DNA of 64,000 nucleotides, taken from the NCBI RefSeq assembly GCF_028712425.1, contig NZ_JAQTQD010000002.1, positions 1-64,000 of the forward strand, in the 5' to 3' direction. Source of the DNA: Methanoregula sp. GTDB taxonomy: Archaea > Halobacteriota > Methanomicrobia > Methanomicrobiales > Methanospirillaceae. The position numbers and the translations under genes are program-made. Under the pieces are notes generated by a model. It did not search any database, was not told the DNA's origin, and saw nothing but the letters and a program-made list of their open reading frames with translations. Below are positions 1-64,000 of this stretch, one piece after another (position 1 is the first letter of the stretch; every line of letters begins with the position of its first letter).

Positions 1-730
1 TGAAGGGGCCGTCCAGCGTGATATTGTACCCGGTATAGACCGGCAGGTCGCCCCCGGTTGCCGTCCCCGGTGTCAGGAAATCGGGCGTGCTGTGGCCATC
101 GGTGGGGAGCCAGACCATCGATCCATAGAGCGTGATCATCTCGCCCAGAAGCGGGATCGCATCCTTGACATCGGCGCCGAGTGCACCAAGGCCCAGCGAG
201 TACGTCACCTCGGAAAACTTCTTCACCTTCACGTCCGGCTCGGTGATGGTTGCATGGAGCACCTTGTCGAGATCGCCTGTGACGCGGAGGACCGGGTTTT
301 TGGTCATCCACCCGGGCTCGATGGTCAGGCTGACATTGCCCTCGATGATCTTCTTGTAGAAGATCTCGTTGAAGAGCGACGGGTTCTTCCGTTTTTTGCG
401 GATGTCATCGACTGCCTCTTCCGTTGTCGGGTACAGGGTAAAGACCGTGGTGAATCCGGCCATCTCCAGCACCTTATAGGGGTACTCCCCGACCGCGGCA
501 AGCGCGAACTGGCCGTTCCTCCGCTTCAGCTCGCGCTTTAACCCGTTGAATGTCCGTATGCCCCCGCTGCTCAGGTAGGCCGATCCCGAGAGATCGACGA
601 CCAGTTCCTTGTCATCGTCATTGAGTTCTTCCCGCGCCCACTCATCGAGCTGCCGGGCCCCGTGGGCATCGAGTCTCCCGTTGACAAAAAAAACAAGAAT
701 CCCGTCCCTTCGTTCGCTTCTGGCTTCCAT
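1..730 (-). CDS. STAS-domain protein (anti-sigma-factor-antagonist-like), partial
   Basis: Read on the minus strand from ATG at 730 and running off the left edge, so 243 residues are visible and the C-terminus is missing. Residues about 9-105 show the strand/helix pattern of a STAS domain: ILVFFVNGRLDAHGA, then VVDLSGSAYLSSGGIRT, where Ser54/Ser55 occupy the site phosphorylated in SpoIIAA-type proteins. After about residue 115 a second, unidentified domain follows (KNPSLFNEIFYKK onward), so this is longer than a stand-alone STAS protein. STAS proteins act in the cytoplasm as phospho-switches that bind a kinase or target. A second STAS gene (41679-42014) and a PP2C phosphatase (54134-56263) in this window are plausible partners in kind, though not adjacent. 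No strong ribosome binding site precedes the ATG. Confidence 0.85.
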   Translation of the reverse strand, partial: MEARSERRDGILVFFVNGRLDAHGARQLDEWAREELNDDDKELVVDLSGSAYLSSGGIRTFNGLKRELKRRNGQFALAAVGEYPYKVLEMAGFTTVFTLYPTTEEAVDDIRKKRKNPSLFNEIFYKKIIEGNVSLTIEPGWMTKNPVLRVTGDLDKVLHATITEPDVKVKKFSEVTYSLGLGALGADVKDAIPLLGEMITLYGSMVWLPTDGHSTPDFLTPGTATGGDLPVYTGYNITLDGPF

Positions 731-832
731 GAGATTCGCTTCCGTTTATGGAGTTATTACGTAAAGCCACTTATAATGGTGAGGTACCAGGAAAAAACCG
801 GAGCGAAATATTCCAGCGTCCCTCCTGAAGCG

Positions 833-840
833 TTTATATT
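833..840 (+). promoter_or_regulatory. TATA box of the 862 gene
   Basis: TTTATATT lies 22 bases before the ATG at 862. The usual archaeal spacing of about 26 bases from the TATA centre to the transcription start would place that start at or very near the ATG, so the message may be nearly leaderless. A GGAG at 851-854 could also act as a ribosome binding site on a longer transcript. Confidence 0.45.
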
Positions 841-861
841 TCCGCGCACCGGAGTACTTCT

Positions 862-1086
862 ATGGATCTCTCCTCAGCCCGGCGCATCGTCACCTTCGTG
901 CTCGTCCTTCTCTGCGCCATCCTTGTTTCCAATACCCTTTCGAATATTCTGCTCGCCGCTCTTGGCCTTTCCGGGATCTTCGGGTTCATCGTCGGCTTTG
1001 TTATCTACGCGATCTTCTTTTTCGGGGTTTTATACTTCTTCGAGCGGTTCTTCGGGATCACGATCTTCCGGTTTGGGGGGAGGTGA
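862..1086 (+). CDS. small two-helix membrane protein
   Basis: A 74-residue protein with two hydrophobic segments, about residues 7-35 and 38-62, ending in a basic Arg-rich tail. It has no motif I recognise. The start ATG follows GGAG by seven bases and lies under a TATA box. The stop codon is embedded in a strong Shine-Dalgarno-like GGAGGTGA (1079-1086) that would serve the next gene, suggesting that this gene is the first of the operon-like run to 4984. Function unknown; it could be a membrane partner of the cassette downstream or an unrelated housekeeping protein. Confidence 0.55.
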   Translation: MDLSSARRIVTFVLVLLCAILVSNTLSNILLAALGLSGIFGFIVGFVIYAIFFFGVLYFFERFFGITIFRFGGR

Positions 1087-1558
1087 GGGAAGGAGAGCAA
1101 CATTTACCGGAACATTCATTCGATTCGGTGTGTTCAAAACCAAATGGGGTCTTCAAAAGAAGATCCTGCTGAAAAACGTAAAGGACATTCAAGGCCGTTA
1201 TATCGCTCAGCACATTTCACTTTCAGAACTATCAGATGTTAGAGTCTTTGAGGGATTTTGTCAGAGTGAAGTCCTTCAGTTATCAGCGATTGTCTATTCG
1301 TATGTGAAAGGCTATTCCGGGGAAAACATTGATCTCAAACTTGCCCGCCCGTGGTGCATCGATTATGGATTTCATGATGTCCGGGATCTTACCTGCATTT
1401 CAAGCCGGTCATATCGAAAAAAGGAAGTTAATGCCTTCCTAATGCAAGAACTGAACAGTCGTAAAAAAAATCTTCCTCGGGATTTGTTGAAAATGGAAAA
1501 TTTTTTGTTTATACGTTGGATGAACAATATTGCGGAAGTGCCTGATGTCCCACAATGA
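1073..1558 (+). CDS. small beta-rich protein of unknown function, first soluble protein of the cassette
   Basis: The frame is clearly coding from about 1100 to the stop at 1558. Its product has the feel of a small beta-barrel: a TFTGTFIRFGVF strand pair, KKILLKNVKDIQGRYIA, then LQLSAIVYSYVKGYSG with conserved-looking Gly and Tyr. I know no function for it. The start is uncertain: TTG at 1073 (161 residues) keeps the TGTFIRFG strand and overlaps the previous gene by 14 bases; GTG at 1130 (142 residues) would cut that strand. A perfect GGAGGTGA at 1079-1086 has no ATG, GTG or TTG at a normal distance. The stop overlaps the next gene's ATG (1545) by 14 bases, so the two are probably translated together. 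The region is AT-richer than the rest of the window. Confidence 0.6.
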   Translation: MGGGEGRRATFTGTFIRFGVFKTKWGLQKKILLKNVKDIQGRYIAQHISLSELSDVRVFEGFCQSEVLQLSAIVYSYVKGYSGENIDLKLARPWCIDYGFHDVRDLTCISSRSYRKKEVNAFLMQELNSRKKNLPRDLLKMENFLFIRWMNNIAEVPDVPQ

Positions 1559-3503
1559 GCGATGCAGGGAATGCAAGGTAAGGGTCCGGCAACTTCTTGA
1601 AAAAATCTATGGGACGGTCATTCCCAATTACCGGATACAACTCGGGACGCGACCAGAAGAGTTGCGGGAACATCCGAGGTATTCTGTTCTGAACGACATC
1701 TACTCTGCCCTGCAGAACCATCGCGGTTTTTCCGTGTTTGTCAGGGCGGCATATGTCGATATTGATTTTTTCCTGCCTGAACAGAAAATGATTGTTGAGT
1801 TCGATGAATCGCAGCATTTCACCGAACCGCGGAAGATTGCTCTCTCTCAGTATCCCTCCGATATTAATCTCGGATTCTCGCGCAGCACCTGGATGAGACA
1901 TTGCGATGAAATCCGTGCATGCGACAACGATCCTCCCTTTCGTGATGAGCAGCGCACATGGTATGATACTTTGAGGGATTTTATTCCGGAAGCGAACGGG
2001 TTCTGTCCAACGGTCCGGTTATTCGCGAGGGATATGGCATGGTGCAGTCTTGACGTAAATAATGCAAATGACATTCAAAAATTTCAGAATCTGATTGAAG
2101 CCCAAAACACGGCCGGAGATACGAGTATGAATGGCATATCTCTCAAAATGCCGAGACAAGACTGGATTGCGACGGTTATTCTGAAATCAAATTTGAAAAT
2201 TGCTGATGAAAAAGATCCCGGCAATAACCCGATACGAATAGCTGAGCTGGACCAAATTCTCCGTTCAACGATCGATAAAACATCGGGGGACGGAGTGGTC
2301 CTCTTTCCCGGTGGTTGGGTTCATACACAACACGAGAGGGCAGATACAATGTATCCGGAGATTGAACGATGCGTGAAGGAAGTCCTCTCCGGAACAAGCC
2401 GAAATATCAAAGTCTGCATCGGGATTGATGGATTCTTCGACCGACCTGTCGCTGAAGATGCATACGATCAGGATCAGATAGCAATCACCATCGACAGGAC
2501 CGGAATAATTTCCATCTGCAGAAAGTTTTACCCGTCTGATGATACCGAAAGGAACAGTATCATACTTGCTAAAAATCACCATGACGGCGAACTCGGCAAA
2601 CCCCGTATCTTTGAGCTAAATGGTGTCCGGTTTTTCCCCTTCGTCTGCTATGATGTTTATGGCCCATGGCACGAGCCCCGGAAATATCCGAAACCTGACG
2701 CCGACATTGGATTAAATCTGATTCACCGGTTCCGTCCCAAAGGAGAATTTCTGTGTCAGGAAAATTACTTCCCATTAAATGGCTGGTCCGAGGCATCATG
2801 CCAATGGAAGATTCCCCTTTTTGGAACTTCTATCTTTTTCCGACGGTCAATCCCGTCCGACTGGCCAACGGGGATTGTCTGGACCGGAGGAGATGTCTGG
2901 AAAAAACCGCGATATCCTGATATAACCCTGCCCTGCGATACACCGGCAATTACGATCCCGCTGACCGAGGGATCTGCTGAAGTACGAATTTTCACCAACA
3001 TTGCGGGGAAAATTCAATCGATGAAAAGGAATCCTTCAGAGATCATTACAAAAAATAATGCCCGGTCACAGAATCGTTCCCTCGCAGTTGAAAGGACGAA
3101 CATCAGCAGTATCAATCCGAATGGGATTTATGCAAAACTACGAAAAGAATTGGACTCTTTTTTCGGGAAATCCGTCATTGATCAGAAGACCAAGTTCACA
3201 TACCGGGCAGAAAATGAGATCGGGTATCCGAACAAGAAAGAGCTTGATATGATCTCGCTTTTCAAGCCAACAATATCCGGATCCAACCAGGTGCGGTTCC
3301 GTGTCTATCCCCACATTCTTGCAAGTAATATGGGAATACAAAACGCAGCTGAAATCATCAAGATCCTTCCTGAAGGTTCGATGATAAAACAGGAACGGGA
3401 GAATCCGCACCCTGGCGATATTTTTATTGACGGCAATTTTTCCAGCGAGGGGGAAATCGAAGAATTCGTGAAGTGGATCGTGTTCGGGAACAGAATGAAG
3501 TAG
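1545..3503 (+). CDS. PD-(D/E)xK-type nuclease domain fused to a degenerate nitrilase-fold domain
   Basis: A 652-residue multidomain protein. The N-terminus has a CREC motif (residues 8-11), followed by a nuclease-like core at about 70-95, VDIDFFLPEQKMIVEFDESQ then H91: an Asp, then E-x-D and His, as in the DUF559/Vsr-like branch of the PD-(D/E)xK fold. Residues about 205-440 resemble a carbon-nitrogen hydrolase: VVLFPGGW at 251-258, a Lys in IISICRKFYP (K327) and a Cys in FVCYDVYGPW (C368). The Glu of the nitrilase triad, normally in FPE, is Gly256, so amidase activity is doubtful and the domain may bind a ligand or nucleotide-like substrate. Residues about 520-652 form a third unidentified domain. 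It overlaps the gene before it and sits 17 bases before the gene after it. ATG at 1545 was chosen over TTG at 1530. Likely role (inference): effector of an accessory, possibly defensive, system. Confidence 0.75.
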   Translation: MSHNERCRECKVRVRQLLEKIYGTVIPNYRIQLGTRPEELREHPRYSVLNDIYSALQNHRGFSVFVRAAYVDIDFFLPEQKMIVEFDESQHFTEPRKIALSQYPSDINLGFSRSTWMRHCDEIRACDNDPPFRDEQRTWYDTLRDFIPEANGFCPTVRLFARDMAWCSLDVNNANDIQKFQNLIEAQNTAGDTSMNGISLKMPRQDWIATVILKSNLKIADEKDPGNNPIRIAELDQILRSTIDKTSGDGVVLFPGGWVHTQHERADTMYPEIERCVKEVLSGTSRNIKVCIGIDGFFDRPVAEDAYDQDQIAITIDRTGIISICRKFYPSDDTERNSIILAKNHHDGELGKPRIFELNGVRFFPFVCYDVYGPWHEPRKYPKPDADIGLNLIHRFRPKGEFLCQENYFPLNGWSEASCQWKIPLFGTSIFFRRSIPSDWPTGIVWTGGDVWKKPRYPDITLPCDTPAITIPLTEGSAEVRIFTNIAGKIQSMKRNPSEIITKNNARSQNRSLAVERTNISSINPNGIYAKLRKELDSFFGKSVIDQKTKFTYRAENEIGYPNKKELDMISLFKPTISGSNQVRFRVYPHILASNMGIQNAAEIIKILPEGSMIKQERENPHPGDIFIDGNFSSEGEIEEFVKWIVFGNRMK

Positions 3504-3520
3504 AGATAACGGTGATCCGA

Positions 3521-4366
3521 ATGGACGATGAAATTACCCAACAGTGGATGACAGAAAGGATTGGCGAATCCAACAAACAGGCAGCGAAAAATCGTAATAA
3601 GTATCCGATCCAGGAACACGCTACTCGGACGGAACTTTGGGAATATGTAGACTGTACCTGCGATGAATCCTGTACCTGTAAAAAAGATCTGGGATGCACG
3701 GGTCACTGGAAGCTGAAAAAGAATGTTCAGTTCGATGACTTCATGTTCGGATTCCTCAGAATGTTCGTCGATCGTTGTGATCATCTCAATGTTATTACCG
3801 CTGTTGATGCGGGAGATCCTTCGAACCTGAGACCCCGGGTCAGGGATGCTTACACCGTCTTACGAAATTTAAAGGGAGAATGGAAAACCCTGTCCGAAAA
3901 ATCTGCCAATTACAACAAGACACTTTTCTGCGATGGCTGGTTTGACAGTTATTTCAAAGAAAAATTCGAAAGTTTCAAAATTAAGGAAAGTGTGTATTTC
4001 GCCAAGCAGTTTTGTATTCTTCTTCCCGATATCTGCGTGCCGTACGACACCAAATCCCGGGATAAAATGACAAGTCATCTCAAAATCCCCCGTAATGCGA
4101 ATTATTTTGAATTCCTCTATGAAGTCCGAGTGAACTTCCTGAGTGCCTTCAAAAAACAGGGTATCAAGTTACCGGTAATACGAGCTTTAGATTTCCCGGG
4201 CAAGGATCTCCCGTTCGATCCGCGCCTGATCTCGTTGCGACAACCAGCGCAGGATTATGGGAGGGACTACCTGCCTGTCAAAGGGCAGATCAGTTTGGTC
4301 CTGGACAAATGCTACTATTTGCCGACAGAAAAATCCACTGACGAAAAACAATCCAACAGTAAATGA
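3521..4366 (+). CDS. Cys-cluster protein of unknown function
   Basis: A 281-residue protein. I chose ATG at 3521 because GGTGATCC (3511-3518), the archaeal Shine-Dalgarno core, lies just before it; GTG at 3473 would overlap the upstream gene. Residues about 44-60 carry a dense cysteine cluster, CTCDESCTCKKDLGC, which could hold zinc or an iron-sulfur centre. The rest is mixed, with many aromatic and charged residues (for example FCDGWFDSYFKEKFESF), a PYDTKSRDKM stretch and no transmembrane segment. I do not recognise the family. It is 17 bases downstream of the nuclease-nitrilase gene and 24 bases upstream of the TPR gene on the same strand, so all belong to one probable operon and plausibly one pathway. 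Confidence 0.75.
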   Translation: MDDEITQQWMTERIGESNKQAAKNRNKYPIQEHATRTELWEYVDCTCDESCTCKKDLGCTGHWKLKKNVQFDDFMFGFLRMFVDRCDHLNVITAVDAGDPSNLRPRVRDAYTVLRNLKGEWKTLSEKSANYNKTLFCDGWFDSYFKEKFESFKIKESVYFAKQFCILLPDICVPYDTKSRDKMTSHLKIPRNANYFEFLYEVRVNFLSAFKKQGIKLPVIRALDFPGKDLPFDPRLISLRQPAQDYGRDYLPVKGQISLVLDKCYYLPTEKSTDEKQSNSK

Positions 4367-4390
4367 GTGTTGCACAAAACGTGATCTTAT

Positions 4391-4984
4391 ATGAGGCATT
4401 CAGAGAAATCAAAAGAAGAGTGGTTCGACCTCGGGCGGAAATATCATGAAAATGAAGAATACCAGAAAGCAGTTGCCGCATATCGTCATGTTGTGAAACT
4501 CGACAGGTACAATGTTCACGCATGGCATAATCTGGGGTTGGCTCTTCGGTTCCTTGGAAAGTTGGATGATGCGCTCAAGGTGTTCAATACCGCAGAATCT
4601 CTTGATCCGGGGAATGGCGAGATCAACATACAACAGGGTTTGATCCTAATTGGGCAGGAAAAAAACGAACAGGCAGTAAAGAAATTTGAGAATGCTTTTA
4701 GATCTGGCTTGGGATCCGATAATCAGATGGTTGCACATATCGGAATGGGGATACCGTACCTCAATCTCGACAAACCTGATGATGCAATCAGCAATTTCGA
4801 TGCGGCCCTGCGAATTGATAATGAAAATCTGCCTGCATTAACGATGAAAGCCGGAGCCCTCTTAACACAAGGGGATTTTACATTGGCAAAGAATGTCATC
4901 GATGAAGCGTTGAGGATTGATCCGGAAGATGAAGAAGCATTGAGAATTCTTGAAATGGTTAAATCCTCATTGGCCTCCACATGA
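4391..4984 (+). CDS. tetratricopeptide repeat (TPR) protein
   Basis: A 197-residue protein built almost wholly from TPR units: WFDLGRKYHENEEYQKAVAA, HNLGLALRFLGKLDDALKVF, an INIQQGLILIGQEKNEQAVK unit, MGIPYLNLDKPDDAISNF, and a last LTQGDFTLAKNVIDEALRI unit. TPR solenoids are cytoplasmic protein-binding scaffolds. The ATG at 4391 follows GTGATC (4381-4386), a good archaeal ribosome binding site. It is the last gene of the 1073-4984 run, 24 bases after the Cys-cluster gene, so it may assemble or regulate the other products. TPR proteins are common in methanogens, so a general role is also possible. Confidence 0.85.
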   Translation: MRHSEKSKEEWFDLGRKYHENEEYQKAVAAYRHVVKLDRYNVHAWHNLGLALRFLGKLDDALKVFNTAESLDPGNGEINIQQGLILIGQEKNEQAVKKFENAFRSGLGSDNQMVAHIGMGIPYLNLDKPDDAISNFDAALRIDNENLPALTMKAGALLTQGDFTLAKNVIDEALRIDPEDEEALRILEMVKSSLAST

Positions 4985-5486
4985 TTGAAACATTTTTGCG
5001 GCTCATCCCCCCTCCAAAACTTTCAACCACAATATTAAGCATAGGCTTTTCATTTTTCCAAAATACCCGCTGCGCATCACAGTTTGATGCAGCAAAATCA
5101 GTCAATTGTCTTGCACTTGTGAACATGTAGTACAACTCACCGAAGAATCAGAGATGGTCTCACCGTGCTGAACACGGGAAATCTGACGGTTTGCTTTGTT
5201 AACGCGGATGCTTATCCATGTTTGGCCAGAACTTTGGGTTAGGCAACAGGCTCTACAGCCCCCTCTTTCTCAGTGTCAATCCCCACAAAATCAATCTCCT
5301 CATAAATCGCTCCTTTTTCGAATCGGAGCCCATTTTGGAAAACCGATTTTTGGAGAGTCGCACTTTTTCGCGAATTACAGCACACCATTTTGAAAAAACG
5401 CCCATTGCGTTGATAGTATCCCCATTCAAGGCAATTATAGTCCAGAAAAATCACCTAATTGGTGCCTTTTGGTTGAATGATCGCCA
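4985..5486. other. AT-rich stretch without a supported gene
   Basis: No reading frame here has convincing start signals or family resemblance. Small inverted repeats are present: GCATCA/TGATGC (5074-5090) and CCGTG/CACGG (5163-5177), possibly terminators of the cassette upstream. Short open frames at 5218-5574 (plus) and 5239-5454 (minus) have biased, unconvincing compositions. The patch may mark the edge of the inserted cassette or old decayed genes. Confidence 0.5.
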
Positions 5487-5627
5487 TTATTTCTGGGCGG
5501 GAGCACGTGAAATGAACCGGAAGGCGCCGGTGATCCGGGGCACACCGTCGGTGAACGAGATATCCCCGTCGTAGATCGGTATCTGAAAATCGGGGGTTTC
5601 CTCACATCCCCCCACCCGCAGCCCCAT
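5487..5627 (-). pseudogene. possible remnant of a gene (46 codons)
   Basis: A 46-residue frame (ATG at 5627, stop at 5487-5489) has plausible protein character, including DFQIPIYDGDISFTDGVPRI and ITGAFRFISRAPAQK, and GC-rich codon usage like the core genes of the window. It has no ribosome binding site and no recognisable domain. It may be the surviving 3' end of a longer gene whose front was lost, or a genuine small protein. Low certainty. Confidence 0.25.
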
Positions 5628-5869
5628 CCGGCAGGAGATCGGCCAAAAGAATGTGGATAAAATTTACCTCTGGTTTTCAGACGTGAAAACGGTCATTGAA
5701 AAGTAAATTATTCCCTCATTTTCAGAAATGTCGAATGCTGAAAGCATGAGTCACGAGAAGACGAAGTCTTCGAATTATTCCTTCTGGTGCCGGAAAAGGG
5801 GGGAATACGGGCCCGATACGGCCCCGGATCAGGTCAACCCCCAGCGAGTGTGGCCGCGGGCCCCCCCCC

Positions 5870-6550
5870 TCATACCATCCCCCGCCCATTCACCGGAAGA
5901 ATCATCCCCCCGTCATCCTTCCCGGGCCTGTTCACCCGCTGCGACACGGCATGCACCTCCAGTACATCATTTGCACAGGGCACGAGAACCTCCATCAGCT
6001 CATCCGGGGAACGCGTAACAGGAGAGAGCCACCGCTCTTCCCCCTCCCGCGCCAGGACAACCGGCATCCGGTCATGGACTTGTGCCATGAGCTCGTTTGT
6101 GCTGGTGGTAATGATCGTGTAACTCACCAGCGTCTCACCTGCGGGGGACAGCCAGGTGTCATACAGGCCGGCAAACGAGAAGAGCGCATTGTCCGGCCGG
6201 TGGAAGAAGAACGGGATCTTCCGCGTTCCCTCTGTCTTCCATTCGTAAAACCCGTTTGCCGGGACAAGACAGCGGTTCTCCACCAGCAGCTGCCGGAACA
6301 TCGGTTTTTCTGACAGGGTCTCGGCCCGGGCATTGACCGGGCGGGGCATTGTCTGCCCCTCTTTTGCCCAGCCCGGCACAAGCCCCCACCGCATCTGTCG
6401 GATCCGGTTCCTGCCCTCCGCTGAGACAACCACCGGGTTCTCCGACCGCGGTGCAATGTTGAAATGGGACCGGAAGCCGATGGTGGGATCAACGATGAGG
6501 AACCTTCCCTCAAGATCGTCCACGGCCCAGAGCGCGTACCGGCTGCACAT
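5870..6550 (-). CDS. yedK: SRAP/HMCES family DNA-protein crosslink enzyme (YedK)
   Basis: A 226-residue protein starting MCSRYALW, so that Cys2 becomes the N-terminal residue after Met removal, as the mechanism requires; the longer upstream frame is rejected for this reason. The catalytic set is in order: Cys2, Asn73 in PVNARAETL, Glu103 in PANGFYEWK, His159 in QVHDRMPV, matching the spacing of E. coli YedK. Known function of the family: it forms a thiazolidine crosslink with abasic sites in single-stranded DNA and so shields them during replication. The gene stands alone, divergent from the polymerase cluster at 6662, with about 110 bases between, which may make a shared repair neighbourhood. 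Confidence 0.95.
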   Translation of the reverse strand: MCSRYALWAVDDLEGRFLIVDPTIGFRSHFNIAPRSENPVVVSAEGRNRIRQMRWGLVPGWAKEGQTMPRPVNARAETLSEKPMFRQLLVENRCLVPANGFYEWKTEGTRKIPFFFHRPDNALFSFAGLYDTWLSPAGETLVSYTIITTSTNELMAQVHDRMPVVLAREGEERWLSPVTRSPDELMEVLVPCANDVLEVHAVSQRVNRPGKDDGGMILPVNGRGMV

Positions 6551-6661
6551 TATCTCTCTCATCGCGCCCTGCGCCACATCAATCTTGCGGAACGCTCCGG
6601 ACACTTTCACCCCCCGCCAGCCTGAGCCTTATCTCCTGCTGCGCAGCAGCGATCCGGTGCT

Positions 6662-7189
6662 ATGCAGATCGAGATCCGTAAGGGAATGAACCTCTACCCG
6701 GGCAGCTGCAACGCGGTGGTTGCGCCGGTGCACGTGATGGTCTCGGCCATCAACAGCAACGCGGATCTCCAGCGTTTCCTCTTCCTCTACATCGGCGGGA
6801 ACTACTCCCGGGTCCTTTCGGGAATCCACCGGGACAGCACGAACTTCGAGATCCGCCGGGCGTTCACGGCCCACCAGCTCCTCTCGGTGCTCCGGGAGGC
6901 GTCGCACACCATCGTCCTTGTCGAGCACGACCCCACGCTCTTCGAGGGGGCTGGGAAGATGCTTGCGCCGGTTGCCCGTGCGCTGAAGGATGCCGGCCGC
7001 GAATCGCTGGTCATTCTCTATACGCCGGCCATTGACCGTACGTTTGCCGCGCTGATGCGCCAGGCAGACCGGATCATCGAGATAGCGGCTGCGGAAGATA
7101 TCTCCTCGCGAGTCTCGCCCCGGGCGATCCGGCTGCAACGGAACGGGGGGCCGCTCACCGGTGGGCAGCGTACGCTTGAGGTGGGATGA
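6662..7189 (+). CDS. conserved protein of unknown function, polymerase-linked, P-loop-like without Walker A
   Basis: A 175-residue soluble protein. The core alternates strands and helices like a RecA/P-loop fold: HTIVLVEHDPTLFEGAGKM resembles a Walker B strand followed by an acidic pair, and ESLVILYTPAIDRTFAALM a following strand and helix, but no Walker A motif is seen, so ATP hydrolysis is doubtful. Its stop overlaps the ATG of the next gene by four bases (7186-7189), and that gene overlaps the DNA polymerase, so the three are co-translated. This suggests an accessory factor for the polymerase, which is inference. I do not recognise a named family. Confidence 0.75.
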   Translation: MQIEIRKGMNLYPGSCNAVVAPVHVMVSAINSNADLQRFLFLYIGGNYSRVLSGIHRDSTNFEIRRAFTAHQLLSVLREASHTIVLVEHDPTLFEGAGKMLAPVARALKDAGRESLVILYTPAIDRTFAALMRQADRIIEIAAAEDISSRVSPRAIRLQRNGGPLTGGQRTLEVG

Positions 7190-7443
7190 TGGGCCGGACG
7201 TTCGTGAGCCCCCGCCTTGGCGTGAAGGACGTGGCGGACCGGTGGGCCCGGTCGGCCCGTGCGCTGAAAAAGGAGGACCAGAAATACGGGAAGGAGCTCG
7301 CGGACCTGGCAAAAGAGCATTCGAGCGAGGCATTCGTTGCCTGCAACGATCCGCTTGAGGCGGCGACGTTCTCGGTCCTGGTCGAGATCCTCAAGCGCCA
7401 GGAGCGGCTCGATGCTGAGAGGAACGGCGATGTGGATCCTTGA
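7186..7443 (+). CDS. small charged protein between polymerase-cluster genes
   Basis: An 85-residue, mostly helical, highly charged protein (KKEDQKYGKELADLAKEHSS) without cysteines in motif arrangement or membrane segments. It overlaps the upstream gene by four bases (ATGA-type junction) and the polymerase gene by 14 bases, so it is translationally coupled to both. A small subunit or adaptor of the polymerase complex is the natural guess. Function not known. Confidence 0.7.
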   Translation: MMGRTFVSPRLGVKDVADRWARSARALKKEDQKYGKELADLAKEHSSEAFVACNDPLEAATFSVLVEILKRQERLDAERNGDVDP

Positions 7444-9430
7444 CTCCGCGTACCGCAATGGCGGCATTGATCTCTGGACAAAGGAGGGTGGGGCCGTTAC
7501 CCGGGTCCACCACCCGTACGACCCCCCGTTTCTCGTCCACTTTGCCGACCCGCATGCCAGCCATGAGATGATCGGTGCGCTGGAGGAGCGGTACAGTGCA
7601 GAGGAGTGCACCATCCGCACGGTCTTTGGCAGCCTTCCGGGGTACCGTGTCGTTGCAGACCGCATGGTGGTCGAGGCCATCGAAGAACAGGCGCAGTACG
7701 ATGTGCAGCTCTTCAATGTGGACGTGCGCCGGGACCAGCGGTTCATGGCGGAACAGGGTATCTTCCCGTGCAGCGCGAATGAGAATGACCGGTTCTCGCA
7801 TGAAGTCTCCCACGATCTTGACGTGATCACCATCCGGATCCACGGCGAGCCGGAGCGTTCGGCGAATCTCCCGGAGGTCGAGCTGGTCCACAAGCGCACC
7901 GAACGCCTTGCCGGGCCCGAAGGAACAATCCTTTCAGACCTCTTCGCGCTTTTTTCTGCTCTCGATCCGGATGTCATCCTGATGCCGGATGCGGATGCGT
8001 GGATGCCACGGCTCCGGCAGCTGGCAGAGAGACATGGCCTGCCTCTCCCCTTTTCCCGGAACGGGAAGTACCGGGCAATGAACTCCCGCTCGTACTGGAG
8101 TTACGGCAGGATGGAGCACAAGGATGCGGCCCTTGTCCCTGACGGGAGGGTGCTGATCGATACCGAACGATCGTTCGTGTACCGTGAAGGCGGTCTTGAA
8201 GGAGTCCTGATGTCCGCCCGGCTCTCGGGGCTCTCCCCAAGCCTGGTGTCGCGCTTCACACCGGGGACCCTGATCAGCAGCTACGAGACGTACGAGGCAA
8301 TCCGGCGGGGCATCGCGGTCCCGTTCCGGAAGAGCGACGGCGAAACGGTCCGGCGTATCAGCACGCTCCAGGCCGCAGACCGGGGCGGGATGATGTTCCA
8401 GCCCCGGCCGGGGGTTTTCTGGAACGTGGAAGAGATCGATTTCACGTCCATGTATCCCTCTATCATCGTGCAGGTGAATCTCTCACCGGAGACCATCGGG
8501 CACCCGGAACGCAGGGGGTTCCTTCCCGAAATCCTTGATCCCCTCATCAGCATGCGTATCAGGACCAAGCAGCTGAAGAAGACCGACCCGGCAATCGAAG
8601 GGATCGACTCCATCCTGAAGTGGATGCTCGTCACCTGCTTCGGGTACACGGGCTACAAAAACGCGAAGTTCGGGATGATTGAGGTGCACGAGGGGATCAC
8701 GCGGCAGTCACGGGAGATCCTCCTCCGGACAAAGGAGATCGCCGAGGAGATGGACTTTACCGTCCTGCACGGGATCGTTGACTGCCTCTGGGTGCAGGGG
8801 GACCCGGTCGAACTCCTGAAGGCCCGGGTCGAGAAGGAGACCGGGCTATCTCTCGAAGTCGAACACTTCGACTGGATTGTGTTCGAACCGCTTGCGGACG
8901 GTTTCGGGGCGTACAACCGGTATTTCGGCAGGCTTCCGGATGGCAGCATAAAGGTCAGGGGGATCGCGGCCCGCCGGCACGACACGCCGGAGTTCATCCG
9001 CTCCATGCAGCAGGAGATGCTGACAGAAATGAGCTATGCGGGGACGGTGGCAGAACTGGACGCTCTTTGGGATACGGTCCATGCACGCTACCGGGACGCG
9101 GTTGCCCAGCTCCCGTCAGCTCCCGTGCAGGAGATGGTCATCAGCCGGAGGATCAGCCGCCTGACCTATGCCCACCGGTGCATCGAGGGGGCAGCGGTCA
9201 GGGCCTGCCGCCGGCATGGACTAACCGTTGCGCCCGGCATGAAGATCCAATATGTGGTGACCGATGCCCGACGGTACCAGGCAGAGCCTGTCTGGTGTGC
9301 CAAGATTTTTGACCAGCAGTATTACCGCGGGCTTCTCGACAAGGCATGGGAGGAGATAGCGTTCGCGTTCCGGAATGGGAATCAGCCGGAGTGTCAGCCA
9401 GTAAAATGTGCAGGATTGGCAGTCTGGTGA
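7430..9430 (+). CDS. divergent family-B DNA polymerase (PolB2-like)
   Basis: A 666-residue protein, shorter than replicative PolB (about 780). Motif A is DFTSMYPS with the metal-binding Asp at residue 337; motif B is a Lys-led KWMLVTCFGYTGY starting at 397; motif C reads HGIVDCLWV instead of YGDTDSIFV, so the first Asp is Ile but the second Asp (451), the one that binds metal in characterised B-family enzymes, is kept. The N-terminal exonuclease region is degenerate: NVDVRR replaces DIE and DPDVILMPDADAW the second motif. This pattern resembles archaeal PolB2, once thought inactive. ATG at 7430 is preceded by GAGAGG and overlaps the upstream small gene. Likely role (inference): lesion bypass or repair synthesis rather than bulk replication. 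Confidence 0.85.
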   Translation: MWILDSAYRNGGIDLWTKEGGAVTRVHHPYDPPFLVHFADPHASHEMIGALEERYSAEECTIRTVFGSLPGYRVVADRMVVEAIEEQAQYDVQLFNVDVRRDQRFMAEQGIFPCSANENDRFSHEVSHDLDVITIRIHGEPERSANLPEVELVHKRTERLAGPEGTILSDLFALFSALDPDVILMPDADAWMPRLRQLAERHGLPLPFSRNGKYRAMNSRSYWSYGRMEHKDAALVPDGRVLIDTERSFVYREGGLEGVLMSARLSGLSPSLVSRFTPGTLISSYETYEAIRRGIAVPFRKSDGETVRRISTLQAADRGGMMFQPRPGVFWNVEEIDFTSMYPSIIVQVNLSPETIGHPERRGFLPEILDPLISMRIRTKQLKKTDPAIEGIDSILKWMLVTCFGYTGYKNAKFGMIEVHEGITRQSREILLRTKEIAEEMDFTVLHGIVDCLWVQGDPVELLKARVEKETGLSLEVEHFDWIVFEPLADGFGAYNRYFGRLPDGSIKVRGIAARRHDTPEFIRSMQQEMLTEMSYAGTVAELDALWDTVHARYRDAVAQLPSAPVQEMVISRRISRLTYAHRCIEGAAVRACRRHGLTVAPGMKIQYVVTDARRYQAEPVWCAKIFDQQYYRGLLDKAWEEIAFAFRNGNQPECQPVKCAGLAVW

Positions 9431-9465
9431 AAAGGTGGTATCCCTGAGAAAAACGATAAAAAAAA

Positions 9466-10038
9466 TTACGCAGCCTTCACGGAGTCTGCGCACTTCTTTG
9501 CCATGAACGAGACAAAGATGGAGCAGAGCCCCATGACGATGGCAAATCCGCCTGCCACAAAGGGCAGGAGGATCGCTGCGACAAGGGAGTTGACAAGCAG
9601 CAGGAGACCGAAGATCAGGCTGATGATCCCGATCACGCCGTTGCCCCAGTCCTTCTTCGTGAATGCCTGGATGATGTGGGCTGCCCCGATAAAACATGCC
9701 CAGAACCCGATGAAGATGATCACGAGTTCCAGGGTGAACAGCGTGGCATAGAACGGGTAGATGAGGATTAGGATACCCGCGATGATGTTGATGACTGAAA
9801 GGAATATCTTCCATCCCATGTTGGTCCTGTCGACAGCAAGGCTGGCGAGCGCAAAGATCCCGCCTACGAGCCAGTAGGCACCCATGAACGTGATGAGGAG
9901 GACCGTGGTCATCCCGGGAGTCATGAGGAGAGCGACACCGAGGAGCAGTGCAAGGATCCCCCAGAGGAGGAGGAGCCACCAGGGGAAGAGCTGGAGCTCG
10001 ACCATGTCCTGGGCGGAGAGTGTTACATCGTCTGCCAT
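9466..10038 (-). CDS. HdeD family (DUF308) membrane protein
   Basis: A 190-residue protein with six hydrophobic helices in three similar pairs, the usual architecture of the HdeD/DUF308 family (E. coli HdeD is linked to acid resistance; the biochemical role is unknown). The short N-terminus before the first helix contains LSAQDMVELQLFPWW. A related gene of the same family lies at 11419-11988, so the two are probably paralogues. It converges with the polymerase gene, whose stop is only 35 bases away. Confidence 0.88.
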   Translation of the reverse strand: MADDVTLSAQDMVELQLFPWWLLLLWGILALLLGVALLMTPGMTTVLLITFMGAYWLVGGIFALASLAVDRTNMGWKIFLSVINIIAGILILIYPFYATLFTLELVIIFIGFWACFIGAAHIIQAFTKKDWGNGVIGIISLIFGLLLLVNSLVAAILLPFVAGGFAIVMGLCSIFVSFMAKKCADSVKAA

Positions 10039-10123
10039 ACGTGTATTACCGGTTTACAATAAACGAGGTAAGTATATACGCCATTCTCTTTTTACCTGCA
10101 TGGGTGCGGGGGGACTGAAACAG

Positions 10124-11215
10124 TCATCCTGGGCGGTCTTCCCGGAGGTACCCCTTGATCGCCGTGAGCGTGGTCGTATCCATCATTACAGAAAAGTCCG
10201 GGTCCACGACATAGACCGGGAATGCGCCGGCAAGAGAATTGCGGGTGATCCGGTAAATCCGGGATTCAAGGAGCCGGGACGTCATCTCGTACCGGCTCTC
10301 GATGTCACCGGTATCACCACGGCCGCCCGCAATATCCCGTGCAAGGCTCTCTAAAAGCAGCAGCCGGTACTGCACCAGGCGGCCGGCCATGACCCGGCTC
10401 CGCTGCCCGTGCAGGGTGCGGACGATGAAGTACTGGCTGATGGCAAGGATCGCCAGCAGCGAGACCAGGTGGGCAAGTTCCCTGAGGCCCGACTCGGTGA
10501 GAAAGGTGTTCAGGGTGATCCCCGGCAGGAGGATGATTGATGTCAGGAAAAGGAAGACGACCGCAAGAAACCCGGTGAGGAACAAAAGCGAGATGATTGC
10601 CGGCGGCAGGTCGCGGGAGAGCCGGCTTTTGAACCTGTCAAGGTTCTGGGCAAATCCTTCCGTGAAGGGTTCGACTTTCCAGATGAGCGCGTAAAACATG
10701 ATGATGATTGCGGACTGAGCAATGACAAAGAGGGCTGTGTCCCCGGGGAGGTGGCCGGTATACGCAGTAATCAGGGTAAATACAATATCGATGGAGAAGA
10801 GCAGCCCCAGCGGGAAGGTCAGGGTCCGGCAGTTCATGAAGAATGCATTGACGAAGATCCGGGTGAACTGCCGGGTACCGGACCGGATGCCGTTCTCCCA
10901 GAGCCAGGTGTGGAACCGGGCGATCTCCGGCTTCTGGAGGGAGACTGCACCCGGGCTTGTCGGGACAAGGAGTGTCAGAAAGTAAAACATGTTGAGGTAG
11001 AAACTGGCAGCGATGAAGAGGATAATATAGTCAGCGCGGAGGAGAAAGAGGACGATGTTTGCCAGGAAACAGAAGATAAGGACGACCTGCTGCAGGCCCC
11101 GCGGCTCCGGCTGTGCCGAAAACGTGCTGCATTCTTTTCTGGCAGCAGCGAGTTCACCGGCAATGAGCCCGGAAAGCAGGGAGGAATCACGGGGGTTTGT
11201 GGATTGGGTCGGCAT
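10124..11215 (-). CDS. six-helix membrane protein of unknown function
   Basis: A 363-residue protein with a hydrophilic N-terminus of about 40 residues and roughly six membrane segments (for example IFCFLANIVLFLL, IILFIAASFYLNMFYFLTLL, IISLLFLTGFLAVVFLFL), then a soluble C-terminal region of about 90 residues with YRLLLLESLARDIAGGRG and a terminal MDTTTLTAIKGYLRED. I recognise no family. The start is uncertain: ATG at 11215 was chosen, ATG at 11263 adds 16 residues; neither has a good ribosome binding site. It sits between two HdeD-type genes, one on each side. Confidence 0.7.
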   Translation of the reverse strand: MPTQSTNPRDSSLLSGLIAGELAAARKECSTFSAQPEPRGLQQVVLIFCFLANIVLFLLRADYIILFIAASFYLNMFYFLTLLVPTSPGAVSLQKPEIARFHTWLWENGIRSGTRQFTRIFVNAFFMNCRTLTFPLGLLFSIDIVFTLITAYTGHLPGDTALFVIAQSAIIIMFYALIWKVEPFTEGFAQNLDRFKSRLSRDLPPAIISLLFLTGFLAVVFLFLTSIILLPGITLNTFLTESGLRELAHLVSLLAILAISQYFIVRTLHGQRSRVMAGRLVQYRLLLLESLARDIAGGRGDTGDIESRYEMTSRLLESRIYRITRNSLAGAFPVYVVDPDFSVMMDTTTLTAIKGYLREDRPG

Positions 11216-11418
11216 AGGGGTTTTTCCGCGTACCTGTTCTATCCGGTTATCCTCTCCGCCCATAAGTACACATCGCCCCGCGCTCGTAGCTTTGTGAAAC
11301 GCGATAGTTCCTCCCCGCCCATTCCTCCTGCGATAAATTCCCGACAGTATGCATTTTGTAGTTGAATTGACAAATACTGTACACGAAAGAACGGACAGCA
11401 GCACTGCCCGGTGAAAGT

Positions 11419-11988
11419 ATGTTTGACACAAAAACTTCCTGTATCCTGCGGGGAACTGTCGGGATCATCTTTGGTCTCCTCGCGCTCTTTGTCCCGGAGC
11501 TAACGCTTGGCACGTTCTATGGAATGTTCTGGATCCTGATCATCCTCGGGATCGCCCTCTTCGGGTTTCTTGCCATCACGGGAAAAGGCGACGAGTCCAG
11601 TATGTGGTTTTTGCTTGCTGCGGCCCTCCTGGTAGCCGGAGTCCTCTCCATTATCGTCGCGGACTTTGTCTCGATCCTCTTCGTCCTGATCATCGCCGGG
11701 GTGGCGTTCTACAACGGGTTCACCGATATCACGCTTTCCCTCCAGCACCCCCGGACCAAATACATCTTCATCCCTGCCATGGTCCTCTTCGGGCTCGCAC
11801 TTCTCGGGGCGCTCTTCTATTACTACCCGGGATTTGCGAACAACCTGTCCCTGTCCATCGTGGGAACGCTGGCAATTGCATTCAGCATCTTTTCGATCCT
11901 GCTCGGGCTCTACCGGCCTGGCGGAGCAGATAACGAGCCCGTCCCGGTCACCGCAAGCACTACCCATAAGCCCGGCCGCAGGTCATAG
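11419..11988 (+). CDS. HdeD family (DUF308) membrane protein
   Basis: A 189-residue protein with six hydrophobic helices arranged like HdeD, starting after a short polar N-terminus (FDTKTSCILRGTVGIIFGLL) and ending in a polar tail rich in Pro, Thr and Arg. It is the second HdeD-type gene in 2.5 kb and probably a paralogue of 9466-10038, but on the other strand. It is followed after 29 bases by the GGR-family reductase on the same strand. Role unknown beyond membrane stress associations of the family. Confidence 0.88.
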   Translation: MFDTKTSCILRGTVGIIFGLLALFVPELTLGTFYGMFWILIILGIALFGFLAITGKGDESSMWFLLAAALLVAGVLSIIVADFVSILFVLIIAGVAFYNGFTDITLSLQHPRTKYIFIPAMVLFGLALLGALFYYYPGFANNLSLSIVGTLAIAFSIFSILLGLYRPGGADNEPVPVTASTTHKPGRRS

Positions 11989-12017
11989 TCCTGCCAATTT
12001 TTTTACAAAATCCCGCC

Positions 12018-13181
12018 ATGATCCCGCTGCAGTCCGCAAAGTACGATGTTGTTGTTGTCGGTGCCGGACCTGCCGGCAGTGCGGCAGCCGGTGCATGCGC
12101 GGCAGCGGGCCTCCGGACCCTCTGTATCGAGGAGCACGGGACGATCGGGTACCCGGTCCAGTGCGCCGGTCTCCTCTCGAATGCGGCGTTTACCGAGTGC
12201 CGGGTCTCGGGGCGGGCTGTCCAGAACAAGGTCTCCGGTGCCCGGGTAATCTCCGGCAAGGGTTCCCGGATCCTTATCGATGCAAAGAAGACCATGGCGT
12301 TTGTCGTGGACCGCGGGACTCTTGACCGGGAGATGGCGGAGCATGCGGCAGGTGCCGGGGCAGAATACCTGCTCCACACAGCGGTATGCGGCCTTGGGAT
12401 CAATGCGGTCACCACCCGGGGGCCAAGCGGGAGCGCGGAGATCGGGTACAAGGTTTTGATCGCTGCCGACGGTCCACGGAGTTCGGTTGCCCGGATGCTG
12501 GGGATGGAGCGGCCGCCGGTCTTCCTTGCCGGCATCCAGGCGGATGTCCCCCAGGAGATCGACCCCCGGTTCGTGGAGGTGTACCCGGATGCGTCCCCGG
12601 ACTTCTTCGGCTGGGCAATCCCCGCTGGGCCCGACAGGACGCGGATCGGCCTCTGCTCCCGCACAAATGTCCCCGCGCTGTTTGCAGAGTTCCGGAAGAT
12701 GTTTTCCCCCTCAACGGTCCATCTCGTGACCGGTACCATCCCCCTTGGGATCATGCCACGGACCTACGGGCACCGCACCCTCATTACCGGTGATGCTGCC
12801 GGCTTTGCCAAACCCACCTCTGGCGGAGGAGTATACACCGGTATCCGCTCGGCCCGGCATGCTGCTGCCGTTGCCATAGCAGCATGCGAACATGACCGGT
12901 ACGATGACGAGTTCCTCTCCCGCTACGAACGCTTGTGGAACGAGGATTTCGGGAACGAACTCTCCCTTGGCTTCCGGCTCTTTGGAATGCGGGAACGGTT
13001 GTCCCCGGATGACATGGACGAGCTCGTGCGTGCCCTTGACGATCCGGGACTTATCCGGACTATCGAGGAGTACGGCGATATGGACCGGCCATCGGCTGTT
13101 GTCAAGCGGCTGCTCCTGAATCCCGCCACGCTGCGGCTTCTTGGGCCGCTCGCCCGTACCGGCTTCAAAGCCCTCTTCTAA
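12018..13181 (+). CDS. geranylgeranyl reductase family FAD-dependent oxidoreductase
   Basis: A 387-residue flavoprotein. The Rossmann dinucleotide motif VVGAGPAGSAAA lies at residues 13-24 and is followed by GYPVQCAGLLS, the PxxCxG-type motif of the GGR family, then a second FAD contact at LITGDAAGFAKPTSGGG. In archaea these enzymes saturate the geranylgeranyl chains of membrane lipids or related isoprenoids, at the inner face of the membrane; several paralogues with unclear substrates exist per genome, so the exact lipid is not assignable here. It overlaps the convergent histidine kinase gene by four bases. Confidence 0.88.
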   Translation: MIPLQSAKYDVVVVGAGPAGSAAAGACAAAGLRTLCIEEHGTIGYPVQCAGLLSNAAFTECRVSGRAVQNKVSGARVISGKGSRILIDAKKTMAFVVDRGTLDREMAEHAAGAGAEYLLHTAVCGLGINAVTTRGPSGSAEIGYKVLIAADGPRSSVARMLGMERPPVFLAGIQADVPQEIDPRFVEVYPDASPDFFGWAIPAGPDRTRIGLCSRTNVPALFAEFRKMFSPSTVHLVTGTIPLGIMPRTYGHRTLITGDAAGFAKPTSGGGVYTGIRSARHAAAVAIAACEHDRYDDEFLSRYERLWNEDFGNELSLGFRLFGMRERLSPDDMDELVRALDDPGLIRTIEEYGDMDRPSAVVKRLLLNPATLRLLGPLARTGFKALF

Positions 13182-15472
13182 CCGTGCAGGAGATCGCGCC
13201 GGTCTGATCCCGTGACCTGGATATGGCAGCGGTCGCTCGCTTTATTTTCAGGATACCGGAAGACTCCCCGCGGGACGAAGATCTCGAAGTGTGCTCCCTT
13301 GCGGTACTCGCCGTTCTCGCGGATGGTGATCCCGCTGATGGAGAGGATCTCCCGCACTAAGAAGAGTCCAAGGCCGGTGTTCTTCCCGAATCCCTTGGAA
13401 AAGATCTTCTCCTTGTCGGAGGGGGGTATTCCTGAACCGTTGTCCTCAACAATAAGGAAGATCCCGCCTTCGTGGGCTTTCTTTGCGGAGATCCTGATGG
13501 TGGTCACGTTTCCCCCGTGGGTAATGGCATTTTCTGCAAGATTGAAAAACGCCCGTTCGAGGAGAGGATCTGCAAAGATTTCCAGGTCCCCGGTATCTGA
13601 CTGGACACAGATCTTCCGGATATCCATCCTTGCGCAGGCATGGAAAAAGACATCGTGAACATTCTGCCAGGAGGGTGCAGCCATGCCAAGGTTCTGGTAG
13701 AGTTTTGTGAACTCGATGTTCTCGCTGATCGTATTGACGATGCTGTTGACTTTCTTCATGTACATCGTGAAGTCGGGTTCCCGCGGTTTATCGTGGAGCA
13801 GTTGCAGGTAACCTCCAAGAATGGTCAGCTTGTTCATGATGTCGTGGCGGGTGATGTCAGAGAGCAGGTTGAGCTTTTTATTGGCCAGCTGAAGCGCGTC
13901 ATGGGCCATCTGGATCTCGGAAATATCGTGAAAGATGGCGAGCATGTGCGGTCTGCCACCCATTTCGATAAGGGTACTACTGGAGATCACGGAGATGTAC
14001 CTTCCCTCATGGTCGATGACCGTCAGGGGGAACGACCCGGTCCCGGTCTTTGCCACCATGGCAAAATGCCTCCTGAAGAGGTCATGGAACTCCACCGGGC
14101 AGATGTCCGTGTAGCGCATCTCCTTAAGTTCATCTGCCGACCTGCCAAGCAGTGCAAGACCCCTCCGGTTGGCATCGGTAAACCTGCCGGATTCAGCATC
14201 GATGATGAAGATGGCATCGATGGCATGGCTCATCAGCCCCCGGTTCTTCTCGTTCTCTGCACGGAGCTCGTCTTCCATCCTGCGGCGGGCAGTGATATCA
14301 GAACCCACGCACAGGACCCCCTGCATTTTTCCGCTTTTATCGAAGATCGGTTTGTTCCACCAGTGGATCCAGACCCGGTCGCCCTCTTTTGTCACATTTT
14401 CATTCTCATTACTGGCATACCGATCGGGATCGTGGACAATGTTCTCCAGCAGGGAGGGGAGATCGCGATTGGTCCCGGATTCATGCTCCGGAACAATGGT
14501 GCCCACAACAGGCCGACCCATGACCTCATCGACGGAGAAACCGAAAAATCGCTGCGCATATTCATTGAAGAAGGTGATGGTGCCCGTCCTGTCCAGCTTC
14601 AGGATGATTGTGCTTGCGTTCTCGACGAGTTCGCGGTATTTTGCCTCGCTCTCCCGGAGCGTCTGGTCCACTTTTCTCTGTTCCGTGATGTCACGGATGG
14701 ATTCGATTGCGCCCGAGATGTTGCCGTCCTGGTCGTACAGGCGGCTGGCTTTACCCCAGATATGCGTCCTGCCGTTTTTTGGGTGTTCCAGGACACTCTC
14801 GGCAGTGAGGGTTATGCCGGTGTGACAGGGGTCCAGGTAGTGCTTTGATTCGAAGGAGTTGTCCGGGGAAAGGACAAGGTCGATGAGCATAGGCCTGCGA
14901 TCGGAGTAAAAGGGGATTGCATATTCGTACCGGCCTCTGCCCAGCATCTCTGCTGCCTTAACCCCGGTCATCGTCTCGATGGCCTTGTTCCAGGCAATCA
15001 CCTTGCCATCGGTGTTGATGGCAAAGGTTGCATCGGGAAGGAAATCGATGATGCTTGCGAGTTTCTGCTCGGAGTCCTTCAGCGCGGCCAGGGCCCGGCG
15101 CCGCTCGAGTGCCGCGAGGATCTTGTGCCGGAGTTCTGCGAACTGCGGGCGGGCGGCTCCCCCTTTCTGGAGATAAAAGTCGGCCCCATTGTTGATCGCT
15201 TCGATCACAACATCCTCGCGTCCTTTCCCGGTGAAGAGGATAAAGGGGATGGTGATGTCCTTTCCCCTTACCTGCTTGAGCAGTTCGATCCCGTCCATAA
15301 CAGGCATCTGGTAATCCGAGATGATGGCATCGAAACTATTCGTTGTGAGAAGGTTCAGGACTTCCGGGGAGGATGTGGTGGTTGTTACCGAGAACTCCCC
15401 CTCACGTTCGAGAAACAGCTTGCCAAGGGTGAGCAGTTCCGGCTCATCGTCAACATAGAGGAGTGAGATCAT
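13178..15472 (-). CDS. receiver-PAS-PAS-PAS hybrid histidine kinase
   Basis: A 764-residue soluble sensor. Domains in order: receiver at about 1-120 (ISLLYVDDEPELL, phosphoacceptor Asp in IISDYQMPVMDG), PAS at about 135-255, PAS at about 270-385, PAS at about 395-510, then a dimerisation helix with DITRHDIMNKL carrying the phosphoacceptor His, and an HATPase with NAITHGG, DNGSGIPP and GLGLFLVREI. No membrane helices, so it senses a cytoplasmic signal. ATG at 15472 was chosen over TTG at 15481. The His box differs from the HisKA_2 type (HHRVKNN) used by the other kinases in the window. It is not next to a DNA-binding regulator. Confidence 0.93.
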   Translation of the reverse strand: MISLLYVDDEPELLTLGKLFLEREGEFSVTTTTSSPEVLNLLTTNSFDAIISDYQMPVMDGIELLKQVRGKDITIPFILFTGKGREDVVIEAINNGADFYLQKGGAARPQFAELRHKILAALERRRALAALKDSEQKLASIIDFLPDATFAINTDGKVIAWNKAIETMTGVKAAEMLGRGRYEYAIPFYSDRRPMLIDLVLSPDNSFESKHYLDPCHTGITLTAESVLEHPKNGRTHIWGKASRLYDQDGNISGAIESIRDITEQRKVDQTLRESEAKYRELVENASTIILKLDRTGTITFFNEYAQRFFGFSVDEVMGRPVVGTIVPEHESGTNRDLPSLLENIVHDPDRYASNENENVTKEGDRVWIHWWNKPIFDKSGKMQGVLCVGSDITARRRMEDELRAENEKNRGLMSHAIDAIFIIDAESGRFTDANRRGLALLGRSADELKEMRYTDICPVEFHDLFRRHFAMVAKTGTGSFPLTVIDHEGRYISVISSSTLIEMGGRPHMLAIFHDISEIQMAHDALQLANKKLNLLSDITRHDIMNKLTILGGYLQLLHDKPREPDFTMYMKKVNSIVNTISENIEFTKLYQNLGMAAPSWQNVHDVFFHACARMDIRKICVQSDTGDLEIFADPLLERAFFNLAENAITHGGNVTTIRISAKKAHEGGIFLIVEDNGSGIPPSDKEKIFSKGFGKNTGLGLFLVREILSISGITIRENGEYRKGAHFEIFVPRGVFRYPENKASDRCHIQVTGSDRRDLLHG

Positions 15473-15538
15473 CAGGGCCAAACTCTCAATGCAGGTATAG
15501 TGTATTGTTGTAAGGTCTATTTTAATGGAAATTGCTAT

Positions 15539-15832
15539 TTATTCTTTTTCCGGGTACCGTGATATACCCGGAACGTCCGGACAACGTTGCTGCTCCTCTT
15601 CAGTCACAAGAGCTGACCGGATCTCCTCCTTGAGCGGTCCGGGCAGGCTGAGGTTGTCGAGTGCCTTTATGAGAAGGAGTTTTGCCATGCCCTGACCTTC
15701 CGGTGTTGCAAGGTACGCATTGATGGCCTCCTGCCCTTCGGGAGAGGAAAGGAAGCTTTTGACCATCTCCCTGCCCTGCGGGGATGCAATGTAACCGGCG
15801 ATCAATCCCTGGATCCCGCTGAAATGAACCAT
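15539..15832 (-). CDS. small protein with internal SPxGxxM repeats
   Basis: A 97-residue protein. Residues about 16-52 hold three imperfect repeats of 14-15 residues: SPQGREMVKSFL, SPEGQEAINAYL, TPEGQGMAKLLL, each predicted as a turn followed by a helix. A Glu-rich tail follows. I know no function. It is transcribed in the same direction as the kinase at 13178-15472, whose start lies 66 bases downstream, so both may share a transcript. Confidence 0.65.
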   Translation of the reverse strand: MVHFSGIQGLIAGYIASPQGREMVKSFLSSPEGQEAINAYLATPEGQGMAKLLLIKALDNLSLPGPLKEEIRSALVTEEEQQRCPDVPGISRYPEKE

Positions 15833-16047
15833 TCTTCGATCCTCTCCTCCGGTGTAGATCGGGATGGAAGATAAATGATGGGAAGAATGACGGAAAACAT
15901 TCGGTTCTTAAGGGAATGCAGGCACATCTCCAGGCATCTCCGGTAATCACTACCATACGGGTGGTCCCCTTAACCTGGTTACGCGGAGTTCACCATTTGC
16001 CGGAATCGAAAAAAAGTTCAAAAAGGGTAATCAAATCGACACATTCT

Positions 16048-16082
16048 TAACATCTCAAATGTTACTAAAAATTACAATTGTA
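16048..16082 (+). promoter_or_regulatory. inverted repeats upstream of the metal transporter
   Basis: TAACAT-5-ATGTTA (16048-16064) and the 10-base palindrome TACAATTGTA (16073-16082) lie 17-51 bases before the cbiM start, in AT-rich DNA where the promoter should be. They are candidate binding sites for a metal- or corrinoid-responsive repressor. No cobalamin riboswitch was recognised. Confidence 0.3.
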
Positions 16083-16098
16083 TTACTCTGGAGAACCC

Positions 16099-16743
16099 AT
16101 GCACATTCCTGATGCGTTTATCCCCATCTGGCAGGGAGCGATCTACTGGATCATCGCCCTGGTCTTCGTAGCGCTGGCCCTGAGATGGGCCAGGAACGAG
16201 ATGAGCGAGGAGAAACTCCCGCTTGTGGCGGTTCTCGCTGCAGGAATTTTTGCCCTCCAGTCCTTCAACCTCCCTGTTTCCATGGGGACGAGCGGACATC
16301 TCGTGGGCGGGGCGCTTGCAGCAATCATCCTCGGATCGCCGTTTGCAGCAATCTTCATCCTCACGCTGGTCCTGATCGTCCAGGCGATCCTCTTTGGGGA
16401 TGGCGGTATTACCGTTCTTGGGGCCAACATCATCAACATGGGCGTCATCGGAGGTTTTGTCGGGTTCTATACGTTCAGGGGGCTGATGGGTGTGACAAAG
16501 AGCATGCCGGTCTCCGTCTTTTTCGCGGCATGGCTTGCATGTCTCATTCCGGCTCTTGCCTGTGCAGTCGAGATGTACGTTGCCGGGACATTCCCGCTCA
16601 TCGAAGGCCTTGTTGCCATGGGTATCTACCATGCGATCATCGGGATTATTGAAGGGTTCGTCACCGTCGCGGTCATTTATCTGATCACCACTGCCCGGCC
16701 CGATCTGGTGGACACCGGGGTCAAGGCCCCTGCAGGAGCGTGA
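16099..16743 (+). CDS. cbiM: cobalt/nickel ECF transporter, substrate-binding membrane subunit CbiM
   Basis: A 214-residue membrane protein. The start was set at the ATG giving MHIPDAFIP because CbiM/NikM proteins chelate the metal with the N-terminal Met-His pair; the ATG follows CTGGAG. Conserved family stretches are FNLPVSMGTSGHLVGG and GDGGITVLGANIINMG, with His of SGHLVGG a further metal ligand. Several membrane helices follow. It is first of four genes (M, PDGLE protein, O, Q) that form a complete importer. Whether the substrate is Co2+ for corrinoids or Ni2+ for F430 and hydrogenases cannot be told from sequence; methanogens need both. Confidence 0.93.
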   Translation: MHIPDAFIPIWQGAIYWIIALVFVALALRWARNEMSEEKLPLVAVLAAGIFALQSFNLPVSMGTSGHLVGGALAAIILGSPFAAIFILTLVLIVQAILFGDGGITVLGANIINMGVIGGFVGFYTFRGLMGVTKSMPVSVFFAAWLACLIPALACAVEMYVAGTFPLIEGLVAMGIYHAIIGIIEGFVTVAVIYLITTARPDLVDTGVKAPAGA

Positions 16744-16748
16744 GAATC

Positions 16749-17102
16749 ATGATGGATAATAAGACCTTTATCCTTGCCGGGATTGTCATCGCCCTTCTCA
16801 TCGGGGGTGTGGCAGTCTTCTTTGCATCCGGAGACCCCGATGGTCTTGAGAGTACGGCGCTCGTCGTGCAGGGGCAGAAGGAACTGACCGGATCAACGCC
16901 GGAAGGAGCCGAGATCCACGAAGACCTGACCGGCAAGTTCTCGTATGAATCCCCGATGCCGGACTACTCCCTTGGCGAATCTATGGGTTCCACAGGAGGG
17001 ATTGTGGCAATCGCTGTCGGTACTATCCTCGCGTTCCTGGTTGTCCTTGGCCTTGCCTACGGCCTGAAATTGATCAATAAACCGGCAAAGCAGAACCAAT
17101 AG
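16749..17102 (+). CDS. PDGLE-domain subunit of the cobalt/nickel transporter (CbiN-like)
   Basis: A 117-residue protein with an N-terminal membrane helix (FILAGIVIALLIGGVAVFF), the diagnostic DPDGLE motif at about residues 28-33, an external loop containing SPMPDYSLG, and a second C-terminal helix. PDGLE proteins take the place of CbiN/NikN in many metal ECF transporters, helping the M subunit to load metal. It lies five bases after cbiM; ATG at 16749 follows GGAGCG. It is 34 bases before the ATPase gene. Confidence 0.88.
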   Translation: MMDNKTFILAGIVIALLIGGVAVFFASGDPDGLESTALVVQGQKELTGSTPEGAEIHEDLTGKFSYESPMPDYSLGESMGSTGGIVAIAVGTILAFLVVLGLAYGLKLINKPAKQNQ

Positions 17103-17136
17103 ACCTTTACCTTTTTTCACCCCATTTCCTGTACTT

Positions 17137-17970
17137 ATGCACCTGATCGAGACCCGCGATCTCTGTTATACCTATCCCGGTAAAGTCACTGCATTGAACA
17201 ATATCAACTTCATTGCCCCAAGGAACTCCCGCATCGCCGTTATCGGGTCGAATGGTGCCGGAAAGAGCACGCTCTTCAAGCATTTCAACGGGATCTTCAA
17301 GGCCACCTCGGGCTCGGTGCTTATCCGGGGCGAGCCCATCACAAAAGAGAACATCAAGGAGATCCGGAAGTTCGTGGGTATCGTCTTCCAGAACCCGGAC
17401 GACCAGATCTTCTCACCCACTGTGGAACAGGATGTTGCGTTTGGTCCAACGAATCTCGGGCTGGACCCTGAGACCATCCACCACCGGGTTCACGAGGCAC
17501 TCCGGGTCGTGGGGATCGAGCACCTTGCCCACCGGGTCCCCCATCACCTGAGCGGGGGAGAGAAGAAGCGGGTGGCCATTGCCGGGGTCATAGCAATGGA
17601 GCCGGAGGTGCTGGTACTGGACGAGCCGAACGCAGGGCTCGACCCCCGGGGAGTTGCCGACCTTAATTCCTTCATCAATTCGCTCCCGAAAAAGTACGGG
17701 ATGACCGTCATCTTCTCCACCCACGATGTCGGGCTCGTGCCGGAGGTTGCCGATTATATTTACGTGATGGACAAGGGAAGGATTGTGGCGCAGGGGACAA
17801 CAGACGAGATCTTTGTCCAGCCGGACATGCTCAGATCGGTGAGGCTCGATGTACCGGTCATCCCAAGACTCCTGAAATCGCTCAAGGACAGTGGCGTGGA
17901 TGTTTCCATGGCATACACGTACGCGGATGCAGAAGAGGCACTCCTGAAGGCGTTTGGCAAGCGATCATGA
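17137..17970 (+). CDS. cbiO: cobalt/nickel ECF transporter ATPase CbiO
   Basis: A 277-residue ABC ATPase. Walker A GSNGAGKST at 37-45, Q-loop in VFQNPDDQ, signature LSGGEKKR at 138-145, Walker B VLVLDEP at 158-164 and the switch His in STHDVG. It powers metal import together with CbiQ and CbiM. Its stop overlaps the start of cbiQ by four bases. Two different copies of CbiO are not present, so a homodimeric ATPase is expected. Confidence 0.95.
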   Translation: MHLIETRDLCYTYPGKVTALNNINFIAPRNSRIAVIGSNGAGKSTLFKHFNGIFKATSGSVLIRGEPITKENIKEIRKFVGIVFQNPDDQIFSPTVEQDVAFGPTNLGLDPETIHHRVHEALRVVGIEHLAHRVPHHLSGGEKKRVAIAGVIAMEPEVLVLDEPNAGLDPRGVADLNSFINSLPKKYGMTVIFSTHDVGLVPEVADYIYVMDKGRIVAQGTTDEIFVQPDMLRSVRLDVPVIPRLLKSLKDSGVDVSMAYTYADAEEALLKAFGKRS

Positions 17971-18794
17971 TCGAAGAACTCTTCCAGATCGAGCGGGACG
18001 CGTACAAGGACAGCCCGGTCCACCGGCTGGACGCCCGCGTGAAGATCGTCATCGCCTTTGCCGCGATCATCGCCCTTGTTGCCGTGCCCTACTCCCCCAT
18101 GATCTACACGGTGGGGGCAGTCTTCTTCCTCTTCTTTGCCCTGCTCTGGTGTTTCACCGGGCTCTCACCCGTTATTTATGCCCGGCGGGCGCTTGCCATC
18201 ATCCCGCTCTGGGGAGTCATTATCTTCTTCCAGATCTTCTTAAAGAACAAGTACTACACCACCTACGACGTGATCATGAGCCTCCCCTTCGGGATTAACA
18301 TATATGCCCAATCCGTCGAGTTTGCGTTCATCCTGCTCGTCAAGTTCGTGGTCTGCATCTCCTTCATCATCCTGCTCTCCACCACCACGAAGATGCCCGA
18401 TATGCTCGAAGGCGGGGCACGGATGGGCCTTCCCGCGGAGTTCGCCCTTGCGCTCGGGATGATGATCCGGTACCTGTTTGTCTTCGGCTACATGTTCCGG
18501 AAGATGAACGAGACCCTAAAGACCAAGTGCTTCGATGCCTTTGACCGGAAGCTCTCGTACCGGTACCGGCTCCGCCAGCTGGGGTTCACCATGGGGACGA
18601 TGTTCATCCGTTCGTACGAGCAGGGCGAGCGGGTGTACACGAGCATGCTCTGCCGGGGATATGGCAGGGAGAGTTACCTGTTTGTTGAGAGGAAGCCGAT
18701 CAAGCGGCCGGAATGGGCTTTCCTTTCCCTCTCGCTTGCGTTCATCATCGCCATCCCAATCATTGTCTGGCTGGGCCAGTTCAGTATCTTCTGA
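17967..18794 (+). CDS. cbiQ: cobalt/nickel ECF transporter permease CbiQ
   Basis: A 275-residue membrane protein, the transmembrane coupling subunit (T component). Helices lie in the first 130 residues and at the C-terminus, with the cytoplasmic coupling region holding the two Ala-Arg-Gly-like signatures of the family, here seen as ARMGLPAEFALALGMMIRY and SMLCRGYGRE. It overlaps cbiO by four bases, completing the M-PDGLE-O-Q order. Confidence 0.93.
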   Translation: MIEELFQIERDAYKDSPVHRLDARVKIVIAFAAIIALVAVPYSPMIYTVGAVFFLFFALLWCFTGLSPVIYARRALAIIPLWGVIIFFQIFLKNKYYTTYDVIMSLPFGINIYAQSVEFAFILLVKFVVCISFIILLSTTTKMPDMLEGGARMGLPAEFALALGMMIRYLFVFGYMFRKMNETLKTKCFDAFDRKLSYRYRLRQLGFTMGTMFIRSYEQGERVYTSMLCRGYGRESYLFVERKPIKRPEWAFLSLSLAFIIAIPIIVWLGQFSIF

Positions 18795-18842
18795 CGTGCC
18801 CTGACCGGAATCTTTTAGCCATCCTGTATCTATCATCTCTTC

Positions 18843-19151
18843 ATGGAGCACCAGTTCGGCCACGGTTTTGTGACAAGCATCCTGCTGATCGCCATGCACT
18901 TTGCCCTGCCCCCGGAGCAGGCATGGATGGGGGCAGGGGACCATGTTGCAGGGCTTGTCCTGCCCGACAAATTCCGGGGGACGGAAGTCGAGGAGCTCAC
19001 GACCCTTTTGAGGAAGAAGGTTGTCTGGCACCAGCCGGGCAGCATGGATAAGGAGGATGCCCGCGAGGTGCTGTATACGCTGCAGAGCCTGGTTGTGGCA
19101 ATTGACCGCGAGCTCGGGATCAAGGATGCTGGACTGGGGGAGTTCCGGTAA
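18843..19151 (+). CDS. conserved hypothetical protein upstream of gyrBA
   Basis: A 102-residue soluble protein with LLIAMHFALPPEQAWMGAGD near the N-terminus and helical C-terminal half (DAREVLYTLQSLVVAID). No motif I recognise. It begins 48 bases after cbiQ and ends 187 bases before gyrB, so it may belong to neither operon. The composition and codon use match the core genes. Confidence 0.65.
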   Translation: MEHQFGHGFVTSILLIAMHFALPPEQAWMGAGDHVAGLVLPDKFRGTEVEELTTLLRKKVVWHQPGSMDKEDAREVLYTLQSLVVAIDRELGIKDAGLGEFR

Positions 19152-19165
19152 GGCTCCCTTCCGCT

Positions 19166-19226
19166 CCGGGAAAAATATATTTCCCGGAAAATTTTTCATA
19201 AAAACGCTGTTTTCCGGGCGGGAAAA
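19166..19226 (+). promoter_or_regulatory. inverted repeats between 18843-19151 and gyrB
   Basis: CCGGGAAA-6-TTTCCCGG (19166-19187) and TTTTCC-5-GGAAAA (19210-19226) flank a GGAAAATTTTTC stretch. TATA-like sequences, TTATATG at 19264 and TAATATATG near 19283, follow before gyrB. The repeats could be a terminator of the preceding gene, or operators of the gyrase promoter; their two-fold symmetry and relatedness favour a regulatory role. Confidence 0.4.
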
Positions 19227-19326
19227 ATCTGCCCATATTACCGCCTGAAAATGAGCACCATCCTTATATGCCCAAACCTCTAATAATATATGTGGAAATT
19301 CTGCGCAATTTTGATGATTTTTTTAA

Positions 19327-23911
<4,585 letters not shown>

Positions 23912-23999
23912 CCGTTTTCCCTTACCCTTCTTTTGGTAGTCATGGCAGGAGAGTATCCTTTATCTCTCCTGCCCCCGACATCCCTGATTAGGATCGTTC

Positions 24000-24416
24000 A
24001 TGTACCGGAAAGAGCTGACCGTCATTTCGCAGAGCGAAGGCGACATCATTGATATAACCGAAGAGGTGAGGAGGGCAGTAAAAGAGAGCAGGATCAAGGA
24101 AGGTCTTGCCCATCTCTTTGTCCATCACTCGACAGCCGCGCTCACGACCATCGAGTATGAGCCTGGGGTGCTTTCTGACCTGAAACGGGCATTGTCCGTC
24201 CTTGCACCCGACAATATCCCCTATGCCCACAATACCCGGTGGGGCGATGGGAACGGCCGGTCCCATGTCAAGGCTGCACTGGTCGGCCCTTCTCTGACAC
24301 TACCGGTCGGGAAGGGCGAACTGCTCTGCGGGACCTGGCAGCAGGTCGTCCTCCTTGAACTGGACGTGAATGCCGGGCGGACACGCTCGATTACCTGCAC
24401 CATTACGGGGGAATGA
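24000..24416 (+). CDS. yjbQ: YjbQ/UPF0047 family protein
   Basis: A 138-residue protein matching the family over its whole length: HHSTAALTTIEYEPGV and the cluster HNTRWGDGNGRSHVKAALV with GPSLTLPV. The conserved His and Asp residues form a metal-like pocket. E. coli YjbQ has weak thiamine-phosphate synthase activity, and the family is often annotated so; the true role in archaea is not settled. TATA-like sequence lies at about 23960. It is followed five bases later by the ferredoxin-like gene, probably co-transcribed. Confidence 0.93.
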   Translation: MYRKELTVISQSEGDIIDITEEVRRAVKESRIKEGLAHLFVHHSTAALTTIEYEPGVLSDLKRALSVLAPDNIPYAHNTRWGDGNGRSHVKAALVGPSLTLPVGKGELLCGTWQQVVLLELDVNAGRTRSITCTITGE

Positions 24417-24420
24417 GTCG

Positions 24421-25230
24421 GTGGCCGGTGATGACCTGAAACAGGAGATCCGGCAGAAATGCGCAGCGCTCGATATCCCCCTTGTCGGGTTTGCCCCGGC
24501 CGATCGCTGGGATACCCCTCTCTTTGATCCGTGGATACCTCCGGAATTTCGCCCACGGTCAATCTACCCGGAAGCAAAGACCGTGATTGTATTCGGTCTG
24601 CCGGTCAGCCTGCCCATTGTTGATTCGGCTCCATCGATCTGGTACCACGAGTTGTACAAAACCGTCAACGGCCTGCTCGACCAGCACGGGTACCGGATCG
24701 CGTTACACCTTACCTCACGGGGATTCCCCTTGATCTGGGTCCCGCGCGACGGGTATGGCTCGATCGAGATCTTAAAAGAGAGACCGGTTGCCTTCTTCTC
24801 CCACCGCCATGCCGCGTTCCTTGCCGGCCTCGGTAATTTCGGCATAAACAACGTCCTGCTCACACCGGAGTTCGGCCCCCGTGTCCGGTTTGCCTCTGTC
24901 TTCACAGCGGCAGAGATCTCGTCTGACCCTGTCATGGAAGAGCCCCTCTGCATACGGTGTATGCGGTGCGTTGATACCTGCCCGGTGAATGCCCTTCCTG
25001 GCCAGGAATATCCCCTTGGCCTGACCAACAAACTGACCTGTGCGGCAAGGTCAGAGGCGCTGAACAAGCGGGCTCTCTCACCCTGCGGGATCTGTATCAA
25101 GGTCTGCCCGGTTGGCCGCGACCGGGCCCTGTACCGCCGGGAGGACTGTGCGGTATACGATGAGGAGAACCCGGGTGCGACCGGTCTCCACCGGTCCTGG
25201 AACCATGTACGGACGTACGGGAGCTGGTAG
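24421..25230 (+). CDS. QueG-like iron-sulfur oxidoreductase (4Fe-4S ferredoxin-type)
   Basis: A 269-residue protein. The N-terminal half resembles the epoxyqueuosine reductase (QueG) family, and the C-terminal part has a ferredoxin cluster CIRCMRCVDTCPVNAL, then a second set in CGICIKVCPVGRDR, which together could hold two 4Fe-4S centres. Archaea make archaeosine rather than queuosine, so the substrate is likely something else, perhaps a corrinoid-using reductase. GTG at 24421 follows a GGGGG-rich sequence and is the first possible start after the yjbQ stop. It is an operon partner of yjbQ. Confidence 0.8.
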   Translation: MAGDDLKQEIRQKCAALDIPLVGFAPADRWDTPLFDPWIPPEFRPRSIYPEAKTVIVFGLPVSLPIVDSAPSIWYHELYKTVNGLLDQHGYRIALHLTSRGFPLIWVPRDGYGSIEILKERPVAFFSHRHAAFLAGLGNFGINNVLLTPEFGPRVRFASVFTAAEISSDPVMEEPLCIRCMRCVDTCPVNALPGQEYPLGLTNKLTCAARSEALNKRALSPCGICIKVCPVGRDRALYRREDCAVYDEENPGATGLHRSWNHVRTYGSW

Positions 25231-25372
25231 GTTTTCCGCGACTGAAGGACGGTTTCTCGCAGAGTTTCCATTCCCGGCGATCTAATCATCTGTTTTTATA
25301 TTTGGGGACGTTCAATTCCTACTTTGGTGTCCCTCGCAAGAGGGAAATGGTTCAGGGGTACGAGGATAAGTG

Positions 25373-25380
25373 TTATATAC
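25373..25380 (+). promoter_or_regulatory. TATA box of the 25420-28949 signalling operon
   Basis: TTATATAC lies 40 bases before the ATG at 25420, with AT-rich flanks (GATAAGTG). A transcript would start at about 25403 and leave a short leader containing AGGAAGG as the ribosome binding site. Confidence 0.55.
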
Positions 25381-25419
25381 CTACTTCGTAGTGTACTCAC
25401 ATAACAGGAAGGCCTGCAG

Positions 25420-27783
25420 ATGAATTCCCATACCAGGAAACAGGAGCCCCCTGCAGATCCTGGACATGGCTCCTATACCCCACCGGAGGGAAATGAATCC
25501 GGTACAGACCTTCCCATCTCAGTCCTGTACGTGGACGATGAGCCGTCTCTCCTCGAACCGACAAAACTATCCCTGGAGAAGCAGGGCCGGCTTTTTGTGG
25601 ACACGACAACGAGCGCCCGCTCTGCAGGGGAGATGATGGAAAAGCATGCCTACGATGTCATCGTCTCCGATTACCAGATGCCCGGTACCGATGGCATCGT
25701 ATTTTTGCAGCAGCTGAGAAAGGAAGGCAACACGATCCCCTTCATTATCTTCACAGGAAAAGGCCGGGAGGATGCCGTCATCGAGGCCTACAATTCCGGC
25801 GCTGACTTTTACCTTGCAAAGGGTGGCACTCCAAAGGCAATGTTCCTCGACCTCACCCACAAGATCGAGCAGGTCGTGAACCGGCGCCGGACCGAGAACG
25901 CGCTCAAAAGAAGCGAAGAGAAGTACCGTGCCATCTTCGAGGCACTCGATGACCTGTATTACAGGACCGATATGCAGGGGATCATCCAGACACTGTCCCC
26001 GTCCTGCCGGAAACTGACCGGGTTTGATCCTGCCACGCTTATCGGGCATTCAGTCCTTGAACTCTATCCCGATCCGGAACAGCGGCAGCAGCTTGTCGAC
26101 GAACTCCTGCTGAACGGGGCAGTCCACGATTACGAGATCATCTTAAAGAACAAGGATGGTGTACCGCGGCATGTCACAGCAACGAGCCATGTCGTGCGGG
26201 ATGCCAGCGGCAGTCCTGTCGCAATCGAGGGCATTCTTCATGATGTAACTGACAGAAAACAGATGGAAGCCGCACTGGTCGCAAGCGAGGAGAAGTACCG
26301 GACCCTTGCGGATTTCCTCCCTGTCATGGTCTTCGAGACTGACCGCGAGGGCCGGGCGACCTTTGCCAACCGCCTCACGTTTCCGACATTTGGGATCACA
26401 CCTGCAGATATCGTGAACGGTATCAACATCCTGGACCACATCGTCATCGAGGAACGTGAGGATGCAAAGCAGGGTGTTAAGGAACTCTTCCGCGGCAGGG
26501 AGCGTATCCCCCGTGAATACACGCTCGTGAAAAAAGACGGTTCGCGTTTCCCTGCCCTGATCCGGTCAACTGCCATCCATGACTGGAAGAGCCAGACTAT
26601 CACCGGCATCCGCGGTGTTGTCATCGACCTGACGGAACAGAAAAAGCAGGAATCTGCCTTAAAGGAGGCATACTCCGGCCTTGAACAGAAGGTGACGGAA
26701 CGGACACACGAGCTGAGCGAACTCACCGAGAGCCTGAAAAAAGAGATCGCAGAGAAGAACCGCGTCATGGAAGCGCTCACAACAAGCGAGGAGAAGTACC
26801 GGACCCTGGTCGAGCAGATCGGTGACATCGTCTTCCATGTTGACCCGTCCGGCCTGATCACGTACATCAGTCCCCACGTGCTGGGGGATATCGATAACCC
26901 GCAGGCGCCCATCAATGTCATCGACATCGCCCCCGCGGAGTACCGCAGGCAGATCCACGCGCTCATTGACCCGTCTGCCCCCAGCCATGACGTGATCTCA
27001 GGATTCGAGCTTCCTCTCCTGTTATCGGTGAATGTCAGGACTGTCCTCTATGAGATCAATGCAACGCCGACCTTTGACAAGGAGAACGCCTACACCGGCT
27101 ATTCCGGGATTGCCCGGAACATCACGGAGAGGAAGAACCTGCAGAACGCCATTGCGGCATCCCTGCTGGAGAAGGAGACGCTTTTAAAAGAGATCCACCA
27201 CCGTGTCAAGAATAACATGCAGGTGATCTCGAGCCTCTTAAACCTCCAGATACGGTTGATGAAGGATGAGAAGAGCCGGGAGGCGCTCCTGGAGAGCCAG
27301 AACCGGGTCATGTCGATTGCCCTTGTTCACGAGAAATTGTACCAGTCAAAGAGTTTTGCCGAGATCGATTTCCGCGACTACCTGATGAAGATCTCCGAGA
27401 ACCTGATGCAGTCCTTCGGGGTGCCGAGAGGAAAGGTCCGGGTGGATATCCGTGGAGAGAACGTTGTCCTGCCGCTGGAGAAAGCTATCCCCGTCAGCCT
27501 GATCGTCAACGAGCTCCTCTCCAATGCATTCAAGTATGCCTATCCCAATGAAAGGACGGGGACCATCCTTGTCAGCCTCCAGCAGGACGGCAACCGGTAT
27601 ACACTTCTCATCAGGGATGATGGTATCGGCCTTCCCGAAAGCGTCACCCTTGACAATATAGAGACGCTGGGCCTCCAGCTCGTCGTGTCGCTTGTCGGGC
27701 AGCTGGTCGGGACGATCGCACTGGACCGGTCCAACGGAACGGAGTTTAGCATCGAGTTCACAAAAGAGATGCCGGGGGGATAA
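25420..27783 (+). CDS. receiver-multi-PAS HisKA_2 hybrid histidine kinase
   Basis: A 787-residue soluble sensor kinase. After a Pro-rich start, a receiver domain at about 27-145 (SVLYVDDEPSLL, Asp in IVSDYQMPGTDG), three PAS domains at about 165-285, 290-410 and 460-570, a coiled-coil linker (ERTHELSELTESLKKEI), and a HisKA_2 dimerisation box with the His in KEIHHRVKNNMQV, then an HATPase (NELLSNAFKYAYPN, RDDGIGLP). HisKA_2 kinases usually pair with receivers without DNA-binding domains, which fits the next gene. Stop and next start are two bases apart. Confidence 0.93.
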   Translation: MNSHTRKQEPPADPGHGSYTPPEGNESGTDLPISVLYVDDEPSLLEPTKLSLEKQGRLFVDTTTSARSAGEMMEKHAYDVIVSDYQMPGTDGIVFLQQLRKEGNTIPFIIFTGKGREDAVIEAYNSGADFYLAKGGTPKAMFLDLTHKIEQVVNRRRTENALKRSEEKYRAIFEALDDLYYRTDMQGIIQTLSPSCRKLTGFDPATLIGHSVLELYPDPEQRQQLVDELLLNGAVHDYEIILKNKDGVPRHVTATSHVVRDASGSPVAIEGILHDVTDRKQMEAALVASEEKYRTLADFLPVMVFETDREGRATFANRLTFPTFGITPADIVNGINILDHIVIEEREDAKQGVKELFRGRERIPREYTLVKKDGSRFPALIRSTAIHDWKSQTITGIRGVVIDLTEQKKQESALKEAYSGLEQKVTERTHELSELTESLKKEIAEKNRVMEALTTSEEKYRTLVEQIGDIVFHVDPSGLITYISPHVLGDIDNPQAPINVIDIAPAEYRRQIHALIDPSAPSHDVISGFELPLLLSVNVRTVLYEINATPTFDKENAYTGYSGIARNITERKNLQNAIAASLLEKETLLKEIHHRVKNNMQVISSLLNLQIRLMKDEKSREALLESQNRVMSIALVHEKLYQSKSFAEIDFRDYLMKISENLMQSFGVPRGKVRVDIRGENVVLPLEKAIPVSLIVNELLSNAFKYAYPNERTGTILVSLQQDGNRYTLLIRDDGIGLPESVTLDNIETLGLQLVVSLVGQLVGTIALDRSNGTEFSIEFTKEMPGG

Positions 27784-27785
27784 CA

Positions 27786-28949
27786 ATGACTGAAACCAAG
27801 ATCCTGATTGTTGAAGACGAGGCCGTGACCGGGATGGATATCAGAAAGAGCCTTGTCGAGATGGGGTATTCGGTTGTTGCCGTTGCCACAACCGGAGAAT
27901 TAGCCATACGTAAGGCAGCTGAACTGCATCCTGACCTTATCCTGATGGATATCTTGCTGGGTGGTAAGATGAACGGCATCGAAGCCGCCGACAAGATCCG
28001 GCGGCATTGCCATATCCCGGTCGTCTACGTTACCGCTTACAGCGATGACTCGTTCCTCGCCAAGGCCAAGCTGACAGAGCCGTTTGGGTATATCTTAAAA
28101 CCGTTCCGCGAACTGGAGCTCAAGACAACCATCGAGATGGCCCTGTACAAGAACGCCATGGAGCACGCCCTCCGGATCAGCGAAGAGACCACCCGCGTGA
28201 TCCTCGATGCAACTGATGACTTCCTCTTCTTAATCGATCCCCGCGGAAAAATCCTCACCGTCAACCAGGCCCTGGCAAAAAAGGCCGGAAAGCATCCCCG
28301 CGACTTCATCGGTACCGATATCGCCCTGCTGATCACGCAGGGTATCCTCTCGTCCCGCATGGCTGCCTGGAACCTCGCTACGAACCAGAAGGAGCCTGTC
28401 CGGTTCCAGGAGGAGTTCCACAACCGCTGGTTCGATGCAGCGATCTACCCGGTCACGTCACCGGAGGAGGATGTAGTCCTCTTCGCGGTATCGATCCGTG
28501 ATATTACGGACCGGAAGATGCTGGAAGAACAGTCCCGGCAGAACGAGGAGTTCTTCCGCTCGCTCATCGAGGACACCTCTGATGTGATTGCGGTCCTGGA
28601 CCACGACGGGACCCTCCGGCACGAGAGCCCTTCGATCACGCGGTGTCTCGGTTATGCTTCGGAACAGATCGTGGGAAAACCGTTCTCCATCCTCTTCCCG
28701 GAAGAGAGCCTGCCGGTCTTTAAGCGAGTGCTTGAGGAGATCCTCCAGACACCCGGCATGGTCCGTGCCGTGAAGTTTCCAGTGAAGTCCGCGGACGGGG
28801 CAGACCGGATCATGGAGGGGATCATCAGCAACCTGTACGGGAACCCGGTCATCGAAGGGATCGTTGTCAACGGGTGGATAAAGAAAGGATCTGCGGATCC
28901 TGCCCCGGCCCGGCCCGAAAGCAGTGCCCCTCCTTCACCCCCGGCCTGA
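27786..28949 (+). CDS. receiver-PAS-PAS signalling protein
   Basis: A 387-residue protein with an N-terminal receiver (ILIVEDEAVTGMDIR, phosphoacceptor Asp in LILMDILLGG, Lys in ILKPFRE) followed by two PAS domains, about 135-250 and 255-370. No kinase, HTH or enzymatic output domain is present, so it may act as a phospho-controlled binding partner. It directly follows the HisKA_2 hybrid kinase and presumably receives phosphate from it. The C-terminal tail is Pro/Ala-rich. Confidence 0.88.
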   Translation: MTETKILIVEDEAVTGMDIRKSLVEMGYSVVAVATTGELAIRKAAELHPDLILMDILLGGKMNGIEAADKIRRHCHIPVVYVTAYSDDSFLAKAKLTEPFGYILKPFRELELKTTIEMALYKNAMEHALRISEETTRVILDATDDFLFLIDPRGKILTVNQALAKKAGKHPRDFIGTDIALLITQGILSSRMAAWNLATNQKEPVRFQEEFHNRWFDAAIYPVTSPEEDVVLFAVSIRDITDRKMLEEQSRQNEEFFRSLIEDTSDVIAVLDHDGTLRHESPSITRCLGYASEQIVGKPFSILFPEESLPVFKRVLEEILQTPGMVRAVKFPVKSADGADRIMEGIISNLYGNPVIEGIVVNGWIKKGSADPAPARPESSAPPSPPA

Positions 28950-29021
28950 GTATTTCTTTTTGCGGGAGCCTCTCACTGCCCCGGGTCAAAGATCCGTATG
29001 CACCGGTGTCAGGTATACTGA

Positions 29022-29939
29022 TCAGGCAGCCTTCGGGATCGCCTTTACCGATTTTACATAGAAGAACCCGACGATACCGAAGGTGATGGCCGGGGAGACC
29101 CAGAATGGGATGTGGACGCCGAAGCTGTCCATGATCATGATGCAACCAAGGAAGAAGATCGAGTACATCGCCCCGTTCTTGAGATACAGGTACTTCTTTA
29201 TGTTCTCGACGTTTCTTACCGTCAGTTCACGGACCACGAACGCCCCGAGACCATTGCCGAGAAGGATGAGGGGGACTGCCATCGTGAAGGCGAACGCCCC
29301 GATGACGCCGTCAATCGAGAAGGTTGCATCGATCACTTCAAGATAGAAGATCTTGGAAACATCCGACATGTCGCCGTGCAGCATCTTCTGCTCGGCCTGC
29401 TCGGCGTTCTGCCGGAACCCGTGGACAATAAAGAATGCAGTCGACCCGACGACGGCACCAAACGCAAGCATCGTGCTCTTCCCGAGAGCAAACCAGACGA
29501 GCCCGGTCAGGAGGATCGAGACAACCGCAAAGAACCATACTCCCTGCCGGACAAAGAACCGTTCGCCCCGGAGGCCGAAGTTCTTGTGCTCCAAAAAGAG
29601 CCAGTGGAAGAAGAGAAAGATGAGGAATGTCCCGCCGAACATCAGGAGCATGGGGGCGGATTCTTCAATGGCCGCGATCACGGCGGGATCGCTTGAGAAG
29701 GTTGCCATGAACGCCCCGACGGGCCCGAGCGCAGGCGAGGAGAGCCAGACGATCAGCCAGGGCAGGAGGCCACGGACGGCAAAGACGGCGATGATGAGGC
29801 CCCAGAGGAGGAACCAGCGCTTCGCCCGCTCGCTCATGGTCGAGAGCACTTCGGCATTGATGATGGCATTGTCAATGCTTGTGATGGTCTCGAAGAGACA
29901 GAGACCGGCCACGATGAGGACGATGGAGAGGAGATCCAT
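29022..29939 (-). CDS. DUF475/TerC-like integral membrane protein
   Basis: A 305-residue protein with about eight membrane helices. The N-terminus FETITSIDNAIINAEVL, with an Asp-Asn pair in the first helices, and ATFSIDGVIGAFAF later are the twin SxDN/SxDG motifs of the TerC/DUF475 group, thought to bind metals in the membrane. TerC relatives are linked to tellurite resistance and metal homeostasis (Mn2+ export to secreted enzymes). It stands alone and convergent with the receiver-PAS gene. Confidence 0.88.
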   Translation of the reverse strand: MDLLSIVLIVAGLCLFETITSIDNAIINAEVLSTMSERAKRWFLLWGLIIAVFAVRGLLPWLIVWLSSPALGPVGAFMATFSSDPAVIAAIEESAPMLLMFGGTFLIFLFFHWLFLEHKNFGLRGERFFVRQGVWFFAVVSILLTGLVWFALGKSTMLAFGAVVGSTAFFIVHGFRQNAEQAEQKMLHGDMSDVSKIFYLEVIDATFSIDGVIGAFAFTMAVPLILLGNGLGAFVVRELTVRNVENIKKYLYLKNGAMYSIFFLGCIMIMDSFGVHIPFWVSPAITFGIVGFFYVKSVKAIPKAA

Positions 29940-30051
29940 GGATCAGGATCATATGGTGAGCGGCAGGTAAAAAGGATGCCGGAAGGATATAATCAGGGAA
30001 GACCAGTTTTTTTATGCACTGGCGGTGTCAATGACTGTAAAGGAGAGAGCA

Positions 30052-30702
30052 ATGACAGCATTTCCCACCGAGGAAAAAGAATATACTCCGGATCATGTAC
30101 GGGCAATAGCAGAACGACTCCAGTCCGCCCGCACTCGGGGGGAACTCGGCGAGATCCTGGCATCCGAAGCAGAGAAGTACTCCCTCTTCGACCTCCAGAT
30201 CATCGGGGGGAGGTTGAATGCCGAGATCGAGAAACTACCGTCACCCTACCGCGAAGCCGTTGCCCCGTTTTTCCGGGACCAGCTCTTTTTGGCCCATCAT
30301 CGCCTCCTCTCCATGCACCGGAGCGGGGCGTTTCGCCGGCTCTCCGGTTCGATCCGGGACCTAGAGCGGTTCGATGCCTTCTGCGACATGCTTCCTTCAG
30401 GGCTCTTTGCCTGGAACGATGCAGGCGAGCGGAACCCGTACTTCCGGAACCCGAAGAACCGGTTCTTCTATTACCTTGTTGCCGCGTTCACGATGTTTGT
30501 CCTCGAGGAGCCGGGGCACCCGGTGGGCATGCCGTTTCCCGGCGGGTTCACCGTGGAACAGCGGGGAAGTGACTATTACTGCCTGATCCGGGACAAGGAG
30601 AAGGATGTCTTTTACTCTATCTGCAACTTCTGCCCCGCAAAACAGAGCGAGGAGCCGGCCCGCGACAATTCCCGTCCATCAGCAGGTGGCATGGGAAGGT
30701 GA
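30052..30702 (+). CDS. UPF0305/DUF2115 family protein
   Basis: A 216-residue protein known mainly from methanogens; function unknown. C-terminal Cys residues in FYSICNFCPAK suggest metal or redox chemistry; internal NPKNRFFYYLVAAFTMFV and GMPFPGGFTVE stretches are typical of this family as I remember it. The start ATG at 30052 is preceded by AAGGAG at a normal distance and is preferred over the ATG at 30031. Confidence 0.78.
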   Translation: MTAFPTEEKEYTPDHVRAIAERLQSARTRGELGEILASEAEKYSLFDLQIIGGRLNAEIEKLPSPYREAVAPFFRDQLFLAHHRLLSMHRSGAFRRLSGSIRDLERFDAFCDMLPSGLFAWNDAGERNPYFRNPKNRFFYYLVAAFTMFVLEEPGHPVGMPFPGGFTVEQRGSDYYCLIRDKEKDVFYSICNFCPAKQSEEPARDNSRPSAGGMGR

Positions 30703-30830
30703 ATCCATAAGGGCCACGCCGGATACCCGCGATTTTTTCGGCTGTCGCGCCTTTGCAACGACAGCAGTGTTTCCCGTGTATCCATTCCGTTCCAAGAAAG
30801 GCTTTCTCGTACCGGAAAAAATGAGTAGCC

Positions 30831-31172
30831 ATGACGGAAAACCACGGGATACTCTATTCCCTGGCACTCTTCAAGCAGCGGTACGTGCGGGGAACGTCCT
30901 GGACCCAGATCGTGCTCAACTTCGGTATCATCACCGCCAATGCCAAACTCTTCGAGGACTTCTTCTGGATCCACCTCGGGCTGACCATGCCAGAGGTCAT
31001 CGCGCTCTCGGTCCCCGGGTATGTGCTTGTCTGCTACCTTATCGGGCATTATGACGAGAAGATCGGGTTCTGGCAGATGGAGAACAACCTGAGCTACCGG
31101 TTCTCGCCCTACTCGGACGAGATGCGCCGGGACATCCGCGAGATCAAGGAACAGCTCAGGAAAGGGACATGA
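30831..31172 (+). CDS. small membrane-associated hypothetical protein
   Basis: A 113-residue protein. One clear hydrophobic segment lies at about 54-72 (PEVIALSVPGYVLVCYLIG), with a weaker amphipathic region before it and a charged C-terminal helix (DEMRRDIREIKEQLRK). No family recognised. It lies 128 bases after the UPF0305 gene on the same strand. Confidence 0.65.
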   Translation: MTENHGILYSLALFKQRYVRGTSWTQIVLNFGIITANAKLFEDFFWIHLGLTMPEVIALSVPGYVLVCYLIGHYDEKIGFWQMENNLSYRFSPYSDEMRRDIREIKEQLRKGT

Positions 31173-31238
31173 GAGTCCGGTTGTTTCGGTAACGTAACCG
31201 CCCCCGTGAGGGGATGCGGGAAAAACGGTGATGGGGTG

Positions 31239-31502
31239 TCAGTCCAGCGGGATGGTCTCGAGCTGGGAGACAAGCTCCCAGATCCGGGTCCGCGCGTGAA
31301 TGGGCATGTTGGGGTCGTTGGAGATCTCGTCAATCTTGGAAATGGCTTCTGCTGCGCGCAGCCCCATCGCCTTGTTGTTGTTTGAAAGCATGGTCCGGGT
31401 CTCGTCAGCTACCCGCCTTATATTTCTCGGTATCGAACTGTCTTCCTGGATGTGCTGCAGCATCAGGATACAGTTTTCCATTGTCTTGTCAGCATTTACC
31501 AT
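31239..31502 (-). CDS. UPF0147 family protein
   Basis: An 87-residue all-helical protein matching UPF0147, a small family found across euryarchaea: [36 protein letters not shown] and [20 protein letters not shown]. Function unknown. It is divergent from the p27-family gene at 31586, with 83 bases shared by both promoters. Confidence 0.92.
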
Positions 31503-31550
31503 AGTATCGCCTGCTTACCTGTGTACCTGTAGTTAATATGCGGAACCGGC

Positions 31551-31558
31551 ATATATAG
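31551..31558 (+). promoter_or_regulatory. TATA box of the p27-family gene
   Basis: ATATATAG at 31551-31558, about 30 bases before the ATG at 31586, lies next to GGTGAT (31578-31583), which would be the ribosome binding site or the very start of the transcript. Confidence 0.5.
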
Positions 31559-31585
31559 TTTAAATAAGGACCAGACGGTGATCCC

Positions 31586-32053
31586 ATGACGGCGAGAAAG
31601 GAAGACGAGATTATGGCCGAATACCTCCTCAAAGGGGGAAAGATGCTTGAGAAGACCTGCAAGACCTGCGGATGCCCGCTCTTCGAGGTGAAGGGAAAGA
31701 CGCTCTGCGTGGTCTGCGCAGAGAAGGATACGGAGAAGGAGGCAAAGAAGGAACCCTCCCGAAAATCCGCAGCCTCCGCCTCCCCAGCGACTGCCGCCGC
31801 CACAACCATGCACGGCCATGCCCAAAGTCATGATCATGGGCACGCGAACAGCTGTACGTGCGGCGTTGACCATGACGAGGAGTCCTGCACCTGCGGGGAC
31901 GAGGAGGGTGGTCTGCTCGCCGAGGAGCTGGCAATGACTATCCACGCGCTCTGCGAACGGGTCCATAACGAGAAGGATCCTGAAAATGTCCTCACCCTGA
32001 TGCAGGCCGTGAAGGCAGGGACCGAGGCGCTCGAGATTTTGTGCCGGCTGTAA
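31586..32053 (+). CDS. p27 autoantigen (SSSCA1) family zinc-ribbon protein
   Basis: A 155-residue protein. Residues about 7-50 match the Sjogren's/scleroderma autoantigen 1 family: EYLLKGGKMLEKTCKTCGCP with a zinc ribbon completed by CVVCAEKD. The family is conserved in archaea and eukaryotes, function unclear. The middle is unusual: an Ala/Ser/Lys linker, then a His- and Cys-rich segment (HGHAQSHDHGHANSCTCG, DHDEESCTCG) that could bind extra metal. The C-terminus is a conserved helix pair. The ATG follows GGTGAT. Confidence 0.88.
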   Translation: MTARKEDEIMAEYLLKGGKMLEKTCKTCGCPLFEVKGKTLCVVCAEKDTEKEAKKEPSRKSAASASPATAAATTMHGHAQSHDHGHANSCTCGVDHDEESCTCGDEEGGLLAEELAMTIHALCERVHNEKDPENVLTLMQAVKAGTEALEILCRL

Positions 32054-32116
32054 TTTTTTAACCAAATGCTCTTTTTTCCCTGGCAGATTTCCTTCGCATG
32101 GGGAATACCCGGATCT

Positions 32117-32584
32117 TCAGGGAAGTGACCGGGCCCGTCGCATTGTACGGGGCGCCTTGTCGGGACCGGTTTCCCCAATAACGTGAACCCAGATAAATTT
32201 CAGATTCATGCCCTGGATCTTCTGGGAGATTGCAAGAGGATCCACCTTCTTTCCCTGAGCCCTGATACTGTAATGATAGTATTCCGTGGTGACGACGTAC
32301 CGCTTCTCATCCAGAAATCGCTTGATCAGGTCCCGTTTTCCGCCGGAGATATGATAAATCGCGTCAATCGCAGGGGGAGCTGGTGTCCAGTCTTTCATCC
32401 TGATGTCGTACGCTTCTTTCACCGAAGCATACTGCGGGCTGGTGATCACCTGTCCCGTGCTGAAGTGGGAAAGAGTATCCCATTGCACTTCATATTCCAG
32501 CTTTCCCGTCGGCTTCACCGGTACGGGCGCATCAGCGGTAGCCGGACTTCGTAACTCATGGGATTCTTTGTGTACTCCATTCAT
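32117..32584 (-). CDS. conserved hypothetical protein
   Basis: A 155-residue soluble protein with a GGAG ribosome binding site seven bases before the ATG at 32584. It contains VQWDTLSHFSTGQVITSP, IYHISGGKRDLIKRFL and a beta-rich C-terminus (RYVVTTEYYHYSIRAQ). No family recognised. Convergent with the p27-family gene and divergent from the CARF regulator. Confidence 0.65.
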   Translation of the reverse strand: MNGVHKESHELRSPATADAPVPVKPTGKLEYEVQWDTLSHFSTGQVITSPQYASVKEAYDIRMKDWTPAPPAIDAIYHISGGKRDLIKRFLDEKRYVVTTEYYHYSIRAQGKKVDPLAISQKIQGMNLKFIWVHVIGETGPDKAPRTMRRARSLP

Positions 32585-32751
32585 GTGCCGGCTCCAGTTT
32601 CTCCCGTTTTAAAACATGATTGTAGTTCGGCTCTCCGGATTAAATAGTAGTGACCTGCTGTACGGTGGTCATGATCCTTTTATGCACGGAGTAACCATGC
32701 GGAAAACTTCCGATAAACAACCATTTAACCATCTACTCCGGACACTGATCA

Positions 32752-33627
32752 ATGGACCGGAAGGAACACGTCCACATCATCAGCGCCGGGGAGAGGATCC
32801 ACCTTGCATACCCGGCCGTCTTTCGTCTCCTGCCCACCATCTCGCACACATATGTCCTTGCCAGCGATGAGGTATACACAGAATCGAAGGACCCTGCTCT
32901 CGCGAAGGAGCGGGCTGCAACCCGGAACGCGGTCAATGGCGTGAAGGAGATCTCCGGCTCGCTTGCGATCCCGTTTGAACGGGTGACCATCTTTTCCCCG
33001 GTCTATCCTGCCGTGCGGAATGCGTTGGCAGGGATCCACCGGAACCATCCTTTAGCCCGGTACAGCTTCGACCTTTCCGGCGGGCCAAAGGATCTCTGCA
33101 TGGCGCTTTTTACCGTTGCGCCGTGGGTGGGGGCGGAGGTTTATTCGGCGTTCGACGGGAAGGCCCCGCAGCGGGTGCCGGTGCCGAATGTTTCCGTGAC
33201 CGGGATTATGGCAAATCCCAATTACGCGACCATCCTCTCGGTGTTGATCCGCAGGAGGAGGTTGGCCGGCCCCGGAAACGAGGGTCTGCTTATTCCACGG
33301 TCGTACCTGTTCCAGCAGGTCTGGCCGCTGTACCTGCGGTCGCGGGCAAGGAAGGCTGAGCCGGTGCAACCGGATGCGCCGGTGGCACGGTACAGGAGGG
33401 GACAAAAGCCGGCGAACAATTTGTCGCAGCAAACATTTTCAACATTTCTTACAACGCTCCGGAAGGCAGGTTTTATTGAAGAGGGACAAGAAGGAGAAAA
33501 CCGGAAAGAAAAAGCATACCGGATCACGGAACTTGGCGAGACAGCATTCCGGTTTTATGCGGATCCATCCCTTGGCAGCAGCGTGAAGCAGGAGCTGGAG
33601 GGGCTGGATGCCGGACCGGATGCGTGA
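32752..33627 (+). CDS. CARF-domain winged-helix regulator, orphan
   Basis: A 291-residue protein. The N-terminal domain has a Rossmann-like CARF pattern: VHIISAGERIHL, then YSFDLSGGPKDLCMALF with the G-G-x-K nucleotide-loop motif at 110-113, then GAEVYSAFDG. A winged helix-turn-helix follows at about 215-290 (SQQTFSTFLTTLRKAGFIEE, KAYRITELGETAFRFY). CARF proteins of the Csa3/CasR kind bind cyclic oligonucleotides and control CRISPR-Cas or other defence genes; here no cas gene or array is in reach. The noncoding region after it is full of palindromes that could be its operators. The domain assignment rests on motif and topology, not on a search. Confidence 0.75.
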   Translation: MDRKEHVHIISAGERIHLAYPAVFRLLPTISHTYVLASDEVYTESKDPALAKERAATRNAVNGVKEISGSLAIPFERVTIFSPVYPAVRNALAGIHRNHPLARYSFDLSGGPKDLCMALFTVAPWVGAEVYSAFDGKAPQRVPVPNVSVTGIMANPNYATILSVLIRRRRLAGPGNEGLLIPRSYLFQQVWPLYLRSRARKAEPVQPDAPVARYRRGQKPANNLSQQTFSTFLTTLRKAGFIEEGQEGENRKEKAYRITELGETAFRFYADPSLGSSVKQELEGLDAGPDA

Positions 33628-33642
33628 AATTTTTCCGGGAGA

Positions 33643-33668
33643 TCGCGATGAAAAATTTTTCATCGCGA
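33643..33668 (+). repeat. perfect 26-base palindrome
   Basis: A perfect palindrome 16 bases after the CARF gene, with core GATGAAAAATTTTTCATC and arms TCGC/GCGA. Related pieces recur at 33624-33635 (GTGAAATTTTTC), 33785-33798 (GATGAAAAATTTTC) and 33817-33831 (GATTGAAAATTTTTC), and a similar GGAAAATTTTTC occurs upstream of gyrB. It may be an operator, a terminator or part of a repetitive element. Confidence 0.75.
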
Positions 33669-33693
33669 AAACCATGTGTCAGTAAGTGTCCCG

Positions 33694-33737
33694 ATTATCG
33701 GATAATTAACCGACAATCAATATGATTATCCGACAAT
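33694..33737 (+). promoter_or_regulatory. three repeats resembling operator sites
   Basis: ATTATCGGATAAT (33694-33706), ATTAACCGACAAT (33705-33717) and ATTATCCGACAAT (33725-33737) share a 13-base pattern with offsets of 11 and 20 bases, near whole helical turns. The first is an inverted repeat ATTATC/GATAAT. Spacing and symmetry fit cooperative binding of a dimeric regulator. The CARF-wHTH protein is a natural candidate, but this is inference. Confidence 0.5.
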
Positions 33738-33851
33738 TTTTTGCGGGTACCGGCGTGAGGGTTTCGAACAAACAGGCAGGGGTCGATGAAAAATTTTCGG
33801 GCGCGGGTTTGATCGCGATTGAAAATTTTTCAGCAGAGTCTGATTGTGTTC

Positions 33852-33932
33852 GAAGAACCTGATGGTTCTTCCCATCCTCCAAGTCTGATGACTTGTCGAA
33901 TTTGAAAAATGGTGGGTCTGATACGCTTCAGA
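33852..33932 (+). repeat. hairpin cluster with TGAT loops
   Basis: Three short perfect inverted repeats follow one another: GAAGAACC-TGAT-GGTTCTTC (33852-33871), AGTC-TGAT-GACT (33882-33893) and TCTGA-6-TCAGA (33917-33932). No open reading frame crosses them. They lie before and partly inside the repeat element that begins at 33902. Whether they act as RNA or as DNA is unknown. Confidence 0.6.
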
Positions 33933-34100
33933 TATTATGGTTCCTCTCTAAAAGTGGAACGAGCCTTCCCATCCCCTACGGGGGTCGGCGCGACGCCTCG
34001 TCGGGTCGCGCCTGGGCAGATTACCAGTATTCTTGATTGCAGGTAATTGAGGCCGCCGCGGGAGTGCCCCCGCGGGGGCGGCGGTAGGCATCGTAATTTT
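33902..34100 (+). repeat. hairpin-rich repeat element, copy 1
   Basis: One of two related copies, about 200 bases, in the same orientation as copy 2 (37321-37548). Shared landmarks in order: TTGAAAAAT, GATATTRTG, TTCCCAYCCCCTWCGGGGG, CTGGGCARATTA, an identical 24-base block (34039-34062 here), then GGCGGC and CATCRTAATT. Predicted stems: GTTCC/GGAAC, CCCC-TAC-GGGG, GGCGCGAC/GTCG..GCGCC, and a long stem from CCGCCGCGGG with CCCGCGG and GGCGGCGG. It ends 50 bases before the 34151 gene. Confidence 0.7.
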
Positions 34101-34150
34101 GAGAAAGACCAAAAACATTATTTGATTCATTTAAAAATATTCTTTGACTT

Positions 34151-34966
34151 ATGAAAAAGTGTCGAAATTGTGGAGGAGAAAAATCCAACTCTGAAACATA
34201 TTGTGATTGGTGCGGGGAATATTTACCTAATATTGAAAAGGCAACAATTTTTTCATTTATAAGATATTTCTTTCACTCATTCGCTCTTTTAGGAATATTA
34301 GGAGCGATTATTTTCTATATTGTAAATATCATAAATGAACCAAGTAACAAAGATTTTCTAACTCAAACCTTCATAGGGATTTCTTTTACAACAGTTCTTC
34401 AAATTGGATTATTCATTGGATTACTATTTTTCATTGTGTTGCTTGGAATGTTAATTTTTGAACTTGTAAAAGTCGCCAAACATGGTTTCTCGATCAAAAT
34501 ATTGCTTTTTCTTTTACTGTATTTCTGGGTGTTTGCGATTCTCATTTTTGTGTTTATTGCAAAAGAATGGATTAATCTGATTTCGCTTATTGTTGCAGCG
34601 CATTTGGTGTTCATCATCTATCTTGAAATTTTCTATTATTTTCTTCGAGATATTGATAGTACGAGAGAAAGGAGGCACCGAATTGGGACACTGGCGATAA
34701 TTCTATTTATTACAATTTTTGTGTTAGTGGTATTCATTCCCATAATACAAGATTTTATCAACTCTTGTGCAACTATCCCACTCCCATATGAATCGGAACC
34801 ACATGCCTTGGGATTAATACTAAATGGTGCTGCTACTGGTTTTTTACTTGGCCTGTTAGTAGCAATTATTTTCAGTATATTGATGGGATATATCGAAATG
34901 GCTTTAGATGCAAGGAAGAAAATGGGAATACTATATCATCAGATGCGTGCGAAAATTGGAAAATAA
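34151..34966 (+). CDS. zinc-ribbon membrane protein, AT-rich, probably acquired
   Basis: A 271-residue protein with an N-terminal zinc ribbon (CRNCGGEKSNSETYCDWCGE) and then about seven membrane helices, for example FALLGILGAIIFYIV and IGLFIGLLFFIVLLGMLIF, with a charged C-terminal tail. The gene is far AT-richer than its neighbours, with Ile/Phe-rich helices and A/T-ending codons, indicating recent transfer or weak selection. It lies between repeat copy 1 and the convergent hef gene. Function unknown; zinc-ribbon membrane proteins of this type are often lineage-specific. Confidence 0.78.
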   Translation: MKKCRNCGGEKSNSETYCDWCGEYLPNIEKATIFSFIRYFFHSFALLGILGAIIFYIVNIINEPSNKDFLTQTFIGISFTTVLQIGLFIGLLFFIVLLGMLIFELVKVAKHGFSIKILLFLLLYFWVFAILIFVFIAKEWINLISLIVAAHLVFIIYLEIFYYFLRDIDSTRERRHRIGTLAIILFITIFVLVVFIPIIQDFINSCATIPLPYESEPHALGLILNGAATGFLLGLLVAIIFSILMGYIEMALDARKKMGILYHQMRAKIGK

Positions 34967-34988
34967 TCGTTTCTGTTAATAAAATAGT

Positions 34989-37232
34989 TTATCTCTCATA
35001 CTCCCTCCGGCTCACCTGATACACCCGCCCCGCCGTCTTCTCCCCAATTCCCTGCACCGCCATCAGTTCTTCTAACGAAGCATTCACAATACCCTGCACT
35101 GACCCGAAATGCGCAAGGAGCAGCCGGGCGTTCTTCAGCCCAATCTCCGGGAACGCCGAGACAACATACTCCTGCTCCTCTTTCATCGAACGCTGAACCT
35201 TGTGCGGGTGCATCTTGCGCTCGCCCCGTTCCCCTTCTTCGCGCTTCGCGATGACGTACAGCATCTGGGCGGTGTCCTGTTCGTCCTTCGTGAAGAGCAG
35301 GGTGATCCCGAGGTCGATGGTAATCGCGGAGAGGACGCCCCGGATGGCGTTCGGGTTGATATCGCGCTGGGTGAAGATATCGCCGCCCTCGACAATCAGG
35401 ACCGGGCGGGGGACGGCATCGGCCATGGCCTTGAGCTGACCGAGAAGGTCACGGTTGATGAGCGTGTCGGCGAAATCTTTTGCGGTCTTCCGTTCGACAA
35501 GGATCCGGTCACCGATGGCATAGTCCCCCTGCGGGAGGCGTTCGAGCCGGATGGCGGCCCCCATGGTTGAGAGGACCTCGACTACTTTTGACGAAGTCTC
35601 GCGGTCGTCGATGACGATCTTTATGCCCTGCGGGGTGAACTCTTCGATGCTTGCCTGTTCCACGGCAAGCGGGATCTCGCGGGGGGTGGAGAGCGCTGCG
35701 TTGAGGGAGCGCATGCTCTTATGCATCATCTTCTCTTTGGCCGTGCTGACGTGCCGGAAGACTTCGTCGGACGTACCCTTGGTGACCAGGACGACGACTC
35801 GCCCCGCTCCCGAGCGGCCGGTCCTCCCTTTGCGCTGGATGGACCGGATCTCGGACGGGACTGCCTCGTAGAATATGACGAGGTCGGTTGAGGGGACATC
35901 GAGTCCCTCCTCGCCGACTGAGGTCGCGACCAGCACCTTGAACTCCCCCTCACGGAACCGGGTGAGGGCTGCGATCTGCTTCTTCTGCGAGAGGCCCTTC
36001 TCCGCATCTTTTGTTGCCTGTCCGACAAACCGTTCGCTCTCGATCCCGTGCTTTGCAAGGAAGTCCACGAGGAGCTGCACGGTATCCCGGTAAGTGGCGA
36101 AGATGATAATCCGGCTGTTGGGGGAATCTGTAAGCTGCTGCCGGACAAGGCCGAGGGCTACCTCAGGCTTCGGGTGAAGCTCACGGGTCCACTCAACCGA
36201 GCGTTCGAAAAGTTCGCGGAACGACCGGTCCTGCACGAGACGCTGGCTGGCCTTACTGCCGCCGGCTCCTGTCCCTTCAGCGTAGAGTTTCGCCAGGTAC
36301 CCTTTGAGCACCTCACTTCCCTGCGATTCAGCGAGGGTGATTGCGTGTTTTAGTTTCATAAGCTCGGCATACACAGACGCTGCGGAGAATGCGGCCGAGT
36401 CGCGGTTTGCGATCCGCTGCTGGATCTGGGCATTGATGGCCGAGAGTTCCCGCATCGAGAGTTTCTCCCGCTTCGGCACGGAAAAGTGAAGCGAGGCAAG
36501 GACCCCGAGCCGGTCTTCGATGAGGGCGTTGATGGTCTGGATTGCTGCTTTCAGGTCCGGGGGGAGGTCGATGGAGATGTATTCGAGTTCGCGTTCGAAG
36601 ACGTAGGGCCGGACATCCGGGTCGTTCTCGGTCCGTGTCTCGACATGGGCGATCGCGAGGTTTGCGCAAACTTCCTGCACCTTCTCCTGCGCCCCGCCCG
36701 GTGACGCGGTCATCGCGAGGATGAGGGGTTTATCGGCTGTCGCCATGTAGCGTTGCGCAAGGAAGACATACGCATAGTTCCCCACGGCCCGGTGACATTC
36801 ATCCACGATGAGGAGTGACACATCGGAGAGCGTGTAACGCCCGGCGATCAGGTCGTTTTTGATCACCTGAGGGGTTGCAAGGATGACGGAAGCCCGGTTC
36901 CAGTCAGCGGTCCGCTCATCAGGTGGGGCTTCTCCTGTGAACATCACAAACGGTGATGTATCCGATCCTTCCGGGCTCTTTGCGAGCAGGTATCCCTCAA
37001 AGTAGCGGAGGTGCTGATCCACGAGAGGTTTTGTCGGGGCGAGCATCAGCACCCGGCCCCCCTCGTTATAGAGCCGGGATGCGGCAACGAGCAGGGAGAC
37101 GGCAGTCTTCCCAAGGCCGGTGGGGAGAATCACCATGGTGTTGGCGTCCAGTGCCTTCATTGCGATGGAGAGCTGGTACTCGCGCTTGTCGATGCTTTCA
37201 GGTTTCACCATCGGGTGGCTGATAAATGCCAT
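34989..37232 (-). CDS. hef: Hef helicase/nuclease (XPF/FANCM family)
   Basis: A 747-residue protein with the full Hef layout. An SF2 helicase: Walker A LPTGLGKT at about 36-43, motif II VDECH, motif VI IQRKGRTGRSGAG. Then an XPF-type nuclease with IVIDDRETSSK and VERKTAKDFADTL, and tandem helix-hairpin-helix motifs at the end (GLKNARLLLAHFG, MAVQGIGEKTAGRVYQ). Hef acts on stalled forks and branched DNA in euryarchaea. ATG at 37232 gives MAFISHPMVKPE; an upstream extension lacks homologous character. It is bracketed by the two copies of the hairpin repeat. Confidence 0.95.
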   Translation of the reverse strand: MAFISHPMVKPESIDKREYQLSIAMKALDANTMVILPTGLGKTAVSLLVAASRLYNEGGRVLMLAPTKPLVDQHLRYFEGYLLAKSPEGSDTSPFVMFTGEAPPDERTADWNRASVILATPQVIKNDLIAGRYTLSDVSLLIVDECHRAVGNYAYVFLAQRYMATADKPLILAMTASPGGAQEKVQEVCANLAIAHVETRTENDPDVRPYVFERELEYISIDLPPDLKAAIQTINALIEDRLGVLASLHFSVPKREKLSMRELSAINAQIQQRIANRDSAAFSAASVYAELMKLKHAITLAESQGSEVLKGYLAKLYAEGTGAGGSKASQRLVQDRSFRELFERSVEWTRELHPKPEVALGLVRQQLTDSPNSRIIIFATYRDTVQLLVDFLAKHGIESERFVGQATKDAEKGLSQKKQIAALTRFREGEFKVLVATSVGEEGLDVPSTDLVIFYEAVPSEIRSIQRKGRTGRSGAGRVVVLVTKGTSDEVFRHVSTAKEKMMHKSMRSLNAALSTPREIPLAVEQASIEEFTPQGIKIVIDDRETSSKVVEVLSTMGAAIRLERLPQGDYAIGDRILVERKTAKDFADTLINRDLLGQLKAMADAVPRPVLIVEGGDIFTQRDINPNAIRGVLSAITIDLGITLLFTKDEQDTAQMLYVIAKREEGERGERKMHPHKVQRSMKEEQEYVVSAFPEIGLKNARLLLAHFGSVQGIVNASLEELMAVQGIGEKTAGRVYQVSRREYER

Positions 37233-37320
37233 TTTCTGATGAGAGGATTGGTCTGCCCGGGTTATAAGGGGATTGTGGAGGAGGGGAAAGTGGAATTGTG
37301 TAGGAGGGTGTTTGTTAATC

Positions 37321-37548
37321 TTGAAAAATTGAATGGCACAAAACCTCCGCGATATTGTGAGCATTCCCACCCCCTTCGGGGGTCGCTCGGGCGCCTGCCG
37401 GGCCCTCGCTGGGCAAATTATCTTACACAATCTCAAGCAGGTAATTGAGGCCGCCGCGGGGCGCCCTTCGGGGAGGTAATCGTCGCATCAGCGAGGATTA
37501 CCATGAGAAGGCCTCAGCCTTCGACTTTGGCGGCAGCCATCATAATTG
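37321..37548 (+). repeat. hairpin-rich repeat element, copy 2
   Basis: Second copy, about 228 bases, between hef and glyS. It shares the landmark blocks of copy 1, including the identical 24-base block at 37437-37460. Stems here are CCCCC-TTC-GGGGG (from 37371), GGGC-4-GCCGGGCCC, GGTAATC/GATTACC (37475-37502) and GAAGGC-CTCA-GCCTTC (37507-37522). The left half GCCGCC (from 37451) pairs with GGCGGC (37529-37534), so copy 2 carries extra hairpins inside the stem that copy 1 closes directly. This pattern of kept pairing with changed sequence hints at structural constraint. Confidence 0.7.
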
Positions 37549-37594
37549 GGGTATGGGGGCATCAGCCCCCATCACTGATAATAGTGGAGGTTGG

Positions 37595-39316
37595 TTAACC
37601 CAGTTCCCCAAACTTCACATCGCCCTCAACGAGTGCACTCAGCGTCTCCGGCAGCTTGTCGATAGCAATCCTCACCTGCTTCATCGAATCCCGGTCGCGG
37701 AGTGTAACAGTATTGTTCTCTTTCGTATCGTAATCAACCGTCACCGCAAACGGCGTCCCAATTTCGTCCTGCCTGCGGTAGCGCCGGCCGATGGCGCCAC
37801 TGTCGTCGTATTCCGCGAGCAGGCCCTTTTTGTGGAGCGACTTCGTGATAGTGTCGGCGATGGTGTCGAGACCGTCGCGGGTCATGAGCGGGAAGACCGC
37901 GACCTGGACCGGGGCAACTTTCGGGGAGAACCGCATGACGGTCCGTTTCTCGCCATCTGCTTCGTCCTCGTCGTACGCCTGTTCGAGCACTGCATAACAC
38001 ATACGGTCGATTCCGTAACTGGGTTCGACCACGTGCGGGACGATGTCCTCGCCGCGGATGTCCACGATCTCGTCCTTCACTTCATACAGGTCAGGAGGGA
38101 TATGGATTATTTCCCCGTCGACTTCCACATCGACCCCGCCTTTCTCCGGGATCGACTCCGCGAGCGCGGCAAAGATCGTCTTGGCCTTGTCACGGTACTG
38201 CTTGCCAAGCACGCCCATGTTCGGGACAATCCGCCGGCGGGGGACTTTCCGCGGTTCAGCGTACTGGATGAAGACCGTCATCGGGGTGCCGCTTTCCTTG
38301 GCGTGGGCATTGAGGTCGTAGTCCGTGCGGTCGGCAAGGCCTACTGTCTCGACCCAGCCGAAGCGGTCGGACCGGATCTCGGCGTCCCAGCAGTCGGTTG
38401 CGTAATGCGCCCGCTCATCCGGGAGGTGCTGGCGGAAGCGGAGCCGTTCTGGTTTGATCCCGATGGAGACGAGCATCTCGTGTGTCAATGCAACGTAGTA
38501 GGCGAGATACTGGTTTGCAATCACGCCCTTTTCAACGGCCTCCTGCATGGTCATGGTGACCGCTTCCCCGCCCTTCTGTTGCTGGACATAGGTAAGGAGC
38601 GGCATGCCGTAGTTTGCGTAGCGGGAGAACCGGGGGTGCTTGTTCTTCTCGTCCGGGTGGACAAAGATCTCGGCCTCGGCCTGCGTGAACTCGCGGAGCC
38701 GGATCATTCCCTGGCGGGGGGAGATCTCGTTGCGGTACGACTTACCGATCTGGACGGCGCCGAACGGAAGCTTGTCGCGGTAGAACCGGAGGAGCCGGGA
38801 AAAGTCCACGAACATCCCCTGCGCCGTCTCGGGGCGGAGGTAGCCGACCCGCTGGGAACCGGGGCCTATAGTGGTCCTGAACATCAGGTTGAACCCGAAG
38901 ACCTCGACGTTTCCGAGGACTTCCTCGCAGGCAAGGCACTTGCAGGTGGCGAGGACCGATGCGAGGTCCTCGTTCTTCATCGTGGAGGCGTTCTGGATCC
39001 CGCCGCCTTCGGCAACATGGTCGGCCCGCAGGTATTCCTTACAATGAGGGCACTGGCACATCTTGTCGGCAAACCCGGCAACATGGCCGGAGGCGATAAA
39101 GACGGCTTCCTGCGCAATCGTCGGGCACTCGATCTCGTAGTACCCTTCGCGGATAACGTAAAAGTCCCGCCAGATATTCTCGATGCGCCGTTTCATCATC
39201 GCCCCGAGCGGGCCGTAGTCAATAAAACCTGCCACGGCACCATAACACTCGGAGGTTGGCCAGATGAAACCCCTCCGTCTGGCAAGTTCCATCACGTTTT
39301 CAAAAACATCACTCAT
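37595..39316 (-). CDS. glyS: glycyl-tRNA synthetase (archaeal type, class II)
   Basis: A 573-residue homodimer-type synthetase charging tRNA-Gly. The N-terminus RRGFIWPTSECYGAVAGF contains the motif of the glycine pocket region; class II motif 2 surroundings appear as SQRVGYLRPETAQGMFVDF, and the C-terminal anticodon-binding domain as VQVAVFPLMTRDGLD. Zinc-like cysteine pairs occur in CQCPHCKEY and CKCLACEE. ATG at 39316 follows GTGATCC, which fixes the start over an upstream frame. It is a single gene divergent from the 39588 gene. Confidence 0.96.
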   Translation of the reverse strand: MSDVFENVMELARRRGFIWPTSECYGAVAGFIDYGPLGAMMKRRIENIWRDFYVIREGYYEIECPTIAQEAVFIASGHVAGFADKMCQCPHCKEYLRADHVAEGGGIQNASTMKNEDLASVLATCKCLACEEVLGNVEVFGFNLMFRTTIGPGSQRVGYLRPETAQGMFVDFSRLLRFYRDKLPFGAVQIGKSYRNEISPRQGMIRLREFTQAEAEIFVHPDEKNKHPRFSRYANYGMPLLTYVQQQKGGEAVTMTMQEAVEKGVIANQYLAYYVALTHEMLVSIGIKPERLRFRQHLPDERAHYATDCWDAEIRSDRFGWVETVGLADRTDYDLNAHAKESGTPMTVFIQYAEPRKVPRRRIVPNMGVLGKQYRDKAKTIFAALAESIPEKGGVDVEVDGEIIHIPPDLYEVKDEIVDIRGEDIVPHVVEPSYGIDRMCYAVLEQAYDEDEADGEKRTVMRFSPKVAPVQVAVFPLMTRDGLDTIADTITKSLHKKGLLAEYDDSGAIGRRYRRQDEIGTPFAVTVDYDTKENNTVTLRDRDSMKQVRIAIDKLPETLSALVEGDVKFGELG

Positions 39317-39587
39317 AAGGATCACGGAGCTGCTAATTTCTTCCATAATATAGACCGGGTGGCGACAAAAAGACTCTGATACTCTCTTCTGGCAGGGTAA
39401 GGGATCATGCCTCCTTGGACAGATGGAGAAAAAAACCGGGTGGATCAGAGAAAACCGACACAACTGGCATCAATGCACCAGATCGAACCGAGTCTGATTT
39501 ATACGTCTTTTGGTCAAACGGGCCGTAAAGATAGCATTAAATAGTTGACGAAGTATTGTATATCCTAATCCCAATACGGGGTATGCA

Positions 39588-40196
39588 ATGACCGAAGACA
39601 AACGAAAGGCACACCTGTTGAAACTCTTCAGTTCCATGTCGGGCAAGACCAAGATTGTCGAGCCCATGAAGAATATCCATGGCACGCTGAGGGACAGCGA
39701 TGCGATCGAACGCGAGGTCGCCCTCGTGATGAGGGAGATCATCGAACAGGGGATCTTCAAGACCTCTTTAAAACCGATCCAGCTCGCAAAGCTTGTCACA
39801 TCGTTCTATGCTGGCAAGAACGACACCGAGATCGCCCGCGAGCTCGGTGACGAGAAACTCAGCAAGACGGTAGCCCGGGCCCGGGTCCGGCTCAAGCTCT
39901 TCCGGGACCTCGACTTCCGGATGCCCTTTGATAAGGAGCAGATGGAGGCGCTGATCGAGTCCGGCAAGACCATGAAGGAGGTCTCCGAGGAACTCGGCGT
40001 CAGCCCCTCCACCCTCCGCGAGTACCGGCACGTGATCGAGGAGCAGGAAGACCCGACCATCGATCCCTACATCGACCGGATACGCGATGTCATGGAAGAC
40101 CGCGACCTCTCCGAGCAGATGACCCGGAGCGCCACGGCCGACAGCCTCGGCGAATCGATCGACATCACCGAAGCCGAACTGATAGATGTTACATAA
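39588..40196 (+). CDS. HTH protein resembling conditioned-medium-induced protein 4 (cmi4-like)
   Basis: A 202-residue protein with two helix-turn-helix-like stretches: KNDTEIARELGDEKLSKTVARARVR at about 76-102 and KTMKEVSEELGVSPSTLREY at about 126-146, followed by an acidic tail. Proteins of this layout are widespread in euryarchaea and one haloarchaeal member was named for induction in conditioned medium; its mechanism is unknown. A TATA-like TTGTATATCC sits at about 39556, 30 bases before the start. Confidence 0.72.
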   Translation: MTEDKRKAHLLKLFSSMSGKTKIVEPMKNIHGTLRDSDAIEREVALVMREIIEQGIFKTSLKPIQLAKLVTSFYAGKNDTEIARELGDEKLSKTVARARVRLKLFRDLDFRMPFDKEQMEALIESGKTMKEVSEELGVSPSTLREYRHVIEEQEDPTIDPYIDRIRDVMEDRDLSEQMTRSATADSLGESIDITEAELIDVT

Positions 40197-40303
40197 CAGC
40201 CGGGCTCCCGGCACACCAGTCATCCATTTTTCTAAAGACAGCTCTCGCGCACCCCTTACCATTTCAGGGCAAGGTTCATTCGTGAGGAGTCTGATCTGCA
40301 TAT

Positions 40304-40969
40304 ATGCAAATCACCTGGCTTGGCCATTCCTGCGTCCTTTTGACCGGATCAAAAAAGGTCCTGATCGATCCCTTTATCGAAGGCGGGAGCGTTGCCGGCA
40401 CCTCTCCCGACCTCGTGGCCGTAACCCACGGGCATGACGACCACATGGGAGAGGCGGTGGCGATTGGGAAAAAGACGGTCGCGATCACGGAGATAGCAAA
40501 GTACCTGAAGGGGAAGGGAGTCCCGGTCGAGGGCATGAACATTGGCGGTACCCAGGTTGTCGACGGGGTATCGTTCACGATGACCGCGGCACTCCACTCG
40601 ACCTTTATCGTGGAGGCCGGCGAGGGTTTCTCGGGCGGTGCGCCGGCGGGATTCGTTATCGGTATGGATGGCGTGAAGGTCTACCATGCCGGGGACACCG
40701 GCCTCTTCTCTGACATGAAACTGATCGGGGATCTGTACCATCCCGATGTTGCGCTTCTCCCCATCGGCGGGCGGTACACGATGGGCGTTGCCGAGGCCAT
40801 GATGGCGGCAAACTTCATCGGCGCAAAGATTGTCATCCCCATCCATTACAATACCTGGGACCGGATCAAGGCCGATCCGGTGGTCCTGAAGAATGGCATC
40901 GAACGGACAACAGACCTCGCCGTCAGGATCCTGGCCCCGGGCGAGAGCATTGAGATCACTCCTGAATAA
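40304..40969 (+). CDS. UPF0173 metal-dependent hydrolase (metallo-beta-lactamase fold)
   Basis: A 221-residue protein of the MBL fold. The metal motif THGHDDHMG lies at about 41-49, with further ligands in ALHSTF, YHAGDTG and PIHYNTWD. UPF0173 proteins form a conserved bacterial/archaeal family whose substrates are unknown, though related enzymes cleave phosphodiesters or esters. ATG at 40304 follows a short AT-rich promoter region (TATATG). Single gene. Confidence 0.94.
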   Translation: MQITWLGHSCVLLTGSKKVLIDPFIEGGSVAGTSPDLVAVTHGHDDHMGEAVAIGKKTVAITEIAKYLKGKGVPVEGMNIGGTQVVDGVSFTMTAALHSTFIVEAGEGFSGGAPAGFVIGMDGVKVYHAGDTGLFSDMKLIGDLYHPDVALLPIGGRYTMGVAEAMMAANFIGAKIVIPIHYNTWDRIKADPVVLKNGIERTTDLAVRILAPGESIEITPE

Positions 40970-41079
40970 TTCCTTTTTAAAAATGGGTGCCCCCGCACCG
41001 TACCCTGTGTGTGGCAGAAGCGGAGCTATTAATAATACCCATACATACTATGACCTATATTTCCCGGGCCGGGTGAGAG

Positions 41080-41205
41080 ATGTCAAACTGCCCGAAGTGC
41101 GGTTCCAAGAATACAGAATGGACTGACTGCAAGACGGTCAATGACAAGACCATTGTCGTCTGCGTCTGCTCAGACTGTGGCCATACCTGGGAGCAGCCGC
41201 TCTGA
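41080..41205 (+). CDS. 41-residue zinc-ribbon microprotein
   Basis: A 41-residue protein, MSNCPKCGSKN then CVCSDCGHTWEQPL, with two CxxC-type pairs that make a complete zinc ribbon like those of ribosomal or RNA polymerase subunits. GGTGAGAG directly before the ATG is a ribosome binding site. TATA-like ACCTATAT lies at about 41053. The small size and full motif argue for a real gene; the partner and role are unknown. Confidence 0.78.
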   Translation: MSNCPKCGSKNTEWTDCKTVNDKTIVVCVCSDCGHTWEQPL

Positions 41206-41272
41206 TCCCTACTGGGGTACAATCGCAATTTTTTATACCTCTCCCGTTCCCATCTCAATATGGGTCAGAATC

Positions 41273-41605
41273 ATGGTCCTGCAACTGTTGTCCATCCCGT
41301 TTGTTAACCTTATCCTGTGTATTGTCATTGTTATTCTGGGTTTCCTCTGTTTCAAAAAGAGCGGGGAGCGGCTCCCTGCGTTCATCGGTGCTGCATTCGG
41401 GCTTTTTGGGATCTCGCATGCAGCAACGATCGCCGGTATTGCCGCATCACTGGAACTTCCCCTGATTGTTATCCGGACGCTTGCCTACGTACTTGTTATC
41501 GTCGCCCTCTGGCTCAACCTTAAGAGCACCCTCCTGCAGAAAGAGACGCGCCAGGCATGGGTGGATTATTTCAAGGGCGAAACCGTACCGGACGAGAAAA
41601 AGTGA
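41273..41605 (+). CDS. small membrane protein of unknown function
   Basis: A 110-residue protein with three hydrophobic helices (LLSIPFVNLILCIVIVILGF, FIGAAFGLFGISHAATIAGI, VIRTLAYVLVIVALWL) and a short charged tail (KETRQAWVDYF). A TATA box TTTTATAC at about 41230 lies some 40 bases before the ATG, which is preferred over an upstream frame extension. No family recognised. Confidence 0.75.
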   Translation: MVLQLLSIPFVNLILCIVIVILGFLCFKKSGERLPAFIGAAFGLFGISHAATIAGIAASLELPLIVIRTLAYVLVIVALWLNLKSTLLQKETRQAWVDYFKGETVPDEKK

Positions 41606-41678
41606 GCGGAAATCCGGGGCTCTCCCCCGGATCCCTTGCCAATAGTGCTTATTCCTTACGGCGCGATACTATGGAATA

Positions 41679-42014
41679 TCAGGAGATCTTCCGTATCGCT
41701 TCATCGCGGTTCGCGCAGATCATGAAGATGCTGGTGAATCCCGCCATTTCAAAGACCTTGAGAACCTGCGGCCGGATCCCGGCAAGGGCAACTTTTCCTC
41801 CTGCCTTCATCTGGTCACGGGTAACGACAAGAAGGATGCGGAGGCCGGCGCTGGCGATATAGTCCGTTGCAGAAAAGTCCATCACGAGTTTTGCAGGTTT
41901 TCCTGCCAGCAGTGTCTTGATCTCCGTTTCGATATCCGGTGCATTGTTTGCATCAAACCGCGGTGGCATCACGATAATGACGGTATCATTCTCACGGGAG
42001 ACTTCCAGTGCCAT
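41679..42014 (-). CDS. STAS-domain protein (anti-sigma-factor antagonist type)
   Basis: A 111-residue stand-alone STAS protein, the size of SpoIIAA/RsbV. The signature LVMDFSATDYIASAGLRIL holds the phosphorylatable Ser55. In bacteria such proteins are switched by an HPK kinase and a PP2C phosphatase. This window also has a Cache-HAMP-PP2C phosphatase (54134-56263) and a partial STAS gene (1-730), so a methanogen partner-switching module is possible. Convergent with the small membrane gene. Confidence 0.93.
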   Translation of the reverse strand: MALEVSRENDTVIIVMPPRFDANNAPDIETEIKTLLAGKPAKLVMDFSATDYIASAGLRILLVVTRDQMKAGGKVALAGIRPQVLKVFEMAGFTSIFMICANRDEAIRKIS

Positions 42015-42247
42015 AGGTATCAGCGTTTGAAGATATTTTCCGTGACCTGATAATATCGACGCTCTTGATCCGTGCGATTGTGCCGTGGTTGTCGTGCAGG
42101 GGCGCAGGTATCCGGTTCACCGTACCCCGTCCATCTCCGCCTGTTTCGGGTCCATGGGGGCCCATTTCATCTGGTGGGATCGGCCCACAATGCCTGCCGC
42201 CCGGTTGTAAGGATTATCGTGGGGTGCGTCCAACTGCTGTACATCCT

Positions 42248-43234
42248 ATGGCAATCGCACGAAAAATCCGCAGTCCGGTACTTGTCCTGGTTGCGTGCCT
42301 CTTTTTTGCCGCGACAGTATCGGCAGCAGGCATCGAGGCCGTATCCGGGGAGACCATCCCGCTCTCGGGATATTCGCCTACGAGCAACCAGGTGTACCTC
42401 TTCCTGACCGGCCCCAACCTCCCGACAAATGGCGTTGCGCTCAATGACATCACCAAGCGAGCCGATGAGGGGCATTTCACGGTCGTCCAGGTGATGGGGG
42501 ACGACAGCTGGAGCTACAAGTGGCATACCGGCAACGTCAACGGGCGCCTTGACGACGGCACGTATACGGTCTGGGTCGTGAACGGGCCAAACGACCGCTC
42601 CAATCTCCGGAATGCCGAGTATGGCACCATCTCTGTCACGCTGGGAAAGCCGGGACTCTCGGCCGGCATCTCCGGCGGAATAACGACAGGGGCTGCATCC
42701 CCGTCCTGCTCTCTTGTCATCACGTCCGAGCCCGCTGACTGTTCCGTTGTCGTGAATGGCGAGTACAAGGGAAAGACACCGCTTACTGTCGGGAACCTCT
42801 ACCCGGGAACCTATACCATCAATGTAACGATGTTCGGGTACATGCCGTATTCTACCGTGGTCGAGCTCACCAATGGCGCGGAGGCTACTGTGACGGCATA
42901 CCTCCCTCCTGAGCGCGGCACGCTTGTGGTCAATACAACCCCTGAAGGGGCACAGATCCTGCTGGACGGTGCGGTTGCCGGGATTGCACCGGTCACGCTC
43001 ATCAACGTACTGCCGGGCGGGCATAACCTGACGGTCGTAAAAGAAGGATATGTCACCGTGCAGCAGCAGGTCTCTGTTGAAGCGGGGCTTACTACCCCGG
43101 TTTCCCTCACCCTGTCCCCGGTCTCCCCGCTGCAGGCCCTTCCGATCAGGACACCGGGGCTTGTGATAGCAACTCTTGCCGGTCTTTCGTGTGCAGCTCT
43201 TGCGGTCATCCGTCTCCGGTCAAAGAATAAATGA
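42248..43234 (+). CDS. PEGA-domain surface protein
   Basis: A 328-residue exported protein: a signal peptide in the first 25 residues (VLVLVACLFFAATVSAAG), a beta-rich domain of about 130 residues with WHTGNVNGRLDDGTYTVWVV, then two PEGA repeats at about 155-225 (ITSEPADCSVVVNGEYKGKT) and about 226-300 (NTTPEGAQILLDGAVAG), and a C-terminal membrane anchor before RLRSKNK. PEGA domains are common in S-layer-associated proteins of methanogens. The start at 42248 was chosen because it directly precedes the signal peptide. Confidence 0.88.
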   Translation: MAIARKIRSPVLVLVACLFFAATVSAAGIEAVSGETIPLSGYSPTSNQVYLFLTGPNLPTNGVALNDITKRADEGHFTVVQVMGDDSWSYKWHTGNVNGRLDDGTYTVWVVNGPNDRSNLRNAEYGTISVTLGKPGLSAGISGGITTGAASPSCSLVITSEPADCSVVVNGEYKGKTPLTVGNLYPGTYTINVTMFGYMPYSTVVELTNGAEATVTAYLPPERGTLVVNTTPEGAQILLDGAVAGIAPVTLINVLPGGHNLTVVKEGYVTVQQQVSVEAGLTTPVSLTLSPVSPLQALPIRTPGLVIATLAGLSCAALAVIRLRSKNK

Positions 43235-43335
43235 ATGCATCTCCTTCTCTCCTTTTTCGTGTGACACTGGGTATCCCGCCCGCATGGCTGTAACAGGATT
43301 AATATTCGTCAACAGGCAACCGGTTAGGAGAGACC

Positions 43336-43560
43336 ATGGAGACGTTCGTAATCCTGAATATTGTCGCCCTCGGCACGCTTGCCGGCACCATCACCGGCCT
43401 TATTATCGGTTACGCGGCGAAGCGGCAGAAACCGGCCTGGTCGGCAATGACGGCAGAGGACAAGCGCGTCAACCTTGCCCTCGTCCTCTTCTTTGCGCTC
43501 GTGTATATCGCGCTTCTCACCTGGTTTGCCCTGCAGCCGCCGGCCCCTGCATTCCCCTGA
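43336..43560 (+). CDS. small two-helix membrane protein
   Basis: A 74-residue protein with two hydrophobic helices (FVILNIVALGTLAGTITGL and VNLALVLFFALVYIALLTWF) joined by a charged loop. GGAGAG four bases before the ATG supports the start. No family recognised. Confidence 0.75.
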   Translation: METFVILNIVALGTLAGTITGLIIGYAAKRQKPAWSAMTAEDKRVNLALVLFFALVYIALLTWFALQPPAPAFP

Positions 43561-43682
43561 TTCTTTTTAATCCATCGGCTGCATGACGGTCTCCGATAGC
43601 GGGTAATCGATTAGTGCGTACGCGATACTTCCTCCTGTTCGGGAACGGGTTTATAGGGATTCATGCTGAATACCTTCTGACG

Positions 43683-44483
43683 ATGCGGCTCAAGGACCAC
43701 CTCAAAGGCCGGGTACCCGATGACGCACTCCGCCGGTTTTCCGGCCGCTTCGATGTGGTGGGGGACGTTGCCATTGTTTCGGTCCCCCCGGAGATGGATG
43801 CCTACAAACCGCTGGTTGCAAAAACTATCCTGTCCACCCGGAAGAACGTGTACACGGTCCTCAACAAAGTGCAGAAGGTTGGATCGGATGCACGGACCGC
43901 ATCCTTTGAGATTCTTGCCGGGGAGACAACACTCACCCGGTACCGCGAGTTCGGTTTCCAGTACCGTTTCGATGTTACGAAAGTCTTCTTCACCAGCCGT
44001 ATGGCCTATGAGCGGAGACGGGTCACGGAACAGGTGGAGCCCGGCGAGACGGTCCTCGTGCCGTTCTGCGGTGTGGGGCCGTTTGCCATTCCGGCAGCTG
44101 CCCGGGGCGGCCGGGTCACTGCAATCGAGAAGAACCCTGAGGCGTACGGCTGGCTCCGGGAGAATATCATCCTGAACCATGTCGATGATTCAGTGATGGC
44201 AATTCTTGGCGATGCAACGGATACGGGGCACCTTCTGGGGAAGCGATTTGACCGGATCATCATCCCCACGCCCTATGGCATGAAGGACAGCCTGGATATC
44301 TTCGCCCCGTTTGCAGCCCGCGACGGCATGATCCACTTCTACGCGTTCGGGCCGAAGAACGGAATGCCGGCGCTCGTGGAGGCGCTTGAGAAAAAGGGAT
44401 TCGCCCTCACGTTCCATGACGAGTGCGGCAATGTCGCGCCGGGGATCAAGCGCTGGGTTTTCGACCTGGTGAAGACGGGGTGA
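43683..44483 (+). CDS. Trm5/Tyw2-family SAM-dependent methyltransferase
   Basis: A 266-residue methyltransferase. The N-terminal part (KDHLKGRVPDD, RRFSGRFDVVGDVAIV) is like the Trm5 family, and the SAM motif is VLVPFCGVGPFAIPAAA at about 124-140, with an acidic IEKNPEA strand end. Motif IV reads IIIPTPYG rather than the NPP of canonical Trm5, so a tRNA purine or wyosine-pathway step is likely but the exact target is open. I prefer ATG at 43683 because a TATA-like TTTATAGG lies about 33 bases upstream; GTG at 43614 would add 23 residues. Confidence 0.85.
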   Translation: MRLKDHLKGRVPDDALRRFSGRFDVVGDVAIVSVPPEMDAYKPLVAKTILSTRKNVYTVLNKVQKVGSDARTASFEILAGETTLTRYREFGFQYRFDVTKVFFTSRMAYERRRVTEQVEPGETVLVPFCGVGPFAIPAAARGGRVTAIEKNPEAYGWLRENIILNHVDDSVMAILGDATDTGHLLGKRFDRIIIPTPYGMKDSLDIFAPFAARDGMIHFYAFGPKNGMPALVEALEKKGFALTFHDECGNVAPGIKRWVFDLVKTG

Positions 44484-44486
44484 CGG

Positions 44487-45593
44487 TTACTTCTTCCTGC
44501 CATAATGGAGGGTAAAGAGCGTCATGTACTCGTCGGCATAGCACGTGGAGTCGGAACAGACGGCAAACTCCGGGTATAGGGAGGAACGGAACAGGTCGTG
44601 CCACTGGCTCCGGAGCATGTGGTACTCCGTGCGCTCTCCCCGTGGCCGGGTGAGGAGCGAGACAACCTCGGTCATGAGGAAGGAGTCGATGCAGTCCGTG
44701 ACAATGTCGACCGGTGCATCATGGGAATAGACAAAGTCCATGATCCTGCTGTATGACTGGTATACCGAGAGGGCAAGTTCCGGCGTGGCGAGTTCGGAGG
44801 TGTCGTTGTCGGCGTCCATCTCAAAGAGGAGGAAATGGTCGATCCAGGGCTTGAGCCGCAGGAGGTGGAGCCTCTTGTCTTCTACCGGCATGTGGTGGTA
44901 AGCAAGGGAGCTCATGGCGATATCGTACCGGGTACGGATGGATGCGGAGCAGTCCTGTATCCGGGAATTCTCGGTCACGATCCGTGTATCCGGGAACTGG
45001 TCTCCGACGGTATTTTTGGCAAGGGCGATCATTGCCGGGGAGGCATCTATGAGGAGCACTTCGCCAATGGCATCGGCTTTACCGGTCTCCAGCAGTTGGG
45101 AGAGGACCATTGCTGTAAGGGATCCGTCTCCGCAACCGATGTCAATGAACCGCACCGGGTTGTCGAAGGCAGGGAGGCTGTGGGCAAACTGCTTTACGAG
45201 CTGCTGTCGTGCCGCTTTCATCACCGGGACGCTGGCAAAATGGAGGAACGGGCGCGGGTCCTCGAATGCCGTTGCGGGCGGGATGAGGGTGCCGTTGTGC
45301 CGCGAGAGGAAACTTAAGAGGAACGCTGCGGAGAAGAGGTCGTCCTCCTCGGCGAGCGTGGCCGCTTCCAGCCATTCCACGGCGCGACGGCTCTCGCCCC
45401 GGCCGGCAAGGTCGACTGCGATATAGTAATCGAATGCCGGGACCAGGTTTTTCCGGATCCGGCCTTCATACTCTGCCGGGGCTGTGGGACTGTCGGCAAT
45501 CTCGCGGGCATACCGGCGCCATTCAGCCTTCTCCGTTTCCGAGAGGAATAACATGCGGGTTGAGTCCTTTTTAAAGAACGGTCTCTTTGCCAT
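44487..45593 (-). CDS. class I SAM-dependent methyltransferase, unknown substrate
   Basis: A 368-residue protein. After an alpha-helical N-terminal third (EWLEAATLAEEDDLFSAAF) the SAM domain starts with FIDIGCGDGSLTAMV, followed by the acidic VLLIDASPAMI and YDIAMSSLAYHHMP motifs. The C-terminal part is another helical region ending in CYADEYMTLFTLHYG. Substrate unknown. The ATG at 45593 gives MAKRPFFKKDS; an extra nine codons upstream are not needed. Confidence 0.8.
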   Translation of the reverse strand: MAKRPFFKKDSTRMLFLSETEKAEWRRYAREIADSPTAPAEYEGRIRKNLVPAFDYYIAVDLAGRGESRRAVEWLEAATLAEEDDLFSAAFLLSFLSRHNGTLIPPATAFEDPRPFLHFASVPVMKAARQQLVKQFAHSLPAFDNPVRFIDIGCGDGSLTAMVLSQLLETGKADAIGEVLLIDASPAMIALAKNTVGDQFPDTRIVTENSRIQDCSASIRTRYDIAMSSLAYHHMPVEDKRLHLLRLKPWIDHFLLFEMDADNDTSELATPELALSVYQSYSRIMDFVYSHDAPVDIVTDCIDSFLMTEVVSLLTRPRGERTEYHMLRSQWHDLFRSSLYPEFAVCSDSTCYADEYMTLFTLHYGRKK

Positions 45594-45680
45594 GGTAAAT
45601 AGCTGGTGATGCATGGGCATGCCCGTGCCCGTCAGGGTAATTGCAGATGCAGGCCAAATGCTAAGAAACGAGGTTTTCCT

Positions 45681-46196
45681 GTGCAGATCATAACACCTTC
45701 GGCAATCCTCCGTGACTGGTCAGCGGACGATGTCTCATCCCTTGTCCGGTTCGCGAACAATCCCCGTATTGCCGCCACCCTGCGGGATGGCTTTCCCTCC
45801 CTCTATACTTCTGGTGATGCGGAGCGCTTCATCACACAGGCAACCGCACCCGAAAGCCGGAACCTTATCTTAGCCATTGAAGTGGATGCACAGGCCTGCG
45901 GCGCGATCGGGATCCACCCGCTGGAGGATGTTTATCACAGGACAGCGGAGATCGGGTACTGGCTTGCGGAGCCGTACTGGGGCAGGGGTATTGTGACTGA
46001 TGCAGTCCGGGCCATCGTCCCTGTGGCATTCGACCGGTATGACATCGTACGGATCCAGGCAGGAATCTTCTCGAATAACCCGGCATCTATGCAGGTGCTG
46101 GAAAAGTGCGGGTTTATCCGCGAGGCGATCCACAAGGACGCGGTTACGAAGAACGGTGTGACAATGGACGAGGTAATGTTTGTCCGGTTCCGGTAA
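45681..46196 (+). CDS. GNAT acetyltransferase (RimJ/RimL type)
   Basis: A 171-residue N-acetyltransferase. Typical GNAT features: AEIGYWLAEPYWGRGIVTDA, the acetyl-CoA loop with G-R-G, and a C-terminal NPASMQVLEKCGFIREA. RimJ/RimL-like members acetylate protein N-termini or small amines; the target is unknown. The start is GTG at 45681, six bases after GAGGT. Its end is only seven bases from the convergent acetate transporter. Confidence 0.92.
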   Translation: MQIITPSAILRDWSADDVSSLVRFANNPRIAATLRDGFPSLYTSGDAERFITQATAPESRNLILAIEVDAQACGAIGIHPLEDVYHRTAEIGYWLAEPYWGRGIVTDAVRAIVPVAFDRYDIVRIQAGIFSNNPASMQVLEKCGFIREAIHKDAVTKNGVTMDEVMFVRFR

Positions 46197-46203
46197 AAAA
46201 AGA

Positions 46204-46794
46204 TCAGACCGGGAGGACGCGGCTCCCGAAGATCTCGTTGATGGTCTGCCCCATGCCCATGTAGAGCGCAAGGCCGCCCGCGATCAGGCCGGAGATGCCT
46301 CCCAGCGTGAGGATGAGCGGGTTCGCGGTCAGATGTGCTGCAACCAGGAGTGCGACAAGGATCACCACGAAAGCAAGGGTGACCTGGAGAAGGCGGTGCA
46401 TCTTGAGCGTGCAGATGAAGAGGCCGAGGGCGAAGATTCCCCAGATAGCAAGGAATGCCGCCAGTTCCACCGGTGACGGGGCTTTTGCAAGCGAGAGAGC
46501 GGGCAGCATCAGGATCACGGCAAAGGTGATCCAGAAGATCCCAAAGCTGCCAAAAGTCAGCATGCCGAAGGTGTTCTTCTTCTTCCATTCCATGACACCG
46601 ACAACGGACTGGGCCACGCCGCCATACAGGAGCGCCATTGCGACAATCGGGCTCGAGAGGCCGGTGAATCCTGCATTGTGCAGGCTCAAGAGGATGGTCG
46701 TCATACCGAAAGCGCACAGCCCAAGCGGGGCCGGGTTGGCGGTGTTGTCCATCATGAAAATATTGTTCCTGTTTACTTCTTCCATATGCTGCAT
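46204..46794 (-). CDS. acetate uptake transporter of the GPR1/FUN34/YaaH (AceTr) family
   Basis: A 196-residue protein with six membrane helices and the family motif NPAPLGL at 20-26. Known members (SatP/YaaH) move acetate or succinate with protons. Methanomicrobiales often need acetate as a carbon source, so uptake for biosynthesis is likely. ATG at 46794 follows GAGGT by a few bases and is preferred to the later ATG. Its upstream region holds several TGCACCA repeats (46829-47014) that look regulatory. Confidence 0.92.
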   Translation of the reverse strand: MQHMEEVNRNNIFMMDNTANPAPLGLCAFGMTTILLSLHNAGFTGLSSPIVAMALLYGGVAQSVVGVMEWKKKNTFGMLTFGSFGIFWITFAVILMLPALSLAKAPSPVELAAFLAIWGIFALGLFICTLKMHRLLQVTLAFVVILVALLVAAHLTANPLILTLGGISGLIAGGLALYMGMGQTINEIFGSRVLPV

Positions 46795-46828
46795 GATAAC
46801 CTCATGTGATGGCTGAAAACCCCGGAAA

Positions 46829-47014
46829 TGCACCAGATTGCTGGATTATATTGAGATTTGTGCACCACATCCTACAAAATATGGTGTTCTCTGTTAAAAA
46901 CGCCATCATTTATTTGCACTGTGGTGCACCACTTTTGTTCGAGTGGCATAACCATTCCTGAAATGGTAGGGAAAAAGGCACCATCGTGTTTTTATGAGCC
47001 ACTGATATGCACCA
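46829..47014 (-). promoter_or_regulatory. cluster of TGCACCA repeats upstream of the acetate transporter
   Basis: TGCACCA recurs at 46829-46835, 46861-46867, 46926-46932 and 47008-47014. The third lies in a perfect palindrome GTGGTGCACCAC (46921-46932). The first is 35 bases from the start codon, in the promoter region of the transporter gene. Copies of one palindromic unit upstream of a single gene suggest an operator array, perhaps for an acetate- or carbon-responsive regulator (inference). Confidence 0.45.
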
Positions 47015-47093
47015 AAATGGAGTATTTGCGGGAAAAATCGAGGGGGCTTTTCCCCGTTGCTGAAGGGGAATCCAGGTTACGGGCTGGTTTTTT

Positions 47094-48323
47094 TTAGTCG
47101 CTCCGGAGCGCCTCGATCGGGTCGAGGTTTGCTGCCCGCCAGGCGGGGTAGACGCCTGAGAAGATGCAGATGGCAATCCCGATCAGCATCGCCATCGGGA
47201 CATAAATGAGGCTTTGGAAGGTGAAGAAATATTTCGTTGTCCCAACCATGGCGAGCACAACGAGCCAGCCGAGGACGAGGCTCATGATGGCGCCGATGGC
47301 GGCTCCGACAAGGCCGAGGATCACCGCTTCGTAGATGAACATCCGGAGCACCTCGTTCTTCCGCGTGCCGATGCTCCGCAGGATACCAATCTCGCGGATC
47401 CGTTCGGTCACCGACATCATCATCACATTGAAGATCGAGGTTGCGGCAACGAGCAGCGAGATGGCGGCGATTGCCATGACGAACGTTGTCAGGGTGCTGA
47501 CCGTCGAGGTAATGCTCTCCATCATCCTGCTGCTGTCCTGCACGGTGATCTCGTCCTCCTTGCGGTTCAGCTGGTTCTCGATGGCTTCCGTTGCGGTGTC
47601 TGCGTCATTGATGTCGTTGAGGATAACATTGACCTGATCGTACTCGCTTTCGCCCCCGAACAACCCGACAAAGGTCTTCTCGGGCATCACGATGGCATTG
47701 TCCGTGTTCATGTCCATGGACATGCCTTTCTCTTCGAGAATGCCCACCACCCGGACTTTCTGGACAACTGCCTCGTCGTCATCTTCGTCGCCTATCGTGA
47801 TCCTGCTGCCGATAGTCAGGCCATGGCGTTCGGCAAAGGACGGGCCGACAACCACCGAACTCGTGGTCTTGGGGAGGGCCCCTTCCTCGACAGTCAGTAC
47901 GGTTGCCATGTCCTCGTCGCGCAGGCCGTAGATAGTCGCCCGCCCTTCGTTGTCACCCACCTCAATTGTCTCGGTGTCCTGGTACAGGGGATAGACCAGG
48001 CCGTACTGCCCGACAGCCCGATCGATATCGTCCAGCTGATCCTTGCTGATGTAGTCGTCATCGGATGACGATGAACCGCCGGAACCGCCCCCGCCGGGCC
48101 CCATCATTCCCCCGCCGCCCCCGTTGGCATTCGCCTTCACGACCAGTACATTGGCCATGGCCGAGAGCTCCTCGGTGACCGAGAGGGTCATGTTCGCACC
48201 CATCATGCCCATGGATGAGATGGCCACGACACCGATCACGATCCCGAGCGCTGCAAGCAGCGAACGGAGGAAATTCAGCCGGATACTCCTGATGGAGAGC
48301 TGGAGGATGATATCTTTCGTCAT
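47094..48323 (-). CDS. MacB/FtsX-type ABC exporter permease
   Basis: A 409-residue membrane protein of the MacB permease layout: an N-terminal helix (FLRSLLAALGIVIGVVAI), a large extracytoplasmic domain of about 230 residues, then three C-terminal helices. The extracytoplasmic part begins with a Gly-rich, Ser- and Asp-rich stretch (residues about 70-93) that is probably flexible. The conserved FtsX motif ERIREIGILRSIGTRKNEV and the terminal AANLDPIEALRSD are present. It overlaps the ATPase gene by four bases and works with it. Confidence 0.93.
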   Translation of the reverse strand: MTKDIILQLSIRSIRLNFLRSLLAALGIVIGVVAISSMGMMGANMTLSVTEELSAMANVLVVKANANGGGGGMMGPGGGGSGGSSSSDDDYISKDQLDDIDRAVGQYGLVYPLYQDTETIEVGDNEGRATIYGLRDEDMATVLTVEEGALPKTTSSVVVGPSFAERHGLTIGSRITIGDEDDDEAVVQKVRVVGILEEKGMSMDMNTDNAIVMPEKTFVGLFGGESEYDQVNVILNDINDADTATEAIENQLNRKEDEITVQDSSRMMESITSTVSTLTTFVMAIAAISLLVAATSIFNVMMMSVTERIREIGILRSIGTRKNEVLRMFIYEAVILGLVGAAIGAIMSLVLGWLVVLAMVGTTKYFFTFQSLIYVPMAMLIGIAICIFSGVYPAWRAANLDPIEALRSD

Positions 48324-49000
48324 GTTTCGTCCACCTTCCCGTCCTTGATCCGGATGATCCGTTCTGCCTGTTCTCCGACAGATGGGTCGTGAGTGACGAT
48401 GATGACGGTCCTGCCCTGGCGGTGAAGCGCGATGAGCATATCCATGATCTGGGCGCCTGTCTTTGTGTCCAGGTTGCCGGTCGGTTCGTCGCAGAGGAGG
48501 ATGTCCGGGTCATTCACGAGCGCCCGGGCTATGGCGACCCGCTGCTGCTGCCCCCCGGAAAGTTCGGCCGGCTTGTGTTTGGCCATGCGCGTGTTGATCC
48601 CCACTTCATTGAGCAGCCGGCTGACCCGGCCGGTGGTATCATTACACCGGTGCTTGAGGATGTAGGGGTACTCCACGTTCTCGAACGCGGTGAGGAGCGG
48701 GATAAGGTTGAATTTCTGGAAGATGTAGCCGATGGTATTGAGCCGGAGGTCGGTGAGTTCATCATCGGACATCTTCCTGATGTTCCTGCCGGTGATGCGC
48801 AGGATCCCGGAGGTCGGGACATCCAGACCCCCGATCTGGTTGAGGAGAGTGGACTTGCCGGAGCCTGAAGGCCCCATGATGGCGACAAACTCGCCCCGCT
48901 CGATCCGGATCGAGAGGCGGTCGAGCGCCAGCACGTTACCGGAAGGGAGCGGGTAGATCTTCGTGACATCCCGGAGTTCGATGACCGGTACTGCTGTCAT
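48320..49000 (-). CDS. MacB/LolD-type ABC exporter ATPase
   Basis: A 226-residue ABC ATPase of the MacB/LolD class: Walker [10 protein letters not shown], signature [15 protein letters not shown], Walker [13 protein letters not shown], switch His in VTHDPS. Such ATPases drive mechanotransmission by MacB-type permeases. It overlaps the permease gene by four bases and begins 23 bases after the exported-protein gene, so the three form one operon on the minus strand. Confidence 0.95.
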
Positions 49001-49023
49001 GGTCGTACCAGGGAAAAGCCGGG

Positions 49024-50340
49024 TTATTTCTCCACCGGCTCATCGTCGTCATCATCATCATTATCCTTTCCTCCCGGAAGGGGATCTTTCCTGAACCGGT
49101 TTGCAAGGGATTTGAGATACCCCTTTCTCCATACATAGGCAAGAAGTGCTATTGCCACGAGGATGATGACAATCTCTGTCACCGGGATCTGGCCGAAGCC
49201 GGAGCCGAACGATCCGAACATGCCCCTCCGCTGGACAGAGCCTGCGGCTCCAAGCTGGGCCGCGGAACCTGCTCCCGGTAGTGCCATGCTGTCAGATGCA
49301 GCAATGCTGAAGGATTCCGTGAATGTATTTCCCTCTTCATCCTTGTATTCGACTATCAGCGGTACGGACTTATTCCCTGCATAAGCGTACGTGATCTCGA
49401 AGCTGGAAAAGTCGTCAGGTTCGAGATTCCCGATGGCATAGACAGGATTCGGGTTGACGGGCCGGGCTGGATCGCCGACCGTGACAAGGATCGATTTTGC
49501 ATCGGTAAGCCCGTTATTTGTGACATCGCCTTTCAGCGTTGTTGTCATACCGGAAGACGAACTCTCGATATTGTTGACAACAATCTCGGCCCCCATCTTG
49601 TCTTTTTCCAGGGTGACCGGCAGGACAACCTCCGTGGTGTGCTTCGTGTCCCCGCTTAAGAAACTGACATGGAACGTGACATTCGTCTCCTTGTCCGGTG
49701 TGATGGAGAAGGGGACCTGCACGGATTGTCCGGCAGCAAGAGTGCCGATATAGGATTCCTGCGGGAAGACCTCAGCGCCATCGCTCTCCGGGACAATGAG
49801 AACATTATCCACACCTGCGTCGCGGGGATTGGTGATGCTGATATTCACGGTCTCTTTCTTGGAGGCGGAGAAGGTGTCGGGTTTCTTTGCAATGCCTGCT
49901 CTCACATCCGTTGAGTCCACCTTGAGCGTGAGTGTTGCATGGATGGGATAGGTATTGATCACGGGTGAGATGCTGAAAAGCGGGTAATACTTCCCGTCCA
50001 TGGCATTGGCCTCGACAACAAACGTGTAGGAGACCGTTTGCCCGGGACCGATTGTTGTCTTGGTATTGTATGCCTTCTCACTCAGGATTTTAATGCGCGA
50101 TTCGATGAGGCTGGGTTCAGACAGGACGACTGAAGCATTGGCAGCGTTCGTTACGCGAACGGTGATGGTCCCGGACTCGTAGGGATAAAACACGGCGGGT
50201 TCCATATCGTAGCCGGATACGTAGACGAGTGCAGCGGCGTCTTCCTTGCTGGTTGCCTGGATGGTGTTTCCGGCTGCGCTGACCGATGAGATGACAACGA
50301 GCACGAAAAGGATGCCCGTCATGAGGGGTAGTGGTTTCAT
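49024..50340 (-). CDS. exported COG1361-like protein with C-terminal anchor
   Basis: A 438-residue protein: signal peptide at 1-24 (PLPLMTGILFVLVVISSVSAAG), several Ig-like beta domains with NxS/T motifs of the kind glycosylated in archaea (for example TITVRVTNAANASVVLS, NVTFHVSFLSGDTKHT), a Gly/Met-rich linker, one membrane helix (IVIILVAIALLAYVWR), and an acidic cytoplasmic tail with a run of seven Asp. CAGGAGA lies just upstream of the ATG. As the first gene of an operon with MacB-type exporter genes it may be the partner or adaptor of the exporter. Confidence 0.85.
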   Translation of the reverse strand: MKPLPLMTGILFVLVVISSVSAAGNTIQATSKEDAAALVYVSGYDMEPAVFYPYESGTITVRVTNAANASVVLSEPSLIESRIKILSEKAYNTKTTIGPGQTVSYTFVVEANAMDGKYYPLFSISPVINTYPIHATLTLKVDSTDVRAGIAKKPDTFSASKKETVNISITNPRDAGVDNVLIVPESDGAEVFPQESYIGTLAAGQSVQVPFSITPDKETNVTFHVSFLSGDTKHTTEVVLPVTLEKDKMGAEIVVNNIESSSSGMTTTLKGDVTNNGLTDAKSILVTVGDPARPVNPNPVYAIGNLEPDDFSSFEITYAYAGNKSVPLIVEYKDEEGNTFTESFSIAASDSMALPGAGSAAQLGAAGSVQRRGMFGSFGSGFGQIPVTEIVIILVAIALLAYVWRKGYLKSLANRFRKDPLPGGKDNDDDDDDEPVEK

Positions 50341-50627
50341 GGATTCTCCTGCATGGTGATGATGGGTTCTGGCTGGTGCCAATCCTGACTGAATCAGGAA
50401 CAATGGCTGGTAATCCAAACAGATTGTAATGTATGTTTAACATTTTGTATATTATTGTTTTCCACAATCTTGCAGGAGGCCGGGATTACTCAAACGACGG
50501 TGCAGGGGCCGGAAGAAGAGAAAAAGGGGCTGTCGCGCGCAGCAAAAATGGGAAGCAAATGGCATTGTTCCGGCCCGAAAAAGAGTATCCAAGCCGAATG
50601 TCATGGGTATGGAACAGGAACAACCGG

Positions 50628-50849
50628 TCAGCCCCGGCCCCCCGCTGCCGGGGGCTCGTCCTCGTACGTGAAAACTTCTTCGATATTCACCGCAAAGTGC
50701 CGGGCAATGCGGAACGCAAGGTCAAGCGAGGGGACGTACTTACCCTTCTCAATGGCGAGGATGGTCTGCCGGGTTACCCCGATTGCCTGCGCAAGGTCTT
50801 CCTGGGTCATATCGTGCATGGCACGGAAGACCTTGATCTTATTCTTCAT
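50628..50849 (-). CDS. XRE-family HTH transcriptional regulator
   Basis: A 73-residue DNA-binding protein, almost all helix-turn-helix: MTQEDLAQAIGVTRQTILAI followed by EKGKYVPSLDLAFRIARHF, typical of the YozG/Cro type that pairs with membrane DUF2178 proteins. Its ATG at 50849 lies inside the last codons of the membrane gene (overlap of 11 bases), so translation is coupled. The tail is Pro/Gly-rich. Confidence 0.93.
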   Translation of the reverse strand: MKNKIKVFRAMHDMTQEDLAQAIGVTRQTILAIEKGKYVPSLDLAFRIARHFAVNIEEVFTYEDEPPAAGGRG

Positions 50850-51285
50850 CGGTCTCCCAGTCCCCGTACTTGCGGGCATAGTAGATCCTGAATCCGACAT
50901 ACAGGAAGATCATCAGGCAGAGGAGGGCGAGCTGGAAATACCCCATCATCCTCGGCGACAGGAGCGCCGGCGGTGGCTGGGTGAAGAATACTTTGGGGCT
51001 CTGCGGAATATACAGGATCTGCATGACTGCGCCTATTGAAAAGGCACAGAAAACAACCCAGAACACCTGGAAGGTGCGGAGCACGGCCTGTTCCGTGATC
51101 TTCGCGCTCCGCTCGTCCTCGACAAGATCGGTGACCTTCTTCCGCGCCAGGTAGGCAAGAGCGATGCCAAGGAGGAATGCGATCTCGATGAAGAGAGGAT
51201 TGTGGATCTCCACAGAGTACCAGAAGATTGCCAGCAGGAAGAGCGCGATACACCCGCACATGAGATAAAAAGTGTTCTTCTTCAT
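50839..51285 (-). CDS. DUF2178-like membrane protein
   Basis: A 148-residue protein with four membrane helices in pairs and a central cytoplasmic loop (KKVTDLVEDERSAKITEQAV), the characteristic DUF2178 signature where an ERSAKI-like stretch is kept. Such proteins nearly always sit beside a small XRE regulator, as here. Function unknown, possibly a membrane sensor controlling the regulator. The ATG follows a CGGGAAATC sequence. Confidence 0.85.
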   Translation of the reverse strand: MKKNTFYLMCGCIALFLLAIFWYSVEIHNPLFIEIAFLLGIALAYLARKKVTDLVEDERSAKITEQAVLRTFQVFWVVFCAFSIGAVMQILYIPQSPKVFFTQPPPALLSPRMMGYFQLALLCLMIFLYVGFRIYYARKYGDWETDEE

Positions 51286-51421
51286 GATTTCCCGTTATTA
51301 TTGGTTTTTAACCTCCGCCCGTGATAAATGTGCTGTACACCGGCATTCATGAGTGAATCCGCAGTGGCACGGATGGATACTCTCATATGAGATCAGGCAA
51401 AATCCATACACCACGAGGTGT

Positions 51422-53347
51422 GTGGAGCTGGAAGGTGTAACGCTCGGGCTCATCCAGATGGCGATGGGTCCCGATCCTGAGGAGAACATTGAGAAGGCGC
51501 GCCGGAAGGTAATAGAGGCAGCAGGGCGGGGGGTACAGGTTATCTGCCTCCCTGAGCTTTATCATGTCCGGTACTTTCCGCAGCACAGCGGCCAGGAGAC
51601 GGCGGATCTTGCCGAGACCATCCCCGGCAGGTCGACGATCATCTTTGCGGCCCTTGCCCGCGAGCACAATGTCGTGATCATTCTCCCGGTGTATGAGAAG
51701 ACAGTTGACGGGAAATTTTTCAACGCCGCTGTGGTGATCGATGCGGACGGGACTGTTTCGGAGCCTTATCACAAGGTCCATATCCCGCAGGATCCGGGTT
51801 TTTTCGAGAAGGGATACTTCTACCCGGGAGACATGTTCCGCGTCTTTCCAACCCGGTACGGCACCATCGCGGTGCTCATCTGTTTTGACCAGTGGTTCCC
51901 CGAGGCAGCACGCTCTGTAGCGCTTGACGAGGCGGACATCATCTTCTACCCGACAGCGATTGGCCACCCGGGGCCGGACACCCCGAAAGAAGGTGGCTGG
52001 CAGGAGGCTTGGGAACTGATCCAGAGGAGTCATGCCGTGGCAAACAGTGTCCATGTCGCCGCGGTGAATCGTGTCGGCACCGAAGGCAGCTGTCGGTTTT
52101 TTGGCGGCTCCTTTGTTGCCGATGCGTTCGGCAAGGTACTTGCGCGGGCCGGGGATTCCGAGGAGGTTCTGGTCGTGCCAGTCGATCTCACGATGAATGC
52201 CAAAGTTCAGGATTCATGGGGATTCTTCCGCAACCGCCGGCCGGAGACCTATTCCCGGATCACGGTCCCGTTTGCGGGAAAAGAAGCGAGATTCCCCGAC
52301 CTGCGGGAAAAAGACACGCCGCAAAACCGCGGGTTTCATATGTCCGCGGAATGGGAGCCGCATGATGCGGTCTGGATCTCGTGGCCCCACAACATCTCCA
52401 CCTTCCTGGATATCCCCGCCGTGGAACAGGCATATTACGAGTTCATCGCGCATGTCCATACATCGGAACGCGTCGAGGTCTTCGTTCCCACCGCAGTGGT
52501 GCACCGGAAAGTGCGGGCACGGCTCAGGGAGATGGGCATTGATTTTGACCGGGTCATTCTCCATACTACCGAATACTCGGATGTCTGGATCCGCGACTAT
52601 GGCCCGACCTTTGTCGTCAGCCGTGCTCTTGGGAAGCTGGCCATGGTGCGGTGGGAATTCAATGCATGGGGCGGCAAGTACGAGGACCATTTCCAGGACG
52701 GGAAAATCCCGGTCCACATGAACCGCCGGCTCAACCTGCCGCTGTTCGAGCCGGGGATCGTGATGGAAGGAGGATCGTTTGATACCAATGGCCGGGGAAC
52801 AATCCTCACCACCCGGGCATGCCTCCTCAATCCCAACCGCAATCCCTCGCTCTCCGAAGGGGAGATTGAAGGCATGCTCTGCGAGTATCTTGGAGCAGAG
52901 AAGATCATCTGGCTCAACGAGGGGATCGAAGGTGATGATACCGATGGGCACATCGATGATATCGCACGGTTTGTCGGGCCTTCGACTGTTATCTGCGCGT
53001 ACGAGGAGGACACATCCGATGCAAATTATGCACCGCTCCACGAGAATTTCGAGATCCTCTCCCGCTCAACCACCGAGGATGGCACCCCCCTCACCGTCAT
53101 CCGGCTCCCGATGCCGGGACTGGTGGAAGATGCAGACGGGCAGCGCTATCCCGCAAGCTACACGAATTTCTATATCGGCAACACGGTCGTGATCGTGCCG
53201 GTCTTCAACGATCCCCGGGATACCGCTGCGCTGGATATCCTGCGCACAATCTTCCCGGATCGAACAGTGATTGGGATTTTGGCCCGCGCCATGGTCGAAG
53301 GGTTTGGAACCTTCCATTGCGCCACCCAGCAGCAGCCCCGGATCTGA
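51422..53347 (+). CDS. N-carbamoylputrescine amidase-agmatine deiminase fusion
   Basis: A 641-residue two-domain enzyme. Residues about 1-295 are a nitrilase-superfamily amidase with the catalytic triad Glu45 (ICLPELYHV), Lys118 (EPYHKVHIP) and Cys154 (VLICFDQWFPE). Residues about 305-641 are an agmatine deiminase (PAD family): EWEPHDAVWISWPHN, DVWIRDYGPTF, DDTDGHIDD and terminal HCATQQQP with catalytic Cys633. Together they would convert agmatine through N-carbamoylputrescine to putrescine, ammonia and CO2 in one polypeptide. In bacteria the two are separate (AguB, AguA). GTG at 51422 is the best start, next to GAGGT; GTG at 51353 would add 23 non-conserved residues. Confidence 0.93.
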   Translation: MELEGVTLGLIQMAMGPDPEENIEKARRKVIEAAGRGVQVICLPELYHVRYFPQHSGQETADLAETIPGRSTIIFAALAREHNVVIILPVYEKTVDGKFFNAAVVIDADGTVSEPYHKVHIPQDPGFFEKGYFYPGDMFRVFPTRYGTIAVLICFDQWFPEAARSVALDEADIIFYPTAIGHPGPDTPKEGGWQEAWELIQRSHAVANSVHVAAVNRVGTEGSCRFFGGSFVADAFGKVLARAGDSEEVLVVPVDLTMNAKVQDSWGFFRNRRPETYSRITVPFAGKEARFPDLREKDTPQNRGFHMSAEWEPHDAVWISWPHNISTFLDIPAVEQAYYEFIAHVHTSERVEVFVPTAVVHRKVRARLREMGIDFDRVILHTTEYSDVWIRDYGPTFVVSRALGKLAMVRWEFNAWGGKYEDHFQDGKIPVHMNRRLNLPLFEPGIVMEGGSFDTNGRGTILTTRACLLNPNRNPSLSEGEIEGMLCEYLGAEKIIWLNEGIEGDDTDGHIDDIARFVGPSTVICAYEEDTSDANYAPLHENFEILSRSTTEDGTPLTVIRLPMPGLVEDADGQRYPASYTNFYIGNTVVIVPVFNDPRDTAALDILRTIFPDRTVIGILARAMVEGFGTFHCATQQQPRI

Positions 53348-53479
53348 ATGAGGAAGGACATCCCGCGGTTTTTGGTACGTGGGATCCTTTTTTTTAGAGC
53401 GAAGACGCATAATATATACTTCAACCGGTCATCATCACCGTGTCTCTGTAACAATCCCCAACTACGAGCAGGATCACCC

Positions 53480-54079
53480 ATGCACACACACTCTGCTGCT
53501 TTCCTCAAGGACCAGATCACGTTGTTCGAACAATCGGTCAGCGAGACTGCCCGGCACCTCTCTGCACCATCGGATCCCGGTTCCTGGCACGCGAGTGCAC
53601 CGTTTGTCGGGAAATGCAGGATCCGGTCCCTTATGAATTCTACCTCTCTATTACCGGAAGAAAAGGCGTTTCTTGTACAGGAATACACCCGGATCGTAGA
53701 GAAACTCGATGCCCTGCTTGACGAGCACGGGCAGGTGTACCGCGACCTCCTGCTTGCGGAACTGGGGGCTCTTGTCCATGTATACCTCGCGGAGACCTGC
53801 CACGCCAGTCTCGGGAGTGACCACGAATGCGCACGGTCCGCGGTTTCCCACCGTGAATTGATCGGGGAACTCCTGGAGCACCTTAACAGCCATTATCCTC
53901 TATCAGCCCTGGAAGCGCTGGTTGCCACCGTGGATGCAAATGCCGTTGGGGCAGACAAGATCGTCTCAGGTAAGGGTTCGGAGGAAGATTTTACGTCGCA
54001 GGGACTCTTTTCGTTGTGCAGCCCCGGCAAAGATGTATACCATTGTTGTGGGACGAGGCCTTCTGCAGATCACCCCTGA
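53480..54079 (+). CDS. conserved hypothetical protein
   Basis: A 199-residue soluble protein. After a Ser/Thr-rich start it is mostly helical (EEKAFLVQEYTRIVEKLDAL, ELIGELLEHLNSHYPLSALE), with a His/Cys-containing tail (CHASLGSDHECARSAVSH in the middle and VYHCCGTRPSADHP at the end) that might hold a metal. No family recognised. It follows the fusion enzyme after 132 bases on the same strand. Confidence 0.6.
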   Translation: MHTHSAAFLKDQITLFEQSVSETARHLSAPSDPGSWHASAPFVGKCRIRSLMNSTSLLPEEKAFLVQEYTRIVEKLDALLDEHGQVYRDLLLAELGALVHVYLAETCHASLGSDHECARSAVSHRELIGELLEHLNSHYPLSALEALVATVDANAVGADKIVSGKGSEEDFTSQGLFSLCSPGKDVYHCCGTRPSADHP

Positions 54080-54133
54080 TCCTGCCATTGCGTGAGCATT
54101 GCACCCGGGATCACCGGGTGAATTGCCGCATGC

Positions 54134-56263
54134 TTACCTGACTTTAATGAGAATGAAGGTGATATCATCCGACTGGGGTGCCGATCCCGCAAACAACCGG
54201 ATGTCCTCAAGGAGAGCCTCCCCGATTTCCCGGGCCGGGCGGCTCCTGTTCTTCGTTATAGCCGCGATCATCCGCTCCTCACCGTAATATTCCTCCCGTT
54301 CGTTGAAGGCCTCGGTAACGCCGTCAGTATACAGCACGAGGAGGTCTCCGCGTTGGAGCGGGAGCGCCTGGGTCTTTACCCGGGTATCATCGATCACGCC
54401 GAGCGCAATCCCCTTACCTTCAAGAAACCACGCAACGGGGGGTTCGTTTCGGATCAGCAGCGGGGGATTGTGTCCGGCGTTCACATACGAGAGTGACATT
54501 GCCTGTGGATCGAGAATGGCATAGAAGACCGTGATGAACATGCTTGACCTGCCCTCGTCATAGATCAGCCGGTTCGCCTGGTCAATCGCTTCCGAGGGAT
54601 CTTTTGTTCCTGCTCCGCAGGTATGGATCTGGGTCCGGCACAGGGCCATATACAGGGCAGCACTGACGCCCTTGCCTGAGACATCGCCGATGACAAAGCC
54701 CATGCTGCCGTCTTCCTGGGGTATGAAGTCATAGAGATCTCCCCCTATCTCCATTGCCGGGATCGTTGTTGCAACGATCTCGAATCCCGGGATATCCGGT
54801 ATTGTTTCCGGGAGGAATGTCTGCTGGATCTCCTGCGCGATCTCCATTTCGCTTGCATACCTCTCCTTTTCGGCAGTGGTGCGCTGGAGATTGTCGATGG
54901 TATGGCGGAGGTCCGCTGCCATGTGGTTGAAGGAATCCCCAAGTTCCTCGAACTCGTCGCCTGTCCTGAGCTCGACGCGGTATGCAAGATCGCCTTTCCC
55001 GATGGCCTGCGTTGCCTGCCGCAGGGTGTCGACAGGGCGGGTAATGGCTTTGGACAGGATTACGGAGAGTGCGATGACGATGATGATCAGGATGCCGGAG
55101 AGCAGGGAGAAGAGGAACATTACCTGCTGCGACTGCATGGCGATCCTCTCTTCCGCATCCCGGCTCGATTCCTCTATCCCGGCACGGGTCTGATCGATGG
55201 GGGCCGTCACCACGCTCACCGGCAGGCAGACGGCGACGCTCCAGCCCTGCGACGGGATCGGGGCATAGGCAACAATGGTATCCACCCCGTTGAACTGCAC
55301 CCTCTCGACCCCGGTCCTGCCTTCGGTCATGTTCTTCCCGGCAGCCCTGAGCGCGGGGTCAGGGCTCGTGAACACGTTGTCCTGGGGAAAGGGCTGGTCC
55401 CACGGGTAATCGCCGGCGTCAAGCTGTGGCCGGCTGATGATGTCACCGTTTTTGTCCATGAGAACGGCGTACCCTCTTCCGCCGAGCGTGGTGTTCAGGA
55501 ATTCCCGGGTGATCACATCCACCCGCACATCACTCCCGATGACCCATGCCCCGTAGGGTGTTTCCAGCGCCTTTGACGAGGTTACCACCAGGCCATGGCC
55601 GAACGAGTCAACATAGGGCTTGGACCAATAGATGCCGTTTGTGTCCTTTGCACCGGCAAACCAGGCACGGGTACGGTGATCGAACTGGTCCGGCTCCGTG
55701 TCCTCCCAGGGATAGGACCGCAGGATGCCGGAGTCGGTTGCGAGGAAAACCGAGACCAGGTCAGAATCGGTGACATACATCCCCTGCAAGAGGTCGTCCA
55801 TACCTGCGGACTTTAAAAACTCCTCGGAATTCAGGGTGACAGTGCTCTTCGGGCTGATGAGGAAGCGGGTCGCATTCAGGGGGTTCACCGGTGGCGTATT
55901 CCGGTTATACGACCGAATGACCGGCACAACCGGCGGATTGCCCTGCAGGGTGGCTGCCTGTACGGAGAGGAGGTCGAGTTCCGTCTCGGTGTCGTTGAAG
56001 AGGGTGCCTGCGATCGCAGCCTGGTCCGTTGCTGCCTGCTGGAGGTACAGCTCGGCAGACTGCTGGAGCGCACAGGTGGCAATGTCAACAGCCTGCTGCC
56101 CCTGCTGTACGCTGCCGGACTCGGCTGATCTCGCGAGGCTGCTGATGGTAAAGAGCGCTATGTATCCCGTGACGAGGAGCGTGATGAGGGAGAGTGTCAG
56201 GAACACCGCCAGGATCTTTGTCCTGACGCTGCATTGTGGCAGGGTGAATCGGGATAACGTCAT
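54134..56263 (-). CDS. Cache-HAMP-PP2C (SpoIIE/RsbU-type) phosphatase
   Basis: A 709-residue membrane receptor. N-terminal helix at about 17-40, extracellular Cache-type sensor at about 50-370 (FDHRTRAWFAGAKDTNGIYWSKPYVDSFG style motif), second helix at about 385-408, HAMP (AITRPVDTLRQATQAIGKGD), a linker helix, then a PP2C domain at about 490-709 with the metal motifs EIGGDLYDF, IGDVSGKGVSAALYM and LVLYTDGVTEAFN. Such proteins dephosphorylate STAS antagonists, releasing them to act. Two STAS genes are in the window, so an archaeal partner-switching pathway is plausible. Convergent with the hypothetical gene at 53480. Confidence 0.95.
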   Translation of the reverse strand: MTLSRFTLPQCSVRTKILAVFLTLSLITLLVTGYIALFTISSLARSAESGSVQQGQQAVDIATCALQQSAELYLQQAATDQAAIAGTLFNDTETELDLLSVQAATLQGNPPVVPVIRSYNRNTPPVNPLNATRFLISPKSTVTLNSEEFLKSAGMDDLLQGMYVTDSDLVSVFLATDSGILRSYPWEDTEPDQFDHRTRAWFAGAKDTNGIYWSKPYVDSFGHGLVVTSSKALETPYGAWVIGSDVRVDVITREFLNTTLGGRGYAVLMDKNGDIISRPQLDAGDYPWDQPFPQDNVFTSPDPALRAAGKNMTEGRTGVERVQFNGVDTIVAYAPIPSQGWSVAVCLPVSVVTAPIDQTRAGIEESSRDAEERIAMQSQQVMFLFSLLSGILIIIVIALSVILSKAITRPVDTLRQATQAIGKGDLAYRVELRTGDEFEELGDSFNHMAADLRHTIDNLQRTTAEKERYASEMEIAQEIQQTFLPETIPDIPGFEIVATTIPAMEIGGDLYDFIPQEDGSMGFVIGDVSGKGVSAALYMALCRTQIHTCGAGTKDPSEAIDQANRLIYDEGRSSMFITVFYAILDPQAMSLSYVNAGHNPPLLIRNEPPVAWFLEGKGIALGVIDDTRVKTQALPLQRGDLLVLYTDGVTEAFNEREEYYGEERMIAAITKNRSRPAREIGEALLEDIRLFAGSAPQSDDITFILIKVR

Positions 56264-56328
56264 GGGGGATCACGGGGATATGAGCAGGCAGGATGGGGAA
56301 GAACCGGCACTTTTGCGGCCGGGTCCCG

Positions 56329-56346
56329 CCGGATGGTGCCATCCGG
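56329..56346. repeat. short perfect hairpin in the divergent region
   Basis: CCGGATGG-TG-CCATCCGG is perfectly complementary, flanked by GCCGG and GCCGGC that could extend the stem. It lies between the phosphatase (start 56263) and the secreted protein (56532), so it may be a regulatory site of one of the two genes, or incidental. Confidence 0.35.
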
Positions 56347-56531
56347 GATCCGCCGGCAGCCGGTGGGATGCATTTACATCCATTGCACCCGTGATGCTAA
56401 TAAACGTGAGGCAGGATATGGCAGGACTCACGGGCACAGGCTCCGCGATGCGGAGTTTTTGCGACGGGAGAGCGCGCTATCTTGCATAAAACCGGTATCT
56501 TTATGGTTTTTCCGGTCTTCTTTAAGAACGT

Positions 56532-57236
56532 ATGAACCACTCACCGGTTTTTTTCCGATCTATTCTCATCACCCTGCTTCTCCTCCTTGTTGTCATGCCG
56601 GTATCGGCATGGACATTCGCCGGCTGGACCGGCCCGTCATCCGGCGCCGAGCTCCAGCCCGGCAGCCAGGTGAATGCCGGATATTCCCTGAGTTTCAGCT
56701 CGTTTGACACCGGAACAACCTTCGACTCCGATAATTCCCTTGTGATGTATACGGATCTCCTTGAGCCGCACTGGGTTGTAGTCAAGACCGAGGAGATGAA
56801 CGACGAGCCGATGACCACGCAGCTGGCAGACCGGCAGTCTGCCCAGGTACGACTTGACGGGTGGGCCCTGAGTTTTTCCCGGAAACAGTTCACCGTCGAT
56901 GTTTCCCTGACCGGCACGGTTCCTGACACTGGCGTGACGGGGGAGATTGCCGTGCTCCGGCTGCAGGAACTTGATCCTGCGGCAAAGACTGTATACGGGA
57001 AACTGGTGAAGAAGACTGCCATGGTTATTGTCCCTACCCCAGTGCCGACCGAGATACCCACAACGGTGCCCGAAGAGATTGTCCTGGTGATCACCCCCGT
57101 GCCAACAGAGACTCCCGTCACAACCGCATTGCCGGCGAAAAAACAGACCTATGCACCCGGGCCGGACCCCCTGCTCATATGCACCATGCTGGCCGGTGGG
57201 ATCGTTATTGCTGGTCTCTTCCATTACCGGCACTAA
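56532..57236 (+). CDS. secreted, membrane-anchored protein of unknown function
   Basis: A 234-residue exported protein: signal sequence in the first 26 residues (ILITLLLLLVVMPVSAW), a beta-rich domain of about 125 residues with SSFDTGTTFDSDNSLVMYTD, a Pro/Thr-rich stalk (PTPVPTEIPTTVPEEI, PVPTETPVTTALPA) and a C-terminal membrane helix before FHYRH. This sort of stalked surface protein is common in methanogens. The TATA-like TATCTTTATGG is about 35 bases before the ATG, suggesting a leaderless transcript. Confidence 0.85.
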   Translation: MNHSPVFFRSILITLLLLLVVMPVSAWTFAGWTGPSSGAELQPGSQVNAGYSLSFSSFDTGTTFDSDNSLVMYTDLLEPHWVVVKTEEMNDEPMTTQLADRQSAQVRLDGWALSFSRKQFTVDVSLTGTVPDTGVTGEIAVLRLQELDPAAKTVYGKLVKKTAMVIVPTPVPTEIPTTVPEEIVLVITPVPTETPVTTALPAKKQTYAPGPDPLLICTMLAGGIVIAGLFHYRH

Positions 57237-57380
57237 TCACTATATGAACTCTTCCCTGTCCCAAGAATGGAAATCCGTCTCCCTTTTCTATTATTTTTTG
57301 CATGAATGTGCCTTGTATTCACCAGTGAAAAGAATTGAGACCTCCTTTTTGCGTGAAATTTCGATCTGTGTGAGAAAACC

Positions 57381-57450
57381 GAATATTTTGACAAATATTC
57401 GCGATAAAATCAAGAATATTCGTTTTTCGAATAAAACATATGTTTATATA
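57381..57450 (+). promoter_or_regulatory. promoter with GAATATTC operator repeats and no clear gene
   Basis: TTTATATA at 57443-57450 is the best TATA box in the region. Just upstream lie GAATATT-6-AATATTC (57381-57400), GAATATTCG (57414-57422) and CGAAT (57428-57432), a set of related inverted elements typical of a regulated archaeal promoter. The expected transcription start, about 57475, is a few bases before an ATG at 57481 whose frame closes after 16 codons. Confidence 0.55.
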
Positions 57451-57889
57451 GTTAATAGTAACAATAATAGTTATCAGGGCATGAGGCCGTGGAGGGTCCG
57501 GGGCCTGCATGGTACTCAAACCAGCACATGACCTGAGTGAAAAGAGATCCCTTCGTTTCATTCGGAACCGTTCCTGGAAGCATGATCAGCATTTCACCAC
57601 CCGAGAAACCATTGGTGAAATATGCCCAGGAACCTGTTTTCAAACACGATTTGATGCACTGTCGCGGCACCGCGATATGGTTTTGTTCCGGAAAACTGCC
57701 GGTGACAAGCCGGTTAATTCTGCACGGGCACCGATGTGAGCCATGGCGTTGTTCCATGCTCTCCTGCCGGCACGTGTTCTCCTGCTCGCCCTTGCCCGGG
57801 ATAGTGGACTCCCTGTGATTGTTCGGGATATCCGCGAATGTCCCCCGGCAACCGGACCCCGTTGCAGGTACCTGGTGCCACACCCGGGT
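57451..57889 (+). other. region downstream of the orphan promoter, no supported protein
   Basis: Only weak frames exist: 16 codons from 57481, and 76 codons from 57509 (KPAHDLSEKRSLRFIRNRSW and so on) with no recognisable family and poor start context. An inverted repeat TCGCG-4-CGCGA occurs near 57665. It could encode a small regulatory RNA, a very small peptide, or nothing. Confidence 0.35.
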
Positions 57890-58945
57890 TCAATCGTCTT
57901 TCTTTCGCGTATGCTCTTCAAACAGGTGCCCGACACCCAGAAAATCATTGATCCAGCGCAGGTCGTCGGACAACTGGATCACCAGCAGGCAGATGAGGGT
58001 GCACGGGATGGCAAAGAGCATCCCGACAATCCCCAGCAGCCAGCCCCAGAAGATCACGGAAAGGATCACGATGAGTGCCGGGATCTCGTATTTTCTTGAG
58101 GTGAGATAGGAAAAGATCGGGTTTTCCACGATCAGGTTGAGGATGCAGACCACTACAATTACCGTGATTGCCCCGGGAATGCCGAACTGGAGCCACGCAA
58201 AGAAGATGGCGGGGACTGCTGCTATGATCAGGCCGAAGTAGGGGATATACCCAAGGAGGAACGTGAGGAGTCCCCAGAGGAGCGCACCATGGATTCCCAT
58301 GACTGTCAAAAACCCCCCAAAGAGGATCCCGTGAATGAAGTTCGTCTCGGTTCGGACAACGATGAAATCGATGATGTACCCGGACATCTTCCCGAACTGC
58401 CTGACGGTCTGCGAGTCCTTTCCATACCGTGCCTCGAAGCGTTCCGTGAGCCTCGGGGCTTCAAGGAGCATAAAAAACGAGGTCACTGCAACAAAGAAGA
58501 GGAACATGAGGCCCTCGGCTATCGTTGTCGCCCCGGCGACACCCATCGAGAAGAACTCCTTGAGATCGAGGGACCTGATACTGTCGGTCTCAATCGAGAT
58601 GCCAAAACTGGAGAGGATCGTCATGAGCTCGTCAAGCCGCAGGGCGAGTTCCTGCTGGAACTGCGGCATATCATTCAGCAGCAACTGGAACGAGAATACT
58701 GCAATATATCCGATGGCCGCGATGACCAGGACTGCAGCAAGGGTGATGAGTGCTATTGCCAGAGTGTCCGGGAGCCTCTTGTTTTTCAGCCAGACAAGCG
58801 CCGGTATGGTAAGAAGCGTGATGATGAGGGACATCAGGATGAGCGAGATGATGTACGATGTCATCTTCACGGCGATGACGATGAAAAAGACAAGCGCAAT
58901 GGCAAGAAGCGTCTGTTCGAACCGTGGGGTTTCCGCAGGGACCAT
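57890..58945 (-). CDS. AI-2E transporter family (PerM/TqsA-like) membrane protein
   Basis: A 351-residue protein with about eight membrane segments and an extracytoplasmic loop of about 75 residues (QFQQELALRLDELMTILS). The conserved C-terminal stretch GFLTVMGIHGALLWGLLTFLLGYIPYFG and GIPGAITVIVVVCILN are typical of the family. Members export signals or transport Na+/H+; the name AI-2E does not prove a quorum-sensing role in archaea. The ATG at 58945 gives MVPAETPRF; the upstream extension lacks a ribosome binding site. Confidence 0.92.
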   Translation of the reverse strand: MVPAETPRFEQTLLAIALVFFIVIAVKMTSYIISLILMSLIITLLTIPALVWLKNKRLPDTLAIALITLAAVLVIAAIGYIAVFSFQLLLNDMPQFQQELALRLDELMTILSSFGISIETDSIRSLDLKEFFSMGVAGATTIAEGLMFLFFVAVTSFFMLLEAPRLTERFEARYGKDSQTVRQFGKMSGYIIDFIVVRTETNFIHGILFGGFLTVMGIHGALLWGLLTFLLGYIPYFGLIIAAVPAIFFAWLQFGIPGAITVIVVVCILNLIVENPIFSYLTSRKYEIPALIVILSVIFWGWLLGIVGMLFAIPCTLICLLVIQLSDDLRWINDFLGVGHLFEEHTRKKDD

Positions 58946-59433
58946 GAGACAGTCTTCTATCTGGCGGGAGATGATACAAAGCTTATTGTGAAAAATTCCC
59001 CCTCTCTGGTTTCCCGGGCTGGACCCCACCGTTATTATGATAATCCCGAACGCAGCAATAGGGGCTTTGAGTCAGGGTAAAAGACGATTGCAGGAGTAGC
59101 GCATATCGCGTATCAGGAAGGTTGTGGAAAAATGAGATATAATCCCCCGCCCAACACGGGGCAGGGAAAGGTACAGGTGGTGTCTGTCCCGAAGGGACAA
59201 TGCCTGGTGTTCTCGCTGCTTGTCTTCCTGGTGTTCTTTTTGCGATACTGCAATACCTGTGCGTTGTCGCACCGGTATATGTAAAATATGTTTTACATTT
59301 TGTTTTATATGCTTTCTGGACGGAAGCCGTATTACCAGGGAGCCCTGATCTCTTCCCCGGGAATCGTGACCCAAATGCCAGAACGATGACGCCCACACCG
59401 TTTCCCGGTCCGCTGGCAAAGAAAATGAGGTCG
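58946..59433. other. intergenic stretch without a supported gene
   Basis: No convincing coding frame was found on either strand. It contains a GC-rich part (58983-59215), the palindrome at 59279-59298 and a T-rich stretch, TTTTATATGC near 59303, which could be a promoter reading to the right without a gene. Frames crossing from 59200 into the minus-strand receiver gene are shadows of that gene. Confidence 0.5.
59279..59298 (+). repeat. AT-rich inverted repeat
   Basis: ATGTAAAA-TATG-TTTTACAT, perfect arms of eight bases. Similar AATGT-7-ACATT occurs at 50428-50444. It may be an operator linked to the TATA-like element after it. Confidence 0.4.
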
Positions 59434-60381
59434 TTATTGCCCGGATTGCTGGTACCCGATAGCTGCGCCGAGAAGGTTTGCCGTGATGCGGAGCGCTTCG
59501 ATCTCTTCAGGCGAATGGATCTTTTCGGTGAGATCGAAGAAGCCGATGAACCCAAAGAGATTATCATAAATGAATATCGGGATGATGACTCCGGCTCTCG
59601 CGCCAAGGAGGCTGAAGAGTTTCCGTTCCTCAGGAGGGAGCGTTGAAACAACCGCGGAGATCTGCTCACCCCTCCTCAGGAGACTTTCCCACCGCGACAG
59701 CCCCATGGTTGCAAAGGTGAACTGTTTCAGTTCCAGCTTGAAGAGGGATGAATGGTACTCCGGGCACCCCCATTCGTAGAGCATGCTGATGACGGGTGCC
59801 GGGCCCGAAGACCGGACCTGAAAGATCCCGATGGCACCAGCATCCAGTGCCAGGCCGATGGGTTCGAGAATGTCGCGGATGTCGGAGGCTGCGAAATCCG
59901 GTATTTTATCCGATGCCGGGGCTCCCTTGCGCGAGACGCGCAGGAGCCATTCCACGGCTGAGCTGACCGCAAAGAGGATAGCATCGCGTTTTTTGATCTC
60001 GTGTTCGATGCGGTGCTTGTACAGGGCCATCTCGATGACGGAGTGGAGTTCCCGCTCGTCGTAGGGTTTGACGACATAGCCGTATGGCTCAGTCACTTTC
60101 GCGCGCTCGAGCAGGACCTTGTCGGCATACGCGGTCAGGTAGATGACCGGGATACCATACAGCACGTGGATCTTTCCCGCGGTGTCAATCCCGTCCATCT
60201 CCCCGGCAAGGTGGATGTCCATCAGGACGAGGTCCGGGCGGTTCTGCGCGATCTTCTCAAGGGCGATTTCCCCGGACTTTGCCATGCCTGCCGCGGTATA
60301 CCCAAGGCCGATCAGGGTCTCCTTGATGTCGCTTGCAACGATTGCCTCATCTTCCACGATAAAAATAGCAGGTCCGCTCAC
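59434..60381 (-). CDS. receiver-GAF signalling protein
   Basis: A 315-residue protein: receiver at about 1-125 (IFIVEDEAIVASDIK, Asp in LVLMDIHLAG, Lys in VVKPYDERE) and a GAF-like domain at about 150-310 (SAVEWLLRVSRKGAP, AGAIGIFQVRSSG, GVIIPIFIYDNLFGFIGFFD). No output domain, so it is probably a phospho-relay partner. The start is GTG at 60381 inside the stop of the kinase gene (ATGA-type junction), preceded by GGGAGTG. It likely receives phosphate from the upstream HisKA_2 kinase. Confidence 0.9.
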   Translation of the reverse strand: MSGPAIFIVEDEAIVASDIKETLIGLGYTAAGMAKSGEIALEKIAQNRPDLVLMDIHLAGEMDGIDTAGKIHVLYGIPVIYLTAYADKVLLERAKVTEPYGYVVKPYDERELHSVIEMALYKHRIEHEIKKRDAILFAVSSAVEWLLRVSRKGAPASDKIPDFAASDIRDILEPIGLALDAGAIGIFQVRSSGPAPVISMLYEWGCPEYHSSLFKLELKQFTFATMGLSRWESLLRRGEQISAVVSTLPPEERKLFSLLGARAGVIIPIFIYDNLFGFIGFFDLTEKIHSPEEIEALRITANLLGAAIGYQQSGQ

Positions 60382-63300
60382 TCATGCACTCCCTGTTGTA
60401 GTCTTTCTGGGAAATAGGATAATAAATGTTGTTCCATCCCCCGTTGTCTGCTCGATCGTCCCCCCCAGCTGGTCGACAAGGCTGTTCACGAGGCGGAATC
60501 CAAGGGATGAGGTCCCCCGCCAGTCATACTCCGGGCTCATGCCTGCCCCGTCGTCAGCGATAACCAGTGAGATCAGGTCTCCTTCGAGGTGGCTGCTGAT
60601 CGTGATCGTCCCTGTCCGGTTGTTCGGGAAGGCATGCATGAGGGCATTGGAGATCAGTTCGTTGAGGATGAGCCCGAGCGGGATGGCAACTTCAATGTCC
60701 ATGAGGTTCTTTTCAATGTCTGTCCGGAGCGCTATCCTCCGGCGATCCACACTGTAGAATGCAAAGAGCTGGGTTACAAGGAAGCGTGTATAATCGTCGA
60801 TGTCGATGGAGGAGAGGCTCTTTGACTGGTACAGTCTTTCATGGACAAGGGACATGGCCTCCACCCGGTTCCTCATCTCGGAAAGGACCTGTTTCATTTC
60901 CGCGTCTTCTACATTCCGCATCTGGAGTTTTACGAGGCTGATGATGATCTGGAGATTGTTGTTCACGCGGTGGTGGATCTCGCGGAGAAGGAGCACTTTT
61001 TCGTCAAGTGAAGCACGAATAGTCTCCTCTGCCTGCCGGCGCTGCCGGATCTCCTCGTTGAGGGAATGGGTCCTTTCTTCGACAATGTTCTCAAGGTTGG
61101 CGTTCAGCTGCTCCAGTTCTTGTAATGCCTTCTTCCGGATAGTGATGTCCTGTCCCTGCGCGATGGTGGCAATAGCGGTCTTTCCATCTTCGTCATAGAT
61201 GGTGGCCGAGTTCCAGAGAACGGTCCGGACCTCACCCGATGTGGTGAGAATCGGGATCTCGGCAGTCTCCATCCTCACACCCGCAAGCGTTGACCTGATA
61301 AGGTCAATGGAGGAATGGCGTATCTCCTCAGGAAACAGGATCGAGAGATGTTTTCCCAGTACATCGCGCTCTGCCAGTCCGGTCAGGCGTTCGAAGGCAT
61401 GGTTGAACCGGGTAATCCGGAACTCCGGGTCCCAGACGATGATCGGGGCGTTGGCATAGTCAAAGAGACTGGAAAGGTATTTGTTGGTTTCCCGGAGAGC
61501 CTCTTCGGCAAGTTTCTGGTTGGTTATGTCGAGGACGATCCCCTCGTAGTGAGTGATACTCCCGGCCTCGTTCCTCCTGATATGGGTATAATCGGATATC
61601 CAGTGCACGTCGTGGTTCTTATCGAAGATCCGGTATTCCTGGATGAAGTCGTTGGTCTGGTGGTTGCTGTTGTGCGCGACCTCGCTCGCCACACGTTCAC
61701 GATCGTCAGGATAAATGATGGAAGAGAAAGCGATTCGGCCTGAGGTAAAGTCATCCGGGACATGTCCGAACTGTGAGATGTTCTCGCTCACGCCCTCGAC
61801 CGGCCACCCCTCTTCGGCTTTCCAGAGGAAGGAGATCGCCGGGCTGGTGTTGATGATACGGAGCTGCTCCTCCCTGACCTGGAGGAGCTCCTGGATACGG
61901 TCCTGGCTCGTTATTCGTTCAGTAATATCTTCGAAGACCGCAACGAAATAGTCCTTCTCCGGGCTGAACGCGGAGACTTTCAACCACCGACCGAGTGGCT
62001 TGAAATCGATCTCGAATGTTTCCGGAACGCCCGTCAGTGTAACACGCCCGTACATGTCGAAGATTTCAGGTGTGAGTTTCCGGATATCGGGTATCACTTC
62101 GAGCACCCGCTTTCCCTCAATACCGTAAAGCCCTGTCATCTGCCCGAACGCACGGTTAACGGAAAGATACACCCAGTCCGAAGGGTGGCCCTCCCCATCG
62201 TAGATCATGCGACAGTAGGCAAACCCTTCGAGCATGTTCTCGAAGAGCGTGCGGTACTTCAGTTCACTCTCCCGCAGCGCATTTTCGATCCGTTTCCTTT
62301 CCGTGATGTCAAAAAATGTGACCACGGCGCCAACAATCTCACCATTGGCGCGCTGGGGGTAGGACCAGTACTCGGCAGGGAACGAGGTCCCGTCGGCACG
62401 CCAGAGCACTTCATCATCGACATGCGTGCCCGCGCCTCTCCTGAATGCCTGGTAGATCCGGCATTCTTCAACCGGGAACGGGGAACCGTCCGCATGCTTC
62501 CCGTGGATCTGCCTGTGCATGTTCCTGCCGAGCAGTTCCTTCTCGTCAGAGTATCCGAGTATCCTGAGGCAGGCCGCATTGCAGAACGTACAGTTGCCGT
62601 TCATGTCGATCCCGTACACCCCCTCAGCTGCCGAGTTGAGTAAAAGGAGTATCTTCTCCTCGCTCTCCTTCAGGGCATCCTCGGCACGGGTGCGCTCCGT
62701 GATATCAACTCCCACAGCGATGAACCGGGCCTGTTCATCGCTTGCCGGGGGCAGCATCTTGGTATTCCAGAGAATGGTCTTTGTCGATCCGTCACGGCAG
62801 GAAATGGCGGTCCGGAAATTTTCCAGGTAATCATTTTTTTCAATGATGCCGGCAATCGTTCTGGTGATCTCCTTCCGGTATCCGTTGTCAGGATACAGGT
62901 GTTTCCAGATCGTGTTTTTGCCGATGACTTCGTTTGCAGGGTAACCGCTGATCTCTTCTGCTGCCCGGTTCCATTCGCGGATGATACCGTTCTTTTCCAT
63001 TACTATCAGCAGGACATTGGCATTCTGGACAATCCCCAGCTGGATATCCCCCGCCTTCTTCAGGCTGTCCCGTGACGCAGTGACAGCCTCGAAAAGGAAT
63101 GCGATAAGAGCTCCGACGGCCACGAACACGCAGGCGAGGATGAATGCTCCTGCGACTTCACTGGCACCGGCCCCGTAACCAATGACAAGGAGGCAAAAGA
63201 TCGCGCTCAGCAGGACTGTACCTACAATGCCTTTTTTCCGGTAGTGGTAGGCAAGGAGGGTGATGGGAATGTAGTACAGGTGCATGAAGATGATCGTGAT

Positions 63301-63414
63301 GCCGTTTGCCAGGCACCACGCGGTCAGGATGATGACGACAGCCGATGCTGCCAGCACCAGTGCCTGCCACCGCCGCTCGGTCATCCGGATTCCCTGCACC
63401 CGGGGAATTTTCAT
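60382..63414 (-). CDS. membrane-anchored multi-PAS HisKA_2 histidine kinase
   Basis: A 1010-residue sensor. The N-terminus has three to four membrane helices (ALVLAASAVVIILTAWCL, IIFMHLYYIPITLLAY, AFILACVFVAVGALIAF), then about five PAS/PAC domains (about 130-620, for example NAAEGVYGIDMNGNCTFCNA), a coiled coil, the HisKA_2 box LREIHHRVNNNLQIIISL, and an HATPase (NELISNALMHAFPN, ADDGAGMSP). It lies 12 bases downstream of the partial kinase gene and directly before the receiver-GAF gene, making a signalling operon. Confidence 0.94.
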   Translation of the reverse strand: MKIPRVQGIRMTERRWQALVLAASAVVIILTAWCLANGITIIFMHLYYIPITLLAYHYRKKGIVGTVLLSAIFCLLVIGYGAGASEVAGAFILACVFVAVGALIAFLFEAVTASRDSLKKAGDIQLGIVQNANVLLIVMEKNGIIREWNRAAEEISGYPANEVIGKNTIWKHLYPDNGYRKEITRTIAGIIEKNDYLENFRTAISCRDGSTKTILWNTKMLPPASDEQARFIAVGVDITERTRAEDALKESEEKILLLLNSAAEGVYGIDMNGNCTFCNAACLRILGYSDEKELLGRNMHRQIHGKHADGSPFPVEECRIYQAFRRGAGTHVDDEVLWRADGTSFPAEYWSYPQRANGEIVGAVVTFFDITERKRIENALRESELKYRTLFENMLEGFAYCRMIYDGEGHPSDWVYLSVNRAFGQMTGLYGIEGKRVLEVIPDIRKLTPEIFDMYGRVTLTGVPETFEIDFKPLGRWLKVSAFSPEKDYFVAVFEDITERITSQDRIQELLQVREEQLRIINTSPAISFLWKAEEGWPVEGVSENISQFGHVPDDFTSGRIAFSSIIYPDDRERVASEVAHNSNHQTNDFIQEYRIFDKNHDVHWISDYTHIRRNEAGSITHYEGIVLDITNQKLAEEALRETNKYLSSLFDYANAPIIVWDPEFRITRFNHAFERLTGLAERDVLGKHLSILFPEEIRHSSIDLIRSTLAGVRMETAEIPILTTSGEVRTVLWNSATIYDEDGKTAIATIAQGQDITIRKKALQELEQLNANLENIVEERTHSLNEEIRQRRQAEETIRASLDEKVLLLREIHHRVNNNLQIIISLVKLQMRNVEDAEMKQVLSEMRNRVEAMSLVHERLYQSKSLSSIDIDDYTRFLVTQLFAFYSVDRRRIALRTDIEKNLMDIEVAIPLGLILNELISNALMHAFPNNRTGTITISSHLEGDLISLVIADDGAGMSPEYDWRGTSSLGFRLVNSLVDQLGGTIEQTTGDGTTFIILFPRKTTTGSA

Positions 63415-63426
63415 GAACAGTATCCC

Positions 63427-64000
63427 TTATTTCTTCTCATGCAGTACCATCGTGAACTTCGTACCGGATGAGCGGTCGAGCTCGATCGTCCCAAAGAGCT
63501 GGTCAACAAGGTTTCCGACAAGCCGGAGGCCCAGGGACGGCGTGTTCTGCCAGTCGATATCCGAAGAGATGCCGATCCCGTTATCCTGGACAACGACTGT
63601 CAGGATCTCTCCTTCTTCTGTCATCCGGATAGTAAGCTCACCCTTCCTCCCGTCAGGGAACGCATACTTGATGGCGTTCCCCACTAGTTCGTTGAGGATG
63701 AGCCCGAGAGGAATTGCCGTATCGATGTTCAGGAGGATCTTCCCAATATCAATGTTGAGGGCAACCTTCTGCCGATCGACTTTGTAATGACCGAAGATCT
63801 GGGTGACGAGATATTGGGTATAATCCGCAATATCGATCGAGGAGAGGTCCTCTGTCTGGTAGAGTTTCTCGTGGACAATGGCCATTGCCCGGACACGGCT
63901 CTGCATATCGCTTAAAGCCTGCTTCATTCCCGGATCTTCAAGTGTCCGCAGCTGGAGCTTCGTTAAGCTGATGATGATCTGGAGGTTGTTGTTAACCCGG
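63427..64000 (-). CDS. HisKA_2 histidine kinase, C-terminal part only
   Basis: Continues past the right edge; only the last 190 residues are visible. They hold the end of the phosphoacceptor box (RVNNNLQIIISLTKLQL, His outside the window) and a complete HATPase: NELVGNAIKYAFPDG, QDNGIGISS and SLGLRLVGNLVDQLFGTIEL. It closely resembles the HATPase part of the kinase at 60382-63414, suggesting that the two arose by duplication. First gene of the minus-strand signalling operon seen here. Confidence 0.93.
   Translation of the reverse strand, partial: RVNNNLQIIISLTKLQLRTLEDPGMKQALSDMQSRVRAMAIVHEKLYQTEDLSSIDIADYTQYLVTQIFGHYKVDRQKVALNIDIGKILLNIDTAIPLGLILNELVGNAIKYAFPDGRKGELTIRMTEEGEILTVVVQDNGIGISSDIDWQNTPSLGLRLVGNLVDQLFGTIELDRSSGTKFTMVLHEKK

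Follow-up and report, generated by a model that had tools for sequence, protein, structure and literature searches.

Bacterial and plant AIH/AguA deiminases (1XKN, 2JER and 6NIB) and NCPAH/AguB amidases (Medicago 5H8I, H. pylori 6MG6 and Bacteroides homologues) are separate proteins; the former have a pentein fold with a Cys-His-Asp site and contacts to the amine of agmatine, and the latter a nitrilase fold with a Glu-Lys-Cys site, a hydrophobic pocket and a Trp on a swapped tail. The same net step from agmatine to putrescine is attributed in archaea to the aIF5A-linked agmatinase (PF00491), an unrelated metal-dependent ureohydrolase that works in one step, releases urea and would have the same role in sister genomes of the organism studied here. 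The linkage of agmatinase to aIF5A has been reported for many Euryarchaeota by Prunetti et al. 2016 (PMC5178350), who favor a model in which the Haloferax volcanii enzyme acts on agmatinyl-aIF5A.

We analyzed a protein of Methanoregula sp. that carries both an amidase and a deiminase in one chain. As far as the accessible text of Li et al. 2023 (PMC10407285) goes, a fused aguA-aguB gene is mentioned there in one line for a Ca. Diapherotrites archaeon, and the methanogen gene would likewise place the same two enzyme activities in one archaeal gene. The Diapherotrites gene is clustered with speDA and speY and named aguA-aguB, whereas the methanogen fusion is amidase-first; the accessible portion of that paper did not cover how the Diapherotrites fusion is distributed and gave no sequence analysis or assay of it. 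Novelty is moderate, the domains being of known families and the fusion having been mentioned once before; what is described here is a methanogen-wide family. No account of this family or of its swap with agmatinase was found in the literature searched, with most subscription papers lying outside its scope.

Gene structure and integrity of the fusion

The gene lies in the window, by which we mean the whole 64,000-nucleotide stretch analyzed, from a draft genome of Methanoregula sp. (2.67 Mb, 97% complete), hereafter the host. Active-site residues were mapped from the Medicago enzymes NCPAH (MtCPA) and AIH (MtAIH), as given in PMC4812014 and PMC6447857, respectively. The features are as follows:

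51422..53347, + strand: fused CDS encoding 641 aa, an AguB-like amidase followed by an AguA-like deiminase; one open frame, with homologues fused likewise
51422..52264, + strand: nitrilase-fold amidase, residues 1-281, with PF00795 at 8-257; domain match and structure comparison
51554..51556, + strand: codon of amidase catalytic Glu45 (MtCPA Glu48); alignment, PMC4812014
51773..51775, + strand: codon of amidase catalytic Lys118 (MtCPA Lys121); alignment, PMC4812014
51881..51883, + strand: codon of amidase nucleophile Cys154 (MtCPA Cys158); alignment, PMC4812014
52259..52327, + strand: linker between the domains, residues 280-302; variable, with predicted disorder at residues 285-292
52337..53338, + strand: agmatine-deiminase-type pentein, residues 306-639, PF04371; domain match and structure comparison
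52949..52957, + strand: codons of deiminase catalytic His510 and guanidine-binding Asp512 (MtAIH His224, Asp226); alignment, PMC6447857
53318..53320, + strand: codon of deiminase nucleophile Cys633 (MtAIH Cys366); alignment, PMC6447857

The frame runs from a GTG start through to its stop codon without an internal stop, and both Pfam domains are matched well above their gathering scores (PF00795, E 1.3e-53, 182.4 bits vs 23.2; PF04371, E 1.5e-116, 389.6 bits vs 25), which bears out the original prediction of a one-polypeptide fusion. Its exact start is uncertain because a second in-frame GTG lies upstream at 51353 and would add 23 residues. A misread junction had been named as one result that would overturn the prediction. 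The nearest relative, which is 92% identical and comes from G159, a single-contig genome, is likewise encoded in one frame, as are all 57 fused proteins compared from Methanomicrobiales and a second methanogen family (f22); two more occur in Bathyarchaeia-like genomes. The recurrence of the same fusion in single-contig genomes and across many genera rules out a misassembly or frameshift at the junction. Both halves are under strong purifying selection, with dN/dS values against G159 of 0.07 for the amidase and 0.12 for the deiminase and a less constrained linker.

The fused state is not universal: in g17, a genus of the same family, the amidase and the deiminase are encoded separately. A TGA separates them in all 10 g17 genomes with the junction read; the deiminase starts directly after the TGA that ends the amidase, and in four genomes it is still in the same frame.

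Beside the fusion, two small ORFs lie on the minus strand at 50628-51285. One would encode a helix-turn-helix-like regulator of 90 residues, which many genomes of the host genus also have close to the fusion; the other, of 148 residues, resembles a membrane protein. The neighbors of the fusion gene are common mostly to the host genus only, and no neighborhood conserved beyond it was seen.

Catalytic sites, linker and domain arrangement

The catalytic residues of both enzymes are present, as had been claimed from the first reading of the sequence: E45, K118 and C154 in the amidase and H510, D512 and C633 in the deiminase. In the deiminase half, the Cys-His-Asp site is joined by the agmatine contacts of MtAIH (C633, H510, D512, D387, W389, D392 and D506), and MtAIH D89, W91, D94, H224, D226 and C366 are kept in 57 of 57 fused proteins. 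Its best solved structure, also by Foldseek, is Chlorobium tepidum 1XKN (44% sequence identity); the position of Medicago Gly361 is Phe in the fused deiminase and Leu in 1XKN.

The amidase half is closest among solved structures to H. pylori 6MG6 and Medicago NCPAH 5H8I, again including Foldseek, and differs from these separate proteins in that its C-terminal tail continues into the deiminase. All 57 fused proteins keep the residues equivalent to MtCPA E48, Y54, K121, Q161, W162 and W277, and the nucleophile C158 is kept in 56; each residue of the NCPAH hydrophobic pocket (Y54, P125, W162, A183, I184 and W277) is kept in at least 55 of 57. Glu187 of MtCPA, which contacts the far amine of the substrate (PMC4812014), is not conserved: most fused proteins have Pro or Ile, and Leu or Val also occur. 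H. pylori 6MG6 and Bacteroides-type homologues likewise showed no equivalent of Glu187. Neither half reaches its NCBIfam equivalog cut-off (AguB, TIGR03381, 262.3 bits vs 410.25; AguA, TIGR03380, 280 bits vs 381.8), and for this reason we speak of a protein that functions like AguA and AguB together and assign it to neither equivalog.

The loss of Glu187 and the low AguB equivalog score are what could be expected if the amidase half hydrolyzed another carbamoyl or amide substrate, in which case the fusion would not be a two-step route. However, the nearest solved relatives are NCPAH and its H. pylori homologue, the pocket residues Y54, W162 and W277 are kept, and the amidase is joined or adjacent to agmatine deiminase across phyla, which together make this reading very improbable.

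The exception at the nucleophile is the fused protein of G056 (family f4), in which Ser replaces the nucleophilic Cys of the amidase and P125 and E132 are changed as well. Its dN/dS is still low and the genome also has agmatinase; the protein may have another role, or the substitution may be a sequence error. Elsewhere in the host genome, a stand-alone distant nitrilase paralogue (contig C25, 23835-24572) shares 28% identity with the amidase half.

The AlphaFold2 monomer model (mean pLDDT 93, pTM 0.65, residues 285-292 below 50) predicts both domains to be confidently folded, with no confident prediction of their mutual arrangement. The distance between the motifs on either side of the linker ranges from 11 to 40 residues across fused proteins. 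These results bear on the proposed channelling of agmatine to putrescine, an addition to the two-step route rather than an alternative to it, in which a structured passage would carry N-carbamoylputrescine from the deiminase to the amidase without release. The fused order is kept in nearly all members and the bacterial homologues lie adjacent in the same order, as such coupling would favor; yet the linker is variable and predicted disordered, the monomer model gives no confident domain arrangement (an oligomer interface being possible), and genus g17 has separate subunits. We thus consider channelling doubtful. Most likely the two sites would act as tethered, independent catalysts, the tether giving a higher local concentration and a fixed 1:1 expression.

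Distribution of the fusion and its replacement of agmatinase

When 232 genomes of the order were searched, 29 of 40 genera gave matches, a few of them weak and covering one domain only. The fusion also occurs in f22, whose identity is suggested by an incomplete Methanothrix locus. Among 80 loci from a scan of public genomes, 13 were fused, 61 had aguB and aguA as separate genes close together (almost always immediately next to each other and in the same order) and six were of other kinds, including the incomplete Methanothrix locus. The fused loci belonged to Methanoregula, Methanoculleus, Methanolinea and related methanogens and to the two Bathyarchaeia-like genomes. Bacteria in this sample had separate genes, and the adjacent pair was found in many bacteria and some archaea. 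Apparent bacterial fusions in Vibrio, Photobacterium and Ensifer plasmids, matched as single pieces, turned out to be two adjacent genes.

The likely history is one of a neighboring aguB-aguA gene pair that was joined in archaea. In the tree, the Bathyarchaeia-like pair falls apart from the methanogen clade, and separate fusion events in the two are suggested, with a single fusion origin not rejected by the AU test (p 0.19). Genus g17 is nested within the fused clade; fission in this genus is only suggested because its placement outside the clade was not rejected either (p 0.47).

The host genome encodes a pyruvoyl-dependent arginine decarboxylase (PvlArgDC), and a PF00491 agmatinase was not found in it. 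The route was originally described as distinct from agmatinase, which holds for the host, whereas Methanoculleus-like relatives carry both. Across 135 high-quality genomes of the order, 59 carried the fusion or split pair without agmatinase, 49 carried agmatinase alone, 27 had both and none lacked both, and 26 of the 27 genomes with both belong to family f4. When f4 was excluded, the fusion and agmatinase were strongly exclusive (Fisher p about 1e-30, uncorrected for kinship, the genome counts not being independent because the genomes are related). A SpeB-like second agmatinase type (about 300 bits), left out of these counts, is also present in seven high-quality fusion genomes.

The same pattern recurs at other levels. 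Within genus g31, three genomes have the fusion without agmatinase and nine the reverse, with no overlap. The 33 high-quality genomes of f22 comprise 12 with the fusion only, 11 with agmatinase only, 10 with both and none with neither. Both states occur within f1, f2, f5, f6 and f22.

In each of 12 genomes examined from the order, agmatinase is the next gene downstream of aIF5A, on the same strand, and it adjoins aIF5A in the f22 examples as well. Three f22 genomes that carry the fusion (G561, G563 and G564) have an agmatinase copy behind aIF5A that is disrupted by stops, frameshifts or deletions; in G572, likewise with the fusion, all that was found is an agmatinase fragment with stops. These remnants in four fusion-bearing genomes are good evidence that agmatinase was lost after replacement, with the limit that G561, G563 and G564 also have the SpeB-like agmatinase.

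Counting G562, decayed agmatinase copies were seen in five genomes, four of them with the copy behind aIF5A; G562 is 84% complete and no fusion was found in it. The SpeB-like agmatinase stands alongside the fusion in some genomes, and at the four such loci from the order it lies away from aIF5A.

Bacterial agu operons are often catabolic and the two reactions would release two ammonia, both of which fit a role of the fusion in degrading agmatine for nitrogen or energy instead of in polyamine synthesis. Against this, every high-quality genome of the two groups has either the fusion or agmatinase in its place, as expected of a needed biosynthetic step, and no neighbors conserved beyond the genus were seen. 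A degradative role is therefore quite improbable.

Proposed role and relation to aIF5A

The strongest functional evidence for the fusion is its replacement of agmatinase. Because of the replacement pattern (59/49/27/0 in the order and 12/11/10/0 in f22), conversion of agmatine to putrescine by the fusion is very likely, and the original proposal that one chain performs it is supported to that extent, though not in its channelling part. The structure of the gene, its domains, the conservation of catalytic residues, its distribution and its exchange for agmatinase are observations; the two activities, the direction of the flux and what putrescine is used for are inferred. Judged from sequence, the protein very probably converts agmatine to putrescine in two steps, one in each of its domains. 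Points that fit less well are the missed equivalog cut-offs, the changes at Glu187 and Gly361 and the retention of both routes in f4.

In the proposed mechanism, agmatine would be supplied by the pyruvoyl-dependent arginine decarboxylase of the host. Cys633 of the C-terminal deiminase would attack the guanidine carbon with the assistance of His510 and Asp512, yielding ammonia and N-carbamoylputrescine, and Cys154, Glu45 and Lys118 of the N-terminal amidase would then hydrolyze the carbamoyl group to give putrescine, CO2 and ammonia. The fusion would in this way have taken over the task of the aIF5A-linked agmatinase in most Methanomicrobiales that have it, filling the agmatine-to-putrescine step in methanogens that appear to lack one.

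Putrescine probably feeds enzymes of the deoxyhypusine synthase family, since neither SpeD nor an NspC-type decarboxylase is evident in the host: a search for SpeD in the host genome found none, and NspC was rejected as a spermidine route, with sub-cut-off matches only within the genus and none in the host. The host encodes two proteins of the deoxyhypusine synthase family (contigs C15 and C7), both above an NCBIfam deoxyhypusine synthase cut-off, and one of them may make homospermidine.

These same observations leave the host without an evident spermidine donor, and they are among the grounds for placing the main job of the fusion in aIF5A modification. A deoxyhypusine synthase would attach the agmatine moiety to aIF5A, and the fusion, as an alternative modification enzyme, would then act on agmatinyl-aIF5A, taking off the guanidine while the group is attached to the protein and passing through a carbamoyl intermediate that is likewise protein-bound. 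The position of the replaced agmatinase behind aIF5A points the same way, as does the action proposed for the agmatinase-like protein of H. volcanii (PMC5178350). However, the Haloferax model is itself a proposal, no linkage between the fusion gene and aIF5A was seen at the loci read, and the MtAIH contacts to agmatine's free terminal amine (D89 and D220) are conserved. The same gene pair is, moreover, widespread in bacteria, which are not known to have aIF5A. We regard a main role on aIF5A, including action on the agmatinyl form, as unlikely and favor the two-step conversion of free agmatine.

The exchange of agmatinase for the fusion is a clean one between unrelated routes, and traces of the lost gene persist. 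Since that gene is the agmatinase adjoining aIF5A, these genomes offer a test of whether agmatinase supplies free putrescine or works on aIF5A that is already modified, and the comparison is made practical by close relatives that differ in their route, even within one genus. aIF5A itself was not found in the host draft genome, which is probably an assembly gap because relatives have the gene: it was found in 21 of the 23 high-quality genomes from the host genus, including G159.
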